Source: Jiangella mangrovi
GTDB lineage: Bacteria; Actinomycetota; Actinomycetes; Jiangellales; Jiangellaceae
DNA: 64,000 nucleotides
Reading direction: 5' to 3'
Assembly: GCF_014204975.1 (NCBI RefSeq)
Contig: NZ_JACHMM010000001.1
Coordinates: forward strand, 3,658,001 to 3,722,000
Below the pieces are notes generated by a model that saw only the letters and a program-made list of their open reading frames with translations, was not told where the DNA came from and did no database searches. The position numbers and the translations under genes are program-made. Position 1 is the stretch's first letter. Each line of letters begins with the position of its first letter. Positions 1 to 64,000 of this stretch are shown here, piece by piece.

Positions 1-445
1 GGTGATGTTCCTGCAGAGCGGCACGCTGGGGGAGCCCGAGGTGCTGTGGGACAGCCGCGCGGCGTTCCCGCAGGACCTCTGGGTCGAGGTGAACACCCAC
101 ACCCACGCCAACTGGGTGTTCTCCGAGCCCGGCGTCTACCTGGTCGAGGTCGAGGTCTCGGCCGACCTGGTGTCGGGAGAGCCGGAGTCGGACACCCAGG
201 TCCTCCGGTTCGCCGTCGGCGACGCCACGAGTTCCGACGAGGCGTTCGCGGCCGAGTACACGAGTGCCGCGCCGGGCGAGACCGCCACCCCGCCCGCGGT
301 GGCTGAGGCGAGTGACGACGGCGGCGGCGGTCCGGCGCCGGTGCTGCTAGGCGCCGTCGGAGCCGCTGCGCTCCTCGTCGTCGTGCTGGTGATCGTGGTC
401 CTGCGCGGCCGCGGGGCCCGCCGTCGCGCGCAGGCCGCGGCATGA
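1..445 (+). CDS. Anchored-repeat surface protein, C-terminal part (choice-of-anchor M / TIGR03773-like)
   Basis: Only the last ~147 residues are present; the 5' part lies before the window. It contains one copy of the actinobacterial wall-associated repeat with the motif HTHANW, then an acidic Gly/Ala-rich linker, one hydrophobic helix (from about VLLGAVGAAA) and an Arg-rich tail. That is the layout of a protein held at the outer face by one C-terminal membrane helix. The stop overlaps the start of the ABC ATPase as ATGA (442-445), so the genes are translationally coupled. In the known anchored-repeat ABC systems this protein is the substrate-binding or receptor partner; that role is family knowledge and cannot be proven from this fragment. 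Confidence 0.8.
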   Translation, partial: VMFLQSGTLGEPEVLWDSRAAFPQDLWVEVNTHTHANWVFSEPGVYLVEVEVSADLVSGEPESDTQVLRFAVGDATSSDEAFAAEYTSAAPGETATPPAVAEASDDGGGGPAPVLLGAVGAAALLVVVLVIVVLRGRGARRRAQAAA

Positions 446-1185
446 GCGTCCTGGACGTGCGCGGCGTCACCGTGGCCCTCGGCGGCCGTCCAGTCCTGGA
501 CGACGTCAGCCTCACCGTCGAGGCGGGCGAGCTCACCGGGCTGATCGGGCCCAACGGCGCGGGCAAGACGACGCTGCTGCGGGCGGTCCTCGGGCTGGTC
601 CGCATGTCCACCGGCGCCGTCCTGGTCGACGGCAGGCCGTCGCGGCCGGGGCGCTCGGCGATCGGCTACGTCCCGCAGCGGCACGAGTTCGCCTGGGACT
701 TCCCGATCGCGGTCGAGCACGCGGTGATGACGGGGCTCAGCGGCAGGCTGAGCCCGTTCCGGCGCCCCGGGGTGGACGACTGGCGCGCCGTCGGAGAGGC
801 GCTGGAGCGGGTGCGGATGAGCGACCTGGCGCGGCGGCCCGTGGGCGAGCTCTCCGGCGGGCAGCGCCAGCGGGTGCTCGTGGCCCGGGCGCTGGCGCTG
901 CAGCCGCGGGTGCTGCTCCTCGACGAGCCCTTCACCGGCTTGGACCTGCCGACCCAGGAGCTGCTCACCGAGCTGTTCCTCGACCTCGCCCGCGAGGACC
1001 GGGCCGTGCTCATGACCACGCACGACCTCGTCGGCGCCCTGGACACCTGCAGCCGGATCGCGCTGCTGAACCGGACGGTCATCGCGGACGCCGCGCCGAG
1101 CGACCTGCTCGACCCGGAGCCCTGGATGCGCACCTTCGGCGTGGGGGAGAACAGTCCGTTGCTGAAGATCCTGAAGGTGATGTGA
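442..1185 (+). CDS. Anchored-repeat-type metal ABC transporter, ATP-binding protein
   Basis: A 247-residue cytoplasmic ATPase of the metal (Mn/Zn/Fe, ZnuC/MntA-like) ABC family. Walker A GPNGAGKT is at residues 36-43, the LSGGQ signature at 137-141, Walker B LLLDEP at 158-163 and the switch His in TTHD at 194. The full set indicates an active ATPase. It starts inside the stop of the surface-protein gene and is followed after 3 bases by the permease, so the three form an operon. Substrate is inferred to be zinc from the neighbouring Zur repressor and the ABC-3 permease; manganese or another metal cannot be excluded. Confidence 0.92.
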   Translation: MSVLDVRGVTVALGGRPVLDDVSLTVEAGELTGLIGPNGAGKTTLLRAVLGLVRMSTGAVLVDGRPSRPGRSAIGYVPQRHEFAWDFPIAVEHAVMTGLSGRLSPFRRPGVDDWRAVGEALERVRMSDLARRPVGELSGGQRQRVLVARALALQPRVLLLDEPFTGLDLPTQELLTELFLDLAREDRAVLMTTHDLVGALDTCSRIALLNRTVIADAAPSDLLDPEPWMRTFGVGENSPLLKILKVM

Positions 1186-1188
1186 GCC

Positions 1189-2070
1189 GTGTCGATCCCC
1201 GACTTCCTGGCCGACCTCACCAATCCCGACCTGGCGTTCCTGCCGAAGGCCCTGCTGATCGCGGTGCTCTCGAGCATCGTCTGCGGCGTCGTCGGCTGTT
1301 ACGTGGTGCTGCGCGGGATGGCCTTCATCGGTGACGCGGTGGCGCACGCGGTCTTCCCGGGCCTGGCCGTGTCGTTCGTGCTCCAGGGCAGCCTGGTGGT
1401 CGGCGGGGCCGTCGCCGGTGTGGTCACCGCGATCCTGGTGGCGGTGTTCGCGCAGAACCGCCGGGTGAAGGAGGACTCCGTCATCGGCGTCTTCTACGTC
1501 GCCTCGTTCGCCCTCGGCATCGTCATCATCTCGCAGGCTCCGGGGTACGCCGGCTCCCTGCAGCAGTTCCTCTTCGGCACCATCACCGGAGTCCCGGACG
1601 AGGACATCTACACGGCCGCGCTCACCGGGGTCGTCGTGCTCGGGGCGGTCATGCTGCTCCATCAGCAGTTCGTGACGGTCAGCCTGGACCGCGAGCTGGC
1701 CCGGGCGGTCGGGCTGCGCGTGTTCTGGCTCGACATCGCGCTCTACGTCCTGGTGACGGTGGCGATCGTCATCTCGGTGCAGACCATCGGGAACATCCTG
1801 GTGCTCGCGCTGCTGGTCACACCGGCCGCGGCGGCCCGGCTGCTCACCGACCGGCTCGGCCTGATGATGCTGCTCGCGCCCGTCATCGGCGGCGGGTCGG
1901 CCACCGTCGGGCTCTACCTCTCATGGAGCTACGACCTGCCCGTGGGCGGCACGATCGTGCTCGTGCTCACCGCGGCGTTCCTCGCGGCCTACGTCGCGGC
2001 ACCGCGGCACGGGATCCTCGCGAGGCGGTGGCGGCGCTCGAGCGCGGGAGAGAGTCCGGTGCCCGCCTGA
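1189..2070 (+). CDS. Anchored-repeat-type metal ABC transporter, permease
   Basis: A 293-residue integral membrane protein of the ABC-3 (ZnuB/MntB) family with about eight hydrophobic segments. The N-terminal pattern GCYVVLRGMAFIGDAVAHAV is typical of this permease family, and the central VQTIGNILVLALLVTPAAAA stretch matches its coupling region. The start is GTG, three bases after the ATPase stop. The stop lies one base from the end of the convergent Zur gene, leaving no room for a separate terminator. It should form the membrane channel for the metal passed on by the anchored surface protein. Confidence 0.92.
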   Translation: MSIPDFLADLTNPDLAFLPKALLIAVLSSIVCGVVGCYVVLRGMAFIGDAVAHAVFPGLAVSFVLQGSLVVGGAVAGVVTAILVAVFAQNRRVKEDSVIGVFYVASFALGIVIISQAPGYAGSLQQFLFGTITGVPDEDIYTAALTGVVVLGAVMLLHQQFVTVSLDRELARAVGLRVFWLDIALYVLVTVAIVISVQTIGNILVLALLVTPAAAARLLTDRLGLMMLLAPVIGGGSATVGLYLSWSYDLPVGGTIVLVLTAAFLAAYVAAPRHGILARRWRRSSAGESPVPA

Positions 2071-2071
2071 G

Positions 2072-2467
2072 CTAGGACGCGGCCGCGCAGTCGGAGCAGA
2101 CGCCGAACAGGTCGACCACGTGGTGGACCCGCGTGAACCCGTGCTGCGCGGCCACCGACTCGACCCAGTCCTCGAGCGGGGCCTGGATCTCGGAGGCCTT
2201 GCCGCACTCGGTGCAGATCAGGTGGTGATGGTGGTCGCGGCTGCAGGAACGGTATCGCTGCTCGCCGCCCGCCGCGTGGTAGGTGTCGGCCTCGTCGTTG
2301 CCGACCATCTCGTTGAGGTTGCGGTACACCGTCGCCAGGCCGATGCCCGAGCCGTCGGCGCGCAGCTTGGCGAAGAGGTCCTGAGCGCTGACGAAGTCGT
2401 TGCTCTGGACCAGTGCGGCACGGACCTCCAGTTTCTGCCGCGTCTGCCGCCGCACGGTACCGGCCAT
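2072..2467 (-). CDS. zur: Zur-like Fur-family zinc uptake repressor
   Basis: A 131-residue Fur-family regulator: N-terminal winged helix (recognition segment around GIGLATVYRNL, residues 41-51) and a C-terminal dimerisation domain. A His cluster at 79-82 and two CxxC pairs (C85/C88 and C124/C127) match the structural zinc site of Zur proteins. It sits among a metal ABC transporter, a TIGR03943/DUF318 pair and WxL-type surface genes, two of which have Zur-like palindromes upstream; this context argues for Zur rather than Fur or PerR. I saw no clear Zur box in its own short upstream region (2468-2521), so autoregulation is not evident. Confidence 0.85.
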   Translation of the reverse strand: MAGTVRRQTRQKLEVRAALVQSNDFVSAQDLFAKLRADGSGIGLATVYRNLNEMVGNDEADTYHAAGGEQRYRSCSRDHHHHLICTECGKASEIQAPLEDWVESVAAQHGFTRVHHVVDLFGVCSDCAAAS

Positions 2468-2521
2468 CGAGATGTCCTCACGTCGAGATCGCTGACGATC
2501 GCGACCTTATCGCGCGGCGGC

Positions 2522-3235
2522 TCAGTACTCGTAGGGCTCTTCGGGCGTGGGCACGACGGTGACGCGGTCGGCCACGAGGACGGGCGCGTCACCGCCGGAC
2601 CCGTCGGCGGGCTCCCAACGACCGGTGATCTCGACCCAGGTGTCGGCGGTACGGTCGCCGTCGCCGACGACCCGGGCGGTGTAGGCGGTCGCGTCAGCGG
2701 CGCAGCAGGCCACAGTGAACCGCGACAGCAGGTACCCGTCGCCTGAGTCGTCCGGGACGACGAAACCGACGACCCGCACGGGGACGCCCTCGAGCGATCG
2801 GTCCGGATCCTGCAGCGCCCGGGTGACGAAGTCGCGCATCCCGAGGTCGACGGCGCCCTCGCGCGCGGGCGGCAGTTCGACGAAGCCGGAGGCCGACACC
2901 GTCGCGACCGGGCCCTGCCGGCCGGCGGCGAACGAGCCGAGCGCCGGTGGCGCGATGAGCAGCAGCACCAGCAGCGGCACCGCCAGCAGCCACGCGACCC
3001 CGGGCGAGTCGTCGTGGCCGTGCCCCTCGTGGCCACCATCGTCCCCGCGCAGCAGGCCGTGCCCGCCGAGCAGCACGAGCACGACGCCCGCGATCAGCAG
3101 GATCGGCTGGAAGCTCGGCTTCAGGTAGGCGAGCGCGGCGTCGGCGAACCCGAACCGGACGGCGACGGCGCCGACGGCGAGCAACAGCACCGACTCCATC
3201 CGCCGGTCCAGCAGCTTGGCACCCGCGCCCCTCAC
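2522..3235 (-). CDS. TIGR03943 family membrane protein
   Basis: About 237 residues if started at the GTG at 3235, which overlaps the stop of the upstream permease by 4 bases (GTGA), a coupling arrangement. An in-frame ATG at 3199 is the alternative start. The N-terminus has two hydrophobic helices, then a His/Asp-rich loop (HEGHGHDD) that could bind metal, a third helix, and a soluble C-terminal domain with a conserved Cys-Cys pair (FTVACCAAD). The TIGR03943 family is almost always paired with a YraQ/DUF318 permease and is often Zur-controlled. Its biochemical role is not established; participation in metal handling at the membrane is inferred. Confidence 0.85.
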   Translation of the reverse strand: MRGAGAKLLDRRMESVLLLAVGAVAVRFGFADAALAYLKPSFQPILLIAGVVLVLLGGHGLLRGDDGGHEGHGHDDSPGVAWLLAVPLLVLLLIAPPALGSFAAGRQGPVATVSASGFVELPPAREGAVDLGMRDFVTRALQDPDRSLEGVPVRVVGFVVPDDSGDGYLLSRFTVACCAADATAYTARVVGDGDRTADTWVEITGRWEPADGSGGDAPVLVADRVTVVPTPEEPYEY

Positions 3236-4215
3236 AGCAGCCACCACCCGAAGGTCAGCGCGCTCGCGACGGCGACGACGAACGTCAGCGGCGCGAACCG
3301 CAGTGCGAAGCCGCGGCCGAACGTGCCGGCCTGCAGCGCGATGAGCTTGATGTCGACAGCGGGACCGACGACGAGGAACACCAGCCGCGCGGTCAGCGAG
3401 AACTGCGACAGGCTGGCCGCGACGAACGCGTCCGCCTCGGAGCACAGCGCCAGCAGGACCGCGAGCCCGGCGAGGACCAGCACGGCGAGCCACTCGTTCG
3501 TGGCGACTGTGGTGATCACGGACCGCGGGATCAGCACCTGCAGTGCGGCCGCCGCGGCGGCGCCGACGACCAGCCAGCCGCCGGCGTGCAGGAAGTCGTG
3601 ACGGGCGGTGCCGGCGAACACGTCCCACCGGTTCGCCCCGTCGGTCACCGGCCGCGCGGGCAGCCGCAGCCACGAGCCGCGCCCGAACCGCGCCCACAGG
3701 AGCCCGACCACGACGGCGGCGGCCAACGATGCGAGGAACCGGGCCAGCACCATCTCGGGCTGCCCGGGGAACGCGACCGCCGTCGCGGCCATGACGACGG
3801 GGTTGATGGCGGGCGCGGACAGCATGAACGCCAGGGCGGCGGCCGGTGCCGCACCGAGCGACGTCAGCCGCCCGGCGATCGGCACCGACCCGCACTCGCA
3901 GCCGGGGAAGACCGCCCCGGCCAGGCCGGCCGACGGCACGGCTATCGCGGGCCGGTCCGGCAGCAGCCGGGCGATGAGCGACGATGGCACGAACGCCGTC
4001 ACCGCGCCGCTCACCACCACACCGAGGACGAGGAACGGCAGCGCCTGCAGCGTGATCGACACGAACACCGTCGACCACGTCTGCAGGGTCGCGCTGTCGA
4101 ACCAGCCGGCCACGCGGGGCCGGAGGAGGACCGCCGCCACCAGCGCCAGCACGAACAGTTCGGGGACGAACCGGCCGGCGCCGCGTCGCTCGTCCGTGAC
4201 CTGCAGCTCACTCAC
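3232..4215 (-). CDS. DUF318/YraQ-type permease
   Basis: A 327-residue membrane protein with about eight hydrophobic helices. The family motif FPGCECGSVP (C106 and C108) is present; this CxC is typical of the permease subfamily linked to TIGR03943. The start is GTG at 4215: GGAGGA ends nine bases before it, whereas an upstream ATG at 4290 has no such site and would place the candidate Zur operator inside the coding region. It is the first gene of a two-gene operon with the TIGR03943 gene. Likely role: export or import of a small solute or metal complex during zinc limitation (inferred). Confidence 0.88.
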   Translation of the reverse strand: MSELQVTDERRGAGRFVPELFVLALVAAVLLRPRVAGWFDSATLQTWSTVFVSITLQALPFLVLGVVVSGAVTAFVPSSLIARLLPDRPAIAVPSAGLAGAVFPGCECGSVPIAGRLTSLGAAPAAALAFMLSAPAINPVVMAATAVAFPGQPEMVLARFLASLAAAVVVGLLWARFGRGSWLRLPARPVTDGANRWDVFAGTARHDFLHAGGWLVVGAAAAAALQVLIPRSVITTVATNEWLAVLVLAGLAVLLALCSEADAFVAASLSQFSLTARLVFLVVGPAVDIKLIALQAGTFGRGFALRFAPLTFVVAVASALTFGWWLL

Positions 4216-4243
4216 CAGCCGGAATCCTCCACGAAGGCCGTAA

Positions 4244-4258
4244 TGATAACGGGGCTCA
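4244..4258. promoter_or_regulatory. Candidate Zur operator for the DUF318/TIGR03943 operon
   Basis: TGATAACGGGGCTCA has the 7-1-7 layout and the TGA...TCA ends of actinobacterial Zur boxes (Streptomyces-type TGAAAATGATTTTCA), preceded by TAA. One half (TGATAAC) is good; the other is GC-degenerate. It lies 29-43 bases upstream of the GTG at 4215, where a repressor would overlap the promoter. Confidence 0.5.
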
Positions 4259-4293
4259 GTGACAGTACCGGCTGGCGGCGGGGGCGGCACCCG

Positions 4294-5286
4294 TCAGATG
4301 ACGGAAGCGGTGGCGTTCGCGTTCGTCCTCTGACGGAGCTTCGTCGTGCGGCGTCGCCGGACGACCGCGAGGACGACGGCCGCCAGGACCGCGAGAGCGA
4401 TCCACGGGACCACCCACAGGCGGGCGGCGGCGGTCCCGGCGGGCGGCGCGGGGTCGAGCGTCTGGCCGCCGGAGGTCTCCGGCCGGATCTCGACCTCGAC
4501 GTCCAGCCGGCCGAGCTGCCAGACGCCGTCGACGACGGCGGAACCGGCGATGGAGTCACCGGGCAGCAGCTCCGGGAGCAGGTCGCCCGTCCACGTGCGT
4601 GCGCCGAGCCCGAACGGGCCGGCGACGCGGACGGCGGGCCGGCCGGCGAGGCGCAGGTTGCCCTCGTTGCGGACGGTGTACTCGACGCGGACGGCGCCGG
4701 GCTGGCCGAGCGGCAGGCCGTCGAACGCGACGCGGACGTCGTCGACCGTGAGCGACGGCTCCAAGGTGCCGGTGACCCGCAGGTAGAGGCGCGCTCCGAC
4801 GCGGTGGTCGACGGCGACCTGCCCGCCTCCGGTCGCCCGGGTGGTCAGGCCGGCCACGATGCCGCCGGCGTGGTCGCCGGGCGTCGCGTTCGCGGGGACG
4901 GTGATCCGGAACGGCACATCGACCCGGGAGCGGGCCGGGACGGTCACCGTCGGCTCGCCGAGGTCGACCCAGGACCCGACGTCGACCGGCGCGTCGGCCG
5001 CGGCCAGCAGGTCGAAACCGCCCTGGGTGTTGCGCACGGCGTCGCTGGCGTAGAGGTCGAGGGTGAGGGGCTGCTCGGTGTAGTTGCTGACGGCGACGAC
5101 GTCGGTGATCGTCGCGCCGGGATCGACGGTGTGCTCGAACGCGGCGCGGTCGCCGGGGCCGTCCGGTCCCGACGGGACGATGCCCCACGTCACGGGCGCC
5201 TGCGACGACGCGGACGCCGTCGTCGGGAGGATCAGGGCGGCGACGCCGATCGCCGCGAGGGCCGTGATGCGGCCGATGGGTCTCAC
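4294..5286 (-). CDS. DUF916-type (WxL-interacting) membrane-anchored surface protein
   Basis: A 330-residue exported protein with a GTG start. It has a Sec signal (RR-less, hydrophobic core, Ala-rich cleavage region ~20-28), two beta-sandwich domains (about 35-150 and 155-265), then a C-terminal helix (about LWVVPWIALAVLAAVVLAVV) and a basic tail. The first domain begins with a WGIVPSGPDGPGDRAAF-type segment and has a GDHAGGIVAGL motif, as in DUF916 proteins that bind peptidoglycan and WxL proteins in Firmicutes. The next gene upstream encodes a secreted protein with a WxL-like C-terminus, so a surface complex is a reasonable inference. A strong hairpin separates the two genes. Confidence 0.8.
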   Translation of the reverse strand: MRPIGRITALAAIGVAALILPTTASASSQAPVTWGIVPSGPDGPGDRAAFEHTVDPGATITDVVAVSNYTEQPLTLDLYASDAVRNTQGGFDLLAAADAPVDVGSWVDLGEPTVTVPARSRVDVPFRITVPANATPGDHAGGIVAGLTTRATGGGQVAVDHRVGARLYLRVTGTLEPSLTVDDVRVAFDGLPLGQPGAVRVEYTVRNEGNLRLAGRPAVRVAGPFGLGARTWTGDLLPELLPGDSIAGSAVVDGVWQLGRLDVEVEIRPETSGGQTLDPAPPAGTAAARLWVVPWIALAVLAAVVLAVVRRRRTTKLRQRTNANATASVI

Positions 5287-5317
5287 GGGCGGATGCTCCG
5301 ATGGGTGTGGGCAGGGT

Positions 5318-5354
5318 CCGGCGCGACCGGCCGCGGGCGGGCCGGTCGCGCCGG
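5318..5354 (-). terminator. Intercistronic hairpin between the WxL-like gene and DUF916 gene
   Basis: A perfect 15-bp stem (5318-5332 with 5340-5354) and a 7-base loop, followed on the minus strand by no U-run. It lies between two co-directional genes, so it may act as a partial terminator or mRNA stabiliser that sets the secreted protein above its membrane partner. Confidence 0.6.
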
Positions 5355-5373
5355 TGTCGTGGTGAGGCGGAGG

Positions 5374-6846
5374 TCAGATCGCGGTGAACGTGATCGTCGC
5401 CTCGTAGGTGCCGGGGACCAGCGTGGTCGGCGCCTCGATCAGCAGGCCTGCGCCGAGCCGGCTGGTGCCCGTTCCGTCGCCGGCCGCGGCGGTGGCGAGC
5501 GGGCTGCTGACGGACAGGCCGTCGCCGGAGCCGAGGCCCGGTGCCACGACCTCGCCGGCCGTCACGCCACCGCCGTCGGGCTGCTCGGCGATCAGCGGAC
5601 TCCAGCCCAGATGCCGGCCGGGCAGGACCTCGTCGCCGGCGGTGAAGTCGCCGACCTGGCCGGAGACCACCCAGCCCGGCGCGCTCGCCCGCGTGTCGGT
5701 GACCGTGACGGGCCGGAGGTCGCCGCTGGAGGTCCACCGGTCGGCCGTGCCGGAGAGCTCGAAGTCGCTCATCGTGACCTCGTCGTCCTCCGGGTCGACG
5801 CTGGCGACCAGCGCGCCCTCGTCCTCCGGCAGGGTCGCGACGATGCGCTGCGACAGCTCCGGCGGTTCCGGCTCCTCGTGGTCGTCCACCACCACGGTCG
5901 CGGGTGCCGACTCTGCGACCACCGCGTGGTCGGCGTCGTAGAGCCGCGCGATCACCTGCACACCGTCGTGGCCGGGCGTGGCGGTGAAGCTGTACTCACC
6001 GGTGCCGGCGTCCGGAACGACCACCCACTCCTCGGTGCCCGGCGCCCGGGTGAACCAGTGGTAGTGGTCCAGCCCGGTGGGCGGGTCCTGGACGGCCGTC
6101 AGCGTCACGACGTCGCCGGAGTGGTAGTGGCCGGCCAGCCCGGAGATGCCGAGCGTGGTGGACGGCGCGGGGTCGGCGTCGCCCACCTGGAACGTGTACG
6201 TCACGGGCGTGCTGGTGACCGTGCCGCCGGCGGCGAGGGTGCCGCTGGCCTGCACCGTCAGCGTGTAGCGGCCGGTCGCGCCGAACGCCCAGTTGGCATG
6301 GGCGTGGACGTTGGCGTTGGGCGAGATGGTGCCGGGCAGTTGGAAGCCGCCGCCGAGGACCGAGATCGACTCGCCGAACGAGCCGGTCTGCCACAGGAAC
6401 ACGTCGCCCGGCCCCTCGACGTCGGTGACCTCGATCCGCAGCGGGTTCGTGAACACGCCGGCGGGGATCTGCTCGGTGCTCCAGCCCGGCCAGATCAGGT
6501 CCGGGTCCTGGGTCTGCGGCAGGTAGTAGACGGTGTCGCCCGGGTCGCCGAGGAACGCGAGGCTCGGCGGCAGCGGATCCGGCAGCACCAGCGCCGACTC
6601 CGGCTTGACCTGCAGCAGCACGTCCTCGGGCTCGTGCAGGACATGGTGGCCGGTGACGTCCTCCTGCAGGTCGACGTCGAGTTGCTCGTCGACCCAGCGC
6701 AGGGTGAACGCGTCGATGTGTCCGGTGTCCAGGGTCAGTTCGAACTCACCGGCCGCCGCGGTGGCTGTGGCGCTCGATGCCAGCAGCGCACCCGCGACGA
6801 CAGGGACGGCCAGCTGTCTGGCACGTCGTGTGAGCAGGGCCCTCAT
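5374..6846 (-). CDS. Secreted choice-of-anchor M protein with WxL-like C-terminal domain
   Basis: A 490-residue exported protein: signal peptide ~1-32, an anchored-repeat domain ~33-222 ending in the HAHANWAF motif (181-188), one Ig-like repeat ~232-322 containing GHYHSGD, and a C-terminal domain ~335-490. That last domain has VTDTR, GWVVSGQVGDF (391-401) and YEATITFTAI at the end, which resemble the two halves of WxL surface domains, with Val in place of the Leu of WxL. His-rich patches (HHVLHEPED, HAHANW, HYHW, VDDHEE) could bind zinc. There is no C-terminal membrane helix, so retention must depend on a partner, probably the DUF916 protein just downstream. A Zur-like palindrome lies upstream, shared with the divergent paralogue. 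Confidence 0.82.
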   Translation of the reverse strand: MRALLTRRARQLAVPVVAGALLASSATATAAAGEFELTLDTGHIDAFTLRWVDEQLDVDLQEDVTGHHVLHEPEDVLLQVKPESALVLPDPLPPSLAFLGDPGDTVYYLPQTQDPDLIWPGWSTEQIPAGVFTNPLRIEVTDVEGPGDVFLWQTGSFGESISVLGGGFQLPGTISPNANVHAHANWAFGATGRYTLTVQASGTLAAGGTVTSTPVTYTFQVGDADPAPSTTLGISGLAGHYHSGDVVTLTAVQDPPTGLDHYHWFTRAPGTEEWVVVPDAGTGEYSFTATPGHDGVQVIARLYDADHAVVAESAPATVVVDDHEEPEPPELSQRIVATLPEDEGALVASVDPEDDEVTMSDFELSGTADRWTSSGDLRPVTVTDTRASAPGWVVSGQVGDFTAGDEVLPGRHLGWSPLIAEQPDGGGVTAGEVVAPGLGSGDGLSVSSPLATAAAGDGTGTSRLGAGLLIEAPTTLVPGTYEATITFTAI

Positions 6847-6885
6847 CGTGATCCTCTCCAGTGGGACTGCGGTGGACAGGATACT

Positions 6886-6904
6886 AATGAGAACCGTTAC
6901 TATT
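6886..6904. promoter_or_regulatory. Candidate Zur operator in the divergent surface-protein promoter
   Basis: AATGAGAACCGTTACTATT forms a 9-1-9 imperfect palindrome (six of nine positions pair) in an AT-rich patch within very GC-rich DNA. It resembles actinobacterial Zur boxes (mycobacterial type AATGANAACNGTTNTCATT). It lies 40 bases upstream of the minus-strand gene and 60 bases upstream of the plus-strand gene, so one site could control both. Confidence 0.6.
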
Positions 6905-6963
6905 CACAATAGCTTGGTCGATCCGCCGCAAGTCACCCGTTCTCCCTCATGGAAGCGAGTCCG

Positions 6964-9936
6964 ATGACACGCCTGACCCCGCTTCGCCATGCCCGCGGAC
7001 GCGTCGCGCTGACACTCGTCGCGGCGCTCGGCGCGGTCGCCGCGCTCCTGCCCTCCGGCGCCGCGACGGCCGCTCCTGGGCCGGCCCCGGAGAGCAGCAC
7101 CCGGACCGTGCTGACCGACACCCACGTCGACGTCCTGTCGGTGGGCGTCGCGGCCGGGCAGTTGACGCTGCACAGCAAGGCCGACCTCGAGCGGGCCGGC
7201 ACCCGCTTCTACCCGGACGACGTCATCGTCAACGTCGAGGACGCCGCGAGGACGACGGTGCCCGACGATCCCGCCTACGCGTTCCTCGGCGCTGCCGGGG
7301 CCGAGGCCTGGATCGCGCCGGAGACCCGCCGCGAGGGCGTCGTGTGGCCGGGCCTCGACACCGAGGGGCTGGCGGCCGGCGCCGTCGACGGCGACGCCGT
7401 GGAGATCGCGCTCACGTCGGCGACCGGGCCCGGCCGCGTCGAGGTGTGGACGGAGTCGGGGTCGGGTCCGGAGCGGCTGTTCTCCGGCGACGCCGGGCTG
7501 GGCAACGTCCTGGAGTTCCCGGCCGGCGCGCACCGGCACGCCAACTGGGGCTTCACCGCACCGGGCCGGTATCTGCTGACGTTCGAGGTCAGGGCCGCGA
7601 TCGGCGGCGTACCGCAGGCGGCCTCGGCCACCGTCCGGTTCCACGTCGGACCGGTCCCACCCGCCGCCGCGACGACCTCCACACTGGCCGCCGACCCGGC
7701 CGAGACCACCGCGGGCACACCAGTCACGCTCGCCGCGACGGTCACGCCGGCCGACGCGAACGGCGCGGTCGAGTTCGCCGCCGGCGACGTCGTGCTCGGC
7801 CACGCCGACGTCGACGGCGGCGCCGCTACCCTCGAGACCGCCGGCATCCCGCTCGGGCGTCAGACGGTGACCGCCCGGTTCGTGCCCACGTGGACCGACG
7901 AGTTCGGCCCCTCGGCCGCCGAGCCGGTGACGGTGAACGTCCGCCAGCCCGGTGCCGCCGCCGACTTCGAGATCACCGGGCTGGAGGACGACTACGTGGC
8001 CGGCGACACCCTGCGGCTGAGCGTCGCGGGCTACGTCCTCGGTCCCGACCAGAGCGTCCGCTGGATCGCGACCTCGCCGGACCCGCAGCAGGAGCCGGTC
8101 ACCCTGGCCGGCGTCACCGGCGCCGGCCCGCTCGCGCTGGAGCGGGTGCTGACCACGGCCTACGACGGCTGGCTGCTGCGCGCCCAGATCCGCACCGGCT
8201 CGGCCGTCGACGCGACGACGGCGCCGGTCCGGCTCAGCGTGGGCGGCACCGACGCCGGTAGTGGCGAGGCGGTCACCGTCGCGCCGATCGAGGCGACCTA
8301 CTACTGGGGCGTCGCGGTCCCGCTGGTCGCGAGCCACCGGGCGCTGTCCGACGGCGAGAGCCTGCGCTGGGTCGAGCGCACCGCCGTCGGCGACGTCGCC
8401 TGGCGGGACACCCACGCGACGTACGGCCCGGTCGGCGCCGGCCCGTGGTCGGTCGTCTCGAACTTCATGCAGTACAAGGAGTTCGCGCTGCAGCTGCGGG
8501 CCGCCGACGGCACCGTCCTGGGCCAGTCCGCGCCGCAGCGGTACAGCCTGACCATGCGCTCGATCGAGCTCGGCGGCCTCCGCGATCTCTACCGGGTGGG
8601 GGAGCGTGCGAGCCTGAGCGCGTCCGTGTCGCCCGATCTCGGCGACGGGCTGGAGTTCGTCTGGGAGCTGTGGCAGGGCGGCGGCGACCGGCTGCTGCTC
8701 GACGACGGCGCCGCGTTGCCCACGGCCGAGTTCGAGGTCACCAAGGCCATGCAGGACCGCACCCTGTACCTGCGGGTCTACTCCCAGGCCACCGACCAGC
8801 TGGTCGGCTACGTGACCGTGCCGTTCAACGTCACCACGGCTGCCGAGGGCGACCAGGTGCTCACCATGGCTGCGATCGACGGGCACTACCACACCGGCAC
8901 CCCGGTCTCGATGGACCTCACCGCCGATCCCGCGCCCGCGTCCTCCGACGTCGTCCGCTTCTGGTGGAAGCGCAGCGACTGGCCGGAGTTCCGCCAGATC
9001 CCCGGCACCGCCGGAATGTCCCACGCGGTCATCGCCGAGCAGGCGCTCGACGGGACGCAGATCAGAGCCGACCTCGTCGACTCCGACGGCGAGGTGCTCG
9101 CCACGACCACGACGCAGACCATCCACGTCGACGACCACGGCGCGCCACCGCCCCAGGGCGTCGTCATCGACGGCCTCGCGCCGGCCTACGACGCGGGCGA
9201 CACCGCCGTCCTCACCGCGCGCGTGTCGCCGTCGTCGGTGCTGACGCGCTACGTCTGGCGGGTCCAGCGCCCCGGTGACCCCGAACCGGTCGTGGTCGAC
9301 GGGGCGAACGGCCCGCGACTCGAGCTGCCGGTGACGGCTGACCTCGGCGGCGCGACGGTGACCGCGCAGCTCACCTTCGACGACGGACGCGTGTACGTCA
9401 CCTCGCTCCCGGCCACGCTGAGCGTCGACGGCGCCGGCCCGGATCCGGGCGGCCCGTCGGAGCGGATCGTCGCGACCCTGGCGGAGGGGCAGGGCGCCCT
9501 CGTGGTCAGCGTCGACCCGGACGACGACGTGGTCACCATGAGCGACTTCGAGCTGGGGGCCGCCGCCGATCGGTGGTCGTCCGCCGGGGAACTGCGCCCG
9601 GTGACGGTCACCGACACGCGGTCCGGCGCACCGGGCTGGGTGGTCTCCGGCCAGGCCGGCGACTTCACCGCGGGTGCGGCCGTCCTGCCGGCGGAGTACC
9701 TGGGCTGGACCCCGATCGTCGCCGGCCGGCCCGACGGTGGCGCGGTACGACCGGGCGACCCCGTGGTGCCGGGCCCGGGCTCCGCCACCGGGCTGTCGGT
9801 GAGCAGCCCGCTCGCGGTGGCTGACGCCGGATCCGGGTTCGGGACCAGCCGGCTCGGCGCCGGCCTGCTGATCGAGGCGCCGACCACGCTGGTGCCCGGC
9901 ATCTACGAGGCGACGATCACGTTCACCGCGATCTGA
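6964..9936 (+). CDS. Large secreted multi-Ig choice-of-anchor M protein with WxL-like C-terminal domain
   Basis: About 990 residues from the ATG at 6964, which has GGAAG eight bases upstream; an in-frame ATG at 6949 has no ribosome site. After a signal peptide (~1-36) come an anchored-repeat domain ending in HRHANWGF, a bacterial Ig-like domain (Big type, TTAGTPVTL...), then five ~100-residue repeats each opening with a GL/AI-x-x-x-Y-x-x-G pattern (one with GHYHTG). The C-terminal ~155 residues are nearly collinear with the WxL-like domain of the divergent paralogue, including GWVVSGQAGDF and YEATITFTAI. No membrane helix follows. It is probably a long surface rod held by the same DUF916 partner, induced on zinc limitation through the shared operator (inferred). 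Confidence 0.82.
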   Translation: MTRLTPLRHARGRVALTLVAALGAVAALLPSGAATAAPGPAPESSTRTVLTDTHVDVLSVGVAAGQLTLHSKADLERAGTRFYPDDVIVNVEDAARTTVPDDPAYAFLGAAGAEAWIAPETRREGVVWPGLDTEGLAAGAVDGDAVEIALTSATGPGRVEVWTESGSGPERLFSGDAGLGNVLEFPAGAHRHANWGFTAPGRYLLTFEVRAAIGGVPQAASATVRFHVGPVPPAAATTSTLAADPAETTAGTPVTLAATVTPADANGAVEFAAGDVVLGHADVDGGAATLETAGIPLGRQTVTARFVPTWTDEFGPSAAEPVTVNVRQPGAAADFEITGLEDDYVAGDTLRLSVAGYVLGPDQSVRWIATSPDPQQEPVTLAGVTGAGPLALERVLTTAYDGWLLRAQIRTGSAVDATTAPVRLSVGGTDAGSGEAVTVAPIEATYYWGVAVPLVASHRALSDGESLRWVERTAVGDVAWRDTHATYGPVGAGPWSVVSNFMQYKEFALQLRAADGTVLGQSAPQRYSLTMRSIELGGLRDLYRVGERASLSASVSPDLGDGLEFVWELWQGGGDRLLLDDGAALPTAEFEVTKAMQDRTLYLRVYSQATDQLVGYVTVPFNVTTAAEGDQVLTMAAIDGHYHTGTPVSMDLTADPAPASSDVVRFWWKRSDWPEFRQIPGTAGMSHAVIAEQALDGTQIRADLVDSDGEVLATTTTQTIHVDDHGAPPPQGVVIDGLAPAYDAGDTAVLTARVSPSSVLTRYVWRVQRPGDPEPVVVDGANGPRLELPVTADLGGATVTAQLTFDDGRVYVTSLPATLSVDGAGPDPGGPSERIVATLAEGQGALVVSVDPDDDVVTMSDFELGAAADRWSSAGELRPVTVTDTRSGAPGWVVSGQAGDFTAGAAVLPAEYLGWTPIVAGRPDGGAVRPGDPVVPGPGSATGLSVSSPLAVADAGSGFGTSRLGAGLLIEAPTTLVPGIYEATITFTAI

Positions 9937-9965
9937 GGTCGCCGCACGACGGCCGGTCCCGCCTC

Positions 9966-10499
9966 CTAGTCCTCGCCGGCCGCTGCCGGCTGGTTGCGGC
10001 AGTCCACGCACGTTCCGTGCGCGGTGACCCGGAGGTCGTCGGGCAGGAAGCCGGTGACGTCCTCGATCGCCCGCATCGCGTCCGCGAGTGCGGTCGAGGA
10101 GATCTCGTAGACCGTGCCGCACCGCACGCAGACCGCGTGGTGGTGGGCGATGCCGGCGAGCCCGTAGGACGCCGGGCGGTCGACATAGGCGATGGCGTGC
10201 AGGACGCCGTGCTCCACCAGGGTGGCGACCGTCCGATAGATGGTCGACAGCTCGATGTGCATGCCGGCGGCGTCGAGCGCGTCGTGGATCTCGGGGACGG
10301 TCAGGTGGGCGCCGCCGTCGGCGTGCCCGGCATCGTGCGCCTCGGAGAGGGCCTTGATGATGGCCAGCCGCTGCGGCGTGCTGCGCAGGCCGAAGCCGCG
10401 CAGCGCCGTGCGGGCATGGCGTTCGTAGTCCTGATGGCCGTGGGTGTGCGGCTGGACGACGTGCGAGACGGCGGGGGAGGACCCGGGCGGCGTCGGCAT
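9966..10499 (-). CDS. Second Fur-family regulator (Zur/Fur-like)
   Basis: A 177-residue Fur-family repressor with an unusual ~30-residue N-terminal extension containing HTHGH. The DNA-binding segment holds LRSTPQRLAI and HIELSTIYRTV; the C-terminal part has CVRCG and CVDC pairs and an AHHHAVC metal site. The gene is convergent with the large WxL-like gene, 29 bases away. It is the second Fur homologue within 8 kb, so one probably senses zinc and the other zinc or iron; sequence alone does not decide. Its upstream region (10500-10584) shows no convincing Fur or Zur box. Confidence 0.82.
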   Translation of the reverse strand: MPTPPGSSPAVSHVVQPHTHGHQDYERHARTALRGFGLRSTPQRLAIIKALSEAHDAGHADGGAHLTVPEIHDALDAAGMHIELSTIYRTVATLVEHGVLHAIAYVDRPASYGLAGIAHHHAVCVRCGTVYEISSTALADAMRAIEDVTGFLPDDLRVTAHGTCVDCRNQPAAAGED

Positions 10500-10551
10500 C
10501 GTCCGATGGTAGCCCTCGGGTGCCAGCGGATCGTTGGTGAAACGAATGGGT

Positions 10552-10574
10552 TGTTGCCGCTCACTTGCAACAAG
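10552..10574. terminator. Short inverted repeat after the NarL-type operon
   Basis: TTGTTGC (10552-10558) pairs with GCAACAA (10568-10574) around a 9-base loop, just past the stop of the response regulator. It could be a weak terminator or an operator for the downstream Fur-type gene. Confidence 0.3.
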
Positions 10575-10584
10575 CGGTACCGGG

Positions 10585-11241
10585 TCAGTCGGCTCTCACG
10601 CGTCTGGTGTCGTATGACCACATCGCGATCTCGACGCGGTTGCGGGCGCCGAGCTTGGTCATCAACGATGCGACGTGGGTCTTGACCGTGCTCAGGCCGA
10701 CGAAGAGCTCGGTGGCGATCTCGGCGTTGGTCCGGCCCCGTGCCACCAGCGCGAGCACCTCCTCCTCGCGCTCGGTGAGCGGGTCGATGGGCTGGACCGG
10801 CACCACCGGCGCCTGGTCGGCGAAGGTCGCCAGCAGCCGGCGGGTGACGTTGGGGGCGATCAGCGCGTCCCCGTTGGCCGCCGCGTGGATGGCCTGCACG
10901 AGGAGCTCCGGCCCGGCGTCCTTGAGCAGGAAGCCGCGGGCGCCGGCGCGTAGGGCGCCCAGGACGTACTCATCGAGGTCGAAGGTGGTGATCACGACGA
11001 CCGCCATCGGGTCCGTCACGTCCGGACCGGCCAGGCGTCGCGTGACCTCGACGCCGTCGAGCCCGGGCATCCGGATGTCGACGAGGAGGACATCGGGACG
11101 CAGCCGGGTCGCCAGGTCGAGCGCTGCGAGCCCGTCTGCTGCCTGCCCCACGACCTCGAGGCCGGGTTGCGCGCCGAGGATCATCACCAGCCCGGTCCGG
11201 ACCAAGTCCTGGTCGTCGGCGACGACAACACGGATGCTCAT
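10585..11241 (-). CDS. NarL/FixJ-type response regulator
   Basis: A 218-residue two-domain regulator. The receiver domain (1-120) carries the acidic pair D9/D10, phospho-acceptor D55 in LLVDIRMPG and a Thr/Lys switch region (VVITTFD, FLLKDAG). A LuxR-type helix-turn-helix follows at ~150-210 (LTEREEEVL, NAEIATELF, STVKTHV). The ATG at 11241 overlaps the stop of the upstream sensor kinase by 4 bases (ATGA), so the pair is co-translated and should form a cognate system. Target genes are unknown; the divergent DUF6326 membrane gene is a candidate from position only. Confidence 0.92.
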   Translation of the reverse strand: MSIRVVVADDQDLVRTGLVMILGAQPGLEVVGQAADGLAALDLATRLRPDVLLVDIRMPGLDGVEVTRRLAGPDVTDPMAVVVITTFDLDEYVLGALRAGARGFLLKDAGPELLVQAIHAAANGDALIAPNVTRRLLATFADQAPVVPVQPIDPLTEREEEVLALVARGRTNAEIATELFVGLSTVKTHVASLMTKLGARNRVEIAMWSYDTRRVRAD

Positions 11242-12377
11242 GTCAGCGCCTCCACCGGGAGGACGGCCTCGACCACCCAACCGCCCTCGGGCCCCGGCCC
11301 CGCGCAGAGCGATCCGCCGAGGAGCTGGGCGCGTTCGGCCATGCCCAGCAGGCCGAACCCCGGCTCCGGGGCCGCCCCCGGCTCGGTCCGTCCGTCGTCG
11401 CTGACACGCAGCCTGACGGCGTCGCCCTCGCGGCGTACGTCGATCCCGACGCGGGTCGCGCTCCGGGCGTGCCGTACGGCGTTGGTCAGCGACTCCTGCG
11501 CGAGCCGATAGAGCGCGGCATCCACGGGTCGTGCCAGCCTGGTCAACGAACCGCCCAGCGAGACCTCGACGGCGGGCGTCGCGTCGGCGCGCGCCAGAGC
11601 AGGCAGGTCCGCGACACCCAGCTGCGGAGAGTAGGCGACGGCTTCCTCTTCACGCAGCACCCGCACCATGGACCTCATCTCCGCCAGGGTTCGCGACGCC
11701 TCGGACTCGATCGAGGCCAGGACGTCGGCAGCCTTCTCCGGCTGGATGCCGGCGACCACGCGACCGGCCTGCGCCTGCACCGCGATGGCCAAGACGTGGT
11801 GGGCCACGGTGTCGTGCAGCTCGCGCGCCAGCGCCACCCGCTCCTGATTGCGGATCTCGCGCTGCTGGCGATGCCAGAGGTCCGCGCGATAGCGGAACAC
11901 AGTCGCGAGCGCGACGAACAACAGCAGGAGGACGCTCCCGCCGAAGACGTCGGCCCAGCCCGCGGCGGAGACGTACATCCCCAGCGCGACGACGACCGTC
12001 ACGAACGCCGTCCCGAGGACCATCTCGCGGCCCGAGCCCCACCGCACCAGCGAGTAGAGCAGGATCAGGACGGCCATCATGGAGTAGAGCCCCAGGTCCC
12101 CGGCGTGCGCAGTCAGCTGGAGGACCGAGAGCAGCCCGGCGACGCCCCACCCGACCAGGGCGGCGATGAGGGGGCGTGCCCGCCGCCAGAGCAGGGCGGG
12201 CACCAGCGCCAGGGCGAGCACCGTCACCAGGGGCTGCCAGGCCAAACCCGGCCGAGCGATGCCCTCGACCAGGGCGGCGGCCGCGAACACGCCCACCAGG
12301 AGCCAGTCGAGCCGGCCGACTGGTGGGGCGTCAGCGGGCCGCGGCTCCTGCCAGATGGAGCGCCGGACGGTGACCAC
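11238..12377 (-). CDS. NarL-family sensor histidine kinase
   Basis: A 379-residue membrane kinase with a GTG start. The N-terminal ~170 residues hold five or so hydrophobic helices with short loops, typical of kinases that sense within the membrane. A HisKA_3 dimerisation domain follows with the phospho-acceptor in RELHDTVAHH, then a short HATPase_c domain ending in GLLGMAERAQLLGG. It overlaps its response regulator by four bases. The signal cannot be deduced; similar intramembrane-sensing kinases respond to cell-envelope stress. Confidence 0.9.
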   Translation of the reverse strand: MVTVRRSIWQEPRPADAPPVGRLDWLLVGVFAAAALVEGIARPGLAWQPLVTVLALALVPALLWRRARPLIAALVGWGVAGLLSVLQLTAHAGDLGLYSMMAVLILLYSLVRWGSGREMVLGTAFVTVVVALGMYVSAAGWADVFGGSVLLLLFVALATVFRYRADLWHRQQREIRNQERVALARELHDTVAHHVLAIAVQAQAGRVVAGIQPEKAADVLASIESEASRTLAEMRSMVRVLREEEAVAYSPQLGVADLPALARADATPAVEVSLGGSLTRLARPVDAALYRLAQESLTNAVRHARSATRVGIDVRREGDAVRLRVSDDGRTEPGAAPEPGFGLLGMAERAQLLGGSLCAGPGPEGGWVVEAVLPVEALT

Positions 12378-12538
12378 GACTCCAGCCTAGGGATCGGCGC
12401 GCTTCGGCGTACCCGCCGAAAGAATGAGAGAGCGACCATGCCATCGGCCGGGCGAACCCCGGCCTCCGGGCCGAGGCGCCCGCCGCCGGGCTCGGCGATC
12501 GTGGACCTGCCGATCCTCGCCACACGACGGAGCCCGTG

Positions 12539-13102
12539 ATGAGAACACGTCAATCCACCGCCACACTGGAAGACCAGCGGATCCCGGTGAGAGCCAAGCT
12601 CGCCGCCACGTGGACGAGCTTCATGTTCCTCTACGCCTACGTGGACATCCTCAACTTCTTCACGCCCGGCGTCGTCGACGACATCCTCGGCGGCAGGGTC
12701 TTCGAGTTCGACCTCTCCCAGACCTTCTCGACCGCGGCGCTGACCCTCGTGGCCATCCCGATCCTCATGGTCGTGCTGTCGATGACGCTGCCCGCCCGGG
12801 CGAACCGCATCACGAACCTCGTCGTGGCCTCGCTCTACGTCCCCGTCACGGCGTTCAACGCGGTGGGCGAGTCCTGGCTGTACTTCTACGGCCTCGGCGT
12901 CGGCCTGGAACTGATCCTTCTCGCCCTCATCGTGCGGTACGCGTGGACCTGGCCCCGCACCGCACCGTCGGTCCTGTTCGAGGAACCACGCGTCGATGCG
13001 CTCGTCGATGTGCCGGTCAGCGCCGCACAGGAAAGCGCAGGTGGAGCACCCGGTTGCCCTGAATCGCCACGTCAGGGTCCTCCAGCAGGTGCTGGGCGTT
13101 GA
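12539..13102 (+). CDS. DUF6326-type four-helix membrane protein
   Basis: A 187-residue protein with four predicted membrane helices, including FMFLYAYVDILNFF and a GESWLYFYGLGVGLELILLAL pair. The ATG at 12539 is chosen because GGAG ends six bases upstream; a GTG three bases earlier is possible. The last ~45 residues are hydrophilic and Pro/Gly-rich. The 3' end overlaps the convergent RibD/DHFR-like gene by 86 bases, so this low-complexity tail may be a run-on of the original stop. Function unknown. Confidence 0.72.
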   Translation: MRTRQSTATLEDQRIPVRAKLAATWTSFMFLYAYVDILNFFTPGVVDDILGGRVFEFDLSQTFSTAALTLVAIPILMVVLSMTLPARANRITNLVVASLYVPVTAFNAVGESWLYFYGLGVGLELILLALIVRYAWTWPRTAPSVLFEEPRVDALVDVPVSAAQESAGGAPGCPESPRQGPPAGAGR

Positions 13103-13598
13103 CCGACCCGAAGTAGCGCTTGCCGGACCCGAACACCACGGGGATGACGTCCATGCGCACTTCGTCGACCAGGCCCGCGGCGAGCACCTGGCCGCCGACG
13201 TCGCCGGCGGCGACCTCGACCGTGCGGTCGCCCGCGAGCTCCTTCGCCTCGGCCACGGCGGCCTCGACGCCGTCGACGAAGTGGAACGGCCCCTCGGGGT
13301 CCCAACCGTCGGGCCTGCCCCGGTGGGTCACGACGACGACGTGGTCGACGCCGCCCGGGGGCGTCCCGTCCCAGCCGTCGGTCAGGTCGAAGACGTGGCG
13401 GCCGGCGATCGTCGCCCCGAGCTGGTCCCAGTACGGCCGGGTGTAGTCGTAGGACGTCTGCGACACCTTCAGCACGCCGCTCTCGTCCAGCGGGACGTCA
13501 CCGCTGAGCAACCAGTCGAACAGCGGTCCGGGCTGGTCCTTCTCGTCGGCGATGAAACCGTCCACCGATACCGAGGCGTACATGACGACCTTGTTCAT
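13017..13598 (-). CDS. Dihydrofolate reductase family protein (RibD C-terminal-like)
   Basis: A 193-residue cytoplasmic protein with the RibD_C/DHFR-like fold: N-terminal strand VVMYASVSVDGFIAD, a GRHVFDLTDGW segment, and VVVTHRGRP and VAAGDVGGQVLAAGLVDEV nucleotide-binding stretches near the middle. These proteins bind NADPH and reduce pterin- or pyrimidine-like substrates, but the paralogues found in actinomycetes rarely have a known substrate. It overlaps the DUF6326 gene tail to tail. The next gene, an AraC-type regulator, is transcribed in the same direction from further upstream. Confidence 0.88.
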   Translation of the reverse strand: MNKVVMYASVSVDGFIADEKDQPGPLFDWLLSGDVPLDESGVLKVSQTSYDYTRPYWDQLGATIAGRHVFDLTDGWDGTPPGGVDHVVVVTHRGRPDGWDPEGPFHFVDGVEAAVAEAKELAGDRTVEVAAGDVGGQVLAAGLVDEVRMDVIPVVFGSGKRYFGSVNAQHLLEDPDVAIQGNRVLHLRFPVRR

Positions 13599-13664
13599 CG
13601 GGCTCTCCTCTGCTGTGGGGTGCCCCCACAGTAGAGAGACGTGAGCGGCCGCTCTTGTAAGAAA

Positions 13665-14510
13665 TCAATCGGCCGGCAGCGGCCAGCCGTCCAGCGTGTG
13701 GCCGGGATGTTCGCGCAGGAACCGCCGCCGGACCTCGATGTACCGGGTCGGAGTGAGCCCTGTGAACGCCTGGAACTCGTGGCCGAAGTGGGCCTGGTCG
13801 AAGTAGCCCGCGCCGGCGGCGAGCTCGCCCCAGTCGACCGGTCCGGCGGGGTCGATCGTCAACACGGTGGCGGCGAAACGGTGGGTGCGGGCCAGCCGCT
13901 TCGGCGTGACGCCGATCAGTTCCTTGAACCGCTTCGCCAGGTGAGTGCTGCTGACACCGGCTGCCACGTTCAGGTCGCCGATCGTCACCGCCCCGCTGGT
14001 CGCCGTGATGACGCTGCTCGTATGGCGGACCAGCCCCAGGCCGGCGGTCTCGCACAGCCGTCGCATCAGCTCCTCCTCGAGCAGCGTCATCATCTCGTGC
14101 GGTCCGTCCGCCGTGGCCAGCCGGTCTCGCAGCTCGGCAACGGCGGGCCGGCCCCAGACCTGCTCGACCGTCACCGGCCGGTCGCGCAGCTCGGCCGCGG
14201 GCATCGGCAGGAACGGCGCCAGCCCCCACGGCTTGACGTGCGCGCCGACGGACCGGGTCGGGAGGGGGTAGGCGAACTCCCACGCGCGGGTGGGCGTGGT
14301 GACCACGCATCCGTCGGCGTACTCGGACGTCTCGATGTCGGCGCCGCCGCGGACGCGGAACGGCGCCCCGAGGTTGACGATGAGCAGCGCCGCCGGCGCC
14401 GCCGGCAGTCTCAGCCGGGCGTACGGCGGCGCACCCTCCAGGTAGTAGAGGTCGTCGATCAGCCCGTCCAGCGGCGGTCGCGGCACTCTGGACACGTACT
14501 CCACGCCCAC
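13665..14510 (-). CDS. AraC-family transcriptional regulator
   Basis: A 281-residue protein with a GTG start. The N-terminal ~150 residues fit the DUF6597-like sensor found in this AraC subfamily (PPYARLRLPAAP, VGAHVKPWG). The C-terminal ~100 residues form two helix-turn-helix units: VAAGVSSTHLAKRFKEL and AAGAGYFDQAHFGHEFQAF, followed by the family signature GLTPTRYIEVRR. It lies upstream of the RibD-like enzyme on the same strand with a 66-base gap, and is divergent from the SnoaL-like gene; either could be its target. Confidence 0.9.
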   Translation of the reverse strand: MGVEYVSRVPRPPLDGLIDDLYYLEGAPPYARLRLPAAPAALLIVNLGAPFRVRGGADIETSEYADGCVVTTPTRAWEFAYPLPTRSVGAHVKPWGLAPFLPMPAAELRDRPVTVEQVWGRPAVAELRDRLATADGPHEMMTLLEEELMRRLCETAGLGLVRHTSSVITATSGAVTIGDLNVAAGVSSTHLAKRFKELIGVTPKRLARTHRFAATVLTIDPAGPVDWGELAAGAGYFDQAHFGHEFQAFTGLTPTRYIEVRRRFLREHPGHTLDGWPLPAD

Positions 14511-14694
14511 AGTCTCGCCTACGCGCCGCCGGTATCGCGCGCACCGCCGAATTCTGTACCAAATGGAATAGAAATCTCGGGGTGGGGGTTCCTTCCCTCA
14601 GCGACGGCCGCCATGGCACACCCGCGGAGGACGTCGTGACTCATCACCGTCGCAGTACGCAACCCCCGGACTCCGGGGAGAGAGCAGGAACCAG

Positions 14695-15087
14695 ATGTCC
14701 GAGTCCGAGGTGCGCGAGGTCTTCGAGCGCTACATCGAGGCCCTCAACGCGCACGACTTCGACCGCATGACCGAGTTCGTCCACGACGAGCTGGTCGAGA
14801 ACGGCAAGGCGGTCACCCGCGACGACATCATCGCCGAGCTCAAGGCACACGGCGACTCCGTGCCCGACTTCACCTGGCGAGTCCAGGACGTCGCGATCGA
14901 CGGAGACCGAGTCGCGGCCCGTCTGTACAACAAGGGCACCCACACCAAGGAGTGGCTCGGCGTGGCCCCGACCGGCGCCACTCTGGAGTTCGCCGAGTAC
15001 TCCTTCCACAAGGTCCGCGACGGGCGCTTCTACGAGATGAACTACCTCATCGACGCTCAGGCCGTTCAGCGTCAGCTCGAAGGCTGA
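14695..15087 (+). CDS. SnoaL-like ester cyclase family protein
   Basis: A 130-residue single-domain protein of the NTF2/SnoaL fold: an N-terminal helix (VREVFERYIEALNAHDFDRM), the F-V-HDELVENG strand, then curved sheet strands ending in YEMNYLIDAQA. AGGA lies upstream of the ATG. SnoaL-like ester cyclases act on polyketide esters, but stand-alone copies such as this are often of unknown substrate. A strong terminator hairpin follows directly. The convergent TetR gene could regulate either neighbour. Confidence 0.85.
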   Translation: MSESEVREVFERYIEALNAHDFDRMTEFVHDELVENGKAVTRDDIIAELKAHGDSVPDFTWRVQDVAIDGDRVAARLYNKGTHTKEWLGVAPTGATLEFAEYSFHKVRDGRFYEMNYLIDAQAVQRQLEG

Positions 15088-15097
15088 CGGAGCGACA

Positions 15098-15136
15098 CCG
15101 ACGGGGCTCGCGCGACCGAGGCGCGAGCCCCGTCGG
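15098..15136. terminator. Bidirectional terminator hairpin
   Basis: A perfect 16-bp GC stem (15098-15113 with 15121-15136) and a 7-base loop, centred between two convergent genes (SnoaL-like and TetR). No U-run follows on either strand, as is usual for terminators in GC-rich actinomycetes. Confidence 0.8.
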
Positions 15137-15143
15137 CGCGACG

Positions 15144-15752
15144 TCACGAAGGTGGCTGTGCGAATGGCCGGAAGGCGGCCAGGGCGTGCTCGGCCACACG
15201 TGACAGCTGAGCACGGGTCGCGCCGGCGCCCGCCTGGATCGCCTGGCCGCCCGTAACCGTGAGCAGGTACTTCGCCAGGTCTGCCGGATCCTCGGTCGCG
15301 GGGAGATCGCCGTCGGTGATGGCCTGACGGAACCGGGCGGCCAGGCGCGCCTCGACGTCGACCCGGACCGAGTCGAGGAACTCGACGATCGGCTGGTCGG
15401 CCTGCGAGCCGGAGACCCCGCCCTGGACGGTCAGGCAGCCGGGCGGCCGGGCAGGGTTGGTGATGGTGCGAATGTTGCCGCGCAGGTAGTGCCCGGCCAC
15501 GGCGAAGGCCGTGGTCTGGGCCAGTGCCGTCTCGACGTAGTGCATGTCGACCTGCGCGTACCGCTCCACGGCCCGCTTGAACGTCGCCTCCTTGTCGCCG
15601 AACGCGGCATAGAGACTCGGGCGACTGATGCCCATCGCCGTGGTCAGGTCGTCGAGCGTGGTCCCCTCGTACCCCTGTCGCCAGAAGACCTGGATCGCGG
15701 CGTCCAGAGCCTCGTCCACGTCGAACTCCCGCGGCCTGCCCCTGCTCGCCAT
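15144..15752 (-). CDS. TetR-family transcriptional regulator
   Basis: About 202 residues from the ATG at 15752, whose product starts MASRGRPREFD as is typical of this subfamily; an in-frame ATG at 15788 would add 12 residues. The N-terminal helix-turn-helix is clear (LDDLTTAMGISRPSLYAAFGD), and the C-terminal ligand domain includes a PPGCLTVQGG motif of the TetR_C AefR/YvdT-like type. The gene is divergent from the SulP transporter, with ~160 bases between starts, so it may repress that gene as well as itself (inferred from layout only). Confidence 0.9.
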   Translation of the reverse strand: MASRGRPREFDVDEALDAAIQVFWRQGYEGTTLDDLTTAMGISRPSLYAAFGDKEATFKRAVERYAQVDMHYVETALAQTTAFAVAGHYLRGNIRTITNPARPPGCLTVQGGVSGSQADQPIVEFLDSVRVDVEARLAARFRQAITDGDLPATEDPADLAKYLLTVTGGQAIQAGAGATRAQLSRVAEHALAAFRPFAQPPS

Positions 15753-15912
15753 ACGCCGCCACCGTCCTTCCTGAGAGCTGGACCCCATCCCATTGTGTTG
15801 CTCCGGCCGGCGGGAGCGCCGAGCAGCCTCGTGGTTGTGCCAGACTGTCGTGACCCGGCTGCTGGGTCCGCTGGAAGGAGCCGCACCATGATCTCGGTGT
15901 CCCGAGCCTGAG

Positions 15913-17586
15913 ATGAGGGTGCCGGCGCCCGGCTGGGTGCGCGGTTACAGCCGCACCTGGCTGCGCGGAGACTTGCTCGCCGGCGTGACGGTGACGGCGT
16001 ACCTGGTCCCGCAGGTGATGGCGTACGCCGAGCTGGCGGGCGTGCCGGCGCAGACCGGCCTGTGGGCCGTGGTGGGCGCCCTCACCCTCTACGCGTTCCT
16101 CGGCTCGTCACGGCTGCTGTCGGTGGGTCCCGAGTCGACCACCGCGCTCATGACCGCGGCCGCCCTGGCGACGGTCGCCGGCACCGGGACCGACGTCACC
16201 GCCGCCGCTGCCGCGCTCGCGCTGCTGGTGGCCGGCTTCTGCGTGCTCGGCTGGCTGCTCCGGCTCGGTGCCCTGGCAGACATCCTGTCCCGCCCGGTCC
16301 TCGTCGGCTACCTGGCCGGGATCGCCGGGATCATGGTGGCCTCGCAACTCGGCAAGCTGCTCGGCGTGCCGGAGGACGCCGACGGCTTCGTGCCCGAGCT
16401 CCGTGAGGTGTTCGACGAGCTCGACCAGGTGCACGGGCCGACGGCCGCGCTGAGTCTGATCACGCTGGCCGCGATGCTGGTGGCCGCCGCGCGCTTCCCG
16501 CGCGCGCCGGTGGCCCTCGTGGGGATGCTCGGTGCCACCGCGGCCGCCGCCGTCCTCGACCTCTCCGATCGCGGGGTGCGGCTGGTCGGAGAGATCCCCG
16601 GCGGCTTCCCGGTGCCCGGCGTTCCCGACATCGGCCTGTCGGAGCTGAGCACCATGCTGGCTCCGGCACTGGGGATCGCCTTCGTGGGGTACACCGACAA
16701 CATCCTCACCGGCCGCGGGTTCGCCACCCGGCACGGCCAGACCATCGACCCGCAACGCGAGCTCCTCGCCCTCGGTGCCGCGAACCTCGGGGCCGGCCTG
16801 CTGCAGGGGATGCCGGTGAGCAGCAGCGGAAGTCGCACCGCCATCGCGGACGCGGTCGGCGGGCGCACGCAGCTGACCGGCCTGGTGACGGTGGCGTGCA
16901 CCCTGCTGGCGCTGATCACCCTGAAGCCACTGCTGGCGGCCTTCCCGCTCGCGGCCCTCGCGGCCGTCGTCGTGTACGCCGCCACCCGGCTGGTCGACGT
17001 ACCCGAGCTGGTCCGCTTCGCCCGGTTCCGCCGCAGCGAGCTCCTGCTGGCCCTGGCCACGACGGCCGGCGTGCTGGTATTCGACGTGCTGCTCGGCATC
17101 GTGGTCGCCATCGGGCTCTCGGTGCTCGACCTGCTGCGCCGGGTGGCCCGGCCGCACGACGCGATCCAGGGCCTGGTCCCGAGCCTCGCCGGCATGCACG
17201 ACGTCGACGACTACCCGTCGGCGCAGGTGATCCCCGGACTGCTGGTCTACCGCTACGACTCGCCCTTGTTCTTCGCCAACGCCGAGAACTTCCGCACCCG
17301 TGCCCTCGCCGCCGTCGACGCCGCGAGCGCTCCCGTGCGCTGGTTCCTCCTCAACGTCGAGGCCAACGTCGAGATCGATGTCACCGGCGCGGACGCGCTG
17401 GAGTCGCTGCGTTCCGAGCTGGAGCGACGCGGCATCATCCTTGCCCTGGCACGCCTGAAGCAGGACCTCCGCGACCAACTCGCCCCGACCGGGCTGCTCG
17501 ACCGGATCGGCGACGAGCACATCTTCCCCACGTTGCCGACCGCGGTCGAGGGCTTCAATGCCCGGGAACAGGAGGATTCGCCGTGA
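15913..17586 (+). CDS. SulP-family inorganic anion transporter with STAS domain
   Basis: A 557-residue membrane protein. The SulP core (~10-400) starts with GDLLAGVTVTAYLVPQVMAYAELAG, the family signature, and has about 11 hydrophobic helices. A C-terminal STAS domain spans ~430-545 (LLVYRYDSPLFFANAENF, LLNVEANVEIDVTGADAL). The position of the usual phospho-acceptor Ser reads DVTGADAL, so phosphorylation-type control may be absent. The family carries sulfate, bicarbonate or dicarboxylates; substrate is unresolved here. No carbonic anhydrase or sulfate gene is nearby to help. Confidence 0.92.
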   Translation: MRVPAPGWVRGYSRTWLRGDLLAGVTVTAYLVPQVMAYAELAGVPAQTGLWAVVGALTLYAFLGSSRLLSVGPESTTALMTAAALATVAGTGTDVTAAAAALALLVAGFCVLGWLLRLGALADILSRPVLVGYLAGIAGIMVASQLGKLLGVPEDADGFVPELREVFDELDQVHGPTAALSLITLAAMLVAAARFPRAPVALVGMLGATAAAAVLDLSDRGVRLVGEIPGGFPVPGVPDIGLSELSTMLAPALGIAFVGYTDNILTGRGFATRHGQTIDPQRELLALGAANLGAGLLQGMPVSSSGSRTAIADAVGGRTQLTGLVTVACTLLALITLKPLLAAFPLAALAAVVVYAATRLVDVPELVRFARFRRSELLLALATTAGVLVFDVLLGIVVAIGLSVLDLLRRVARPHDAIQGLVPSLAGMHDVDDYPSAQVIPGLLVYRYDSPLFFANAENFRTRALAAVDAASAPVRWFLLNVEANVEIDVTGADALESLRSELERRGIILALARLKQDLRDQLAPTGLLDRIGDEHIFPTLPTAVEGFNAREQEDSP

Positions 17587-17604
17587 GCACCACGGGTCGG
17601 TGCG

Positions 17605-18165
17605 TCAGGAGCGCGGGCCGGCGTCGACGTCCGGCGGGACGGGGTCGAGGGTGATGCCGGCCTGGAGCTCGAGCGCGGCGACCGCGTGGCCCCGGCACAT
17701 CGCGGTGCTGTCGCCTCTCGGGGTGCGGACCTCGAAGGCGATCGGCTCGGTGCAGGGGAGTGATGCCCGGTCGTAGTGCCAGGAGCGTCCGCACCCGGGT
17801 CGGCGGCACCAGCTCCGGCCCGCGGTGCCGGTGAGGGTCTTGCCGTGGTCGGGGCAGACGCCCCAGGTGATGCCGCAGTTCGAGCTGCCCGGTTCGGGGG
17901 AGAGGTCGCCCGCGGCGGCGGCCAGTTCGCGGGCCGCTCCGCGTGCGGCGCCGACTGCCTCGTCCAGTCGCCAGCCGGCCTTGCTCGAGTCATCGGCGTG
18001 AGCGCGCAACCGGGCGCTCGCCTCGTCGATCGCCTGCGCCAGGTTCGATGCCTGCTCGGCGAGCTCTTCCAGCTCGGTCGCCGCGACGACGGGAGTCTCG
18101 TCGTCGCCTGCGTCGCGCGTCACGAGGCCACAGTCGCAGGTGGCGGGCAAAAGGACAACGGCCAT
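17605..18165 (-). CDS. Hypothetical Cys-rich protein with helical linker
   Basis: A 186-residue protein that I do not recognise. Residues ~30-90 form an Ala/Glu-rich amphipathic helical segment (ELEELAEQASNLAQAIDEA). The C-terminal half has a set of Cys and His residues (CGITWGVCPDHG, WCRRPGCGRSWHYD, then C and CRGHA) that look like one or two zinc ribbons. An N-terminal CDCG pair is also present. It is convergent with SulP (18 bases apart) and divergent from the universal stress protein gene, 29 bases away, so the two starts must share a very compact promoter region. Confidence 0.6.
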   Translation of the reverse strand: MAVVLLPATCDCGLVTRDAGDDETPVVAATELEELAEQASNLAQAIDEASARLRAHADDSSKAGWRLDEAVGAARGAARELAAAAGDLSPEPGSSNCGITWGVCPDHGKTLTGTAGRSWCRRPGCGRSWHYDRASLPCTEPIAFEVRTPRGDSTAMCRGHAVAALELQAGITLDPVPPDVDAGPRS

Positions 18166-18194
18166 TCAGCCGTCCGAGCGGCTAGGGTCGAGAA

Positions 18195-19106
18195 GTGGCC
18201 GGTGAGTCTGAGTCGCGCGTGTCCACCTCGGTGATCGTCGTCGGAGTCGACGGCTCTCCTGACAGCGGGGTCGCACTCGACTGGGCGACGGCGGAGGCGC
18301 GGGGGCGGAAAGCCGATCTCGCCATCGTGTACGGACTCTGGATGCCGATGACCGCGATCGCGTTCGGCGACGCCTCCGTGCTGCCGCTGGCCGAGGACGT
18401 GCACGGCTACGGCCAGCTGGTCCTGGACGCCGCTCGCGAGCGCGTGACCGAGCAGGCACCCGACCTGAACGTGACGACGTCCCTGCTGATGCGCCGCCCC
18501 GACGATGCGTTGCTGCAGGTCGCCGACGACGGGGCCGAGCTGATCGTGGTCGGCAGCCGCGGGCTCGGCGGGGTGGGTTCGCTGGCGCTGGGGTCGGTGA
18601 GCACCCGCGTCGCCGCGCGCGCCTCGTGTCCCGTCGTCGTCGTGCCGCCGGGGAGCCGGCACCTGGACGGGGCGATCGTCGTGGGCGTCGACGGCTCCGA
18701 GCACAGTGACGCCGCGCTGCGTTTCGCCCTGGCACGAGGCAGGGACGAGCAGACGGAGGTCGTGGCCGTGAGTGCCTACCGGGCTCCGTTCCTGCCGTTG
18801 CAGGACGTCGATCCCGAGACCATGTCCGTGGTGGGAGCCGAGGAGCGCCGTCTCGCCCTGGAAGCGCTGCACCAGGCGGTCGACCGGGCGCGGCAGGCCA
18901 TCGGCGGGCCTGTGGACGTGTCGGTGCGGCTCGAAGAGGGTCACCCCGCCGACGTGCTGCTCGACCTCGGCCGTGACGCCGCGCTCCTGGTCGTGGGCTC
19001 CCGGGGGCGGGGACCGGTGCGGAGCCTGCTGCTCGGCTCGATCAGCCAGGCGGTGCTGCACCAGGCGGCCGGTCCCGTGGCGGTCGTCCGAGCCGCACCG
19101 GCGTAG
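18195..19106 (+). CDS. Tandem-domain universal stress protein
   Basis: A 303-residue protein with a GTG start and two USP domains (~12-150 and ~158-300). Both have the ATP-binding pattern G-2x-G-9x-G(S/T): GSRGLGGVGSLALGS and GSRGRGPVRSLLLGS. Each opens with VVGVDGS. Tandem ATP-binding USPs of this type are common in DosR regulons and in stationary phase. The P-type ATPase gene follows 40 bases downstream and is probably co-transcribed. I looked for a DevR box in the upstream region and did not find a convincing one. Confidence 0.93.
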   Translation: MAGESESRVSTSVIVVGVDGSPDSGVALDWATAEARGRKADLAIVYGLWMPMTAIAFGDASVLPLAEDVHGYGQLVLDAARERVTEQAPDLNVTTSLLMRRPDDALLQVADDGAELIVVGSRGLGGVGSLALGSVSTRVAARASCPVVVVPPGSRHLDGAIVVGVDGSEHSDAALRFALARGRDEQTEVVAVSAYRAPFLPLQDVDPETMSVVGAEERRLALEALHQAVDRARQAIGGPVDVSVRLEEGHPADVLLDLGRDAALLVVGSRGRGPVRSLLLGSISQAVLHQAAGPVAVVRAAPA

Positions 19107-19146
19107 AGCGGGGAGCGCCCCCGCCGTTTCGCAGGAGGGAGACCAC

Positions 19147-21888
19147 ATGCCCCCGTCAGCCCGCACGGCCGACGCCGTCGTCGACGCGCCGTGGTCGCTC
19201 CCGCCGGCCGAGGTGCTCGCGGCCGTGGGAAGCCGGCCGACCGGCCTGACCGCCGACGAGGCGGAACGGCGTCTCGAGCGCTTCGGCCCGAACCGGCTGG
19301 CGCCACCGACACGGACACCGTGGTGGCGGCGGGTGCTCGCCCAGTTCGACGACACCCTGATCTACATCCTGCTGGTCGCCGCGGCGTTCAAGGCCGTCCT
19401 AGCCGACTGGGTCGACTTCGCCGTCATCCTGGGCGTCGCGGTGATCAACGCGGCCATCGGCCTCGTTCAGGAGGGACGGGCGGAGCGCGCCCTCGACGCG
19501 ATCAAGAACATGCTGTCCGTCCGCGCCCACGTCGTGCGCTCCGGCACCGTGATCGACGTCGACGCGGATCAGCTGGTGCCGGGGGACGTCGTCCGGGTGC
19601 GTCCGGGGGACCGGGTGCCCGCCGACGTGAGGCTGCTCGAGTCGACCGGCCTGCAGGCGGAGGAGTCGGCGCTCACCGGGGAGTCGGTTCCGGCGGCGAA
19701 GGACGTGCACGAGGTTCGGGCCGATGCGGGTCTGGGCGACCGCCACGGCATGCTGTACTCAGGGACGCTGATCGTCGCGGGCACCGGGACCGGGGTGGTG
19801 GTCGCCTCCGGGCAGGACACCGAGATCGGCAAGGTCCAGACGATGATCTCGCAGGTCGAGGGCGTCGACACGCCGCTCACCCGGTCGCTGGACTCGCTCG
19901 GGAAGAAGCTCGCGGTCGTGATCCTGGTCATGGCCCTCGTGATGATCGTGATCGGTCGCGTCCTCCACGAGTTCGAGGTTCCCGACCTGGTCAGCGCCGC
20001 GATCGGGTTCGCGGTCGCCGCGGTGCCGGAGGGACTCCCGGCCCTGGTGACGATCACGCTCGCGCTGGGCGTGCAGCAGATGGCCCGCCGGCGGGCGATC
20101 ACCCGCAAGCTTCCGTCGGTCGAGACCTTGGGCGCCGTCACCACGATCTGCTCGGACAAGACCGGCACCCTGACCAGGAACGAGATGACGGCGCGGATGG
20201 TGCGCACCGGCGGCGCCCGGTTCGAGGTCAGCGGACTGGGCTACGCGCCCGTCGGCGAGGTCACCCTCGGGGGCGACGTCGTCACCGTCGCCGACCGGCC
20301 CGATCTGGCTCGGCTGATCGAGGACATGTCGATCTGCAACGACGCCACGGTCGTCGAGGACGGGTCGCAATGGCGTCTGGTGGGGGAGCCGACCGAAGGC
20401 GCGCTGAGCGTCCTCGGGCCCAAGGCCGGGTTCGCGGCCGACGGATGGCGACGGGTCGCGGAGGTGCCGTTCGATCCGGCGACCAAGTACATGGGCGTGC
20501 TCGCGAGCGACCCGGGCGGCACTCTCCGCGTGCTCGTCAAGGGCGCGCCGGACCGGGTCCTGGAGCGCTGCGGCTCGCAGACCGGCCCCACCGGCGACCC
20601 CGAACCGCTCGACCGGGAGTTCTGGGAGTCACAGATCGACGAGATCGGCGCCGACGGACTGCGGGTGCTCGCCGCCGCCCACGCCCGCCCGGTCCCCGGG
20701 ACCTCCACGCTGACGCATGCCGACCTCGACGGCGGACTGGAGCTGGCCGGGCTCGTCGGCATCGTCGATCCACCGCGCCCCGAGGCCGTCGATGCGATCA
20801 CGGTGTGCAGGACGGCGGGCGTGCGGGTGAAGATGATCACCGGCGACCACGCCGGAACGGCGCTCGCGATCGGCCGCGAGATGGGGATCGCGGCGCAGGA
20901 CACCAACCGGGTCCTGAGCGGCGCGGACCTGGAGGCGATGTCCGCCGAGACCTTGCGCGCCACGGTGCGCGACGTCGACATCTACGCCCGGACCAGTCCC
21001 GAGCACAAGCTCCGCATCGTCGCGGCGTTGCAGGCGCACGGCGAGGTCGTGGCGATGACGGGCGACGGCGTCAACGACGCACCCGCGCTGACGCGGGCGG
21101 ACGTCGGGGTGGCCATGGGCATCAAGGGCACCGAGGCCACCAAGGAGGCGGCGGACATCGTGCTCGCCGACGACAACTTCGCGACCATCGAACGGGCCGT
21201 GGAGGAAGGGCGGCGCATCTACGACAACGTGCGGCGATCGCTGCTGTTCCTGCTGCCCACCAACGGCGCCCAGTCGCTCGTGATCCTGATCGCCGTCCTC
21301 TTCGGCCTGACACTGCCCCTGCAACCCGTCCAGGTGCTCTGGATCAACATGGTCACCTCGGTGACCCTGGGGCTCGCGCTGGCCAACGAGCGCGCCGAGC
21401 ACGACATCATGTCCCGCCCGCCACGACGCGCGCGGGAGTCGATCGTCCCGCTCGCGTCCCTGGGGCGCATCGCGGTGGTGGCCGCGCTGATCGGCAGCGC
21501 GGCCATGGGCGTGTTCTACTACGAGCACGCTCGCGGCGTCCCGCTCGCGGAGGCCCAGACCACGGCCGTCACCATGCTGGCTCTGGGCCAGCTCGCCTAC
21601 CTGTTCAACTGCCGGTTCCTGGACCGCTCCAGCCTGACCCCGGCGGTGCTCCGCGGCAATCGGGCCGTGTGGTGGAGCGCCGGCGCCATGATCGGACTGC
21701 AGCTGCTGTTCTGCTACGCGCCGTTCGCCCACACCTGGTTCGGCTCCGCGCCCATCGGCCCGCGTGAGTGGGCGATGACGGCGGTGCTCGCGGTGATGAT
21801 CTTCCTGCTGACCGAGGCCGCCAAGGCGATCACCCGGTCACGGACCCGGACGGCGACCGAGTTGTCGCCGAAGACCTCCAACATCTGA
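19147..21888 (+). CDS. P2-type cation-transporting ATPase (CtpF-like)
   Basis: A 913-residue P-type ATPase, start supported by GGAGGGAG upstream. The N-terminal cation-ATPase domain, the TGES actuator motif (LTGESVPA), M4 PEGLPA, the phosphorylation site SDKTGTLT, KGAPD in the nucleotide domain and GDGVNDAPAL hinge are all present. M4 and the order of domains place it in the P2 (Ca/Na) group, not the heavy-metal P1B group. In M6 the SERCA-type N-x-x-T-D reads NMVTS, so the Asp ligand is Ser, as in mycobacterial CtpF-like pumps; ion specificity is therefore uncertain. It follows the USP gene in an apparent operon. Confidence 0.92.
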   Translation: MPPSARTADAVVDAPWSLPPAEVLAAVGSRPTGLTADEAERRLERFGPNRLAPPTRTPWWRRVLAQFDDTLIYILLVAAAFKAVLADWVDFAVILGVAVINAAIGLVQEGRAERALDAIKNMLSVRAHVVRSGTVIDVDADQLVPGDVVRVRPGDRVPADVRLLESTGLQAEESALTGESVPAAKDVHEVRADAGLGDRHGMLYSGTLIVAGTGTGVVVASGQDTEIGKVQTMISQVEGVDTPLTRSLDSLGKKLAVVILVMALVMIVIGRVLHEFEVPDLVSAAIGFAVAAVPEGLPALVTITLALGVQQMARRRAITRKLPSVETLGAVTTICSDKTGTLTRNEMTARMVRTGGARFEVSGLGYAPVGEVTLGGDVVTVADRPDLARLIEDMSICNDATVVEDGSQWRLVGEPTEGALSVLGPKAGFAADGWRRVAEVPFDPATKYMGVLASDPGGTLRVLVKGAPDRVLERCGSQTGPTGDPEPLDREFWESQIDEIGADGLRVLAAAHARPVPGTSTLTHADLDGGLELAGLVGIVDPPRPEAVDAITVCRTAGVRVKMITGDHAGTALAIGREMGIAAQDTNRVLSGADLEAMSAETLRATVRDVDIYARTSPEHKLRIVAALQAHGEVVAMTGDGVNDAPALTRADVGVAMGIKGTEATKEAADIVLADDNFATIERAVEEGRRIYDNVRRSLLFLLPTNGAQSLVILIAVLFGLTLPLQPVQVLWINMVTSVTLGLALANERAEHDIMSRPPRRARESIVPLASLGRIAVVAALIGSAAMGVFYYEHARGVPLAEAQTTAVTMLALGQLAYLFNCRFLDRSSLTPAVLRGNRAVWWSAGAMIGLQLLFCYAPFAHTWFGSAPIGPREWAMTAVLAVMIFLLTEAAKAITRSRTRTATELSPKTSNI

Positions 21889-21964
21889 CCTCCGGCCCAT
21901 TCTGTATCGGCGTTCGGCGAGCTAGATTGGGGTGGACCATCCCGAAGGCGGGGAGGTCTTTCCG

Positions 21965-22402
21965 ATGCCGGCGATCATCTGGCTGCTCGTGGCCGCGGCC
22001 CTGGGCGCCGCGGAGTTCCTGACGCTCACACTCGCGTTCGGGTTGCTGGCCGGTGCCGCGCTCGTCGCGGCGGTCGTGGCCGGGCTGGGCGGCGCGTGGG
22101 TGCTGCAGCTGGCGGCGTTCGCCATCGCCGGCGCGGCCGGGCTGCTCATCGTGCGGCCGATCGCCCGTCAGCACATGAGCCATCCGCCCCTGACCAGCGA
22201 GGGGAGCGACGCGCTGGTCGGCAGGCGGGCGGTCGTGATCGAGGACGTCACCGCCGACAGCGGACTCATCAAGCTCGCCGGCGAGACCTGGTCCGCCCGC
22301 ACGCTCGACGAGGACCACGTGATCCCCTCCGGGGCGGTCGTGGACGTGATGGAGATCGAGGGCGCCACCGCCATCGTGTACCCGCGGGAGCTGCTGCCCT
22401 GA
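21965..22402 (+). CDS. NfeD family membrane protein
   Basis: A 145-residue protein: two or three hydrophobic helices in residues 1-70, then a C-terminal OB-fold domain (LVGRRAVVIEDV, GETWSART, VVDVMEIEGATAIVYP). The ATG at 21965 has GGGGAGG upstream. NfeD proteins act as partners of SPFH/stomatin proteins in membrane microdomains, and such a gene follows 26 bases downstream, which supports the assignment. Confidence 0.92.
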   Translation: MPAIIWLLVAAALGAAEFLTLTLAFGLLAGAALVAAVVAGLGGAWVLQLAAFAIAGAAGLLIVRPIARQHMSHPPLTSEGSDALVGRRAVVIEDVTADSGLIKLAGETWSARTLDEDHVIPSGAVVDVMEIEGATAIVYPRELLP

Positions 22403-22428
22403 ACCCTGAGCACGACATCGGAGGAGAC

Positions 22429-23493
22429 ATGGAACTGCTGCTGGTACTCGTCATCGTCGTCGCTGCGATCGTCGTGTTCGGCGTCGCGTCGGCGGTTCGC
22501 GTGGTGCCGCAGGCCCGCCGCTACAACGTCGAACGGTTCGGCAGGTACCACGCCACCCTGCAACCGGGCCTGAACTTCATCATCCCGATGGTGGACCGCA
22601 TCAACACCAAGCTGGACGTGCGCGAGCACGTGTTCACCTCGCAGCCGCAGCCGGTGATCACCGAGGACAACCTGGTGGTGAACATCGACACGGTGCTCTA
22701 CTACCAGATCACCGACCCGCGCGCCGCCGCCTACGAGGTCGCCAACTACCTGCAGGCCATCGACCAGCTCACCGTCACCACCCTGCGCAACGTCATCGGC
22801 AGCATGGACCTCGAGAAGACGCTGACCTCGCGCGAGGTGATCAACGCGCAGCTGCGCACCGTCCTCGACGACGCGACGGGGAAGTGGGGCATCCGGGTGA
22901 ACCGGGTCGAGATCAAGGCCATCGACCCGCCGTCGACCATCAAGGAGGCCATGGAGAAGCAGATGCGGGCCGAGCGCGACAAGCGCGCCGTCATCCTGCA
23001 CGCCGAAGGGGAGCGGCAGTCGAAGATCCTCACCGCCGAGGGCACCCGCCAGCAGGAGATCCTGGAGGCCCAGGGCAACCAGCAGGCGATGATCCTGCGC
23101 GCCGACGGCGAGGCCCGCGCCATCGAGCGGGTCTTCCAGGCGGTGCACCTGAACAACGCCGACCCCAAGGTGCTCGCCTACAAGTACCTCGAGACGCTGC
23201 CGCACCTGGCCGACGGCCCCAACAACACGTTCTGGGTCATCCCCGGTGAGCTCACCGAGGCGATCCGGTCGGTCACCGGAGCCTTCGGCGACCACTCCCG
23301 CGTCGGCAACCAGCCGGCCGGCGACGGCGAGCAGCCGCCGGCCGAGCTGAGCCACGACGCCCAGCGCGAGCTCACGGCCGCGGCGGAGCAGGCGACGCGG
23401 CAGGCCGAGGCCGCCGTCGAGGACGCCAAGGCCGAGGCGGCCGCCGTCGAGAGCGGTACCGACCTCGGCTCCGACGGGAACGGCCGGCTCTGA
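22429..23493 (+). CDS. SPFH/band 7 (stomatin-like) membrane protein
   Basis: A 354-residue protein: one N-terminal membrane helix (3-21), the SPFH/PHB domain (~25-190, with ERFGRY and GLNFIIP), a long coiled coil (~190-260, including a QMRAERDKRAVILHAEGERQ repeat pattern), and an acidic Ala/Glu-rich tail. Strong ribosome site GGAGGAG. Together with the preceding NfeD gene it should build a stomatin-like microdomain assembly, thought to aid quality control of membrane proteins. The upstream ion pump may be a client (inferred from linkage only). Confidence 0.93.
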   Translation: MELLLVLVIVVAAIVVFGVASAVRVVPQARRYNVERFGRYHATLQPGLNFIIPMVDRINTKLDVREHVFTSQPQPVITEDNLVVNIDTVLYYQITDPRAAAYEVANYLQAIDQLTVTTLRNVIGSMDLEKTLTSREVINAQLRTVLDDATGKWGIRVNRVEIKAIDPPSTIKEAMEKQMRAERDKRAVILHAEGERQSKILTAEGTRQQEILEAQGNQQAMILRADGEARAIERVFQAVHLNNADPKVLAYKYLETLPHLADGPNNTFWVIPGELTEAIRSVTGAFGDHSRVGNQPAGDGEQPPAELSHDAQRELTAAAEQATRQAEAAVEDAKAEAAAVESGTDLGSDGNGRL

Positions 23494-23504
23494 CGCCGCG
23501 ACCG

Positions 23505-24791
23505 CTACGGGAGGTAGTAGCCGCCGTCGATGGCGTCGGCCCAGAGGTCCGCCACGGCCGGCGCGGTGCCGTAGGGCAGGTCGCCGAGCGGAGCCTGGTA
23601 CTGGTGGACCCCGATGTCGAACCGGACGATGTTCGCCTTGGGTGCCGGGTCGAGCCGGGCGAGCGCGGGTAGCAGGATCTCGTCGTAGCGCTGGAACGTG
23701 TGGTCGCGGCTGTTCGCCATGATGCTGTACAGCAGCGGCGGGACGGGGCGCGCGTCGCCTCCCAGCGGGAAGGGATAGCCCGCGAACCTCGTTTTGAGCT
23801 CCTTGGTCGCGTCCTCGCCGAGGCCGAGCCGGGCGGCGGACGCCTCGGCCGCGCGCTCCAGCGCGTCCGTCGCGCAGAACTGGACGAGGTGCTGGGCCTT
23901 CAGGAGCGGCCGGTGCGTCATGGCGCGGTGCTTCTCGAAGACCTCCTCCATGAGCCAGGGCAGCCGGCGCCCGGCGTCCGCCCCGGCCTCCGGGCCGGCG
24001 TACCGGGCCACGTCGCGCCACGTGCGGACGGTCATCATGTCGAAGTCGTAGGGCCAGCCCTGGTCCAGCATCGCCGAGAAGATGCTGCCGTACGGGCTGC
24101 TCTCCGCGCCCACCAGGCCGACGATGTTCTCGACCCGCTGCAGGATCATGTGGGCGAAGGGTCCGCCGGTGGACACGCCGGAACAGTAGATCGAGTAGTC
24201 CTCGGCCGGCAGGAACCGCCGGCAGGCCTCGACGAAGGCGTCCTCGTAGGCCATGGGCCATGCCGCCAGGCGGTCGAAGAACCGGCTCCCGGGGTGCGCC
24301 TTGAGGAACATCAGCGTGCCGTACTTGGCCCGGAAGACGTCGTCGCCCTTGATCTCGACCAGGTCGTACTGGTCCGGGGTGACGGCCTCGCCCTTCTTCC
24401 ACATGGGCGTCCGGATGGAGCCGTCGTCGCCGAAGGTGTCGCCCGGCCAGTCGTAGGTCTCGCCCTCCAGGTAGAGGTTGCCGGGGTAGGTGATGGTGAC
24501 GACCCGGTAGCCCTTGCCCTGGGCCAGCAGCCGCGCCATCGTGTCGAAGCCGCGGTGGTCGCCGCCGCCCCCGTGGATGAGGAACACGCCGACGGCCTTG
24601 CCGTCCGGGCCTACCGCGACCGGCCCTCGCGGCTGGTAGATCGCCCCGCCGATGTCCCACGGGAGTCCGAGCGACTCGATCGTGAACAGGTACTGCTCCA
24701 CGTCGATCGGCTCGCCGGCCCGTGCCTCCGCTCCTCGCGACGACTCACGGATCTGCTCGACCGAGACGGTGGCGGGCGGCGTCCAAACCAT
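23505..24791 (-). CDS. Alpha/beta hydrolase
   Basis: A 428-residue alpha/beta-hydrolase-fold protein. HGGGGDHRG (~72-80) matches an oxyanion-hole motif, SGVSTGG (around residue 205) is the nucleophile elbow with Ser, and VHQYQ near the C-terminus supplies the likely catalytic His. There is no signal peptide, so it acts in the cytoplasm. The ATG at 24791 has GAGGAGA upstream. It is the last gene of the Opp/Dpp-type importer operon, and could hydrolyse an ester or amide brought in by the transporter. The substrate is unknown. Confidence 0.85.
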   Translation of the reverse strand: MVWTPPATVSVEQIRESSRGAEARAGEPIDVEQYLFTIESLGLPWDIGGAIYQPRGPVAVGPDGKAVGVFLIHGGGGDHRGFDTMARLLAQGKGYRVVTITYPGNLYLEGETYDWPGDTFGDDGSIRTPMWKKGEAVTPDQYDLVEIKGDDVFRAKYGTLMFLKAHPGSRFFDRLAAWPMAYEDAFVEACRRFLPAEDYSIYCSGVSTGGPFAHMILQRVENIVGLVGAESSPYGSIFSAMLDQGWPYDFDMMTVRTWRDVARYAGPEAGADAGRRLPWLMEEVFEKHRAMTHRPLLKAQHLVQFCATDALERAAEASAARLGLGEDATKELKTRFAGYPFPLGGDARPVPPLLYSIMANSRDHTFQRYDEILLPALARLDPAPKANIVRFDIGVHQYQAPLGDLPYGTAPAVADLWADAIDGGYYLP

Positions 24792-24843
24792 GCTGCTCTC
24801 CTCTGTGTTCCGGGGGACGGGGGCGGGGGACTGGGCGACGGGG

Positions 24844-25827
24844 CTACGGGTGGGACGGCAGGGGGTGGTGGCACAGGAGGACGCCGCCGTCCGGCGCGCC
24901 GACGTCGGCCGGCACCTCTCCGCGGCACACGTCGAGGGCGCGGCCGCACCGTCCGGCGAACGCACAGCCCTCGCGCCAGTCCGAGCGCCCGGGACGTTCG
25001 GCGGTGGTGTCGAAGACGTCGAGGTCCCACGCGGGGTGTGACGGCTCCGCGTGCAGCAGCGACTCGGTGTACGGGTGCCGGGGCGTCGTGAGCACCCGGT
25101 CCGGAGCGCCGCTCTCGACGATCCTGCCGCGGTACATCACGTAGACGCTGTGGGCGATCGCGCGCACGATCGCCAGGTCGTGGCTGATCAGCAGGTAGCC
25201 GATGCCGTACGCGTCCTGCAGCTCCTCGAGCAGGTTGATGATCTGGGCCTGGATCGAGACGTCGAGCGCCGACACCGGCTCGTCGAGCACGATGAGCGAC
25301 GGCCGCAGCACCAGCGCCCGGGCGATGGCCACGCGCTGGCGCTGCCCGCCGGACAGCTCGCTGGGACGGCGTCGGGCCCAGTCCCGGGGAATGCCGACCG
25401 ACTCCATGGCCTCGGCGACGCGGTCGGCGAGCTCGCGGCGGCTCGACACCGCGCGGTGCACGACGAGCGGCTCGCCGATGATGTGCCGCAGCTCCATGCG
25501 CGGGGTGAGCGACGTGTTCGGGTCCTGGAAGACCACCTGGACCCGGGCGGCGCGCTCCTTGGCGCGCGGCCGGCCCGGATGGGCCTCGAGGTCGCCGATC
25601 CGCACGACGCCGGCGTCGGGGGTCTCGAGGCCGAGGACGCAGCGGGCCAGCGTCGTCTTCCCGGAGCCGGACTCGCCGACCAGCGCCGTCGTGCGGCCGG
25701 CCTCGACACGGAGGTCGACCTCGGCCATGGCGTCGATGAGCCCGACGGTGCGGCGGGACAGCGGGGAGAGCTGGCGGAACCGCTTGGACAGCCCCCGCAC
25801 GTCGAGGACCGGTGTGCTCTGACTCAT
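24844..25827 (-). CDS. Oligopeptide/dipeptide ABC transporter ATPase (OppF/DppF-like)
   Basis: A 327-residue ABC ATPase. Walker A GESGSGKTT, the LSGGQRQRV signature, Walker B LIVLDEPVSALD and the H-loop SHDL are all present, with the Opp/Dpp C-terminal extension (HPYTESLL) that carries Cys residues. It starts one base after the stop of its partner ATPase. As the F-type subunit it should energise uptake together with the D-type partner, the two permeases and the binding protein upstream in the same operon. Confidence 0.93.
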   Translation of the reverse strand: MSQSTPVLDVRGLSKRFRQLSPLSRRTVGLIDAMAEVDLRVEAGRTTALVGESGSGKTTLARCVLGLETPDAGVVRIGDLEAHPGRPRAKERAARVQVVFQDPNTSLTPRMELRHIIGEPLVVHRAVSSRRELADRVAEAMESVGIPRDWARRRPSELSGGQRQRVAIARALVLRPSLIVLDEPVSALDVSIQAQIINLLEELQDAYGIGYLLISHDLAIVRAIAHSVYVMYRGRIVESGAPDRVLTTPRHPYTESLLHAEPSHPAWDLDVFDTTAERPGRSDWREGCAFAGRCGRALDVCRGEVPADVGAPDGGVLLCHHPLPSHP

Positions 25828-25828
25828 C

Positions 25829-26806
25829 TCAGCCCTCCACCAGAGTGCAGCGCACGTGGTGACCGTCGGCCACGGTGCGCAGGCCGACGTCGTGTGCGCA
25901 ACCGGCGTGGACGTGGGCGCAGCGGGGAGCGAATCGGCAGCCGGTGCTGGGCTCGCGCATGTCGGGCGGCGATCCCGGGATCGGGCGCATCCGTGTCCGC
26001 CCGTCCGCGGCGGGCGCGGCCGCGAGCAGGCCGCGCGTGTAGGGCATGGCCCCGTTGCGCAGGACGTCCGCCGCGGTTCCGACCTCCACGAACTCGCCCG
26101 CGTACATGACGGCGACGCGGTCGGACGAGCGTGCCGCCAGATAGAGGTTGTGGGTGATGTGCAGCAGCGCCATGCCGCGATCGCGCTGCAGCCGGCGGAG
26201 CAGCGCGACCACCCGCGCCGCGACCGTCACGTCGAGGGACGAGGTCGGCTCGTCGGCGACGAGCACGGCCGGGCGAGGAGCGATCGCCATCGCGATCGCG
26301 ACGCGCTGGGCCAGGCCGCCCGAGAGCTGATGGGGGTAGTCGTTCATCCGGCGCGCCGCGTCCGGGATGCCGACGTGGTCGAGCAGTTCGACCGCCTCGC
26401 GCTCGGCCTCGCGGCGGCCGAGCTTCAGGTGGATGCCGAGGATCTCGCAGAGCTGCCCGCCGATGCGCAGGCTCGGGTTGAGGTAGGCCTTGGGCTCCTG
26501 GAAGACGTAGCTGAGCAGCCGCCCCGCCACGCCGCCGACGCCGGCCTCGACGTCGCCGGGGACGAAGCGCGTGTCGTCGATCGCCATCGACTCCCAGCTC
26601 ACGTCGGCCTTGCCCTGGAGCAGGCCACCGAGGCTGCGCGCGACGCTCGACTTGCCGCTTCCGGACTCGCCGACGATGGCGAGGCTCTCGCCGACGCCGA
26701 TCGAGAAGGACACGCCGGTGACCGCGGGATTGGGCCGGCTGCCCCGGTAGGTCACCGACAGGCCGTCGACGGACAGCCGCGGCGTGGGTGTGTGCCTCGC
26801 GGGCAT
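25829..26806 (-). CDS. Oligopeptide/dipeptide ABC transporter ATPase (OppD/DppD-like)
   Basis: A 325-residue ABC ATPase with Walker A GESGSGKSS, signature LSGGLAQRV, Walker B VLVADEPTSSLD and H-loop THNL. The C-terminal oligo_HPY region contains four Cys (CRFAPRC...C...C), typical of the Opp D/F families and known in some to bind an iron-sulfur cluster. It lies three bases from the permease gene upstream. The order SBP, permease, permease, OppD, OppF is the canonical one. Confidence 0.93.
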   Translation of the reverse strand: MPARHTPTPRLSVDGLSVTYRGSRPNPAVTGVSFSIGVGESLAIVGESGSGKSSVARSLGGLLQGKADVSWESMAIDDTRFVPGDVEAGVGGVAGRLLSYVFQEPKAYLNPSLRIGGQLCEILGIHLKLGRREAEREAVELLDHVGIPDAARRMNDYPHQLSGGLAQRVAIAMAIAPRPAVLVADEPTSSLDVTVAARVVALLRRLQRDRGMALLHITHNLYLAARSSDRVAVMYAGEFVEVGTAADVLRNGAMPYTRGLLAAAPAADGRTRMRPIPGSPPDMREPSTGCRFAPRCAHVHAGCAHDVGLRTVADGHHVRCTLVEG

Positions 26807-26809
26807 GCG

Positions 26810-27751
26810 TCAGACCTCCACCCGGTCGGTCCGGAACTCCAGGACGTCCCTCAGACGGTCGCCGAGCAGGCTCACGGCCAGCACGAGCGAGGTGAGCGCG
26901 ATGGCGGCCGGCCAGAGCATCCACGGCGCGGTGAACAGGTAGCTCTTGCCCGCGCTGATGTCCGCGCCCCAGCTCGGCGTCGGCGGCGGCACCCCGGCGC
27001 CGAGGAAGCTGAGACTCGCCTCGGTGATGATGGCCGTGGACAGGACGTAGGACGCCTGGACATTGAGCGACGAGCTCATCGACGGCAGGAAGTGCCGGGT
27101 GAGGACGCGCCACTTGCTGGCGCCGAGCGCGAGCGCCGCCTGCCCGAACTCGAGCTCCTTCAGTGCCCGGACCTCGCCGAAGGAGACCCGGGCGAACAGC
27201 GGGATGTAGACGACGGACAGGGCGATGATGATCGTGAGCAGGCCCTGCCCGAGGACGGCCATCAGGACGATGGCCAGGACCAGGCCCGGGATGGCCATCA
27301 GCGCGTCGACGACCCGCATGAGGACCTGGGAGAGCCCGCGGTAGAAGCCGGCCGCGGAGCCGATGGCGGTGCCGACGACCATGCAGACGACGACGGTGAC
27401 CGACGCGAGCAGGAGCGAGACCCCCGCGCCGTGCACCAGCCGGGCGGCGACGTCGCGGCCGAACTCGTCCGTGCCGAGCCAGTGGTCGGCCGACGGGGAC
27501 GACAGCCGCTCGCTCACGTTCGTCGCGAGCGGGTCGCCGGGGACCAGGAACGGTCCGAGGACGGCGACGACGACCCAGAAGACCACGACGCTGCTGCAGA
27601 CGATCGCCAGCGGCGACCCGGCGAGCACCGTGCGGAGGAACGCGCGGACGCCACCGACCGGGCGGTGCGGCCGTGCCCCGCCTCCCGCCTTCGCGGTGCC
27701 GGCGACCACACCGGTCACCGCGTCACCGAGCGTCGTGCGTCGTGCTGCCAT
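26810..27751 (-). CDS. Oligopeptide/dipeptide ABC transporter permease (DppC/OppC-like)
   Basis: A 313-residue membrane protein with an N-terminal cytoplasmic extension, a first helix (LAIVCSSVVVFWVVVAVLGP) and five further helices with the BPD_transp_1 EAA loop (ALALGASKWRVLTRHFLP). It has the GTDEFGRDVAARLVHGA segment typical of DppC/OppC. Gene order and close spacing to the B-type permease put it in the transporter operon. Substrate is not evident. Confidence 0.93.
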   Translation of the reverse strand: MAARRTTLGDAVTGVVAGTAKAGGGARPHRPVGGVRAFLRTVLAGSPLAIVCSSVVVFWVVVAVLGPFLVPGDPLATNVSERLSSPSADHWLGTDEFGRDVAARLVHGAGVSLLLASVTVVVCMVVGTAIGSAAGFYRGLSQVLMRVVDALMAIPGLVLAIVLMAVLGQGLLTIIIALSVVYIPLFARVSFGEVRALKELEFGQAALALGASKWRVLTRHFLPSMSSSLNVQASYVLSTAIITEASLSFLGAGVPPPTPSWGADISAGKSYLFTAPWMLWPAAIALTSLVLAVSLLGDRLRDVLEFRTDRVEV

Positions 27752-27766
27752 GGGGTCTCGCCTCCG

Positions 27767-28714
27767 TCAGTTCGGCTTGATGCGCGGGTTCACCCAGGCC
27801 TGGGCGAGGTCCGTCAGGAGCATCACGAGCACGTAGATCGCCGTGATGGTCAACATCACGCCTTGCAGCAGGACGATGTCCCTGGTGCGGACACCGTCGA
27901 TGAGCAGCTGGCCCATGCCGGGGATGCCGAAGACCACCTCGATGATCACGGTGCCGGTCACCAGGGAGCCGAAGCCGACGCCGATCACCGTGATGGTGGG
28001 CCCGAGCGCGTTCGGCAGCGCGTGCCGCACGACGCGGCGGACGCGGCCGAGACCGCGCGCCCTGGCGGCGAGCAGGTACTCGCTCGACAGCACCTCGACC
28101 ATGCTGCCGCGCATCATCCGGGCGATCAGCGCCGCCTGCTTGATCGCCAGGGCGGCGACCGGCAGCGCGAGCGTCCGGATGCTCGCGCCGAGGTCGTCCC
28201 ACGGGGCGACGAAGCCCGTGGCCGGCAACCACCGCAGCTGCACGGCGAACAGCGCGATCAGGAGGATGGCCACGACGAAGTTCGGCACCGCGATGCCGGC
28301 GACCGACCCGGCCGACAGCATGCGGTCCAGCCACCGGTCGCGACGCAGCGCCGCCACCACTCCCAGGACGATGCCGATCACGATGGCGACCGCCTCGGCC
28401 GCGATCGCCAGGGTGAGCGAGACCAGGCCTCGCTTGCCGATGATCGAGCTGACCGGCTCGGAGAGGAACACCGACTCGCCGAGGTCGCCGCGGAGGACCC
28501 CGCCGAACCACGAGCCGAACCGGACCAGCCAGGGATCGTCCAGGCCCAGTTCGGTGCGCAGCCGCGCGAGCTGCTCCGTGCTCGCGGAGTCGCCCAGCAG
28601 CACCCGGGCGGGGTCGCCCGGCACGATCGACATCAGCAGGAAGGTGAGGACGGCGACGATGACCAGCACCGGAAGGGCTGCCACGAGCCGCCGTACCGCG
28701 TAGATCAACAGCAT
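27767..28714 (-). CDS. Oligopeptide/dipeptide ABC transporter permease (DppB/OppB-like)
   Basis: A 315-residue membrane protein with six predicted helices, starting with RRLVAALPVLVIVAVLTFLL as in DppB/OppB proteins, the PGDPARVLLG motif, and the EAA loop ARARGLGRVRRVVRHALP. It follows the binding protein gene by 12 bases and precedes the DppC-like gene by 15 bases. With its partner it forms the translocation channel. Confidence 0.93.
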   Translation of the reverse strand: MLLIYAVRRLVAALPVLVIVAVLTFLLMSIVPGDPARVLLGDSASTEQLARLRTELGLDDPWLVRFGSWFGGVLRGDLGESVFLSEPVSSIIGKRGLVSLTLAIAAEAVAIVIGIVLGVVAALRRDRWLDRMLSAGSVAGIAVPNFVVAILLIALFAVQLRWLPATGFVAPWDDLGASIRTLALPVAALAIKQAALIARMMRGSMVEVLSSEYLLAARARGLGRVRRVVRHALPNALGPTITVIGVGFGSLVTGTVIIEVVFGIPGMGQLLIDGVRTRDIVLLQGVMLTITAIYVLVMLLTDLAQAWVNPRIKPN

Positions 28715-28726
28715 GCGTCGTCCCGC

Positions 28727-30310
28727 CTACTGGGTGAGGCGTGCGTTCCACAGGTGCGGGACGTTGAGCTTGGTCGGATCGAAGTCCGCCAGGTGGTACG
28801 TCGCGTTGAGATCGGAGACCTCGGGACCCTTGATGTACGGGAGGTCCTGGTAGAAGAGCTCCTGGATCGCATCGTGCGCCGCGGTCAGGTCGGAGTCCGA
28901 GGTCGCCGACGAGAACGCGCTGACGAGGCCGTTCATCTCCTCCGAGCAGTAGGCGCCGACCGTGTTCCCGCACGACAGCGCGCTCAGCTGCGTGGCGTCC
29001 GGGACGTTGTTGATCTGGCCCATCGCGATGTGCCAGCCGTCGGGCTGACTGCGTCGTTCCTGCATCGCCGCGGTCTCCATGAGCTGCGGCTCTACCGTGA
29101 AGCCGGCCTTCTCCAGCTGCTCCTCGAGGAGGATCGCCATCCGGTAGGTCGCGGGCGTGGACGTCGTGATGACGACCAGCGGCTCGCCGTCGTAGCCGGC
29201 CTGTTCGGCCATCGACCGCGCCCGGTCCGGGTCGCCGGCGTTCCAGTCGTCGGTGCCGGCGTCGCTGGCGAACCGGGTGCCCGACGAGGGGATCGCCGGC
29301 GACAGCTCCCACAGCTCGTCCGGACCGAGGGACGCCGCGATCTCGTCCATGTTCAGCGCGACCAGCAGCGCACGGCGCATCGCCGGATCGCCGATGACGG
29401 GGTCCTGGGTGTTGAGGTAGGCAGCGACGCTGCCCACGATCCGCGGCGTCACCTCGACGCCGTCGGTCGACTCGATGATGTCCAGCTGGTCCAGCGGCAG
29501 CGACTCGACGTAGTTGAACTCGCCGGTCTGCAGGCCCGCGAGCCGCGCGCTCTCGTCCAGCACCGGCCGGTAGACGATCTCCTCGACGCCGGCCTCGCGC
29601 GCCCCGGCGTGGCCGGACGGCTCGCCCTCGGGAGGGACGTAGTCGGGGAACGCCTTCAGCACCAGCTCGACGCCGGACTCCCAGTGATCGATCATGAACG
29701 GCCCGGTGCCGATGAGCTGCTCCGGCTCCAGGACCCCGGTCCCGGCGGCCTCGGCGGCGCTCGCCGCGATGATCCCCGTCGTAGTGGTCGCCAGGTACGA
29801 CGGCAGCAGCGGCTTGGGCACGCTGAACGTGAAGACGACGGTGGTGTCGTCCGTCGCCTCCAGGCTCTCGAGGCCGGTCATCCACCCGGCGGCGCGCCCG
29901 TCGACCTCCATCCACCGCTCGAGCGAGGCGACGACGTCGGCGGAGGTCAGCGGGTCGCCGTTGTGCAGCTTCACGTTGCGCAGCGTGATGGTGTAGGTCG
30001 TCAGGTCGGGCGAGGCCTCGACGGTGTCGGCCAGTAGCGGCTGCGGCGCCCACTCGTCGTCGAAGGCGAAGAGCGTCTCGACGACGTTGATGGTCCGGAA
30101 GTGGACGTTGCCCTGGGTGCTGGCCATGAAGTCCAGCGTCTCGGGCTCCTCGGCGGCGGCGACCACGAGCGTCCCCTCGGGCCCGTCCCCGGCCGCCGGA
30201 GCGCCGTCCCCGGCCGCCGGTGCGCCGTCGTCGGAGCCGCCGGAACACGCGCCGATGGCCAGCGCGCCGGCGAGGGCGAGGGCGAGCAGGGCCAGTGGTC
30301 GTCGAGCCAT
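28727..30310 (-). CDS. ABC transporter substrate-binding lipoprotein (SBP family 5)
   Basis: A 527-residue exported lipoprotein. The signal ends in the lipobox AIGAC, with Cys as the lipidated residue, and a Gly/Ala/Asp linker that repeats GDGAPAA twice. The mature domain has the SBP_bac_5 pattern (EEPETLDFMAS, LTSADVVASLERW). The ATG at 30310 is chosen because it places the signal peptide at the N-terminus and has GGGAGC upstream; an earlier start at 30367 would mask the signal. It is the first gene of the importer operon, downstream of the PucR-type regulator. Ligand unknown: peptides, opines or glycosides are possible. Confidence 0.93.
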   Translation of the reverse strand: MARRPLALLALALAGALAIGACSGGSDDGAPAAGDGAPAAGDGPEGTLVVAAAEEPETLDFMASTQGNVHFRTINVVETLFAFDDEWAPQPLLADTVEASPDLTTYTITLRNVKLHNGDPLTSADVVASLERWMEVDGRAAGWMTGLESLEATDDTTVVFTFSVPKPLLPSYLATTTTGIIAASAAEAAGTGVLEPEQLIGTGPFMIDHWESGVELVLKAFPDYVPPEGEPSGHAGAREAGVEEIVYRPVLDESARLAGLQTGEFNYVESLPLDQLDIIESTDGVEVTPRIVGSVAAYLNTQDPVIGDPAMRRALLVALNMDEIAASLGPDELWELSPAIPSSGTRFASDAGTDDWNAGDPDRARSMAEQAGYDGEPLVVITTSTPATYRMAILLEEQLEKAGFTVEPQLMETAAMQERRSQPDGWHIAMGQINNVPDATQLSALSCGNTVGAYCSEEMNGLVSAFSSATSDSDLTAAHDAIQELFYQDLPYIKGPEVSDLNATYHLADFDPTKLNVPHLWNARLTQ

Positions 30311-30513
30311 GTGATCAGCTCCCTGAGGGCTGGATGGGCGGCTGAAAAATCTTCGATTATGTATCAACGCAGGCTGCGCAGTGTGTGGCGCAGCTCAGAG
30401 CAAGCGGAGGTGAGGGGCCGCCTCGACGGACGGTGTGAAGGACACTACTGGCCGGCCGGCGACGTGATGCCGGTCACAGTGTCCCGACTTCGGCGCCTCC
30501 GGTTGACACTGCG

Positions 30514-32124
30514 TCACCAGTCGAAGACGCGCCGATCGACGCCCGCGTGGCGCACCGCCGTCAGCGCCACGTGCAGCGAGAGGCACGACTCGGCGTCGTC
30601 GAGGTCGACCTTCAGCAGCTGCTGCAGGCGGTCCAGCCGCCGGTACAGGGCCTGGCGGCTCAGGTGCAGCGACCTCGCCGTCAGCGCGCGGTTCCGCCCC
30701 GCCGTCAGGTAGGCGTGCAGCGTCCGGAGCAGCTCGGTGCCGTCGCGGCTGGTGTCGGCCAGCAGCGCTCCGAGCTCGCGCTCGATGAACGCCTCGAGGC
30801 GGGGATCGCTGCGGAGCATGGTCAGCAGGCCCGCCAGCCGGACGTCGGCGAGGGTCAGATAGGACTCGCCGGCGGCGCGGCACGGCGCCGCACGGGCGAC
30901 GACCGCCGCCTCGCGCAGAGACGCCGCGGCCTGCGCCATGGTCGACGCCACCGCTCCCGCCCCGACCACGACGCGCCGTCCCGTCGAGGTGAACCGGCGG
31001 TGGACGGCGTCGGCCAGCTGGCGCACCGTCTCTCGGTGCGGTCCCGTGCCCGGCACGGCCAGCACGACCCCGATGCCGCGTTCGAGGGGACCGGCGATGG
31101 CCGCCGCGCTCACCTGGTCGATCGCGGCGGCCACCAGCGCGTCACCGTGGGACTGGTCGACGGCGTCGCTCGCGGGACCCCTGGGGTCCACGACGAGGCC
31201 GAGCAGGGCGTGGCCCGCCATCGGCACGCCGAGCGCGGCGGCCCGGGAGTACAGGTCCTTGTCGTCATGGTGTCCGGCGACGATGTCGGCGAGCAGGCAC
31301 CGGTGCGCCTGCCGCTCCAGCGTCGGCGCGTCGGGCTCGATCAGCCGGCCGAGCGCCAGCGCGGCGGCCGCGCGCTCGAGCGCCATGCGCTGGTTGCTGG
31401 TGCAGGTCTCGCCGGGTTGCAGGATGAGCCGGCCCCAGGCCTGGGACCGCGCGCGCACCGGCGCCACGAGCCATCCTTCGGGGCCGTACCGGCCGGTGTG
31501 GTCGACGGCGTGAGCATGGCGCGACCGCCGCTCCCAGTCGCCCAGCACGACGTCGCGGTGGTGGCCGGCGTGCGACGCCGCGAGCACCCGGTGGGCGGGG
31601 CTCTCGAGCACGACCGGGGCGCCGGCCCACCGCGCCGCCTCGTCGACGATCTCCTGCGTCGTCGCGCCCTCGGTGCCGAGACGGGTGAACGCCTCGTGGA
31701 TCTGCTCCGAGGTCTTCAGCAGCGCCAGCTGGCTGCTGAGGATCACGCTGTGGACCGCCTCGGTGATGGAGATGAACGGGACGCCGCTGTGGAACGCGAC
31801 GAGCACCACGCCGCGCCGGTCGGCCTCGTCCACCATGGCCTGGGGCAGGGTCGTCCACCGGAAGCCCAGCTCGATGCCGACGCCCACCACGCCGTTGCTC
31901 GCCAGCGACTGGATGTAGCGGCGCAGGTCACCGGCGTTCTCGGGAAGGGCCACGCCGGTGGTCAGCAACAGCTCGCCGCCCCGCACCAGCCCCGTCACGT
32001 CGCGTAGCTCGAGGGCGTGCACCCACCGCACCGCTCGATCCACGCCGTCCTTGCCGGCCGCGATGCGCGGGTGACCGCGCTGGACCTCCGGAAGTTCCAG
32101 GATCTCCGCGACCGTGGGGTACAA
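30514..32124 (-). CDS. PucR-family transcriptional regulator
   Basis: A 536-residue regulator starting at TTG 32124, preceded by GGAGGATCTC; no ATG or GTG start with a ribosome site fits the conserved N-terminus. The PucR domain (YPTVAEILELPEVQRG, residues ~1-120) is followed by a GGDEF-like/GAF-like middle (~250-400) and a C-terminal HTH_30 (ALTARSLHLSRQALYRRL). PucR proteins usually activate purine or amino-acid degradation and linked transport. It precedes the importer operon on the same strand and is the obvious candidate regulator. The gap between them (30311-30513, about 200 bases) holds no gene that I can see and is locally AT-rich near 30345-30370, fitting a promoter. Confidence 0.9.
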   Translation of the reverse strand: MYPTVAEILELPEVQRGHPRIAAGKDGVDRAVRWVHALELRDVTGLVRGGELLLTTGVALPENAGDLRRYIQSLASNGVVGVGIELGFRWTTLPQAMVDEADRRGVVLVAFHSGVPFISITEAVHSVILSSQLALLKTSEQIHEAFTRLGTEGATTQEIVDEAARWAGAPVVLESPAHRVLAASHAGHHRDVVLGDWERRSRHAHAVDHTGRYGPEGWLVAPVRARSQAWGRLILQPGETCTSNQRMALERAAAALALGRLIEPDAPTLERQAHRCLLADIVAGHHDDKDLYSRAAALGVPMAGHALLGLVVDPRGPASDAVDQSHGDALVAAAIDQVSAAAIAGPLERGIGVVLAVPGTGPHRETVRQLADAVHRRFTSTGRRVVVGAGAVASTMAQAAASLREAAVVARAAPCRAAGESYLTLADVRLAGLLTMLRSDPRLEAFIERELGALLADTSRDGTELLRTLHAYLTAGRNRALTARSLHLSRQALYRRLDRLQQLLKVDLDDAESCLSLHVALTAVRHAGVDRRVFDW

Positions 32125-32200
32125 GAGATCCTCCGTCCGTCCGACAGTTCGTGGAGCGTAACGCCCTGGTCGCCGCGGACACCAGGGTCCCGGCGTCGAG

Positions 32201-32225
32201 GCGTGGGGACGACGCGGGCGGGTAC
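32201..32225 (+). promoter_or_regulatory. SigB/SigF-type promoter before the GlsB-like gene
   Basis: GCGT, a 15-base spacer and GGGTAC fit the general-stress promoter pattern GNNT-N14/16-GGGTAY of actinobacterial SigB/SigF/SigH sigma factors. It lies 51 bases upstream of the GTG start at 32276. Confidence 0.6.
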
Positions 32226-32275
32226 GGGGACAGCGAACGCGGCGAAGCCCAGCCGCCCGATACGAGGAGACGACC

Positions 32276-32536
32276 GTGATCGGATTCATCGTCGCCGGCC
32301 TGATCATCGGCGCACTCGCCCGGCTGATCAAGCCCGGCAAGCAGAACCTCGGCTGGATCGCCACCCTGCTGCTCGGACTGGCCGGATCGGTCATCGGTGG
32401 CGTGGTGGCGAACCTGCTCGGCACGGGGGACATCTTCGAACTGAACGTCCTCGGATTCATCGTCGCCGTGATCGCCGCCGTGCTGCTGATCGGTACCGCT
32501 GAGGCGCTGAGCGCCCGGCACCGTCAGGACGCCTGA
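32276..32536 (+). CDS. GlsB/YeaQ/YmgE-family stress membrane protein
   Basis: An 86-residue membrane protein with three hydrophobic segments and the Gly-rich pattern of the transglycosylase-associated family (GLIIGALARLIKPGKQ, LLGLAGSVIGG, GTGDI). GTG start with GAGGAG upstream. In many bacteria this family is under general-stress control, consistent with the SigB-type promoter found upstream. It overlaps the 3' end of the convergent SRPBCC gene by 13 bases. Confidence 0.9.
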   Translation: MIGFIVAGLIIGALARLIKPGKQNLGWIATLLLGLAGSVIGGVVANLLGTGDIFELNVLGFIVAVIAAVLLIGTAEALSARHRQDA

Positions 32537-32964
32537 CCCTCCGCGATGCGGACCAGGCGGCGCAGCGACTCGTCGTTGCGCGGCTTGAGCAGCAGGCCCT
32601 GCAGCGGCGACGGCAGGAGCCGGCCCGGGCCCTTGCTCAGCTCCTCGAGGAAGCGGATCTCGGTGTGGCCGTCCGTGCTCGGACGCAGCTCGATCCGGAC
32701 CCTGGCGGCGCCGACCGGCCACGCCCGGGCCTCGAGCTCGAGCAGCGAGCCGGGCTCGGCGGTGACGACGGTGGTGACGTCCTCGATCGACAGCGGCCAG
32801 GGGCCGACGCTGTGGTGGATCCGGCTGCCCGGCGCGGGCCAGGCCGGGTCCACGGCGCGGATGTGCGAGGCGCCCACGACCCATCCGGCGAAGCTCCAGC
32901 CGTCGGCCAGCACGGCGTAGACCTGCTCCGGTGTCACGTCCACCCGCCGCTTGACCTCGATCAT
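32524..32964 (-). CDS. SRPBCC (START-like) family protein
   Basis: A 146-residue single-domain START/SRPBCC protein, ATG at 32964 with GGGGAGGG upstream. Features are the N-terminal strand IEVKRRVDVTPEQVYAVL, the W-x-FAGWVVGAS loop and a C-terminal helix. These proteins bind hydrophobic ligands; in aromatic polyketide clusters some act as cyclases or aromatases. It is the third gene of the minus-strand operon after UbiA and the geranylgeranyl-reductase homologue, so it probably serves the phenolic-lipid pathway, perhaps by holding the lipid intermediate (inferred). Confidence 0.8.
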   Translation of the reverse strand: MIEVKRRVDVTPEQVYAVLADGWSFAGWVVGASHIRAVDPAWPAPGSRIHHSVGPWPLSIEDVTTVVTAEPGSLLELEARAWPVGAARVRIELRPSTDGHTEIRFLEELSKGPGRLLPSPLQGLLLKPRNDESLRRLVRIAEGQAS

Positions 32965-33054
32965 GTGACCCTCCCCAGCCGTCCGTTCCGCGGTCCCGGG
33001 CAGGTACCCAGGCCCGTCGCCCCCATGCACCGCCGCCCGGACGACGAGCGCGGC

Positions 33055-34185
33055 TCAGCGCGGGGTGAGGGCGCGGGCCAGTCCGGCCAGCACGTGGCGG
33101 GTCAGCCGTCCCTGGCCCAGCCCGAGGTCGACGAGGTCGTCGAAGACGCCCTGATCGCGGCGCGCCGCCGTGATGCCGGCCCGCAGCACCGCCGGCACCG
33201 CGGACAGGCGAGCGGCCCCGGCCGTGTGCCGCAGGTGCGGCCCGAGCATCGCCCGCACGGCCGTCCGGTATCGCCCTCCGGCCGACCCGGGACGCCCGGC
33301 GCTGACGGCGGCCGCCGCGGCCCGTCCGGCCAGGGCACCCGTCGCCACCGCGTAGTGGATGCCCTCGCCGGTCATCGGGTTGATCAGGCCCGCGGCGTCG
33401 CCGGCCAGCAGGAGCGGCCCGCCGGGCTGCGCCCATCGCCACGACGACAGCGGCAGGTGGTGGCCGCGCCAGTCGGTCCCGTCCTCGGCGCCGGGCAGGA
33501 CCTCGCCGAGGCGCCGCAGCAGCGCGGCACGGGTCAGGCCGTCCGTGGCGAAGGCGCCGTAGCCGACGCTGGCCAGCCCGTCGCCGCGGTCGAAGCACCA
33601 CGCGTACGCCTGCGTGACGTGCGGGTCGAACGCGATGACCTGCAGGCCCGACCAGCGCGGCGGCGTGGCCACGTAGCCGCGCAGCGCGATGGCCCGGCGC
33701 CGCGCGGGCGGGAGTCCGGCTGCCTTGCGGACGACGGAGTACGCGCCGTCCGCGCCCACCGCCACCCGGGCCGCGATGTCGCCGTCGACGACCACGACGT
33801 CGCCCCGGGAGCGGACGGAGCGCACCCGGCGTCGTTCGAACCGCGCCCCGGCGCCGACGGCGGCCGCCAGCAGCCGGTGGTCGAGGACGGTGCGCGGGAC
33901 GACCCGGACCGCCCGCCGCATGGGGCGCGACACCCGGTCCTCGCCCCGGGCCAGCTCCAGCCGCCGCACCGGCGCCCAGTCGTCCAGCAGTCCCGGGACA
34001 CCCAGGACGGCCAGGACGTCCGTCACGTCCGGCGAGATGCCGTCGCCGCACGCCTTGTCGCGCGGGAAGTCGGCGCGGTCGAGCAGCAGCACGCGCAGCC
34101 GCGGGTCCGCCGTCAGCGCCCCGAGCGCCGTCGCCGATCCGGCCGGTCCGGAGCCGACGACGACGAGGTCCCAGGGGTCATCCAT
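33055..34185 (-). CDS. Geranylgeranyl-reductase-family FAD oxidoreductase
   Basis: A 376-residue flavoprotein. N-terminal FAD site VVGSGPAGSATALGAL, the family motif KACGDGISP (~46-54), and a GDAAGLINPMTGEGIHYA motif (~270-287) that contacts the flavin. Family members reduce double bonds of prenyl chains. It lies 17 bases downstream of the UbiA gene, so a role in saturating one bond of a prenyl donor or product is a strong hypothesis: it would give the dihydro-prenyl group seen in some actinobacterial hydroquinones. No electron donor gene is next to it. Confidence 0.88.
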   Translation of the reverse strand: MDDPWDLVVVGSGPAGSATALGALTADPRLRVLLLDRADFPRDKACGDGISPDVTDVLAVLGVPGLLDDWAPVRRLELARGEDRVSRPMRRAVRVVPRTVLDHRLLAAAVGAGARFERRRVRSVRSRGDVVVVDGDIAARVAVGADGAYSVVRKAAGLPPARRRAIALRGYVATPPRWSGLQVIAFDPHVTQAYAWCFDRGDGLASVGYGAFATDGLTRAALLRRLGEVLPGAEDGTDWRGHHLPLSSWRWAQPGGPLLLAGDAAGLINPMTGEGIHYAVATGALAGRAAAAAVSAGRPGSAGGRYRTAVRAMLGPHLRHTAGAARLSAVPAVLRAGITAARRDQGVFDDLVDLGLGQGRLTRHVLAGLARALTPR

Positions 34186-34202
34186 GAGGAGGCACTACCC
34201 GT

Positions 34203-35009
34203 TCAGCTGCGCAGCACCAGCAGGACGACGTCGACCAGCGCGATGGCCATGGCCGCGCGGAACGGCGTGCTGCCCCGTCCGCGCAGCGCCACCACCGCCA
34301 GGACGGCGACGACGGCCAGACCCGCCCACGCCCACGCCGGGGGCCGGCCCGGACCCAGCACCACGAGCACCGACGCCGCAACCAGCACGACCACGGCCGT
34401 CACCCGGGCCCGCGCCGCACCGAGCCGGTGCGGCAGCCCGCGCACGCCCGTCGCGAGGTCGTCGTCGAGGTCGGGCAGCACGTTGACCAGGTGCGCGCCC
34501 ACGCCGAGCAGCGCGCCGGCGGCCATCATCCAGGCGGGCGGCCACTCGGGCGGGTCGAGGGCGAGGCTCACGACGGCGGGCAGCAGCCCGAACGCCACCG
34601 CGTACGGCAGCCACGACAGCGCCGTCCGCTTGAACAGCAGGTTGTAGCCGACGCCGCAGCCGACGAGCAGCAGGTGCACCAGCCCCGCTGCGAGTCCCAG
34701 GGCCAGCGACAGCACCACGCAGGCGGCCGCCGCCGCCGTCAGCGCCACACCGACCGTCCGCGCCGTCACCCGGCCGGTGACCAGCGGCTTGTCGGCGCGA
34801 CCCACGGCACGGTCGCGGCCGGCGTCGACCAGGTCGTTGGACCAGCCGATGGTGAGCTGGCCGGTGAACACCGCCGCCACGACCAGCACGAGTGTCGCGG
34901 CGTCGTGGCCCAGGCGCAGCGCCAGCAGCGCGCTCAGGACGGTGACGGCCGCCGTCGGCTCCGGATGGCAGGCGCGCACCAGGCCCGCCGCCGCCGTTCC
35001 CGTCGCCAC
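34203..35009 (-). CDS. UbiA-family prenyltransferase
   Basis: A 268-residue membrane protein with about eight hydrophobic helices. The first Asp-rich motif is NDLVDAGRD (N58, D59, D62, D66) and the second is [11 protein letters not shown] (from D180). Both are needed to bind Mg-diphosphate of the prenyl donor. It starts at GTG 35009 with no ribosome site; a TAAACT box seven bases ahead suggests a leaderless mRNA. Divergent from the type III PKS. It should prenylate the polyketide-derived phenol or quinol made by that operon. Confidence 0.9.
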
Positions 35010-35015
35010 GGTCGA

Positions 35016-35044
35016 AGTTTAGGGCCGGGATTTTGGCGTACAAA
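35016..35044. promoter_or_regulatory. Overlapping divergent promoter of the phenolic-lipid cluster
   Basis: Only ~41 bases separate the two start codons. TAAACT (minus strand, 35021-35016) is a good -10 for UbiA with TTTGTA as its -35 at 17 bases; the same TTTGTA/TACAAA box (35039-35044) could be the -10 of the PKS. Each -10 would thus coincide with the other -35, and both messages would have very short leaders or none. Confidence 0.4.
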
Positions 35045-35050
35045 GGGACA

Positions 35051-36130
35051 ATGACGCGCATCTTGTCCGTTCGAGGCGCCTTGCCGGATCACAAGTACGC
35101 GCAGGCGGACCTGACGGCGGCGTTCGCGGGCATGATCGCCCCGTCCGGCCGCTACGACCACGCGCTGCTGCAGCGCTTCCACGCCAACGCCGGCGTCAGC
35201 ACGCGCCACCTCGCCCTGCCGAAGGAGCGCTACGCCGAGCTGACCGACTTCGGCGCCGCCAACGACGCGTTCATCGAGGCCGCCGTCGAGCTGGGCGCCC
35301 GCGCCGTCACCGAGGCGCTCGACGCCGCCGGACTCACGCCGTCGGACGTCGACCAGATCGTGTCGACCACCATCACCGGGATCGCCGTCCCGTCGCTCGA
35401 CGCGCGGATCGCCGGGCGCATCGGACTGCGGCCGGACGTCAAGCGGGTGCCGATCGTCGGCCTCGGCTGCGTGGCCGGGGCCGCGGGCATCGCGCGGGTG
35501 CACGACTACCTGCTGGGTCATCCCCGCGACGTCGCGGTGCTGCTGTCGGTGGAGCTGTGCTCGCTGACGGTGCAGCGGGCGGACGCGTCGATCCCGAACC
35601 TGGTCGCCAGCGGCCTGTTCGGCGACGGGGCCGCCGCCGTCGTCGCGGTGGGGGCGGAGCGGGCCGGCGGGCTCGACCCACCGCCCGGGCGGGTGCGGCC
35701 GGCCGTCCTGGCCAGCCGGAGCCGGCTCTACGAGGACACCGAGCGGACCATGGGCTGGGACGTCGGCGCGAGCGGCCTGCGCATCGTCCTGAGCGCCGAC
35801 GTCCCCGATCTCGTTCGCGGGCACGTCGGCGCCGACGTCGACGGCTTCCTGTCCGATCTCGGGCTGGGCCGCGAGGACGTCGAGTGGTGGGTGTGCCATC
35901 CGGGCGGGCCGAAGGTGCTCGAGGCGATGCAGGACGCGCTCGGGGTCGACCGCGACGCGCTGGCGCTGACGTGGGACTCGCTGGACCGCATCGGCAACCT
36001 GTCGTCGGCGTCGGTGCTGCACGTCCTCGCCGACACGCTCGAGCTGCGCCCGCCGCGGCCGGGCTCGTATGGGATCGTGCTGGCCATGGGACCCGGCTTC
36101 TGCCTCGAGCTCGTCCTGCTGCGAGCGTGA
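35051..36130 (+). CDS. Type III polyketide synthase
   Basis: A 359-residue enzyme of the chalcone/stilbene synthase family. The catalytic triad is visible: C140 in [11 protein letters not shown]283 in [10 protein letters not shown] and N316 in [10 protein letters not shown]. The C-terminal GPGF loop is present. The start is ATG 35051 with AAGGGA just ahead; a TTG at 35033 is less likely. Tail domain and neighbours place it with alkylresorcinol or alkylpyrone synthases that extend fatty acyl-CoA starters with malonyl-CoA. It is first in an operon with an ICMT-like methyltransferase and an FAD monooxygenase, the SrsA-B-C order. Confidence 0.92.
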
Positions 36131-36134
36131 CCCC

Positions 36135-36665
36135 GTGTCCGACGTGTTGTTCACCGTGCTGGTGGGACTGGTCGGCCTCGAGCGGCTGGCCGAGCTGGTG
36201 GTGTCGAAGCGCAACGCGGCCTGGAGCTTCGCCCGGGGCGGCGTCGAGTACGGGCAGGGCCATTTCCCCGTCATGGTCGTCCTGCACACGGGACTGCTGG
36301 TGGGCGCGGTCGCCGAGGTGTGGATCCGCCGGCCCGAGTTCGTGCCCGCCCTGGGGTGGACGATGCTGGCGCTCGTCGTGGCGTCGCAGGCGCTGCGCTG
36401 GTGGTGCATCGCGACGCTCGGGCACCAGTGGAACACCCGGGTCATCGTCGTGCCCGGCCTGCCGCTGGTGGCCGGCGGGCCGTACCGGTGGCTGCGCCAT
36501 CCCAACTACGTCGCCGTCGTGGTCGAGGGGTTCGCGCTGCCGCTCGTGCACTCGGCCTGGATCACGGCGGTCGTGTTCACCCTGCTCAACGCCGGTTTGC
36601 TCGCCGTCCGGCTCTCGGTCGAGAATGCGGCGCTGACGGCGCTCGAGGCCGAGCGGGCGACGTGA
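36135..36665 (+). CDS. Isoprenylcysteine carboxyl methyltransferase-like (ICMT) membrane methyltransferase
   Basis: A 176-residue membrane protein with four or five hydrophobic helices, GTG start four bases after the PKS stop. The C-terminal motif GPYRWLRHPNY is the SAM-binding signature of the ICMT/PEMT family. In the alkylresorcinol (srs) cluster a protein of this type O-methylates the phenolic ring; the same role is likely here. Its stop overlaps the next start by four bases (GTGA, 36662-36665). Confidence 0.9.
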   Translation: MSDVLFTVLVGLVGLERLAELVVSKRNAAWSFARGGVEYGQGHFPVMVVLHTGLLVGAVAEVWIRRPEFVPALGWTMLALVVASQALRWWCIATLGHQWNTRVIVVPGLPLVAGGPYRWLRHPNYVAVVVEGFALPLVHSAWITAVVFTLLNAGLLAVRLSVENAALTALEAERAT

Positions 36666-37687
36666 TCGACGTCGTCGTCGCCGGCGGCGGCCCGGTGGGG
36701 CTGACGGCGGCGTTGCACGCGGCGCGAGCCGGGCTCTCGGTCGTGGTGTACGAGCCGCGGACCGGGCCGATCGACAAGGCCTGCGGCGAGGGGCTCATGC
36801 CGGGCGCCGTCGCCGCCCTCGCCGGCCTCGGCATCCACCCCGACGGCCGGTCGCTGCGCGGGATCCGTTACGTGGCCGGCCGGCGCTCGGCGGTCGCGGA
36901 CTTCCGGGCCGGCCCGGGCCGCGGCGTCCGGCGGACGACGTTGCACGCGGCGCTGCGCTCCGCGGTCGATGCCGCAGGTGTCCCCGTCGTCCCCGCGGCG
37001 ATCGATGCGGTGGCGCAGGATGCCGACGGCGTCGACGTGGACGGCATCCGCGCCCGCTACCTCGTCGCCGCCGACGGGCTGCACTCGCCCATCCGCCGCC
37101 GGCTCGGCCTGGACGTCACCGTCGGCTCGGCACGCCGCTTCGGCCTGCGACGCCACGCCCGGCTCGCGCCCTGGACCGACTACGTGGAGGTGCACTGGGC
37201 GCCGGCGGCGGAGGCGTACGTGACACCGGTCGGCGCCGACCTGGTCGGCATCGCCCTGCTCACGCGCGCCCGCGCGTCCTTCGACCAGCACCTGGCCGCG
37301 TTCCCGGCGCTCGTCTCGCGCCTTGCGGGCCACGCGGTGACGCCGGTGCTCGGCGCCGGGCCGCTCCGGCAGCGCTCGCGGCACCGGGTCGCGGGCCGCA
37401 TCCTCCTGGCCGGCGACGCAGCCGGCTACGTCGACGCCCTGACCGGCGAGGGCGTCGCCCTGGGCATGGCCCAGGCCCGCGTCGCCGTGGCCGCCATCGC
37501 AGCGGACGCGCCGGCCGGCTACGAGGCGGCCTGGCGACGGCTGACCTGGCGTTACGAGTTGATGACCCGGGTGCTGGTCGGCGCGACCTCGGTGTCCGGC
37601 GGACGGCGGGCGCTCGTCCCGCTCGCGGCCGCGCTTCCACGCCTGTTCGGTGCGGCTGTCGACGTCCTGGCCCGGCCGGCGCGCTGA
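36662..37687 (+). CDS. FAD-dependent monooxygenase / oxidoreductase
   Basis: A 341-residue flavoprotein started at GTG 36662 inside the stop of the methyltransferase gene. FAD motif VVVAGGGPVGLTAALHAARAG, KACGEGLMP, and GDAAGYVDALTGEGVALG show the p-hydroxybenzoate-hydroxylase/geranylgeranyl-reductase fold. By analogy with SrsC it should hydroxylate the resorcinol ring or convert it to a (hydro)quinone. The third and last gene of the plus-strand operon; a long hairpin follows. Confidence 0.88.
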   Translation: MIDVVVAGGGPVGLTAALHAARAGLSVVVYEPRTGPIDKACGEGLMPGAVAALAGLGIHPDGRSLRGIRYVAGRRSAVADFRAGPGRGVRRTTLHAALRSAVDAAGVPVVPAAIDAVAQDADGVDVDGIRARYLVAADGLHSPIRRRLGLDVTVGSARRFGLRRHARLAPWTDYVEVHWAPAAEAYVTPVGADLVGIALLTRARASFDQHLAAFPALVSRLAGHAVTPVLGAGPLRQRSRHRVAGRILLAGDAAGYVDALTGEGVALGMAQARVAVAAIAADAPAGYEAAWRRLTWRYELMTRVLVGATSVSGGRRALVPLAAALPRLFGAAVDVLARPAR

Positions 37688-37707
37688 CGGTTTGCGGTGC
37701 CGTCGCG

Positions 37708-37757
37708 GATGGTTGAGGGAAAACTGTCGCCAGAGCGACACCTTTCCCTCAACCATC
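37708..37757. terminator. Long bidirectional hairpin after the phenolic-lipid operon
   Basis: A 15-bp stem (37708-37722 with 37743-37757), a 2x2 internal mismatch, a 6-bp inner stem and a CAGA tetraloop. It lies between convergent genes. The outer stem ends in GGGAAA/TTTCCC, so a short U-run follows on neither side; it is either a terminator or a REP-like palindrome. Confidence 0.75.
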
Positions 37758-37809
37758 ATCGGGTCGCGGGACTGGGTGGTGGCGAGCGTTCGCTCGTCGC
37801 ACAGGGACG

Positions 37810-38832
37810 TCAGGGGGTGAGCAGGACCTTGATGGCGCGGCGCTCGTCCATGGCCCGGTAGCCGTCGGCGGCGTCGTCGAGGGGGAGGGTGAGGTCGAAG
37901 ACCCGGCCCGGGTCGATCGCACCGGCGATGATCAGCTCGATCAGCTCGGGCAGGAACCGGCGGACGGGAGCGGGCCCGCCGTGCAGGTGCACACCGGAGA
38001 AGAACAGCTCGTCGCCGGGGAGTGCGACGTCGTGGGCGACGCCGACGTAGCCGACGTGGCCGCCGGCGCGGGTGGAGCGGATGGCCTGCATCATCGACTC
38101 CTGGGTGCCGACGGCCTCGATGACCGAGTGGGCGCCGAGGCCGCCGGTGAGCTCCTTCACCGCCGCCACGCCGTCGTCGCCGCGTTCGGTGACGATGTCG
38201 GTGGCGCCGAAGTCGCGGGCCAGGGCCTGGCGGTCGCCGTGGCGGCTCATGGCGATGACGCGTTCCGCGCCGAGGTGGCGTGCGGCGAGCACGCCGAGCA
38301 GGCCCACCGCACCGTCGCCGACGACGGCGACGGTCTTGCCGGGTCCGGCCTCGGCGGCGACGGCGGCGAACCAGCCGGTGCCGAGCACGTCGGACGCCGC
38401 GAGCAGTGACGGGACCAATCGCGGGTCCGGTACGCCCGGGGTGGCGACGAGGGTGCCGTCGGCCATGGGGATCCGGGCCCGTTCGGCCTGGGTGCCGATG
38501 GAGCCCATGGAGACGGCGTGCACGCAGCGGCTCTGGTAGCCGGCGCGGCAGATCTCGCACGTGTTGTCGGAGGCGAAGAACGACCCGACCACGAAGTCTC
38601 CGACCCGCACGGCGCGCACGTCGGAGCCGATCTCCTCGACGACGCCGACGTACTCGTGGCCCATGTGCCGCGGCAGCCGCGGCTTCTCGATGCCGCGGTA
38701 GGGCCAGAGGTCGGAGCCGCAGATGCAGGCCGCGGTGACACGGATGACCGCGTCGGTGGGTTCGACGATGACCGGGTCCGCACGCTCCTCGACCCGGATG
38801 TCGCCGGGTGCGTGCAGGACGGCTCCGCGCAT
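37810..38832 (-). CDS. Zinc-dependent alcohol dehydrogenase (MDR family)
   Basis: A 340-residue medium-chain dehydrogenase. Catalytic zinc motifs CICGSD and GHEYVGVVEE, structural-zinc cysteines (CEICRAGYQSRC; only three of the usual four are obvious) and the NAD(P) site GDGAVGLLGVLAA are present. Subgroup matches threonine/alcohol dehydrogenase-like proteins annotated as zinc-dependent oxidoreductases. It is not in an operon and its substrate cannot be told. There is no DevR box upstream, unlike its relative at 42.3 kb. Confidence 0.9.
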   Translation of the reverse strand: MRGAVLHAPGDIRVEERADPVIVEPTDAVIRVTAACICGSDLWPYRGIEKPRLPRHMGHEYVGVVEEIGSDVRAVRVGDFVVGSFFASDNTCEICRAGYQSRCVHAVSMGSIGTQAERARIPMADGTLVATPGVPDPRLVPSLLAASDVLGTGWFAAVAAEAGPGKTVAVVGDGAVGLLGVLAARHLGAERVIAMSRHGDRQALARDFGATDIVTERGDDGVAAVKELTGGLGAHSVIEAVGTQESMMQAIRSTRAGGHVGYVGVAHDVALPGDELFFSGVHLHGGPAPVRRFLPELIELIIAGAIDPGRVFDLTLPLDDAADGYRAMDERRAIKVLLTP

Positions 38833-38899
38833 GGGTGGTCTCCTCTGCGAACGATCGTTGCCACGATCATCGCATCCGTCGCGGCCGGGGCGGGGCTGG

Positions 38900-39265
38900 T
38901 CACCCCGCCCGGGACGCGGCCGAGGCGGCCTGCCGGGCCAGGCCGTCGAGCACGGTGCTGCGCCCGGCCGGCACGTCCACCCGGAGCCGCACGATGCCGT
39001 CGGCGGCGTGCTCGAAGGCGAAGGTGAAGAAGGAGCAGCAGCTGTTCTCGCGGGCGGTGAGGTCGCGGGCCTGCTCCTCGGCCGCGGCGTCGAGGTCCAG
39101 CAGCAGCCGGGTCGGCGCTGGGCGGTCGAGGCCGCGCAGGGACCGCGCGAACAGGCCGGCGAACTCGTCGAGCCGGAGCGGGCGCTCCGCGGTGGGCAGG
39201 GTGCAGGCGTCCTCGGGCACCCACGTGGGCTCGAGGCCGATCGCGGGTCGCGGGGTGAGGCTCAT
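38900..39265 (-). CDS. Small hypothetical protein with a CC motif, MerR-type promoter
   Basis: A 121-residue cytoplasmic protein. It has a helical centre (LDEFAGLFARSLRGL) and a conserved-looking ARENSCCSFFTF segment (~85-96), with the Cys pair suggesting metal or thiol chemistry. I associate this type with genes controlled by, or fused to, MerR-family metal regulators, as family knowledge of moderate certainty. The promoter is unusual: a 20-base spacer that contains a perfect 12-bp palindrome. No MerR gene lies in the window. Function unknown. Confidence 0.7.
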   Translation of the reverse strand: MSLTPRPAIGLEPTWVPEDACTLPTAERPLRLDEFAGLFARSLRGLDRPAPTRLLLDLDAAAEEQARDLTARENSCCSFFTFAFEHAADGIVRLRVDVPAGRSTVLDGLARQAASAASRAG

Positions 39266-39294
39266 GGTGTCGTCCCGTCTCTCGTCGTCATTCG

Positions 39295-39326
39295 ACCGTA
39301 AGCCTGTACCCGGGTACCGATTGCAA
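39295..39326 (-). promoter_or_regulatory. MerR-type promoter/operator
   Basis: On the minus strand, TTGCAA (39326-39321) and TACGGT (39300-39295) are 20 bases apart; the spacer contains the palindrome GTACCCGGGTAC (39306-39317) near its centre. This over-long spacer with a central dyad is the hallmark of MerR-family promoters. Confidence 0.55.
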
Positions 39327-39343
39327 GCCCCTAGAGTCAGGCG

Positions 39344-40108
39344 ATGCCCTTCGACTACGACGCCGAGCTCCGGTATCTCGACCCGCCGTTCCGCGAGACG
39401 CTCGCGATCGGGCCGGCCGACCGGGTGCTCGACGTCGGCTGCGGGAGCGGGCGGACCACCCGCGACGCGGCCCGCATCGCGACGGCGGGCCGGGTCCTGG
39501 GCGTCGACGTCGCGCCGGCCCGGATCGACGAGGCGCGCGGGCTCGCCGCCCGCGAGGGCCTGCGCAACGTCGCGTTCGAGACCGCCGACGCGCAGGCGCA
39601 GCCGTTCCCTGAGGGCGGGTTCGACCTGGTCATGAGCCGGTTCGGGACGATGTTCTTCGCCGACCCGGCCGCCGCGTTCGCGAACCTCGCGCGGGCGACC
39701 CGGCCAGGCGGACGGCTGGCGATGATCGTCTGGCAGGGGCGCGCGGCCAACGCCTGGGCCGGCCCGCTGATCGCGGCGATCCTGGGTGGGGCGGAGCCCG
39801 ATCGGGGTGACGACGGCGCGTTCTCGCTCGCCGATCCCGGCGCGACCCGCGCGCTGCTCGAGTCGGCGGGCTACGGCGACGTCGGGTTCGCCGCGGTCGA
39901 GCGGCCGGTCTGGTACGGCGACGGCGTCGACGCGGCGTTCGAGGCCGTGCTGCAGCTGCGGGAGCCCCAGGGCGCCCTTGCCGGGTTCGACGGCGCCGGG
40001 CTCGCCGCCGCGCGCGAGCGGCTGCGCGCTCACCTCGCCGCGCACGCGACCCCGGACGGCGTCCTGTACGACGCCCGCGCCTGGATCGTCACCGCCGTCC
40101 GGCCCTGA
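39344..40108 (+). CDS. Class I SAM-dependent methyltransferase
   Basis: A 254-residue cytoplasmic methyltransferase of the Methyltransf_11/25 type. Motif I VLDVGCGSGRTT (~29-40), acidic motif VLGVDVAP, FETADAQAQPFP and the MSRFGTMFF segment are all present. It is divergent from the CC-motif small protein and convergent with a universal stress protein gene 16 bases away. The acceptor substrate is unknown. Confidence 0.9.
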   Translation: MPFDYDAELRYLDPPFRETLAIGPADRVLDVGCGSGRTTRDAARIATAGRVLGVDVAPARIDEARGLAAREGLRNVAFETADAQAQPFPEGGFDLVMSRFGTMFFADPAAAFANLARATRPGGRLAMIVWQGRAANAWAGPLIAAILGGAEPDRGDDGAFSLADPGATRALLESAGYGDVGFAAVERPVWYGDGVDAAFEAVLQLREPQGALAGFDGAGLAAARERLRAHLAAHATPDGVLYDARAWIVTAVRP

Positions 40109-40124
40109 GCGAAGGCGTCCGCCG

Positions 40125-41009
40125 TCAGGCCGCCTCGGGGGCGTGCACGACGGCGACCGGGCCGGCCGCGTGGTGCAGGACGCCGCGGCTGGTCGAGCCG
40201 AGCAGCATGCGGCGCACCTCGCCGCGCCCGCGGGTGCCGACGACGATCAGCGTCGCGTCGCGCCCGAGGCCGGCGATGATCTCGGCCGGGTTGCCGGCCT
40301 CGGCGCGGACCCGGACCTCGGCGCGCGAGCCGGTCGCGGCGCGGGCTCGGGCCACCGCCTCGGCCGCCAGGCCCTCGGCCCGCTGGCGGTCCAGCGCGGT
40401 GACCCGGGCGAGCGCGTCGGGGTCGAGGATCGGCAGCTGGACCACCTGGGTCTGGAAGACGGTCAGGGCGAGGACAGGCGCCGACCGCTCGGCGGCCTCC
40501 GTCAGGGCGAACCGGAGGGCGGCGTCGCTGTGCGCGGATCCGTCGACGCCGACGACGAGGGTGCCGTCGCCGGTGCGCTGGTGCGGCGGGACGACGACCA
40601 CCGGGCGCGTCGACCGGGCCGCCACCCGTCCGCTCACCGAGCCGAGCACGAGGGCGCCGAGGCCGCTCAGCCCGCGGGTGCCGACCACCGTCAGCGCGGC
40701 GTCGCGGCCCGCCTCGAGCAGCGCCTCGGCCGGCGGCCGCTGCAGCAGGAAGATCGCCGTCTCGACGACGGGGTGCCGGCTCTTGACCCGCTGGGTGGCG
40801 TTGTCGAGGACCAGCTCGGCGTAGGCATGGAAGTCGTCGGACGGCGGGAGCACCGCGGCGCCGCCGAACGGGACGGCGGCCATGGGCAGCCACAGCCCGT
40901 ACACGATGCGCAGCTCGACGCCGCGCAGCTGCGCCTCCGCGGCGGCCCAGTCGAGGGCGTGGCCGCTGTCCGGCGACCCGTCGACGCCGACGACGATGGC
41001 GGTGGACAT
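40125..41009 (-). CDS. Tandem-domain universal stress protein (DevR island)
   Basis: A 294-residue protein with two USP domains, both with VVGVDGS at the start and the ATP loops GTRGLSGLGALVLGS and GTRGRGEVRRMLLGS. It lies 25 bases after the PIG-L-like gene and should be expressed from the DevR box at 41.74 kb. Tandem ATP-binding USPs are the most frequent members of DosR regulons. It is a paralogue of the USP at 18.2 kb (shared MPM/MAxxFG segment near residue 40). Confidence 0.93.
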   Translation of the reverse strand: MSTAIVVGVDGSPDSGHALDWAAAEAQLRGVELRIVYGLWLPMAAVPFGGAAVLPPSDDFHAYAELVLDNATQRVKSRHPVVETAIFLLQRPPAEALLEAGRDAALTVVGTRGLSGLGALVLGSVSGRVAARSTRPVVVVPPHQRTGDGTLVVGVDGSAHSDAALRFALTEAAERSAPVLALTVFQTQVVQLPILDPDALARVTALDRQRAEGLAAEAVARARAATGSRAEVRVRAEAGNPAEIIAGLGRDATLIVVGTRGRGEVRRMLLGSTSRGVLHHAAGPVAVVHAPEAA

Positions 41010-41034
41010 GGTGACCTCCGATCGGGGATCTCCG

Positions 41035-41685
41035 TCAGATGGCGGGTTCCGCGGGCGCCGGGGCGAGGGTGCGTTCGGCGCTGAGGACGACCAGCCGCTC
41101 GGCCGGGTCCTGGTGCGCCGGCCAGTGATCGCGCACGGGATCGTCGGCGGCCAGCCCGGTGTGGCAGGCGATGGCGTCGCGCTGCCGGTCCCGGTCGACG
41201 TCGACGACGAGGACCCGGCCGGCCGGCCGGGGAGCCGGGCGCGGCGTCCACGCGTAGAGCACCGAGCCGACGGTGGCGGCGGCCCGGTAGGCGGCGCGCA
41301 TCGTCCGCACGTGGTCCGGGTGGGCGCCGCCGCCGGTGGCGTCGACGACCAGCAGCGCGTCGGCCGCGGTGACCGCGGACTCGATCTCGCGGGCCAGCTC
41401 GTCGAGGCTCGCGGTGCCGAGCGTCCCGGGCGCGTGGTCCATCAAGGTGACGTCCTCGGCGCCCAGGTGGCGGACGGCGCGGCCGAGGTCGCGGGCGCGC
41501 TCGAGGCGGCGGCGCGGGCTCGGGTCGGGGCGGCGGCCGTGGGTCAGGCACAGCACGTGCACGGACGTCCCGGCGTCCGCGAAGGCGCCGATCACCCCGC
41601 CGAGGGCGAAGGTGGCGTCATAGGGGTGCGCGCAGACGGCGAGGAGGCGCCGCGCCGCCGGCACGGATCTCGTGGGGTTCCTCAT
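41035..41685 (-). CDS. PIG-L family protein with altered active-site Asp
   Basis: A 216-residue protein of the PIG-L/LmbE deacetylase fold (N-terminal AVCAHPYDATFALGG, then GGGAHPDHVRTM at ~130-141). Normal family members read AHPDD near the N-terminus, where the first Asp is the catalytic base and the second binds zinc. Here it reads AHPYD: the zinc ligands seem kept (His, second Asp, later His) but the catalytic Asp is Tyr. It may be a binding protein or use a different mechanism. It is the first gene of an operon with the USP and has the best DevR box of the window upstream. Confidence 0.85.
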   Translation of the reverse strand: MRNPTRSVPAARRLLAVCAHPYDATFALGGVIGAFADAGTSVHVLCLTHGRRPDPSPRRRLERARDLGRAVRHLGAEDVTLMDHAPGTLGTASLDELAREIESAVTAADALLVVDATGGGAHPDHVRTMRAAYRAAATVGSVLYAWTPRPAPRPAGRVLVVDVDRDRQRDAIACHTGLAADDPVRDHWPAHQDPAERLVVLSAERTLAPAPAEPAI

Positions 41686-41738
41686 GTCTCCAGCCTCGTC
41701 CCGGACGGGCCGCCGCCCTAGAGGACGAAGGAACCTGG

Positions 41739-41758
41739 TTCGGGACCTTCGTCCCGAG
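41739..41758. promoter_or_regulatory. DevR/DosR box (PIG-L/USP operon)
   Basis: TTCGGGACCTTCGTCCCGAG matches the 20-bp mycobacterial DosR consensus TTSGGGACTWWAGTCCCSAA at nearly all specified positions and is a near-perfect palindrome. Its centre lies 63 bases upstream of the PIG-L start. A weaker half-match (GGAC....GAACC) lies about 20 bases further along. Confidence 0.85.
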
Positions 41759-41783
41759 TCCTTCGACCCCGTGGCGGATCTCC

Positions 41784-42281
41784 TCAGGTCAGGGCGAGGC
41801 CGAGCTGGTCGCCCCACTCGCGGGCCCGGTCCGCCTCGCCGTCGGCCAGCGGGCCGCTGATCCCCGTCACGGAGAAGCTCTTCGCGCCGGCGACCGGGCG
41901 GGCGCCACGGTGGCGCAGCCGGCGCAGCGCGGCGTGGGCGGCGGAGCCGGGCAGGTGCGGGTGCTCGGCCCTGGTGTCGAACGTCGCCACCGGCGTGCCG
42001 TCGGGGTGCAGGCCGGCGATCCACTCGCGGATGCCCGGGCCCTTGGACACGATCCCGCCGGGCGCGTCGTCGGCGGCGCTCTTGCGGGTGGAGGGGCGGC
42101 TCATGCTGAACGCGTGGGTCGGGCCGCCGACCACGAGGAGGTCGACCCCGTCGAGCGAGTCGCCGGCCGAGCCGACCTCGACGATCTCGACGGTCAGGTG
42201 TGCCGACAGTCCCTCGGTGATCGCCTCGGCGATCTCCTGGGTGTTGCCGAACATGGACTCGTAGACGACGCGGGCGCGCAT
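41784..42281 (-). CDS. Flavodoxin family protein
   Basis: A 165-residue FMN-binding protein. The phosphate-binding loop is VYESMFGNTQEIAEAI (7-22), with VGGPTHAFSMSRPSTR (~51-66) contacting the flavin ring. This short flavodoxin type is common in DosR-like islands of actinobacteria. It is 59 bases downstream of the alcohol dehydrogenase gene on the same strand and may be co-transcribed with it. Likely role: electron carrier under hypoxia (inferred). Confidence 0.9.
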   Translation of the reverse strand: MRARVVYESMFGNTQEIAEAITEGLSAHLTVEIVEVGSAGDSLDGVDLLVVGGPTHAFSMSRPSTRKSAADDAPGGIVSKGPGIREWIAGLHPDGTPVATFDTRAEHPHLPGSAAHAALRRLRHRGARPVAGAKSFSVTGISGPLADGEADRAREWGDQLGLALT

Positions 42282-42340
42282 CTGGATCGCTTCCCTCCAC
42301 GCTGAGCTGTGCTGTTTCTTCCAGCGTCGCGCGCGCCGGC

Positions 42341-43435
42341 TCAGCCGGGTACCCGCGTAAGGCCCGCACCAGCGGGACCTTGGACATCGGCGTCGGCGGC
42401 GAAGAGCGCGACCTTCAGGACCCCGGTCTCGGACGGACGGGAGAAGACGTCGTAGGCGTCCTGCATCTCGTCGATCCCGAAGCGGTGGGTGACGAGGCCG
42501 GGCAGCGCGAGCCGGCCCGCGGCGAGCATGCGCAGCAGCGACGGCGTCGTGGCCGTGTCGACCAGGCCCGTGGTGATGGTGAGGTCGCGGATCCACGCCG
42601 TCTCGAGGTGCAGGGTCGCCGGCCCGCCGTGGACGCCGACGTTGGCCACGTGGCCGCCGGGCCGGACCTGCTCGACGCAGCTCTCGAACGTCGACGGGAG
42701 CCCGACGGCCTCGACGGCGACGTCGGCGCCGAGCCCGTCCGTCAGGTCCCGCACCCGGCCGAGCACGTCGTCGGCCGTGGGGTCGAGCTGGACGTCCGCG
42801 CCGAAGGCGGCGGCGGCCGCCCGCCGTCCGGGAGCCGGATCGACGACGACGATGTGAGACGGGCTGAACAGCCGGGCCGTGACGACGGCCGCGAGACCGA
42901 TCGGGCCGGCGCCGACGATGACGACGGTGTCGCCCGGCCGGACCGCGCCGGCGAGGACGCCGACCTCGTAGGACGTGGGCAGGATGTCGGCCAGCATGAC
43001 CGCGTCCTCGCTGCTGACGCCGTCGGCCAGCCGGTACACGGACGTGTCGGCGAACGGGACGCGGACCCGCTCGGCCTGCGTGCCGTCGATGCGGTGGCCG
43101 AGGATCCAGCCGCCTCCGCCGAGGCACTGGCCGTAGCGGCCCTCCCGGCAGTACCGGCACCGACCGCAGGCGGAGATGCACGAGACGAGGACGCGGTCGC
43201 CGACGGCGACGGTGCGCACACCGGCTCCGATCTCCTCTACGGCGCCGACGGCCTCGTGACCGAGAACCCGCCCGGGCTCGACGGTGGCGACGTCGCCCTT
43301 CAGGATGTGCAGGTCGGTGCCGCAGATGGTGACGCAGTCGACCCGGACGACGGCGTCGTCCGGGCTCTCGACGACCGGGTCGGGCACGTCCTCCCAGGAT
43401 CGGTGTCCCGGGCCGTGGTAGACCAGCGCTCTCAC
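42341..43435 (-). CDS. Zinc-dependent alcohol dehydrogenase (DevR island)
   Basis: A 364-residue MDR enzyme with GTG start and AGGAGG upstream. Catalytic zinc motifs TICGTDLH and GHEAVG, the structural zinc cysteines CGRCRYCREGRYGQC, and the NAD site GAGPIGLAAV are all intact. Divergent from devS with 20-120 bases between starts. Alcohol dehydrogenases of this type recycle NADH in oxygen-limited actinobacteria; substrate unknown. Confidence 0.93.
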   Translation of the reverse strand: MRALVYHGPGHRSWEDVPDPVVESPDDAVVRVDCVTICGTDLHILKGDVATVEPGRVLGHEAVGAVEEIGAGVRTVAVGDRVLVSCISACGRCRYCREGRYGQCLGGGGWILGHRIDGTQAERVRVPFADTSVYRLADGVSSEDAVMLADILPTSYEVGVLAGAVRPGDTVVIVGAGPIGLAAVVTARLFSPSHIVVVDPAPGRRAAAAAFGADVQLDPTADDVLGRVRDLTDGLGADVAVEAVGLPSTFESCVEQVRPGGHVANVGVHGGPATLHLETAWIRDLTITTGLVDTATTPSLLRMLAAGRLALPGLVTHRFGIDEMQDAYDVFSRPSETGVLKVALFAADADVQGPAGAGLTRVPG

Positions 43436-43519
43436 GATTCCTCCTGACGTGGTGATGGATGCTCTACTTCGACGACACCACCGCGCGGCGGGTCGGCGCA
43501 GAGCCCAACGGCCCGGGCA

Positions 43520-43539
43520 CCCACGACCTCGGTCCCGCG
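43520..43539. promoter_or_regulatory. Possible weak DevR box before devS
   Basis: ACGAC-CTCG-GTCCC keeps a perfect 3' half and a degenerate 5' half of the DevR box. It sits 16 bases ahead of the GTG at 43555 but would be inside the coding region if devS starts at 43459. It could also serve the divergent dehydrogenase. Confidence 0.35.
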
Positions 43540-43554
43540 TGGCACGATCACCTC

Positions 43555-45276
43555 GTGGAGGAGTCCGATCATCTTCTTCCGAAGCTGCCGCTCGACGAGC
43601 TGCTCGCCGAGGTGCAGTCGCGGCTGCAGGCGGTCGTGGCCGCCCGCGACGGCGTGCACGCGCTGCTCGAGGCGGTGGTGTCCATCGGCCGCGAGCTGGA
43701 CCTCGAGACCGCGCTGCGGCGCATCGTCGAGGCGGCGACGGAGCTGGCCGACTGCCGCTACGGCGCGCTCGGCGTCATCGGCGACGACGGACGGCTGGCG
43801 CAGTTCCTCCCGGTGGGCGTCAGCGAGCAGGAGATCGCCCGGATCCACGAGTGGCCGCACGGGCGCGGGCTGCTCGGCCTGCTCATCGCTGAGCCCGAGA
43901 CGCTACGACTGGCCGAGATCAGCGAGCACGCGGCGTCCTACGGCTTCCCCGACGGCCATCCCGCGATGCACAGCTTCCTCGGCGTGCCGATCCGGATCCG
44001 CGACGAGGTCTTCGGCAACCTCTACCTGACCGAGAAGCGCGACGGCCGCGAGTTCGACGAGCAGGACGAGATCATCGTCAAGGCGCTGGCCACGGCGGCC
44101 GGCATCGCCATCGGGAACGCCCGCCTCTACGACGCCACCCGCCGGCGCGAGACCTGGCTCGACGCGTCGGCCGAGGTCACGCAGGCGCTGCTGTCCGGCA
44201 CGGCCTCGGAAGAGGCGCTGCGGCTGATCGCCCGGCACGGGCGTGGCATGGCCGGTGCCGACACCTCGATCATCGTGGTGCCCGAGGAGGGCGGTCGGAT
44301 GCTGCGGGTGCTCGCCGTCGACGGCGTGGACGGCAGCGACGGCGACGGTGACGGCGGCGTGCGCGACATGGCGTTCTCGGCCGAAGGGACGCTGTCGGCG
44401 ACGGTGCTGGCCTCCGGCGAGCCGCGCGCCGTGCCCGAGCTGCGGCGCGACGCCGCGCCCATGCCGGTGCTCGACCGGCTGCCGGACGGGCCGGCGCTGC
44501 TGGTGCCGCTGGGTGCGCCGCCGTCGGTGCGGGCGGTGCTGCTGCTGGCCAAGAGGCGGGGCGCGACCCCGTTCGCCGAGCCGGCGGTGCGCATGCTGCA
44601 CGCGTTCGCGAGCCAGGCCGCCGTCGGGCTCGAGCTGGCCGACGCGCGCAAGGCGGCCGAGGAGCACGGGCTGGTCGACGACCGCGAGCGGATCGCCCGC
44701 GACCTGCACGACGTCATCGTGCAGCGGCTGTTCGCCGGCGCGATGAGCCTGACGGCGACCGCTCGGCTGATCGACCGGCCCGACGTCGCGGCGCGCATCG
44801 AGCACGTCGTCGAGGACCTGGACGCCACGATCCGGCAGATCCGCTCGACGATCTTCGCGCTGCAGACGTCGAAGGAGGATCGCGCGACGACGCTGCGGGG
44901 CCGGCTGGTCACGCTGGTCGAGTCCGCGCGCGAGCAGCTGGGGTTCGCCCCGGGCCTGCAGCTGGTCGGCGAGCTGGACAACGCCGTCCCCGACGACCTC
45001 GCCGAGCAGCTCGTGCCGGTGCTGCAGGAGGCGCTGTCCAACGCGGTGCGGCATGCCCGCGCGACGCGCGTCGACGTGCTGGTGTCCGCCGCCGGGGGCG
45101 TGCTCCTGCTCCAGGTGGCCGACGACGGCGTGGGGCTGCCGGCCGAGCGGCACGAGAGCGGCCTGGCCAACCTCGCGCAGCGGGCCGAGCGGCTCGGCGG
45201 GACGTTCACGGCCGGTCCGGGCCAGGACGGCGGGACGACGGTGCGCTGGGCGGTGCCGCTCGATCAGGAGTCGTGA
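43555..45276 (+). CDS. devS: DevS/DosS-like haem-GAF sensor histidine kinase
   Basis: A 573-residue soluble kinase from GTG 43555 (an in-frame ATG at 43459 would add 32 residues). Two GAF domains (~30-190 and ~205-365) precede HisKA_3 with phospho-acceptor H385 (ARDLHDVIVQR) and a HATPase domain. In GAF-A the segment GFPDGHPAMHSFLGVP aligns with DosS GFPPYHPPMRTFLG, so H135 matches the proximal haem ligand His149 of DosS. Length and domain order match DosS (578 residues). It should sense oxygen, NO or CO through haem and phosphorylate DevR. Unusually it is convergent with devR and their 3' ends overlap by 13 bases. Confidence 0.93.
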   Translation: MEESDHLLPKLPLDELLAEVQSRLQAVVAARDGVHALLEAVVSIGRELDLETALRRIVEAATELADCRYGALGVIGDDGRLAQFLPVGVSEQEIARIHEWPHGRGLLGLLIAEPETLRLAEISEHAASYGFPDGHPAMHSFLGVPIRIRDEVFGNLYLTEKRDGREFDEQDEIIVKALATAAGIAIGNARLYDATRRRETWLDASAEVTQALLSGTASEEALRLIARHGRGMAGADTSIIVVPEEGGRMLRVLAVDGVDGSDGDGDGGVRDMAFSAEGTLSATVLASGEPRAVPELRRDAAPMPVLDRLPDGPALLVPLGAPPSVRAVLLLAKRRGATPFAEPAVRMLHAFASQAAVGLELADARKAAEEHGLVDDRERIARDLHDVIVQRLFAGAMSLTATARLIDRPDVAARIEHVVEDLDATIRQIRSTIFALQTSKEDRATTLRGRLVTLVESAREQLGFAPGLQLVGELDNAVPDDLAEQLVPVLQEALSNAVRHARATRVDVLVSAAGGVLLLQVADDGVGLPAERHESGLANLAQRAERLGGTFTAGPGQDGGTTVRWAVPLDQES

Positions 45277-45926
45277 CGGCTCTCGGCCTTGAGCTGGACG
45301 GCGAGGATGGCGGCCTGCGTGCGACGGTTCATGTGCAGCTTCCCGAGCATGGTCGAGACGTAGTTCTTCACCGTCTTCTCGGCCAGGTACATCCGCTCGC
45401 CGATCTGCCGGTTCGTCAGCCCCTCGCCGATGAGGTCGAAGATCCGCCGCTCCTGGTCGGAGAGGCCGGCCAGCCGGTCCGGCTTGCTGGCGCGGTCGCG
45501 CAGCCGGGCCAGCATGCGCGCGGTGCTGGCGGGATCGAGCAGCGACTGCCCGGCGGCCAGGGCCCGGACCGCGCCGATGAGGTCGGTGCCGTGGACCTGC
45601 TTCAGGACGTACCCGGCGGCGCCGGCCATGACGGCGTCGAAGAGCGCGTCGTCGTCGGCGTAGGACGTGAGCATGAGGCACTGCAGGTCCGGCAGTTGCG
45701 AGCGCATCTCGCGGCAGACGGTGACGCCGTCGCCGTCGGGCAGCCGGACGTCGAGGATCGCGACGTCGGGCCGGAGGGCGGGGATGCGGGCCATGGCCTG
45801 CTCGGCGGTGCCGGCCTCGCCGACGACCTCGATGTCTGATTCGGTCTCGAGCAGGGCCGCGACACCGCGGCGGACCACCTCGTGGTCGTCGAGCAGGAAG
45901 ACCCTGATGGTGCGATCGGTGTCCAC
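45264..45926 (-). CDS. devR: DevR/DosR-like response regulator
   Basis: A 220-residue regulator, GTG start. The receiver domain has D13/D14, phospho-acceptor D59 in ILDVRLPDGDG and TSYADDD; the output domain has LSDQERRIFDLIGEGLTNRQ and AEKTVKNYVS, the latter identical to the DosR DNA-recognition helix. Overall likeness to mycobacterial DosR is high along the whole length. A DevR box is centred 43 bases upstream of the start, so positive autoregulation and a leaderless message are likely. Its partner is devS, encoded tail to tail. Confidence 0.94.
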   Translation of the reverse strand: MDTDRTIRVFLLDDHEVVRRGVAALLETESDIEVVGEAGTAEQAMARIPALRPDVAILDVRLPDGDGVTVCREMRSQLPDLQCLMLTSYADDDALFDAVMAGAAGYVLKQVHGTDLIGAVRALAAGQSLLDPASTARMLARLRDRASKPDRLAGLSDQERRIFDLIGEGLTNRQIGERMYLAEKTVKNYVSTMLGKLHMNRRTQAAILAVQLKAESRHDS

Positions 45927-45959
45927 GCCGCCGACTGTAGTGGCCGTTCGGCTGCGCGG

Positions 45960-45979
45960 GCGGGGACCAAAGTCCCGTC
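45960..45979. promoter_or_regulatory. DevR/DosR box proximal to devR
   Basis: Core GGGAC-CAAA-GTCCC (45963-45976) is a perfect palindrome in its arms. Its centre is 43.5 bases from the devR start codon, where an activator would overlap the -35 region of a leaderless transcript. Confidence 0.85.
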
Positions 45980-45981
45980 CC

Positions 45982-46001
45982 GGGCGGACCCGAGTCCTCT
46001 A
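45982..46001. promoter_or_regulatory. Middle DevR-like box in the divergent region
   Basis: CGGAC-CCGA-GTCCT (45985-45998) keeps GGAC/GTCC arms. It lies 22 bases from the box on its left and 28 from the box on its right, near whole turns of the helix. Confidence 0.6.
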
Positions 46002-46009
46002 CGTCCGCC

Positions 46010-46029
46010 GACGGGACCTTGGTCCCTGG
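46010..46029. promoter_or_regulatory. DevR/DosR box proximal to the PNPOx-like gene
   Basis: Core GGGAC-CTTG-GTCCC (46013-46026) with perfect arms. Its centre is 42.5 bases upstream of the GTG at 46062, a mirror image of the devR side. Confidence 0.85.
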
Positions 46030-46061
46030 CAGGGGTGCCCCGGCGCGCGGACCGTGGTGCT

Positions 46062-46496
46062 GTGGACGCACTGACCCTGAGTGACTTCGACGGGCTGGAG
46101 AAGCTGGACCGGCCCGCCTGCTACAGGCTGCTGCGGACCGTGCCGATCGGCCGGATCGTCTTCACCGAGGCGGCGCTGCCGGCCATCCAGCCGGTCAACT
46201 TCGCCCTGGACGGCGACGACGTCGTCATCCGCACGAGCTCCGGCTCCAAGCTGGCCGCCGCGACGCGGTCCGCCGTCGTCGCCTTCGAGGCCGACGACTA
46301 TGCCGACGCCAGCATGACCGGCTGGTCGGTGGTGATCGTGGGCCGCTCCGACGTCGTCACCGACGAGGCCGAGCGCCGCCACCTCGACGGGCTCGGCCTG
46401 ACGCCGTGGGCGCTGGGGGAGCGGCCGTACTACATCCGCGTCCGGCCCGAGATCGTGCGCGGCCGGCGCATCCGCACCCGGCCGCCGGCGCTCTGA
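46062..46496 (+). CDS. Pyridoxamine 5'-phosphate oxidase family (FMN/F420-binding) protein
   Basis: A 144-residue split-barrel protein. The segment PIGRIVFTEAALPAIQPVNFAL is the flavin/F420-binding entrance typical of small actinobacterial PNPOx-like proteins. The GTG at 46062 has no ribosome site and would be a leaderless start fitting the DevR box position. Small PNPOx proteins are frequent DosR targets in actinobacteria. Likely an oxidoreductase using F420 or FMN; not true pyridoxine synthesis. Confidence 0.85.
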   Translation: MDALTLSDFDGLEKLDRPACYRLLRTVPIGRIVFTEAALPAIQPVNFALDGDDVVIRTSSGSKLAAATRSAVVAFEADDYADASMTGWSVVIVGRSDVVTDEAERRHLDGLGLTPWALGERPYYIRVRPEIVRGRRIRTRPPAL

Positions 46497-46514
46497 CGAC
46501 CGAGGTCATCCGCC

Positions 46515-46534
46515 GCCAGGACCTATGTCCCGGA
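46515..46534. promoter_or_regulatory. DevR/DosR box before doxX
   Basis: AGGAC-CTAT-GTCCC (46518-46531), one mismatch in the arms. It lies 99-118 bases upstream of the chosen doxX start at 46633. An ATG inside the box (46525) is in frame but was rejected as start. Confidence 0.75.
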
Positions 46535-46632
46535 CGCCGACGACCTTCGACAGCAGCGCCGGACCGGCCCGGAGCGGTGAACTGGAACCAGCCGCCGGAC
46601 CCGCCGGCGACACTTCCGGAAAGGCAAGGACG

Positions 46633-47208
46633 ATGACCACGTCCAGCAGCCATGACGTGCCGATCAGGACCATCGGGCCGGACCTCGCCGAGCCCACTGC
46701 CGGCACCGGAACCCCCGACGTTCGCCCCGTGGCTCTTCAGTACGTGCTGGCCGCCCTGCGGTTCGCGCTCGGCTGGACCTTCCTGTGGGCGTTCCTCGAC
46801 AAGACGTTCGGCCTCGGCTACGCGACCCCGAGCGAGAACGCCTGGATCGACGGCGGCAGCCCCACCACCGGGTACCTGTCCGGCGTCGAGGGCCCGTTCA
46901 AAGACTTCTTCACCAACCTGGCCGGGAACACCTGGGTGGACTGGCTGTTCATGATCGGCCTGCTCGGCATCGGGCTGGCGCTGATCCTCGGCATCGGGAT
47001 GCGCGTCGCCGCCGTCGCCGGCGTGCTGATGCTCGCCATGATGTACATGGCCTCGCTGCCGCTGGAGACCAACCCGTTCCTCGACGAGCACATCACCGAG
47101 GCGCTCATGATCGTGGTCCTGGCGCTGACGTTCTCGGGCCGGTACCTCGGGCTGGGCCGCGTCTGGGAGCGGATCCCGTTCGTGCAGAAGAACCGCTGGC
47201 TCATCTGA
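46633..47208 (+). CDS. DoxX/thiosulfate:quinone oxidoreductase-like membrane protein
   Basis: A 191-residue membrane protein with four helices; motif region FALGWTFLWAFLDKTFGLGYATP and a loop W-I-D-G-GSPTTGYL are typical of the large DoxX subfamily. The ATG at 46633 has AAGGAC upstream. DoxX proteins take part in thiosulfate oxidation or thiol-stress repair with quinones; in DosR regulons they probably feed electrons to the quinone pool. It follows the PNPOx-like gene and has its own DevR box. A terminator hairpin follows. Confidence 0.9.
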   Translation: MTTSSSHDVPIRTIGPDLAEPTAGTGTPDVRPVALQYVLAALRFALGWTFLWAFLDKTFGLGYATPSENAWIDGGSPTTGYLSGVEGPFKDFFTNLAGNTWVDWLFMIGLLGIGLALILGIGMRVAAVAGVLMLAMMYMASLPLETNPFLDEHITEALMIVVLALTFSGRYLGLGRVWERIPFVQKNRWLI

Positions 47209-47233
47209 GCCCCGAGCCCCCATCACCGGCTGG

Positions 47234-47261
47234 CGCCGGGCCCGCCACCCCGGGCCCGGCG
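47234..47261. terminator. Bidirectional terminator hairpin after doxX
   Basis: An 11-bp all-GC stem (47234-47244 with 47251-47261) and 6-base loop between convergent genes. Confidence 0.75.
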
Positions 47262-47287
47262 TCGACGTCTGTCCGCACCCGGCCCGG

Positions 47288-47971
47288 TCAGGTGCCGCTG
47301 ACGGTCGTGGCCGTCCAGCCGCCGGCCCAGGGGCGCCAGCTGGGTGTACCGGCCTGTGCTGCCCGTTGCGCGTCGAATGCGAGCCTGGGATCACCGGTTT
47401 GGAGCGCGGTCCAGTAGCGCCGGGAATCGGCGACGAACTCGCCGAGGTCCTGCTCGCTGCCGTCGGCGCGGTGGACGCTGAGGTCGTTGAAGGACACCGT
47501 GCCCTCGATGCAGTAGCCCCGGGTGTCGTCGCCGTCGCCGTCGCCGCACTCGTTGAACCAGTAGAACGTGTGCGCGGCGGGCGTGGCGCGCAGGTCGACG
47601 CGCAGACTCGGGGACGGCGGCCAGCCAGTGGTGAGTTCCGGGTCGTCGAGGAAGCGCCAGCCGTAGATCGACCCGCCCCACGAAAGCGACGCGAAGAACG
47701 CCTCGACGGCGTCCAGCCCTGCCAGCGGGATCGCGGGCTCCCGGTCCAGGCCCTCGAGCCGATGGAGGCGCAGGACGACGTCGACGGTGCCGGGGTCGTG
47801 CAGGCGCAGGATCCGGCGCCGGTCGGGACCGAGGGGGCCGTCTTCGGGCATCGCGAGCACGTGCAGCAGCACGTCGACGGCCGCGTGGTCGACGGCCGGC
47901 CGCAACCCCAGCACGTCGGCCTCGTTGAGGGCGTGGTCGATACCCTCACGCCACTCCGCGTCCCACCTCAT
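47288..47971 (-). CDS. Hypothetical protein
   Basis: A 227-residue soluble protein that I do not recognise. The N-terminal third is helical and acidic; the middle has a beta-rich region with GGSIYGWRFLDDPE and FYWFNECGDGDGDDT, suggesting a metal- or ligand-binding loop. No signal peptide and no membrane helix. It lies between the DevR island and the cold-shock gene, co-directional with the latter, 36 bases apart. Coding potential is good (full-length, typical third-position GC). Confidence 0.6.
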   Translation of the reverse strand: MRWDAEWREGIDHALNEADVLGLRPAVDHAAVDVLLHVLAMPEDGPLGPDRRRILRLHDPGTVDVVLRLHRLEGLDREPAIPLAGLDAVEAFFASLSWGGSIYGWRFLDDPELTTGWPPSPSLRVDLRATPAAHTFYWFNECGDGDGDDTRGYCIEGTVSFNDLSVHRADGSEQDLGEFVADSRRYWTALQTGDPRLAFDAQRAAQAGTPSWRPWAGGWTATTVSGT

Positions 47972-48007
47972 GGCGTCATCGTCGCACCCGGTCGGGTGGC
48001 GAGCGGG

Positions 48008-48250
48008 TCAGGCGGTCCGGCGGCGGGTGTCGGGCAGCTTGCGGACGACGGTGGCGCGGTAGCGGAAACTGTCCTGCTGCGCCTGCTCGTACGAGAACTC
48101 GACGCGGTCGCCGGCGGCGAGCTCGCGGAAGCCGTCCATCGCGATGACGCTGAAGTGCACCCACGTGTCCGTGCCGTCGGGAATGTCCGGCGAACTGATG
48201 GCCCCCCAACCCTTGTCCGCGCGGAAGAACTTCACCGTTCCGATCGCCAT
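48008..48250 (-). CDS. Cold-shock domain protein (divergent CspA type)
   Basis: An 80-residue protein with the CSD fold. It opens with AIGTVKFFRADKGWGAI; the RNP1 motif reads KGWGAI rather than KGFGFI and RNP2 reads VHFSVIAMDG, so the aromatic face is reduced. A ~15-residue basic tail follows (RKLPDTRRRTA). Likely a nucleic-acid-binding chaperone, but with altered binding compared with standard CspA. Confidence 0.88.
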   Translation of the reverse strand: MAIGTVKFFRADKGWGAISSPDIPDGTDTWVHFSVIAMDGFRELAAGDRVEFSYEQAQQDSFRYRATVVRKLPDTRRRTA

Positions 48251-48352
48251 GCGCACAGCTTTCCACGCATGGGTCGTCGCTATACATCGCATCCCGCTAA
48301 GGAGCCGTGAAGATTGGGTACGGGCACCGGTGCCGGAAGCGGAGGTCCACAC

Positions 48353-48790
48353 GTGCCAGCCGAATCCACCGACGACGACCTGCCGGTCCTCGACTCGCTC
48401 GACGAGGTCCTGAGGGCGGTCGGCGAGCATCCCGGGCTGCTCGTGCGGTACTCGAGGGGGCCGGCGCGGGACGAGAAGGACGGGCCGAGTCGTGACTACG
48501 AGGCCGGGGTGGAGCTCCCGGGCTGGTCGGTCACGACGCTGGAGCCCGAGCCGTGGTGGCCGCGGCCGCCGGCCGACTGGGTCGCCCGGCGGCTGTGCAA
48601 GTACGACGAGCTCGACGAGGACGACCGGTTCGCCTGGCTGCTCACCGGCCGCGTCGTCGGGCAGGGGCCGGACCACGAGCCGCTGGTCACCGACATCGAC
48701 CCCGTCGCCCGGGTCGGCCGCCGCGCCTTGGCCGAGGCGCGGCGGCGCTACGAGGACCGTTTCGACGTCGGCCAGGGATCGACCGACTGA
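48353..48790 (+). CDS. DUF6098 family protein
   Basis: A 145-residue protein starting at GTG 48353, which has GGAGG seven bases ahead; an upstream start at 48314 lacks this. Sequence features are LDSLDEVLRAVGEHPGLLVRYSRGP, an ELPGWSV motif and PEPWW-x(8)-WVARRL. The family is widespread in actinobacteria near stress genes, without known function. GGGTAC at 48316-48321 may be part of a SigB-type promoter, but the -35 is poor. Confidence 0.78.
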   Translation: MPAESTDDDLPVLDSLDEVLRAVGEHPGLLVRYSRGPARDEKDGPSRDYEAGVELPGWSVTTLEPEPWWPRPPADWVARRLCKYDELDEDDRFAWLLTGRVVGQGPDHEPLVTDIDPVARVGRRALAEARRRYEDRFDVGQGSTD

Positions 48791-48828
48791 CGGCGACCGA
48801 CTGACGGCGACGGCGCCCGCCCACCCCG

Positions 48829-49626
48829 TCAGGCGGCGCCGAGCTCGCCGATGCTCGCCCGCAGTTGGGTCAGGATCCGGTGCAGCAGCCGCGACACCTG
48901 CATCTGCGTCACCCCGATCTCGGCGCCGATCTCCTGCTGCGTCATCCCGAGGAAGAAGCGCAGGTAGACGATGTGCGCGTCGCGGCGGGGGAGCGAGCGG
49001 CACGCCGCCGTCAGCAGCACCGTCGCCTCCGAGCGGTCGTAGCCCGCGTCCCAGCCGCCCAGCGTGTCGCCGAGCGTCGTGCCGGTCGCCCCGTCGGCGT
49101 CGGCCGCCGGCTGGTCGATCGAGAGCGCGGAGTAGTGGTCGCCGGAGCGCTCCGCCTCGCGGACGTCCTCGACGGGGGCGCCGAGGTGGTCGGCGAGATC
49201 CGCCGCCGAGGGCGCCGAACCGAGCCGCTGGTGCAGGTCGTCCGACGCCGAGGTCATGGCCGCGCGCAGCTCCTGGATCCGCCGCGGCGGCCGGACCGCC
49301 CAGGCGTGGTCGCGGAAGTAGCGCTTGACCTCGCCGAGGATGGTCGGCACGGCGAAGGAGACGAAGTCGTGGCCGCGATCGGGGTCGAACCGCCGGGCGG
49401 CGGCGACCAGGCCCAGGTAGGCGACCTGTCGCAGCTCGTCGGCGTCGACGCCGCGGCCGCCGTAGCGCCGGGCGATGGACTCGGCGATCCCGAGGTTGCC
49501 GAGCACCACCTGATCGAGGAGCCGGCGTCGCTCCGGGTCGTCGGCGCGCGCTGCGGCGCGAAGGAGACCGGCGGTCCGGTCGTCGTGGTCAGCGTGGTCC
49601 TGGGCGTGCGGGGCGAGGCTGGTCAT
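48829..49626 (-). CDS. SigB/SigF-family RNA polymerase sigma factor
   Basis: A 265-residue sigma factor of the SigB/SigF/SigH stress group: region 2 (LGNLGIAESIARRYGGRGVD, ADELRQVAYLGLVAAARRFD, FVSFAVPTILGEVKRYFRD), region 3 and region 4 (LGMTQQEIGAEIGVTQMQVSRLL). The ATG at 49626 has GGAGG upstream; an in-frame ATG at 49659 is less likely. A fitting SigB-type promoter sits in its own upstream region, so autoregulation is expected. No anti-sigma factor gene is adjacent, so control may come from elsewhere. Confidence 0.92.
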   Translation of the reverse strand: MTSLAPHAQDHADHDDRTAGLLRAAARADDPERRRLLDQVVLGNLGIAESIARRYGGRGVDADELRQVAYLGLVAAARRFDPDRGHDFVSFAVPTILGEVKRYFRDHAWAVRPPRRIQELRAAMTSASDDLHQRLGSAPSAADLADHLGAPVEDVREAERSGDHYSALSIDQPAADADGATGTTLGDTLGGWDAGYDRSEATVLLTAACRSLPRRDAHIVYLRFFLGMTQQEIGAEIGVTQMQVSRLLHRILTQLRASIGELGAA

Positions 49627-49691
49627 GCTCACACCTCCGAGAGGGTCGGGGTGTGGCACTCTTCTGAACCACGAACGACGGTGACCGGGAC

Positions 49692-49716
49692 GTACCCGGC
49701 TGCGGTGTTCTCATCC
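49692..49716 (-). promoter_or_regulatory. SigB-type promoter of the sigma-factor gene
   Basis: Minus strand GGAT (49716-49713), 15-base spacer, GGGTAC (49697-49692); 65 bases upstream of the ATG. Confidence 0.6.
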
Positions 49717-49761
49717 CCTCTCATTTCCCGCCGGTTGTCAAGGCCGCCTCGCCGTGCGGCG

Positions 49762-50382
49762 TCAGCGGACGTCGTCGTCGAGGGTGGCGCGGACGCAGAC
49801 GGCCGTGAGGCGGGGGAGGTCCGCCGCCGGCACGAGCCCCGCCAGCCCCTTCGGCGACGACGGCAGCTTCAGCAGCCGGGCGCCCTGCGCCGCGCGGTCG
49901 TCGACGTAGGGGGCGACGTCGGTCCAGACGCCCTGGACCTCGCGGCAGAAGATCGCCGCACCCGTGGGGCCGATGCCCGGCACGTCCTGCAGCCGCTTCT
50001 CCAGCTCGGCGACCGACCCGGCGTCGTCGTGCAGGCGACGCAGGTCGCCCCGGTACCGCTCGAGCAGCAGCTGCGCGCCGTCGCCGAGCATCGTCGCGGT
50101 GCGCTCGTCGTAGCGGCGGTAGTGGCCGCGGCCGAGCGCGTCGACGCGCTGCTGCCAGGTCGCGTCGGCCATGCGCCGGGGTGTGCGGAACCCGGCGCGG
50201 GACAGCTCGCGAGCCGCGGCGGCGGCGATGCCGGCGTCGATGCGGGCGGACAGCAGGACCGCGAGGACCAGCAGCCGGTACAGCGGCGACGGCGTGTCGG
50301 CGAGCCGGATGCCGGCCTGCTGGGCGAACGTCCGGCCGTGCTGCCGCAGCAGCTCGGCGACCCGCTCGTCGCGGCCGGTCAC
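49762..50382 (-). CDS. HhH-GPD (endonuclease III-like) DNA repair protein
   Basis: A 206-residue protein. The helix-hairpin-helix is LQDVPGIGPTGAAIFC (~140-155) and the conserved Asp would lie in PYVDDRA (~170). There are no C-terminal cysteines of an EndoIII [4Fe-4S] cluster. It is the third gene of an operon whose genes overlap by four bases (GTGA at 50379-50382). Stand-alone EndoIII-like proteins without FeS are common in actinobacteria; base specificity unknown. Confidence 0.8.
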   Translation of the reverse strand: MTGRDERVAELLRQHGRTFAQQAGIRLADTPSPLYRLLVLAVLLSARIDAGIAAAAARELSRAGFRTPRRMADATWQQRVDALGRGHYRRYDERTATMLGDGAQLLLERYRGDLRRLHDDAGSVAELEKRLQDVPGIGPTGAAIFCREVQGVWTDVAPYVDDRAAQGARLLKLPSSPKGLAGLVPAADLPRLTAVCVRATLDDDVR

Positions 50383-50873
50383 GACGCGTCCTGCGGCGGC
50401 GAGGTCATGATCTGCGCCGCACTCGCCTTGACCAGCGCCTTCGACCAGGCGAGCTGCCGTTCGGCCTGCGTCCGGGACGCCTGGGCGAGGGCGAGCAGCT
50501 CGCGGTCGCGCAGCGCCTGCGCGGCCTGGGCGACGACGTCCCAGTCCAGCACCACCCCGGCGCTGCGGCGGTGCAGGTCGCGCAGGTCGGCGAGGAGCAG
50601 CAGCCCGGGGTCGACGGCGTCCGCTGCGGCACCGTCGACGGCGGCACCATAGCCGGCACCGTAGCCGGCCGGCTCGGAGACGCCGAGGCCGTAGCGTCGG
50701 CCCGCCTCGACGAGGTCCGTGGCGTGCTGCTCGGACCAGCGGGCGAGGTCGTGGCAGCCGTGGTGCAGCTCGGGATCCGCGCCGTGCCGGTCGGCGACCC
50801 GCAGCAGCGCGGCCGCGAGCTCCGTCTCGTCCCGGTACAGATCCCGCAGGGCGGCGGTCAGGCGGACCATCAT
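50379..50873 (-). CDS. Helical hypothetical protein between FdhA-like and HhH genes
   Basis: A 164-residue, wholly soluble, mainly helical protein. The first ~65 residues (ELAAALLRVADRHGADPEL and HDLARWSEQHATDLVEAG) have spaced His and Glu that recall ferritin-like or hemerythrin-like bundles, but no clear metal site can be named. A Tyr/Gly-rich link (GYGAGYGA) follows, then further helices. ATGA overlap with the gene upstream and GTGA overlap with the gene downstream link all three. I do not recognise the family. Confidence 0.6.
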   Translation of the reverse strand: MMVRLTAALRDLYRDETELAAALLRVADRHGADPELHHGCHDLARWSEQHATDLVEAGRRYGLGVSEPAGYGAGYGAAVDGAAADAVDPGLLLLADLRDLHRRSAGVVLDWDVVAQAAQALRDRELLALAQASRTQAERQLAWSKALVKASAAQIMTSPPQDAS

Positions 50874-53350
50874 CGCGCACCTCCGTCCGGCAGGGTCTCC
50901 AGGGCGAGGCTGCGCTCGTCGCCACGGGTGTGCGTGCCGACGTCGCGGACCGGGCGGGACGCCGTCGTCGTCGGCGCCGGGGCGGGGGAGCCGTCGCCGG
51001 CCGCGATGCGCTCGACGGCGGCCGCGGCGGTCTTGAACAGCGGCTGCTTGGACGCCGGGTCCCAGTCGGTCGGCGTCAGCTCGTTGGCCGCCCGGCCGTG
51101 CGCGCCGTCCGCGCTGTTCGCGCCGCCGGGACGGTAGCCGCCCGGGGTATCCCAGTAGCCGTAGTGGAACGGCAGGAAGACCACGCCCGGCCGGATGCCG
51201 CTGATGCGCAGCCGCGCCTCCACGCTGCCGCGTTCGGTCGTGATGCGCAGCAGGTCGCCCTCGTCCCAGCCGTGCGCCCGGGCGTCGTCGTCGGACACCT
51301 CGACCCAGACGTCGGGCGCCGCGCGCTGCAGCTGCGGGGCGCGGCCGGTCTTCGTGCGGGTGTGGAAGTGGTACAGCGTCCGGCCGGTGGTGAGCACGAA
51401 CGGGTGCGCGTCGTCGGGCGGCTCGTGCGGGGGGACGTACTCGGCCGGCTTGATGAGGGCCCGGCCCGACGGGTTCGCCGCCCGGTACGCGGTGGGCTCG
51501 ACCGGAGCGCCGGTGACGAGGTCGCGGCCGTAGGTCTCGCAGTAGCCGGGGTCGGTCGGGAAGACGCCGTCGGCGTACAGCCGCTCGGTCCCGCCCGGAT
51601 GCGCGTCGTTCACGGGCCACTGGATCCCGCTGCGACCGCGGAGCTGGTCGTAGCTCAGCCCGGAGTAGTCGCACGGCCGGCCGGCGCTGCAGGCCTTCCA
51701 CGCCTCGAACGCGCCCTCGGCGTCGGTCCAGGTCACCAGCGGCGCGCCGTCCTGGTCCGCCAGCTCGAGCCGGCGCGCGTAGTCGAGCAGGATGTCGAGG
51801 TCCGGCCGGGCCCCGCCGGGCGGGTCGACGGCCTTCTCGGACAGGTGCACCGTGCGGTCGACGTTGGTGAACGTGCCGGTCTTCTCGCCCCACGTCGCTG
51901 CCGGCAGGACGACGTCGGCGAGCTGGGCGGTCTCGGTGAGGAAGATGTCCTGCACGACGAGGAACAGCCGCTCCTGGGCGAGGACCCGGCGCACGCGGGC
52001 CAGTTCCGGCAGCGAGACCGCCGGGTTGGTCCCCGTCACGTACAGGAACCGGATCGAGCCCTGTTCGGCATAGCGCAGGATCTGCATGAGGTTCGTCGGC
52101 GGGCCGTAGTGCGGGATTCGCAGCGGGTCAACGTTCCAGAGCCGGGCCAGGTCCTCGACGTGCGCCGGGTTCGCCCAGTTGCGGAAGCCGGGCAGGTCGC
52201 CGTCGGCGCCGCACTCGCGGGTGTTCTGCGCGGTCGGCTGGCCGTTCATCTGCAGCACGCCGCAGCCCGGCCGGCCGAGCATGCCGCGGACCAGGTGCAC
52301 GTTGTTGACCTGGACGGCGGCAGCGGTGGCCTGGTGCGACTGGTAGAAGCCCTGCAGGACGGTGGACAGCAGCCGTTCCGCGCTGCCCAGGAGCTGAGCG
52401 GCCGCGCGGATGTCGCCGGCCGGCACGTCGCAGACCTCCGCCGCGCGCTCCGGCGGGCAGTCCGCCACCTGGGCACGGAGGTCGTCGAAGCCGGTGGTGT
52501 GCCGCGACACCCAGTCGTGGTCGACCCAGTCGTGCGCCACGATCTCGTGCAGCAGCGCGTTCATCAGCATGAGGTTGGTGCCGGGCCGCGGCGCCAGGTG
52601 CACCGTCGCGGCGTCGGCCACCGGGGTCTGCCGGGGGTCGACGCAGAGCAGCCGCGGCGGGTTCGGTCCGGCCAGCCGGTCGAGCATGCGCGTCCACAGG
52701 ACGGTCTGCGTCTCGGCGACGTTGTGGCCGTAGAGCGCGATGACGTCGGCGTGGTCGACGTCGGTGTACGAGCCGGGCTGGCCGTCGCTGCCGAACGACT
52801 CCTTCAGCGACTCGCCGGCGGTCGCCGTGCACAGCCGGGTGTTGCCGTCCAGGTGGTTGGTACCGATGCCGCCGTGCGCGATCACCGCCAGCGTGTAGTA
52901 CTCCTCGAGGAACAGCTGGCCGGTCGTGTAGAAGCCGACGGAGCCCGGGCCTCGCTCGTCCAGCAGCTCGCGCGTCCGCCCGGCGACGGCGTCCATGGCG
53001 GTGTCCCAGTCCGCCGGGACCAGCTCACCGCCGCGGCGGACCAGCGGCTCGGTCAACCGGTCCGGTGAGTGGTTGGCCTGCCAGCCGTAGAGGTCCTTCG
53101 GCCCGAGCCGGCCGTGGTTGACGCGGTCGCCGGCGCGGCCGCGGACGCCGGCGATGCGGCCGTCCTTCACCGCGATGTCCAGGGCGTCGCCGTTGGAGTG
53201 CAGGACCGTCGCCGACTGCACCCACCGATCGACGTCGTGCTCGTCCAGTCCGTCCGCCAGGTAGCTGTCGACGCGCGTGGGCCAGGTCTCGCCCGGCCCG
53301 TACGGTGTCCGCGTCCCCCATGGCTCAGCGATCCGATCGATGCGCCCCAT
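50870..53350 (-). CDS. Molybdopterin oxidoreductase lacking the N-terminal [4Fe-4S] cysteines
   Basis: An 826-residue cytoplasmic Mo/W-bisMGD enzyme of the FdhA/NasA/BisC family. The Mo-ligand region reads TRLCTATAGES, with Cys aligned to the ligand of nitrate reductase; the C-terminal molydop-binding domain starts around FVLTTGRTLYHFHT. The place where family members have CxxCxxxC reads TVLHSNGD (T48, H51, D55), and the later GRLC becomes GRLG, so all four FeS ligands are gone. Such an enzyme cannot pass electrons by the usual cluster. It heads a coupled three-gene operon and has a SigB-like promoter. Substrate unknown; formate or a nitrogen oxide are only guesses. Confidence 0.85.
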   Translation of the reverse strand: MGRIDRIAEPWGTRTPYGPGETWPTRVDSYLADGLDEHDVDRWVQSATVLHSNGDALDIAVKDGRIAGVRGRAGDRVNHGRLGPKDLYGWQANHSPDRLTEPLVRRGGELVPADWDTAMDAVAGRTRELLDERGPGSVGFYTTGQLFLEEYYTLAVIAHGGIGTNHLDGNTRLCTATAGESLKESFGSDGQPGSYTDVDHADVIALYGHNVAETQTVLWTRMLDRLAGPNPPRLLCVDPRQTPVADAATVHLAPRPGTNLMLMNALLHEIVAHDWVDHDWVSRHTTGFDDLRAQVADCPPERAAEVCDVPAGDIRAAAQLLGSAERLLSTVLQGFYQSHQATAAAVQVNNVHLVRGMLGRPGCGVLQMNGQPTAQNTRECGADGDLPGFRNWANPAHVEDLARLWNVDPLRIPHYGPPTNLMQILRYAEQGSIRFLYVTGTNPAVSLPELARVRRVLAQERLFLVVQDIFLTETAQLADVVLPAATWGEKTGTFTNVDRTVHLSEKAVDPPGGARPDLDILLDYARRLELADQDGAPLVTWTDAEGAFEAWKACSAGRPCDYSGLSYDQLRGRSGIQWPVNDAHPGGTERLYADGVFPTDPGYCETYGRDLVTGAPVEPTAYRAANPSGRALIKPAEYVPPHEPPDDAHPFVLTTGRTLYHFHTRTKTGRAPQLQRAAPDVWVEVSDDDARAHGWDEGDLLRITTERGSVEARLRISGIRPGVVFLPFHYGYWDTPGGYRPGGANSADGAHGRAANELTPTDWDPASKQPLFKTAAAAVERIAAGDGSPAPAPTTTASRPVRDVGTHTRGDERSLALETLPDGGAR

Positions 53351-53359
53351 GCCGCGTCC

Positions 53360-53385
53360 CTACCCGGCTCGGATCCGGGACATGC
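53360..53385 (-). promoter_or_regulatory. SigB-type promoter of the molybdenum enzyme operon
   Basis: Minus strand GCAT (53385-53382), 16-base spacer, GGGTAG (53365-53360); only the last base departs from GGGTAY. It lies just ahead of the ATG at 53350, so the leader would be very short. Confidence 0.5.
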
Positions 53386-53472
53386 AGGGGAACCGGTTGA
53401 TAACGAGTCGATAACGTGCTTCGGTGGAGGGACGTGGTCAAGCATTCGCCACACCCTCCATGCGGAGACGAG

Positions 53473-54294
53473 GTGTCGGCCGTGACGCACGTCCGTGCCA
53501 GGCTCGACGACCATCACCACCGACGTCAGGACGCCGAACGCGGGCGTCTCACCCACGAACTGTTCCGCCGCGTGGCCGAGGCCGACGGCGTCGAACGCCG
53601 CCAGCTCCTCGACGAAGTGGTGCTGCTCCACCTCGGTCTCGCCGAGGCGATCGCCAAGCGCTACTACCGGCGCAGTCTCGAGAACGACGACATCCTGCAG
53701 GTGGCCAACCTCGGCCTCGTGAACGCGGCGACGCGGTTCGACCCGGAGGTGGGGAAGGATTTCGTCTCGTTCGCCGTCCCCACCATCGCGGGCGAGATCA
53801 AGCGGCACTTCCGCGACCACGGCTGGGCGGTGCGGCCCCCGCGGCGCGTGCAGGAACTGCAGGCGGCGCTGACGACGGCGACCGCTGAGATCGCGCAGGC
53901 GAACGGCGCCACCCCGACGAACGCGGACCTGGCCGAGCACCTGCACGTCGACGTCGCCGACGTCCGCGAGGCGCGGGCGTCGCACGACTGCTTCACCGCC
54001 GCCTCGATCGACTACCGCGGCGACACCGACGAGACCTCGCTGGCCGAGTCCCTCGGTGCCGACGACACCGCGTACGAGCAGTCGGAGGCCGCCGTCGCGC
54101 TCGGACCGGCCTGCCGCGAACTGGCGGAGCGCGACCGGCGCATCCTCTACCTGAGGTTCTTCCGCGGCTGGACCCAGGAGGAGATCGGCCGCGACCTCGG
54201 CGTCACACAGATGCAGGTGTCGCGCCTGCTGAACCGCATCCTGCGCCGGCTGCGGTCGAAGATCGGCGCGCTCGAGCCGGCGTCCGGAGGGTAG
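53473..54294 (+). CDS. Second SigB/SigF-family RNA polymerase sigma factor
   Basis: A 273-residue stress sigma factor, GTG at 53473 with GGAG ahead. The N-terminus is His/Arg-rich (DDHHHRRQD). Region 2 is LHLGLAEAIAKRYYRR, LQVANLGLVNAATRFDP, FVSFAVPTIAGEIKRHFRDHGWAVRPPRR; region 4 is GWTQEEIGRDLGVTQMQVSRLL. It is a paralogue of the sigma gene 4 kb away, most alike in regions 2 and 4. The gap 53351-53472 is shared with the Mo enzyme promoter. No anti-sigma gene adjacent. Confidence 0.92.
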   Translation: MSAVTHVRARLDDHHHRRQDAERGRLTHELFRRVAEADGVERRQLLDEVVLLHLGLAEAIAKRYYRRSLENDDILQVANLGLVNAATRFDPEVGKDFVSFAVPTIAGEIKRHFRDHGWAVRPPRRVQELQAALTTATAEIAQANGATPTNADLAEHLHVDVADVREARASHDCFTAASIDYRGDTDETSLAESLGADDTAYEQSEAAVALGPACRELAERDRRILYLRFFRGWTQEEIGRDLGVTQMQVSRLLNRILRRLRSKIGALEPASGG

Positions 54295-54331
54295 CGCCTG
54301 CCCGTTCCGCGCCGCCGCGTGTCGGCGGTCG

Positions 54332-54709
54332 TCAGCGCGATGACCGGTGGTGCAGGACGCAGAACTCGTTGCCCTCCGGGTCGGCGAGGACGGTGAACCC
54401 CTCGCGTCCCGTCTGCCCGACGTCGGCGCGGGTGGCGCCGAGCGCGAGCAGTCGGTCCACCTCGGCGGCCGCCGTCCCCGCCGTCGCGACGAGGTCGGGA
54501 TGGTTGCGGTTCTTCTCGCTCTTCGGCCCGCCGCTGGGCTGCAGCCAGACGGTGAGCGCGTCCCCGGACGTCCCGGACGGCGGCCGCAGGTGCGCGCCGT
54601 CGCCGTCGTCGTCGGGATGGATGCCGTAGCCGAGCGCCTCGGCCCAGAACCGGGCCATGAGATCCACGTCGCGTACGTCGAGCGTCCACTGCGAGAACGT
54701 ACTCGTCAT
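54332..54709 (-). CDS. VOC (glyoxalase/bleomycin resistance-like) family protein
   Basis: A 125-residue protein with one VOC domain of the Glyoxalase_6 type (WTLDVRDVDLMARFWAEALGYG; NEFCVLHH at the end). A strong GGAGGAA precedes the ATG. Such single-domain proteins are usually small-molecule-binding or resistance proteins; ligand unknown. Divergent from the GAF-ANTAR gene. Confidence 0.88.
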   Translation of the reverse strand: MTSTFSQWTLDVRDVDLMARFWAEALGYGIHPDDDGDGAHLRPPSGTSGDALTVWLQPSGGPKSEKNRNHPDLVATAGTAAAEVDRLLALGATRADVGQTGREGFTVLADPEGNEFCVLHHRSSR

Positions 54710-54738
54710 CGTTCCTCCTGGAATCCATACTGTCGAAG

Positions 54739-55440
54739 ATGAGTGAGGGTGCGGTGAGCGGTGAGCTGGGCTCCGGGGACTTCGCGACGATCGCGGCGGC
54801 GCTGCACGACGCGCCCGATCCGGAACAGACGCTCGAGCTGGTCGTCGACTACGCGCGGCAGGCGGTCGCCTGCACCGACGCCGGGCTGGTCCTGCTGAGC
54901 GGCAGCGGCCGGCTCGAGTCGGCCGTGGTCACGCAGCCGCGGGTCCGCGAGCTCGCGCTGCTGCAGGCGAGCCTCGAGGACGGTCCGGCGCTGCGGGCCA
55001 TGCAGCACCGCTCGGCCGTCGTCGTCGGCGACACCGGCGCCGACACCCGATGGCCGCACTGGGGCGCCGCGGCGACGGAGCGCGGGTTGCGCAGCGCGGT
55101 GGCGGTCCCGCTGGTCGCCGGCGAGGCGCCCTTCGGCGCGCTCAGCCTCTACAGCACGGAGCCGGGCGCGTTCGACGAGGACGACGCCGCCGTCGCCGAG
55201 ATCTTCGCCCGGCACGCCTCCGTCGCCGTCGCGACCGCGCGCGACGAGGCCGGCCTGCGCCGCGCCATGGACGCGCACCACGCCGTCGGGCTGGCGCAGG
55301 GCGTGCTCATGGAGCGCTACGGGCTCGACGCCGAACGCGCGTTCGCCGTGCTCAACGGCGTGTCCCGGCGCAACCGGATCAAGCTGCGCGACGCGGCGGA
55401 GCAGGTCGTCACGACGGCGCGCTCGTCGCCGGAGCCGTAG
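54739..55440 (+). CDS. GAF and ANTAR domain RNA-binding regulator
   Basis: A 233-residue protein: GAF domain ~20-165 (PVPLVAGEAPFGALSLYS type) and C-terminal ANTAR domain ~170-228 (HHAVGLAQGVLMERYGLDAERAFAVL, with the conserved Ala/Gln pattern). ANTAR proteins bind paired hexanucleotide RNA hairpins to prevent termination. It is a single-gene unit here; its RNA targets should lie elsewhere and may be found by searching for the two-hairpin ANTAR motif. Ligand of GAF unknown. Confidence 0.9.
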   Translation: MSEGAVSGELGSGDFATIAAALHDAPDPEQTLELVVDYARQAVACTDAGLVLLSGSGRLESAVVTQPRVRELALLQASLEDGPALRAMQHRSAVVVGDTGADTRWPHWGAAATERGLRSAVAVPLVAGEAPFGALSLYSTEPGAFDEDDAAVAEIFARHASVAVATARDEAGLRRAMDAHHAVGLAQGVLMERYGLDAERAFAVLNGVSRRNRIKLRDAAEQVVTTARSSPEP

Positions 55441-55462
55441 GCCGCGCGGTCTCGGCCGGCTG

Positions 55463-55687
55463 TCAGCTCTTGCGCGCGGTGGCCTTGCCACCCTTGCTGC
55501 CGGCCTTCTTCTTCTGCGCGCTGGTGCCGCCCTGCGAGCTGTCGCCGCCGGAGCCGCTCTTCTTCCCGCCGCGCTTCGAGGCGCCGGGGGAGTTGGCGAT
55601 ACGCGCCGCCCGCTCCTTCGACATGCCCTTGTCCTTCAGGGCCTCGTACTGCTTCTCGTTCTTCACGTTCGCCGACTTGCCGGGCAT
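55463..55687 (-). CDS. DUF7218-type small basic protein
   Basis: A 74-residue protein with the conserved start (QYEALKDKGMSKERAARIAN) followed by a Lys/Ser/Gly-rich disordered tail. GGGAGG nine bases ahead of the ATG at 55687. Family members are small stress-linked proteins of unknown role; the basic tail suggests nucleic-acid binding. A SigB-type promoter lies upstream, back to back with that of the DUF6766 gene. Confidence 0.82.
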   Translation of the reverse strand: MPGKSANVKNEKQYEALKDKGMSKERAARIANSPGASKRGGKKSGSGGDSSQGGTSAQKKKAGSKGGKATARKS

Positions 55688-55733
55688 GGCGTCCGCCTCC
55701 CTCGGTCCGGTTCCTGCGCCTTCTGCGCCGCCC

Positions 55734-55758
55734 GTACCCGTCGGCCTTCTGCGCATGC
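55734..55758 (-). promoter_or_regulatory. SigB-type promoter of the DUF7218 gene
   Basis: Minus strand GCAT (55758-55755), 15-base spacer, GGGTAC (55739-55734). Shares the palindrome GCATGC with the promoter on the other strand. Confidence 0.65.
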
Positions 55759-55778
55759 GGCGGGGCGGCGCCGGGTAC
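55753..55778 (+). promoter_or_regulatory. SigB-type promoter of the DUF6766/TPP-enzyme operon
   Basis: Plus strand GCAT (55753-55756), 16-base spacer, GGGTAC (55773-55778), 26 bases before the DUF6766 start. Confidence 0.65.
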
Positions 55779-55803
55779 GGGCGGGCCGAGCAAGGAGGTC
55801 GCC

Positions 55804-56178
55804 ATGCGCAATCTGCGTCGGTGGGGCGCGGTGTACGTGCTGATCCTGCTGTTCCTGGGGTCGTGGATGGGGCAGTTCTTCACCCAGCTCTCGGAGTTCC
55901 GCAGCGACCAGCAGACGCTCGGAGCGCCGTTCAGCTGGTCGGAGTACCTGGCGTCGTTCTTCGCGTCGACGTTCGAGAACTGGCAGAGCGAGTGGCTGCA
56001 GCTGGTGTTCCAGGCGGTGCTGCTGCTGGCCGCGAAGCACCTGTTGTTCCAGGCCGACGCCGAGGACCTGGAACGGCTCGAGCGCAAGATCGACCGCATC
56101 CACGAGACGGTCGGCGCCGGTCCGGCGGGCCCCGAGGAGGGCGACCCGCGGGCGATCGACCCCGAGCCGCGGACCTGA
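55804..56178 (+). CDS. DUF6766 family membrane protein
   Basis: A 124-residue protein with two helices: WGAVYVLILLFLGSWMGQFF near the N-terminus and WLQLVFQAVLLLAAKHLLF in the middle, and an acidic C-terminal tail with a short amphipathic helix (LERLERKIDRIHE). AAGGAGG ahead. Function unknown; family members are often found near stress genes. Followed after 18 bases by the TPP enzyme, so the two are co-transcribed. Confidence 0.85.
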   Translation: MRNLRRWGAVYVLILLFLGSWMGQFFTQLSEFRSDQQTLGAPFSWSEYLASFFASTFENWQSEWLQLVFQAVLLLAAKHLLFQADAEDLERLERKIDRIHETVGAGPAGPEEGDPRAIDPEPRT

Positions 56179-56196
56179 CGAGGACGGAGGACACAC

Positions 56197-57987
56197 ATGG
56201 CTGAGACGGTGGCGGCCCGGCTGCTGGCGCGGTTGCGCGAGTGGGGCGTCGAGCAGGTCTTCGGGTATCCGGGCGACGGCATCAACGGCATCGTCGCCGC
56301 GTTCGAGGAGGCGGACGACGAGCCGAGGTTCATCCAGTCACGGCACGAGGAGATGGCCGCCTTCGAGGCCGTCGGCTACGCGAAGTTCAGCGGCCGGCCG
56401 GGGGTCTGCGTCGCGACCTCCGGGCCGGGGGCGATCCACCTGCTCAACGGGCTCTACGACGCCAAGCTGGACCACGTGCCGGTGGTCGCGATCGTCGGGC
56501 AGACGGCGCGGGCGGCCATGGGCGGGCACTACCAGCAGGAGGTCGACCTGCAGGCGCTGTTCAAGGACGTCGCGAGCGAGTACCTGGCCGAGGTGAACGT
56601 CCCGGAGCAGCTGCCCAACGCCGTGGACCGCGCGTTCCGGACGGCGCTGGCCCGGCGCGCGCCGACGGCTCTGATCATCCCGGCGGACGTGCAGGAGCTC
56701 GACTACAGCGCGCCGGAGCACGTGTTCCGGCAGGTGCCCTCCGGGCCGCCCGATGCGCCGTCGTCCGTCGTCGTCCCGGCCGAGGACCAGCTGGCGCGAG
56801 CTGCCGCCGTCGTCAATGCGGGGTCGCGAGTCGCGATCTTGATCGGGCAGGGCGCCCGCGGCGCCGCCGACGAGGTCATGCAGGTGGCCGAGACGACCGG
56901 CGCCGGCGTCGCCAAGGCGCTGCTCGGCAAGGACGTGCTCTCCGACGACCTGCCGTACGTGACGGGGTCGATCGGGCTGCTCGGCACCCGGGCCAGCTAC
57001 GAGCTGATGCGCGACTGCGACACGCTGCTGATCGTCGGCTCGAGCTTCCCGTACACGCAGTTCCTGCCCGACTTCGGCCAGGCCCGCGCGGTGCAGATCG
57101 ACCTCGACGGCCGGATGGCGGGCATGCGCTACCCGACGGAGGTCAACCTCGTCGGCGACGCCGGCGCGACGCTGCGGGCGCTGATCCCGCTGCTCCGGCC
57201 GGTGACGGACCGGTCCTGGCGCGGCCGCGTCGAGGAGTCGGTGGCGGACTGGTGGTCGACGGTGGAGCGGCAGGCGATGGTCGACGCGAGCCCCGTGAAC
57301 CCGATGCGCATCGTGCACGAGCTGTCGCTGCGGATCCCCGACGACGCGATCGTCACGGCCGACTCCGGGTCGTCGACCAACTGGTACGCGCGGCTGCTGC
57401 GGATGCGCGGGGGTATGCGGGGGTCGCTCTCGGGGACGCTGGCGACGATGGGCGCGGGGGTGCCGTACGCGATCGGGGCGAAGTTCGCCTGCCCCGACCG
57501 GCCCGTCGTGGCGCTGGTGGGGGACGGCGCCATGCAGATGAACGGCCTGGCCGAGCTGATGACGGTCACCCGCTACCAGGACCGCTGGACCGACCGCCGG
57601 CTCGTCGTCTGCGTGTTCCACAACAACGACCTCAACCAGGTGACGTGGGAGCTGCGGGCCCTGGGCGGCGCGCCCAAGTTCGAGGAGTCGCAGACCCTGC
57701 CCGACATCGACTACGCCGCGGCGGCGCGGGGCTTCGGTGTCGACGGCGTGAACGTGTCGTCGCCGGACGAGCTGGGCGACGCCTGGGACCATGCACTGAC
57801 GGCGGACGGCCCGGTCCTCCTCGACGTCCGTTGCGATCCCGAGGTGCCGCCGATCCCGCCGCACGCGACGTTCGAGCAGGTCAAGGAGACCACCGAGGCA
57901 CTGCTCAAGGGCGACCCGAACGCCTGGCGGATCCTCGTGCAGGGTGTGAAGGCGAAGGCCCAGGAGTTCGTCCCCGGCCGCCGCTGA
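56197..57987 (+). CDS. Thiamine-pyrophosphate-requiring enzyme (PoxB-like)
   Basis: A 596-residue enzyme of the POX/acetolactate-synthase fold: N-terminal TPP domain with the catalytic Glu in RHEEMAAF (~45-52), central domain, and C-terminal TPP motif GDGAMQMNG...NN (~445-475). No FAD-specific loop is obvious. Pyruvate oxidase, pyruvate:quinone oxidoreductase or a related carboligase are all possible. The close linkage to DUF6766 and the SigB promoter suggests use in stationary phase or stress, for acetate or acetyl-phosphate formation (inferred). Confidence 0.88.
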   Translation: MAETVAARLLARLREWGVEQVFGYPGDGINGIVAAFEEADDEPRFIQSRHEEMAAFEAVGYAKFSGRPGVCVATSGPGAIHLLNGLYDAKLDHVPVVAIVGQTARAAMGGHYQQEVDLQALFKDVASEYLAEVNVPEQLPNAVDRAFRTALARRAPTALIIPADVQELDYSAPEHVFRQVPSGPPDAPSSVVVPAEDQLARAAAVVNAGSRVAILIGQGARGAADEVMQVAETTGAGVAKALLGKDVLSDDLPYVTGSIGLLGTRASYELMRDCDTLLIVGSSFPYTQFLPDFGQARAVQIDLDGRMAGMRYPTEVNLVGDAGATLRALIPLLRPVTDRSWRGRVEESVADWWSTVERQAMVDASPVNPMRIVHELSLRIPDDAIVTADSGSSTNWYARLLRMRGGMRGSLSGTLATMGAGVPYAIGAKFACPDRPVVALVGDGAMQMNGLAELMTVTRYQDRWTDRRLVVCVFHNNDLNQVTWELRALGGAPKFEESQTLPDIDYAAAARGFGVDGVNVSSPDELGDAWDHALTADGPVLLDVRCDPEVPPIPPHATFEQVKETTEALLKGDPNAWRILVQGVKAKAQEFVPGRR

Positions 57988-58000
57988 CCCCGGCTGCGGA

Positions 58001-58046
58001 TGGGTGAGCGTTTGGTGGTGCTATGGCGCCAGTAGATGCTCACCCA
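58001..58046. terminator. Long bidirectional hairpin after the TPP enzyme
   Basis: Twenty-one opposed positions, of which 20 pair (four G-U), around a 4-base loop (58001-58021 with 58026-58046). Between convergent genes. Same size class as the hairpin at 37.7 kb but with an unrelated sequence. Confidence 0.75.
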
Positions 58047-58074
58047 CGGTCTGGTGGCCAGCCTTGCTGAGGCG

Positions 58075-59103
58075 TCAGCCGATGTCGTCGAGCAGCTTCA
58101 GCACGGCGCGCTCGACCCGGTCGCGGTCCTCGTCGGCGACCAGGACGTCGTCGGTGCCGAGCCGCTCGAGGGCGCGGCGGATCGTGACGCCCTGCTCGAA
58201 GGCCTCGAGGACGGCCGGGTCGACGTAGGCGGAGCGGCAGACGGCGGGGGTGTTGCCGAGGTACTCGGCGACCTCCTTGATCGCGCGCGCCTCGGCCCGC
58301 CGCCGCGCCGTCCGCGACAGCGACCCCGGGTCGTCGGCGGCCGTCGCCAGGGCGACCGCGGCGAGCACCGTCCCGTGCCAGGTGCGGAAGTCCTTGGCGC
58401 TGGTGTCGTCGCCGCAGATGTCGTGCAGGTAGTCGTTGACGTCGGCGGAGTGGACCTCGTGCCAGGCCCGGCCCTCGTAGTAGGCCAGCAACGTCTGCGA
58501 CGCGGAGCGGCGCCGCATCAACGCGCGCACGACGGCGACGACGTCCGCGTCAGCGACCGCCTGGATGCGCTCCTGCCCGGACTTCGCCGGGTACTCGAAC
58601 ACCACCTCGCCGCCGCGCCGGACGCTGACGTGCGAGCGCAGCACCGTCGTCAGCCCGTGCGAGCCGTTCTCCTGCGCGTACACCTCGCCGCCGATGCGGA
58701 AGAAGCCGATGTCGAGCAGCCGGGCCGCCGCGGCCAGGACCCGCTGCCGGTTCAGCCCGCGGGTCGCGAGGTCGTCGGCGATGCGGTCGCGGGCCTTCGG
58801 GAGCGCCCGGCCGAACTCGCGGACCCGTGCGAACTTCTCGCGGTCGCGCTGCACCCGCCAGGCCTCGTGGTACAGGTACTGCCTCCGCCCGGCGTCGTCG
58901 GTGCCGACGGCCTGCAGGTGACCGTGCGGCCACGGGCAGATCAGCACGTCCTGCCAGGCCGGCGGGATCACCAGCGCGTCGATGCGGGCCAGCGTCTCCT
59001 CGTCGCGCAGCGGCTCGCCGTCGACGTCGTCGTAGCCGAAGCCGCGCCCCCGTCGCCGCCGCCGGATCGCCGGACCCGACGGGTCCCATCGCCGTAGCCG
59101 CAC
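58075..59103 (-). CDS. DNA topoisomerase IB
   Basis: A 342-residue type IB topoisomerase of the short bacterial (viral-like) group, GTG start at 59103. Conserved blocks include IPPAWQDVLICPWPHGHLQA, RQYLYH, KDFRTWHGT and the nucleophile segment SAYVDPAVLE with catalytic Tyr. It relaxes supercoils without cofactor. A SigB-type promoter lies 30 bases ahead, so it belongs to the stress set. Frequent in actinobacterial genomes as a non-essential gene. Confidence 0.93.
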   Translation of the reverse strand: MRLRRWDPSGPAIRRRRRGRGFGYDDVDGEPLRDEETLARIDALVIPPAWQDVLICPWPHGHLQAVGTDDAGRRQYLYHEAWRVQRDREKFARVREFGRALPKARDRIADDLATRGLNRQRVLAAAARLLDIGFFRIGGEVYAQENGSHGLTTVLRSHVSVRRGGEVVFEYPAKSGQERIQAVADADVVAVVRALMRRRSASQTLLAYYEGRAWHEVHSADVNDYLHDICGDDTSAKDFRTWHGTVLAAVALATAADDPGSLSRTARRRAEARAIKEVAEYLGNTPAVCRSAYVDPAVLEAFEQGVTIRRALERLGTDDVLVADEDRDRVERAVLKLLDDIG

Positions 59104-59132
59104 ATCCCACCCCCTCGCGCGTGCCGTTCCCC

Positions 59133-59158
59133 GTACCCAGCCGGCGGCCGTGGCACAC
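59133..59158 (-). promoter_or_regulatory. SigB-type promoter of topoisomerase IB
   Basis: Minus strand GTGT (59158-59155), 16-base spacer, GGGTAC (59138-59133), ~30 bases before the start. Confidence 0.6.
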
Positions 59159-59163
59159 GGGCC

Positions 59164-59188
59164 GCATGGGGCGACGGCGCCCGGGTAT
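59164..59188 (+). promoter_or_regulatory. SigB-type promoter of the SRPBCC gene
   Basis: Plus strand GCAT (59164-59167), 15-base spacer, GGGTAT (59183-59188), 41 bases before the ATG at 59229. Back to back with the topoisomerase promoter. Confidence 0.6.
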
Positions 59189-59228
59189 GGGCCGCGGGTC
59201 CGAGAAAAGCGATCCGAGAGGAGCACCG

Positions 59229-59687
59229 ATGACCACGGCCACGAAGTCCGTCGACGTCCACGTCCCGATCACGACCGCCTACAACCAGTGGACGCAGTTC
59301 GAGGAGTTCCCGAAGTTCATGGACGACGTCGAGTCCGTCCGTCAGCTCGACGACCGGCACCTGCACTGGACGGTGAAGATCGCCGGCGTGCAGCGCGAGT
59401 TCGACGCCGAGATCACCGAGCAGCATCCCGACGAGCGGGTCGCCTGGCGTTCCACCGGCGGCGTGGACCAGGCGGGCGTCGTCACGTTCCACAAGCTCGA
59501 CGCCGAGAACACCCGGGTGACGCTGCAGCTGGACATGGAGCCCGAGGGCATGGTCGAGAAGGTGGGGGAGAAGACCGGCATCGTCGGCATGGCCGCCGAG
59601 CGCGACATGGCGAACTTCAAGGAGTTCATCGAGTCCCGCGGCCTCGCCTCCGGCGCCTGGCGCGACGACGTCCCGCGCGAGGGCTGA
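59229..59687 (+). CDS. SRPBCC family protein
   Basis: A 152-residue START-like protein (polyketide cyclase/dehydrase type): VDVHVPITTAYNQWTQFEEFPKFM at the N-terminus, HWTVKIAGVQREFDAEI in the middle, long C-terminal helix (EKVGEKTGIVGMAAERDMANFK). In actinobacteria this type is a common general-stress protein. The SigB-type promoter fits that view. Ligand unknown. Confidence 0.9.
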   Translation: MTTATKSVDVHVPITTAYNQWTQFEEFPKFMDDVESVRQLDDRHLHWTVKIAGVQREFDAEITEQHPDERVAWRSTGGVDQAGVVTFHKLDAENTRVTLQLDMEPEGMVEKVGEKTGIVGMAAERDMANFKEFIESRGLASGAWRDDVPREG

Positions 59688-59707
59688 CCGCGCGAGCGCA
59701 GAGACGC

Positions 59708-60637
59708 TCAGGCGGCCGCCCGCGAGCTGCGGTACCGGCCGGGCGGGCGGCCGTACTCGCGCTTGAACGCCGCGGCGAACGCGAACTCCGACGTGTAGCC
59801 GACCCGGCGGGCGACGGCGCCGACGGGCAGGTCGGTGTCGAGCAGCAGCCGGGCGGCCAGCGTCATCCGCCACCAGGTCAGGTAGGCCAGCGGCGCCATG
59901 CCGACGAGGCCGGTGAACCGGCGGGCGAACGCGGCCCGCGACAGGCCCGCTTCGACGCCCAGTGACTCGACCGTCCAGGCCCGCTCCGGCGAGGCGTGGA
60001 CGGCGGCGAGTGCGGCGCCGACGACGTCGTCCTCAAGCGCCGCGCCCCAGCCGCGTGCCTCCGGACGCGCGCAGTCCTCGCGCCGCAGCCACTCGCGCAG
60101 GATGTAGTGGAACAGCACGTCGAGCAGCGCGGGCACGACGGCGTCCGAGCCGGGTTCGGGGGCGTCGACCTCGGCGCCGAGCAGCTCGACGGCGGAGCGC
60201 AGCGACGCGGACCGGCCCAGCCGGTTCGGCAGGTGCACCACGTCGGGCAGCTCGGCGAACATGGGGTGCGGCCGCTCGCGGTCGACGAGGTACTGGCCGC
60301 AGACGGCGACGAGGTCCGGCTCGGCGCCGCCGGCCGCGGTCCCGGCGACGACGGCGTGCCCTTCGGCCTCGGTCCGGCACACCGCGGCGAGCGGCGTCTC
60401 TGGCCGGTCGGCCAGGCCGTGCCCGGTGCCGTGGGGGAACAGCACGACGTCACCGGCCGCGAGCGGAATCGGGTCGCCGTCGGCCGGGAGCAGCCAGCAC
60501 GAGCCCTGCAGCACCACGTGGAAGGCGGCCCCGCGCACCGGCGGGTACGCCCAGCCCCACGTGCCGCCGGCCTGCAGCCGGAACGAGAGCGGGCGGCCCG
60601 TGCGCATGACGGCGACGACCTGGCTCAACGAGTCCAC
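59708..60637 (-). CDS. AraC-family regulator with cupin N-terminal domain
   Basis: A 309-residue protein, GTG at 60637. Cupin_6-type sensor domain ~20-180 (GTWGWAYPPVRGAAFHVVLQG, VVLFPHGTGHGL), then AraC DNA-binding region ~205-305 (LGVEAGLSRAAFARRFTGLVG, ARRVGYTSEFAFAAAFKREYGRPPGRYR). Divergent from the NADPH:FMN reductase, 115 bases apart, and likely its regulator. Cupin-AraC pairs with such reductases are common in actinobacteria and respond to quinones or other oxidants (inferred). Confidence 0.92.
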   Translation of the reverse strand: MDSLSQVVAVMRTGRPLSFRLQAGGTWGWAYPPVRGAAFHVVLQGSCWLLPADGDPIPLAAGDVVLFPHGTGHGLADRPETPLAAVCRTEAEGHAVVAGTAAGGAEPDLVAVCGQYLVDRERPHPMFAELPDVVHLPNRLGRSASLRSAVELLGAEVDAPEPGSDAVVPALLDVLFHYILREWLRREDCARPEARGWGAALEDDVVGAALAAVHASPERAWTVESLGVEAGLSRAAFARRFTGLVGMAPLAYLTWWRMTLAARLLLDTDLPVGAVARRVGYTSEFAFAAAFKREYGRPPGRYRSSRAAA

Positions 60638-60752
60638 GCGATCCACCCTAGGTCGGCCGTCTCGCCCGGCACCCGGCGGCGAGACGATCGCGCAAACCGG
60701 TGAGACGCCCGCCCATGGCCGTGACCGGCCCCGCGTTCCTACCGTCGTCGGC

Positions 60753-61340
60753 ATGACCCGCATCGCGATCATCATCGGCAGCACCCGCCCGGACCGCGTC
60801 GGCCCCGCCGTCGCCGGCTGGCTCCTCGACCTGGCGAAACAGCGCGGCGACGCCGAGTACGAGCTGGTCGACCTGGCCGACTTCGACCTGCCGCACCTCG
60901 ACGAGCCGCTGCCCGCCGCGACCGGGCAGTACACCAGGCCGCACACGCTGCGCCTCGCCGAGACCGTCGGCGGGTTCGACGGCTTCGTCTTCGTCACGCC
61001 CGAGTACAACCGCTCCTACCCGGGCGTGCTGAAGACCGCGATCGACCTCCTCTACGCCGAGTGGCACCACAAGGCGGCCGGGTTCGTCGGCTACGGCGCC
61101 GACGGTGGCGTCCGCGCGGTCGAGCACCTGCGCGGCGTCATGGGCATGCTGCAGATCGCCGACGTCCGGACCCAGGTCACGCTCTCGGTGTACGACGACT
61201 TCGCCGACTTCGTCCGCCCCACGCCGCGCGAGCGTCACGTCGCTGCCGCCGGCACCATGCTCGGCGAGGTCGTCGAGTGGGCCGACGCGCTGTCCTACGT
61301 GCGCAGCGCCGGGACCGCGGCCAGCACGTCGCGCGTGTAG
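60753..61340 (+). CDS. NADPH-dependent FMN reductase family protein
   Basis: A 195-residue flavodoxin-like protein: GSTRPDRVGPAVAGWL phosphate loop (9-24), TPEYNRSYPGVLKTAID (~83-99) for flavin ring contact, GFVGYGADGGVRA. The ATG at 60753 is chosen for family fit. Catalyses NAD(P)H-dependent reduction of FMN or quinones. Opposite the cupin-AraC gene. Confidence 0.9.
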   Translation: MTRIAIIIGSTRPDRVGPAVAGWLLDLAKQRGDAEYELVDLADFDLPHLDEPLPAATGQYTRPHTLRLAETVGGFDGFVFVTPEYNRSYPGVLKTAIDLLYAEWHHKAAGFVGYGADGGVRAVEHLRGVMGMLQIADVRTQVTLSVYDDFADFVRPTPRERHVAAAGTMLGEVVEWADALSYVRSAGTAASTSRV

Positions 61341-61433
61341 GGGTGGCGCGGGTCGGCGATGCGCCGCACCACGCCCGACGTGGCCCGAAAAGTGAGATCC
61401 GCGTCTGTCCGGGCCGGATGGGAGAGTGGCGCC

Positions 61434-62033
61434 GTGCGGAACCTCACGCCGGCGGCGTCCGCGCTCGCCGCCCTCGTCCTGCTCAGCGGCTGCGGTGACG
61501 ACTCGCCGCGGATCCCTGCGTCCGACGCGTTCGGGGGAGCGTCCATCCCGAACTGGCCGGCGAACACTCCGTGGAGTCTGGTCGGGGCCTTCAATCTGTG
61601 CATCGATCGGCCGGGCTCGATCCGCCTCACCAGTGCCGAGCTCGCGCACAGCGACGGCGTGCGTGTCGACGCGTTCGCGGTCCTGCCCGCAGGTGAGGTC
61701 GAGGAGCTGGATCCGGCCACGATGACCGGCGAGGAGACCCTTGAGGACCTCGGCTTAGACCTGTCATCGACGACCATCGATGCGGTGTGTCCCGACGACC
61801 TCGGTGGTGACAGCGGTTCCACCGACCTGCCGATGCACCTCGGGCTGCAGTTCTCGAAGCCGACGGCCGCGACCGCACGCGGGGCGATCGTCGAGCTGAC
61901 CTACGAGTCCGAGGGCGAGACGTTCGTCCACCGGCTCGGCTGGGAGATGATCCTCTGCGAAGGGCCCGAGCACGTCGAGGAATGTCAGAGCGGCTGGCCC
62001 GAGGACTACGGGTGGGGCCAGGACTCGAACTGA
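61434..62033 (+). CDS. Hypothetical lipoprotein
   Basis: A 199-residue exported protein, GTG at 61434. The signal has the lipobox LLSGC (Cys at ~19), followed by GDDSPRIP. The mature part is acidic, with beta-strand patterns and three Cys near the C-terminus (LCEGPEHVEEC). No known domain. GC content falls slightly below that of the neighbours in the middle. Role unknown. Confidence 0.65.
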   Translation: MRNLTPAASALAALVLLSGCGDDSPRIPASDAFGGASIPNWPANTPWSLVGAFNLCIDRPGSIRLTSAELAHSDGVRVDAFAVLPAGEVEELDPATMTGEETLEDLGLDLSSTTIDAVCPDDLGGDSGSTDLPMHLGLQFSKPTAATARGAIVELTYESEGETFVHRLGWEMILCEGPEHVEECQSGWPEDYGWGQDSN

Positions 62034-62059
62034 GCGGGGGAGCGGACTACCGTCGCCCT

Positions 62060-64000
62060 GTGCAGATCGCGTCCGCTGGTACCGCGCCGCCGATCGTGGG
62101 CCGGTCCGGCGAGCAGTCGCGGTTGCGCCGCCTGCTGGCCGACGCCAAGGAGGGGCACGGCCGCGCGCTGGTGCTGCGGGGTGAGGCCGGCATCGGCAAG
62201 ACCACCCTGCTCGACCACGCCGCCGCGATGGCCGGCGGGTTCCGGGTGCTGCGAGCCGCCGGGGTCGAGTCGGAGGCGGAGATCCCGTTCGCCGGGCTCC
62301 AGGTCCTGCTCGCTCCCGTCGCCGACGGCATCGCGGACCTGCCCGAGACGCACGCCCGGGCGCTGCGGGCCGCCTTCGGGACGGAGACCGCGCCCACCGA
62401 CCCGCTCCTGGCCGGCGCCGCCACGCTGCTGCTGCTCTCCGAGCTGGCCGAGCGGGCGCCGCTGCTGGTCCTGCTCGACGACGCGCACTGGTTCGACCGC
62501 TCGTCCGCCGCGGCGCTGCTGTTCGCGGTGCGCCGCCTCGGCTCGGACCCGGTCGCCGCGATCCTGACCGCCCGCGACGGCGACCGCCCGTTCCCCGCCG
62601 ACGGCGTCGAGAGCGTCACCCTGCCGCGGCTCGACGGCGACAGCGCGGCCCAGCTGCTGGCCGCGCGGTGGACGCTGCCGCTCGACGTCGCCGACCGGGT
62701 GCTGCGCGAGTCCGGCGGCAACCCGCTCGCCATCGTCGAGCTGGCGGTCGGCCGGCCCGCCGACGCCGAGGCGGCGCCGTTGCCGGAGCCCGTCGCGCCG
62801 CTGCCGGCGACCGGCCGCCTCGAGGAGCACTTCCGCGGCCGGCTGCACGCCCTGCCCGAGCCGACCCGGTGGGCGCTGCTGCTGGCCGCCGCGGACCACC
62901 GCTCGGAGCTGGCCGTGTTCACGGCGGCCGCCGGTGCGCTCGGCGTCGGCGTCGCCGACCTGGAGCCGGCCGAGGTCCGCGAGCTGATCCGCGTCACGTC
63001 CGGACGGCTCGAGTTCCGCCATCCGCTGGTCCGCGCCGCCGCCTACCAGGACGTCCCGCTCGGGCGCCGGCTGGCCGCGCACCGGGCGCTCGCCGAGGTC
63101 ATCGACGACGGCGACCGGCGCGCCTGGCACCTCGCGGCGGCAGCGGCCGGCGCCGACGAGACCGCCGCGGCCGCGCTCGACGACGCCGCGCGGCGGGCGC
63201 TGACCCGCGGCGCCCCGGCCGCGGCCTCGCAGGCCTGGGAGCGGGCCGCGACCCTCAGCGCCGACCGGCCCGCCCGTGCCCGCCGTCTCGTCGAGGCGGC
63301 CCGCACGGCCTACGACGCGGGCGAGCTGGACCGGGCCGAGTCCTTGGCGACGACGGCGGCAGCTGCGGTCGCGGGGTTGGACGGTGGCGCACCGGGCGAC
63401 CCCGGAGGCGACCCCGGTGGCACCGCAGCTGACGCCGTCGCCGCCCGGAAGAAGGTCGCCGTCGAGCGGGCCGGTCAGGCCGCGGAGGCCGGCTGGGTCC
63501 GCGCCCAGGTCGCCTACGAGCGCGAGTCGCCGACCCGGGCCGCCGAGCTGGCGCTCGAGGCCGCCGCGCCGATCGTCACGCTCGATCCCGCCCGCGCCAC
63601 GGCCGTGCTGACCGAGGCGAGCTGGTGCGCCCGCGACGCCGCCGACCCGGAGCTGCTCGCCCGGTGCGCCCAGCTGCTGGCCCGAGTGCCGCCCGGCCCC
63701 GCGGCGGAGGTGCGCGACGCGTTGGCCGCCTTCACCACCCTGCTCGGCAGCGGCCCGACGCCGTCGTCGGCGCGGACCATGCGCGCCCTGCTGCAGGCGA
63801 GCCACGACGGCCGGATCACCGGCTCGGTCGAGCGGCTCACCGGCGGCTTCGTGGGGATCCTCATCGGCGACGACGTGACGGCACTGGCGACGCTGGCCGC
63901 CCAGACGGCCGCACTGCGCGACGAGGGCGCCATCGGCTGGCTGCCGTACGCCAACGAGGTGCTCGCCCTCGGCCACCTGGTGTCCGGGCGGTTCCGCGAC
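62060..64000 (+). CDS. Large ATP-binding transcriptional regulator (LuxR/LAL-type), 3' end beyond the window
   Basis: At least 647 residues, start GTG at 62060. AAA/NTPase domain: Walker A GEAGIGKTT (~42-50), Walker B LLVLLDDAHWFD (~134-145). Tetratricopeptide-like helical repeats follow from ~330 on (AAARRALTRGAPAAASQAWERAA, ELALEAAAPIV). Such proteins end in a LuxR-type helix-turn-helix, which would be beyond the window. They often control secondary metabolism or carbon use; the target here cannot be seen. Confidence 0.85.
   Translation, partial: MQIASAGTAPPIVGRSGEQSRLRRLLADAKEGHGRALVLRGEAGIGKTTLLDHAAAMAGGFRVLRAAGVESEAEIPFAGLQVLLAPVADGIADLPETHARALRAAFGTETAPTDPLLAGAATLLLLSELAERAPLLVLLDDAHWFDRSSAAALLFAVRRLGSDPVAAILTARDGDRPFPADGVESVTLPRLDGDSAAQLLAARWTLPLDVADRVLRESGGNPLAIVELAVGRPADAEAAPLPEPVAPLPATGRLEEHFRGRLHALPEPTRWALLLAAADHRSELAVFTAAAGALGVGVADLEPAEVRELIRVTSGRLEFRHPLVRAAAYQDVPLGRRLAAHRALAEVIDDGDRRAWHLAAAAAGADETAAAALDDAARRALTRGAPAAASQAWERAATLSADRPARARRLVEAARTAYDAGELDRAESLATTAAAAVAGLDGGAPGDPGGDPGGTAADAVAARKKVAVERAGQAAEAGWVRAQVAYERESPTRAAELALEAAAPIVTLDPARATAVLTEASWCARDAADPELLARCAQLLARVPPGPAAEVRDALAAFTTLLGSGPTPSSARTMRALLQASHDGRITGSVERLTGGFVGILIGDDVTALATLAAQTAALRDEGAIGWLPYANEVLALGHLVSGRFRD

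Follow-up and report, generated by a model that had tools for sequence, protein, structure and literature searches.

What does the type III polyketide synthase (PKS) cluster of Jiangella mangrovi make, and do the prenyltransferase and the flavoprotein encoded divergently beside the PKS act in the same pathway? The cluster lies within the window analysed here, a stretch of 64,000 nucleotides to which coordinates refer unless given in Mb. On the sequence evidence, we consider it somewhat probable that five genes, organised as two small divergent operons, together produce a single membrane lipid, namely a prenylated, partly hydrogenated methoxy-alkylhydroquinone/quinone.

The plus-strand block (35051-37687) encodes a type III PKS of the alkylresorcinol-synthase type (35051..36130, 359 aa; PF00195/PF02797), a membrane O-methyltransferase resembling ICMT (36135..36665, 176 aa; PF04140, 97 bits) and an FAD-dependent aromatic monooxygenase (FMO; 36662..37687, 341 aa; PF01494, 54 bits). 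Its genes start at an ATG at 35051, at 36135 and at 36662, with a gap of 4 bp between the first two and an overlap of 4 bp between the last two. The minus-strand block (35009-33055) encodes a UbiA-family membrane prenyltransferase with a GTG start (34203..35009, 268 aa; PF01040, 93 bits) and, after 17 bp, a flavoprotein of the geranylgeranyl-reductase superfamily (GGR; 33055..34185, 376 aa; TIGR02032, 166 bits), the proposed prenyl-chain reductase. A divergent intergenic region of 41 bp (35010..35050) separates the UbiA and PKS start codons. An SRPBCC/polyketide-cyclase-2 protein (32524..33030, minus strand, 168 aa; PF10604, 39 bits) is a neighbour outside this unit. All six genes of the first-pass annotation were confirmed in the sequence at their places and on their strands, with the frame and start of UbiA corrected: the longer open reading frame at 34195-35061 is in another frame and has no Pfam or NCBIfam match. 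Gene calls across loci were made with a codon-score caller; the names RadA, DisA, CarD and MenE were read off the sequences, not all by search.

The extent of the unit is defined by comparison with ten other Jiangella loci in which the GGR side is visible. UbiA adjoins the PKS in all ten, GGR adjoins UbiA in nine, and ICMT and FMO follow the PKS in nine (the contig of the remaining locus, L042, ends inside the PKS), while the genes farther out vary. Because the five genes are kept together while their outer flanks change, the grouping is not due to chance, and the unit is PKS, ICMT, FMO, UbiA and GGR. It excludes the SRPBCC protein, which had been put forward as an extra pathway step; that suggestion was not borne out, as such a gene is near the unit in only one of the ten loci (L034), on the opposite strand and with one gene intervening. 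Two other neighbours were considered and rejected as members: a zinc-alcohol dehydrogenase (37810-38832), absent beside the unit in the other Jiangella loci, and a methyltransferase (39344-40108), found beside it elsewhere only in J. ureilytica, with a similar N-terminal sequence. Within the 41-bp region, the hexamer AGTTTA is invariant across eight Jiangella sequences. A promoter scan of this region found no sigma-70-like site, and the three exact DosR-like boxes in the window do not lie at the cluster promoters; nor are such boxes in excess once a single mismatch is permitted.

Beyond Jiangella, UbiA and GGR were surveyed in 80 of 82 PKS-positive genomes (the most divergent, G183 and G231, being left out) and in 80 of 164 genomes without a PKS match, a limited set of first-pass candidates being scored per genome, so that misses are possible. 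GGR matches of at least 230 bits occurred in 36 of the 80 PKS-positive versus 11 of the 80 PKS-negative genomes, and none of the relatives in those 11 exceeds 51% identity. Among the best 80 of 159 named loci, 31 have a full-length linked GGR versus 72 with UbiA at most 6 kb from the PKS; many UbiA clusters are thus without GGR, which is linked in Jiangella, in most Nocardioides and in a few others, and separately in one more family. Split or partial GGR matches in G001, G114 and L092 are left out of the counts. The single-strand order UbiA-GGR-PKS-ICMT-FMO is found in 21 of the 24 named Nocardioides loci among those 80. In the GGR tree, where the rows WIN, L133 and L154 are the same window gene, all linked reductases but one fall into a single clade (34 distinct sequences, 32 of them linked; support 100/99); the exception, G131/L127, represents a separate linkage. 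The claim that the reductase homologue is tied to the cluster, physically as well as phylogenetically, is therefore supported.

As to its function, we infer from sequence that this reductase may hydrogenate the prenyl chain. The protein passes the TIGR02032 cut-off (166.2 versus 158.8 bits); its best PDB sequence match is 3oz2, an archaeal prenyl reductase, and the same entry is the best Foldseek match of its structural model (pLDDT 88.9; TMq 0.81 to 3atq/4opl). It retains Y-x-W-x-F of YxWxFP, which we take to be the substrate motif of the geranylgeranyl reductase superfamily and which the alignment places in 25 of 26 other family members. The proline is replaced by Asp199, an exchange shared by the linked clade, where YxWxFDRGDG occurs throughout, and the activity could consequently have changed. 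It is on this Asp-Arg in place of the motif proline that one alternative draws, namely that the GGR homologue modifies the ring as a second flavoenzyme (a hydroxylase or quinone reductase) and is no prenyl reductase. It also draws on the fold comparison, in which halogenases and monooxygenases match about as strongly as reductases and are not separable from them, and on the cluster FMO, which belongs to the same superfamily and is 29-37% identical where GGR matches. We nevertheless regard it as unlikely in view of the TIGR02032 score, the archaeal prenyl reductase as best PDB sequence match and the retained Y-x-W-x-F, which is missing from FMOs: none of the 82 FMO sequences contains the pattern of the reductase motif (the same pattern overlooked 6 of the 35 rows of linked GGRs, which were recovered by alignment).

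In the prenyltransferase, residues N58, D59, D62 and D66 (NDxxDxxxD) and D180 and D184 are invariant in 40 sequences. Among known folds its model (pLDDT 95.9) matches the UbiA homologue 4od5 best; a PDB sequence search returned no match. UbiA lies at most 6 kb from the PKS in 47 of the 80 surveyed PKS-positive genomes, and in five families (each with at least two genomes) it is beside the PKS in every member. Of the 63 PKS-positive genomes that have UbiA, 16 do not have it within that distance (some on short contigs). Relatives occur in 34 of the 80 genomes below the PKS threshold, at least seven of which have an adjacent divergent PKS. The backbone of the UbiA tree is unresolved and its bootstrap not settled. 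An isopentenyl-diphosphate isomerase gene (IDI) lies directly 3' of FMO on the same strand in 42 of 77 FMO-bearing loci among the best 80 of 159 named, which supports isoprenoid use. The conserved PKS linkage upholds the view that the cluster has a dedicated UbiA.

One could suppose instead that UbiA and GGR belong to menaquinone or carotenoid synthesis and merely adjoin the PKS operon, given the stand-alone relatives of both in other genomes and the 14 named Nocardioides loci in which the block continues a carotenoid operon. Menaquinone synthesis (MenA/MenJ) likewise combines a UbiA prenyltransferase with a GGR-superfamily reductase. Elsewhere in the Jiangella genome, however, there is a further UbiA gene with an AMP-ligase gene next to it, a pair read as MenA/MenE, as well as a gene for a MenJ-like reductase; the MenA- and MenJ-like genes, at 2.79-2.80 Mb, are separate from the cluster. 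The cluster UbiA and GGR are hence extra paralogues, and a menaquinone role for them was rejected. GGR scores 90 bits against the MenJ equivalog, below the cut-off of 700. Moreover, the linkage recurs over many genera, most without a carotenoid probe match in the examined flanks, and in an Actinoplanes missouriensis locus (L194) a member of this UbiA family likewise accompanies a type III PKS. We accordingly give this explanation little credence and retain UbiA and GGR as probable members of the PKS pathway.

The remaining three genes match, by sequence, the srs/pkq polyketide-quinone core, published as a three-gene operon according to the available parts of PMC9927152 and PMC5916927. The srs-type order first read here held up, with ICMT and FMO directly 3' of the PKS, and srsABC/pkqABC of Streptomyces and mycobacteria share this order of PKS, methyltransferase and FAD oxidoreductase; in Jiangella, by contrast with the published unit, UbiA and GGR are attached divergently. 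Identity to the window proteins is 57-67% in family f4 (L023) and 58-68% in f19 (L020). Family f4 is probably the mycobacteria, f36 and f17 appear to be Micromonosporaceae and Streptosporangiaceae, and none of the 12 PKS-positive f4 genomes has a UbiA match. Among the best 80 of 159 named loci, ICMT matches were found in 79 and FMO matches in 80 (that of L042 being its GGR gene), with FMO upstream of the PKS on the opposite strand in L056 and L084. ICMT had no match in a PDB sequence search.

The PKS, the sole PF02797 match of the genome, has Mycobacterium tuberculosis PKS11 as its closest PDB chain (E 2e-117). Among the best 80 of 159 named relatives, the catalytic triad Cys140-His283-Asn316 is conserved (Cys 80/80, His 80/80, Asn 79/80 with one gap), and position 236 is Trp in 56 and Phe in 24, all of the latter Nocardioides. 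By hand count, Trp236 aligns with PKS11 Trp230, a site tied to resorcinol products in the available part of PMC5916927, on which, with PKS11, this assignment rests. Triad and Trp236 thus support, at sequence level, the alkylresorcinol type first assigned.

Might the cluster then yield only an unprenylated polyketide quinone like the Streptomyces srs/pkq products, with UbiA and GGR acting rarely or on a minor share? A three-gene operon of Streptomyces sp. MNU77 is reported to give unprenylated polyketide quinones, but the accessible portion of that report mentions no search for prenylated forms (PMC9927152), and UbiA adjoins the PKS in all six f19 genomes with a PKS; we judge this improbable to a high degree. 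That the PKS produces alkylpyrones, as the PDB title of PKS11 (an alpha-pyrone synthesis PKS) says, is very improbable indeed, with Trp present at the resorcinol site, a methyltransferase and hydroxylase that suit a phenol, and PKS11 itself counted among resorcinol formers in the part of PMC5916927 at hand.

The product class had been likened to that of the agq cluster of Actinoplanes missouriensis, which reportedly makes alkyl-O-dihydrogeranyl-methoxyhydroquinones. This likeness proved partial. L194, the type III PKS-UbiA locus of A. missouriensis, taken as agq partly on gene content, shares with the window the PKS (35% identity) and a UbiA of the same family (50%), and each cluster has one methyltransferase and one flavoenzyme. 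The methyltransferase of L194 is, however, UbiG-like and unrelated to ICMT, and its flavoprotein has an acyl-CoA-dehydrogenase fold, whereas the Jiangella FMO is of the PHBH type, so that orthology of the tailoring genes was rejected. Nor is there a GGR match in the 19 kb of L194, unlike in the window, and, if L194 is agq, the idea that a linked reductase explains the agq dihydrogeranyl group falls accordingly. With its other tailoring families and no GGR, agq, if it is L194, is an analogue sharing PKS and UbiA. To our knowledge, agq is the only characterised relative, with a dihydro chain and no linked GGR (again if L194 is agq). The losA loseolamycin locus of Micromonospora endolithica, in the accessible part of its description, has UbiA, methyltransferase and type III PKS adjacent (PMC7587189), an arrangement like that of L194 and unlike that of the window; its products are alkylresorcinols, and 'prenylat' is absent from the paper's text (PMC7587189).

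The Jiangella cluster is thus a widened form of a known bacterial quinone pathway, not a wholly new one. While gene identities, order, conservation and motifs were observed directly, the reactions and their order are assigned from enzyme families. By extending a long-chain acyl-CoA, the PKS would form a 5-alkylresorcinol. This would be O-methylated by the ICMT-like enzyme and hydroxylated on the ring by the FAD monooxygenase, so that the srs/pkq polyketide-quinone core would yield a methoxy-alkylhydroquinone. A short prenyl group would next be transferred by UbiA, and the GGR homologue would saturate at least one prenyl double bond, on the diphosphate or after transfer. The site of prenylation would decide whether the product is redox active: a prenyl group on oxygen, which is how the Actinoplanes compound is named, would lock the hydroquinone, and one on carbon would keep a working quinone. 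Cycling as a respiratory carrier would be open only to a hydroquinone that is free or C-prenylated.

Polyketide quinones have been proposed, in the available part of PMC9927152, as alternate low-oxygen respiratory carriers. More tentatively, and with considerable doubt, we suggest that in many actinomycetes outside the mycobacteria the three-gene operon may form the centre of a pathway of five to six genes, in which PKS, ICMT, FMO and UbiA are joined by IDI, by a dedicated prenyl reductase or by both. The product would be a prenylated lipoquinone, hydrogenated in part, that stands beside hydrogenated menaquinone as an independent counterpart and is made with MenA-like and MenJ-like enzymes of its own. 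If so, prenylation would switch the lipid between two roles, that of a redox carrier and that of a locked phenolic lipid of the membrane. The adjacent UbiA, the linked IDI and the clade-specific reductase indicate that the end product in many actinomycetes is probably prenylated and sometimes hydrogenated, and the cluster GGR is a candidate enzyme for a dihydro-prenyl phenolic lipid.

All six genes proposed in the first-pass annotation are present, with corrected borders: an SRPBCC gene (32524-33030), a geranylgeranyl-reductase homologue (GGR; 33055-34185) and a UbiA gene (34203-35009) on the minus strand, and a type III polyketide synthase (PKS; 35051-36130), an ICMT-like methyltransferase (ICMT; 36135-36665) and an FAD monooxygenase (FMO; 36662-37687) on the plus strand. 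Within the 7,162,500-bp, single-contig genome, nothing but the PKS matches PF02797, and Jiangella species are the best named relatives. In ten other Jiangella loci showing the GGR-side flank, UbiA always adjoins the PKS, GGR adjoins UbiA in nine (the exception, G002, has a 68% identical GGR ~0.6 Mb from the cluster), and ICMT and FMO follow in nine, the tenth (L042) stopping inside the PKS. Because this grouping is kept, the genes outside it vary, and SRPBCC is found in only one of the ten loci, on the opposite strand, the unit consists of five genes (33055-37687), and SRPBCC is dropped as an extra pathway step. The divergent start codons lie just 41 bp apart (35010-35050), and this interval contains an AGTTTA invariant in eight Jiangella sequences.

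The closest PDB entry to the PKS is Mycobacterium tuberculosis PKS11 (E 2e-117). Cys140, His283 and Asn316 are retained, and Trp236 aligns with PKS11 Trp230, a tryptophan described as required for resorcinol products in ArsB and common to SrsA, PKS10 and PKS11 (available text of PMC5916927). Of the best 80 of 159 named relatives, 56 have Trp at this site and 24 have Phe; all Phe-type enzymes are from Nocardioides, 21 with a linked GGR. The srs-like order noted earlier holds: PKS, ICMT and FMO are arranged as in the operon of Streptomyces sp. MNU77 and M. smegmatis, which is described as yielding methoxy-alkylbenzoquinones (PMC9927152). The three core genes also occur in families f4 (taken as mycobacteria; L023) and f19 (L020), at 57-68% identity.

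UbiA (PF01040, 93 bits) carries the two aspartate motifs, which do not vary across 40 sequences, and the best fold match of its confident model (pLDDT 95.9) is an archaeal UbiA. It lies at most 6 kb from the PKS in 72 of the best 80 of 159 named loci; of the other eight, five (L038, L058, L073, L089, L106) have less than 1 kb of sequence upstream of the PKS, and no UbiA is near the PKS in L090 and L094 (full flanks) or L095 (4.1 kb upstream). In an even class-wide sample of 246 genomes, 82 had the PKS (E up to 1e-60); UbiA was present in 63 and adjacent in 47 of 80 of these (G183 and G231 omitted), and in none of the 12 PKS-positive f4 genomes. Additionally, an isopentenyl-diphosphate isomerase gene (IDI; 246 bits to PRK03759) lies directly 3' of FMO on the same strand in 42 of the 77 FMO-containing loci among those 80 (aligned-end spacing -15 to +81 nt), including Terrabacter, Phycicoccus and Nocardioides. 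IDI gives independent support for isoprenoid use. No Jiangella locus has IDI 3' of FMO; the sole IDI match in J. mangrovi is at 2.55 Mb.

GGR scores above the TIGR02032 cut-off, and a fold search places an archaeal GGR first with halogenases close behind. A full-length relative lies beside the cluster in 31 of the best 80 of 159 named loci, and 21 of 24 named Nocardioides loci carry UbiA-GGR-PKS-ICMT-FMO on one strand. In the GGR tree, a single clade (100/99) comprises 34 distinct sequences, of which 32 come from linked genes; a separate linkage, in G131 (L127), falls outside it. Every row of this clade has YxWxFDRGDG, and the family's other 26 rows have YxWxFP (25) or YxWxFA (one). A pattern search for the motif hit none of 82 FMOs, although it likewise failed on 6 of 35 linked GGR rows; the site reads AYVTPV in three aligned FMOs. 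GGRs of at least 230 bits occur in 36 of 80 PKS-positive versus 11 of 80 PKS-negative genomes, counts in which related genomes are not independent; the GGRs of the 11 are at most 51% identical. Neighbours of unlinked relatives vary among the matches listed.

In 14 Nocardioides loci, among them L064 (1-11230), a long series of genes on one strand closes with the five-gene block: crtI-like, two lycopene-cyclase-type genes, P450, GT2, CrtO-type acyltransferase, PAP2, UbiA, GGR, PKS, ICMT, FMO and IDI. A carotenoid link of this block is possible.

The J. mangrovi genome has further UbiA members, one adjoining an AMP-ligase gene, a pair that we take to be MenA/MenE. A second GGR-superfamily protein scores 265 bits to TIGR02032, with MenJ the next best profile, below its cut-off. 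Because of these, the cluster's UbiA and GGR are additional to the likely menaquinone pair.

Three exact GGGACNNNNGTCCC palindromes (41742-41755, 45963-45976 and 46013-46026), all between called genes, compare with 0.43 expected (0 of 100 shuffles reach three); with one mismatch, 9 copies compare with 9.24 expected in the window. Two of the exact copies adjoin a pyridoxamine-oxidase-like gene and a LuxR-type response regulator (45264-45926) that itself abuts a GAF-domain histidine kinase (43459-45276). Judged by the DosR consensus, these elements resemble a DosR-type hypoxia system; they lie 4-8 kb from the cluster, whose promoters carry no exact copy of the box.

The first-pass annotation likened the gene set to agq of Actinoplanes. 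In Actinoplanes missouriensis (chromosome 8,773,466 bp), the agq products are given as 6-alkyl-4-O-dihydrogeranyl-2-methoxyhydroquinones (available text of PMC3569393); in Phytohabitans, agqA and agqB-agqD orthologues are described as side by side (PMC7692728, in part). The probable agq locus, L194, holds the one UbiA-family match with E up to 1e-10 among the 8 candidates scored, of 22, in genome G288. Beside this UbiA lie a type III PKS (35% identical to that of the window), a flavoprotein with the acyl-CoA-dehydrogenase fold and a methyltransferase resembling UbiG, arranged as in the published loseolamycin table (PMC7587189). The 19-kb L194 gave no match to ICMT, PHBH-type FMO or GGR. The likeness thus extends to the polyketide phenol and UbiA, whereas methyltransferase and flavoenzyme differ and the reductase is linked only in the window, so, if L194 is agq, a linked GGR does not account for the dihydro-prenyl group of agq. 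Because L194 has PKS and UbiA with other tailoring genes, the window's unit is predicted to work like agq in principle with tailoring genes of its own. UbiAs of both locus types form one family with a poorly supported tree backbone.

L194, L195, L197, L190, L168, L173 and L176 represent this second kind of type III PKS-UbiA locus, with a methyltransferase resembling UbiG and a protein of the acyl-CoA-dehydrogenase fold (family searches covered L194 only). In L190, L194, L195 and L197 the locus has radA/disA-like genes on one side and carD-like genes on the other, again as in the loseolamycin table. Of 320 genomes of family f36 (taken as Micromonosporaceae), 314 have a UbiA-family match.

A literature search, mostly without subscription papers and hence weak evidence, found no report of a type III PKS-UbiA-GGR cluster (combined-term query, 0). 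The pathway most likely begins with a PKS-made alkylresorcinol, which would be O-methylated and then hydroxylated, as in characterised homologues; prenylation by UbiA and then hydrogenation by GGR would most likely follow, both steps being assigned from protein family and gene linkage.
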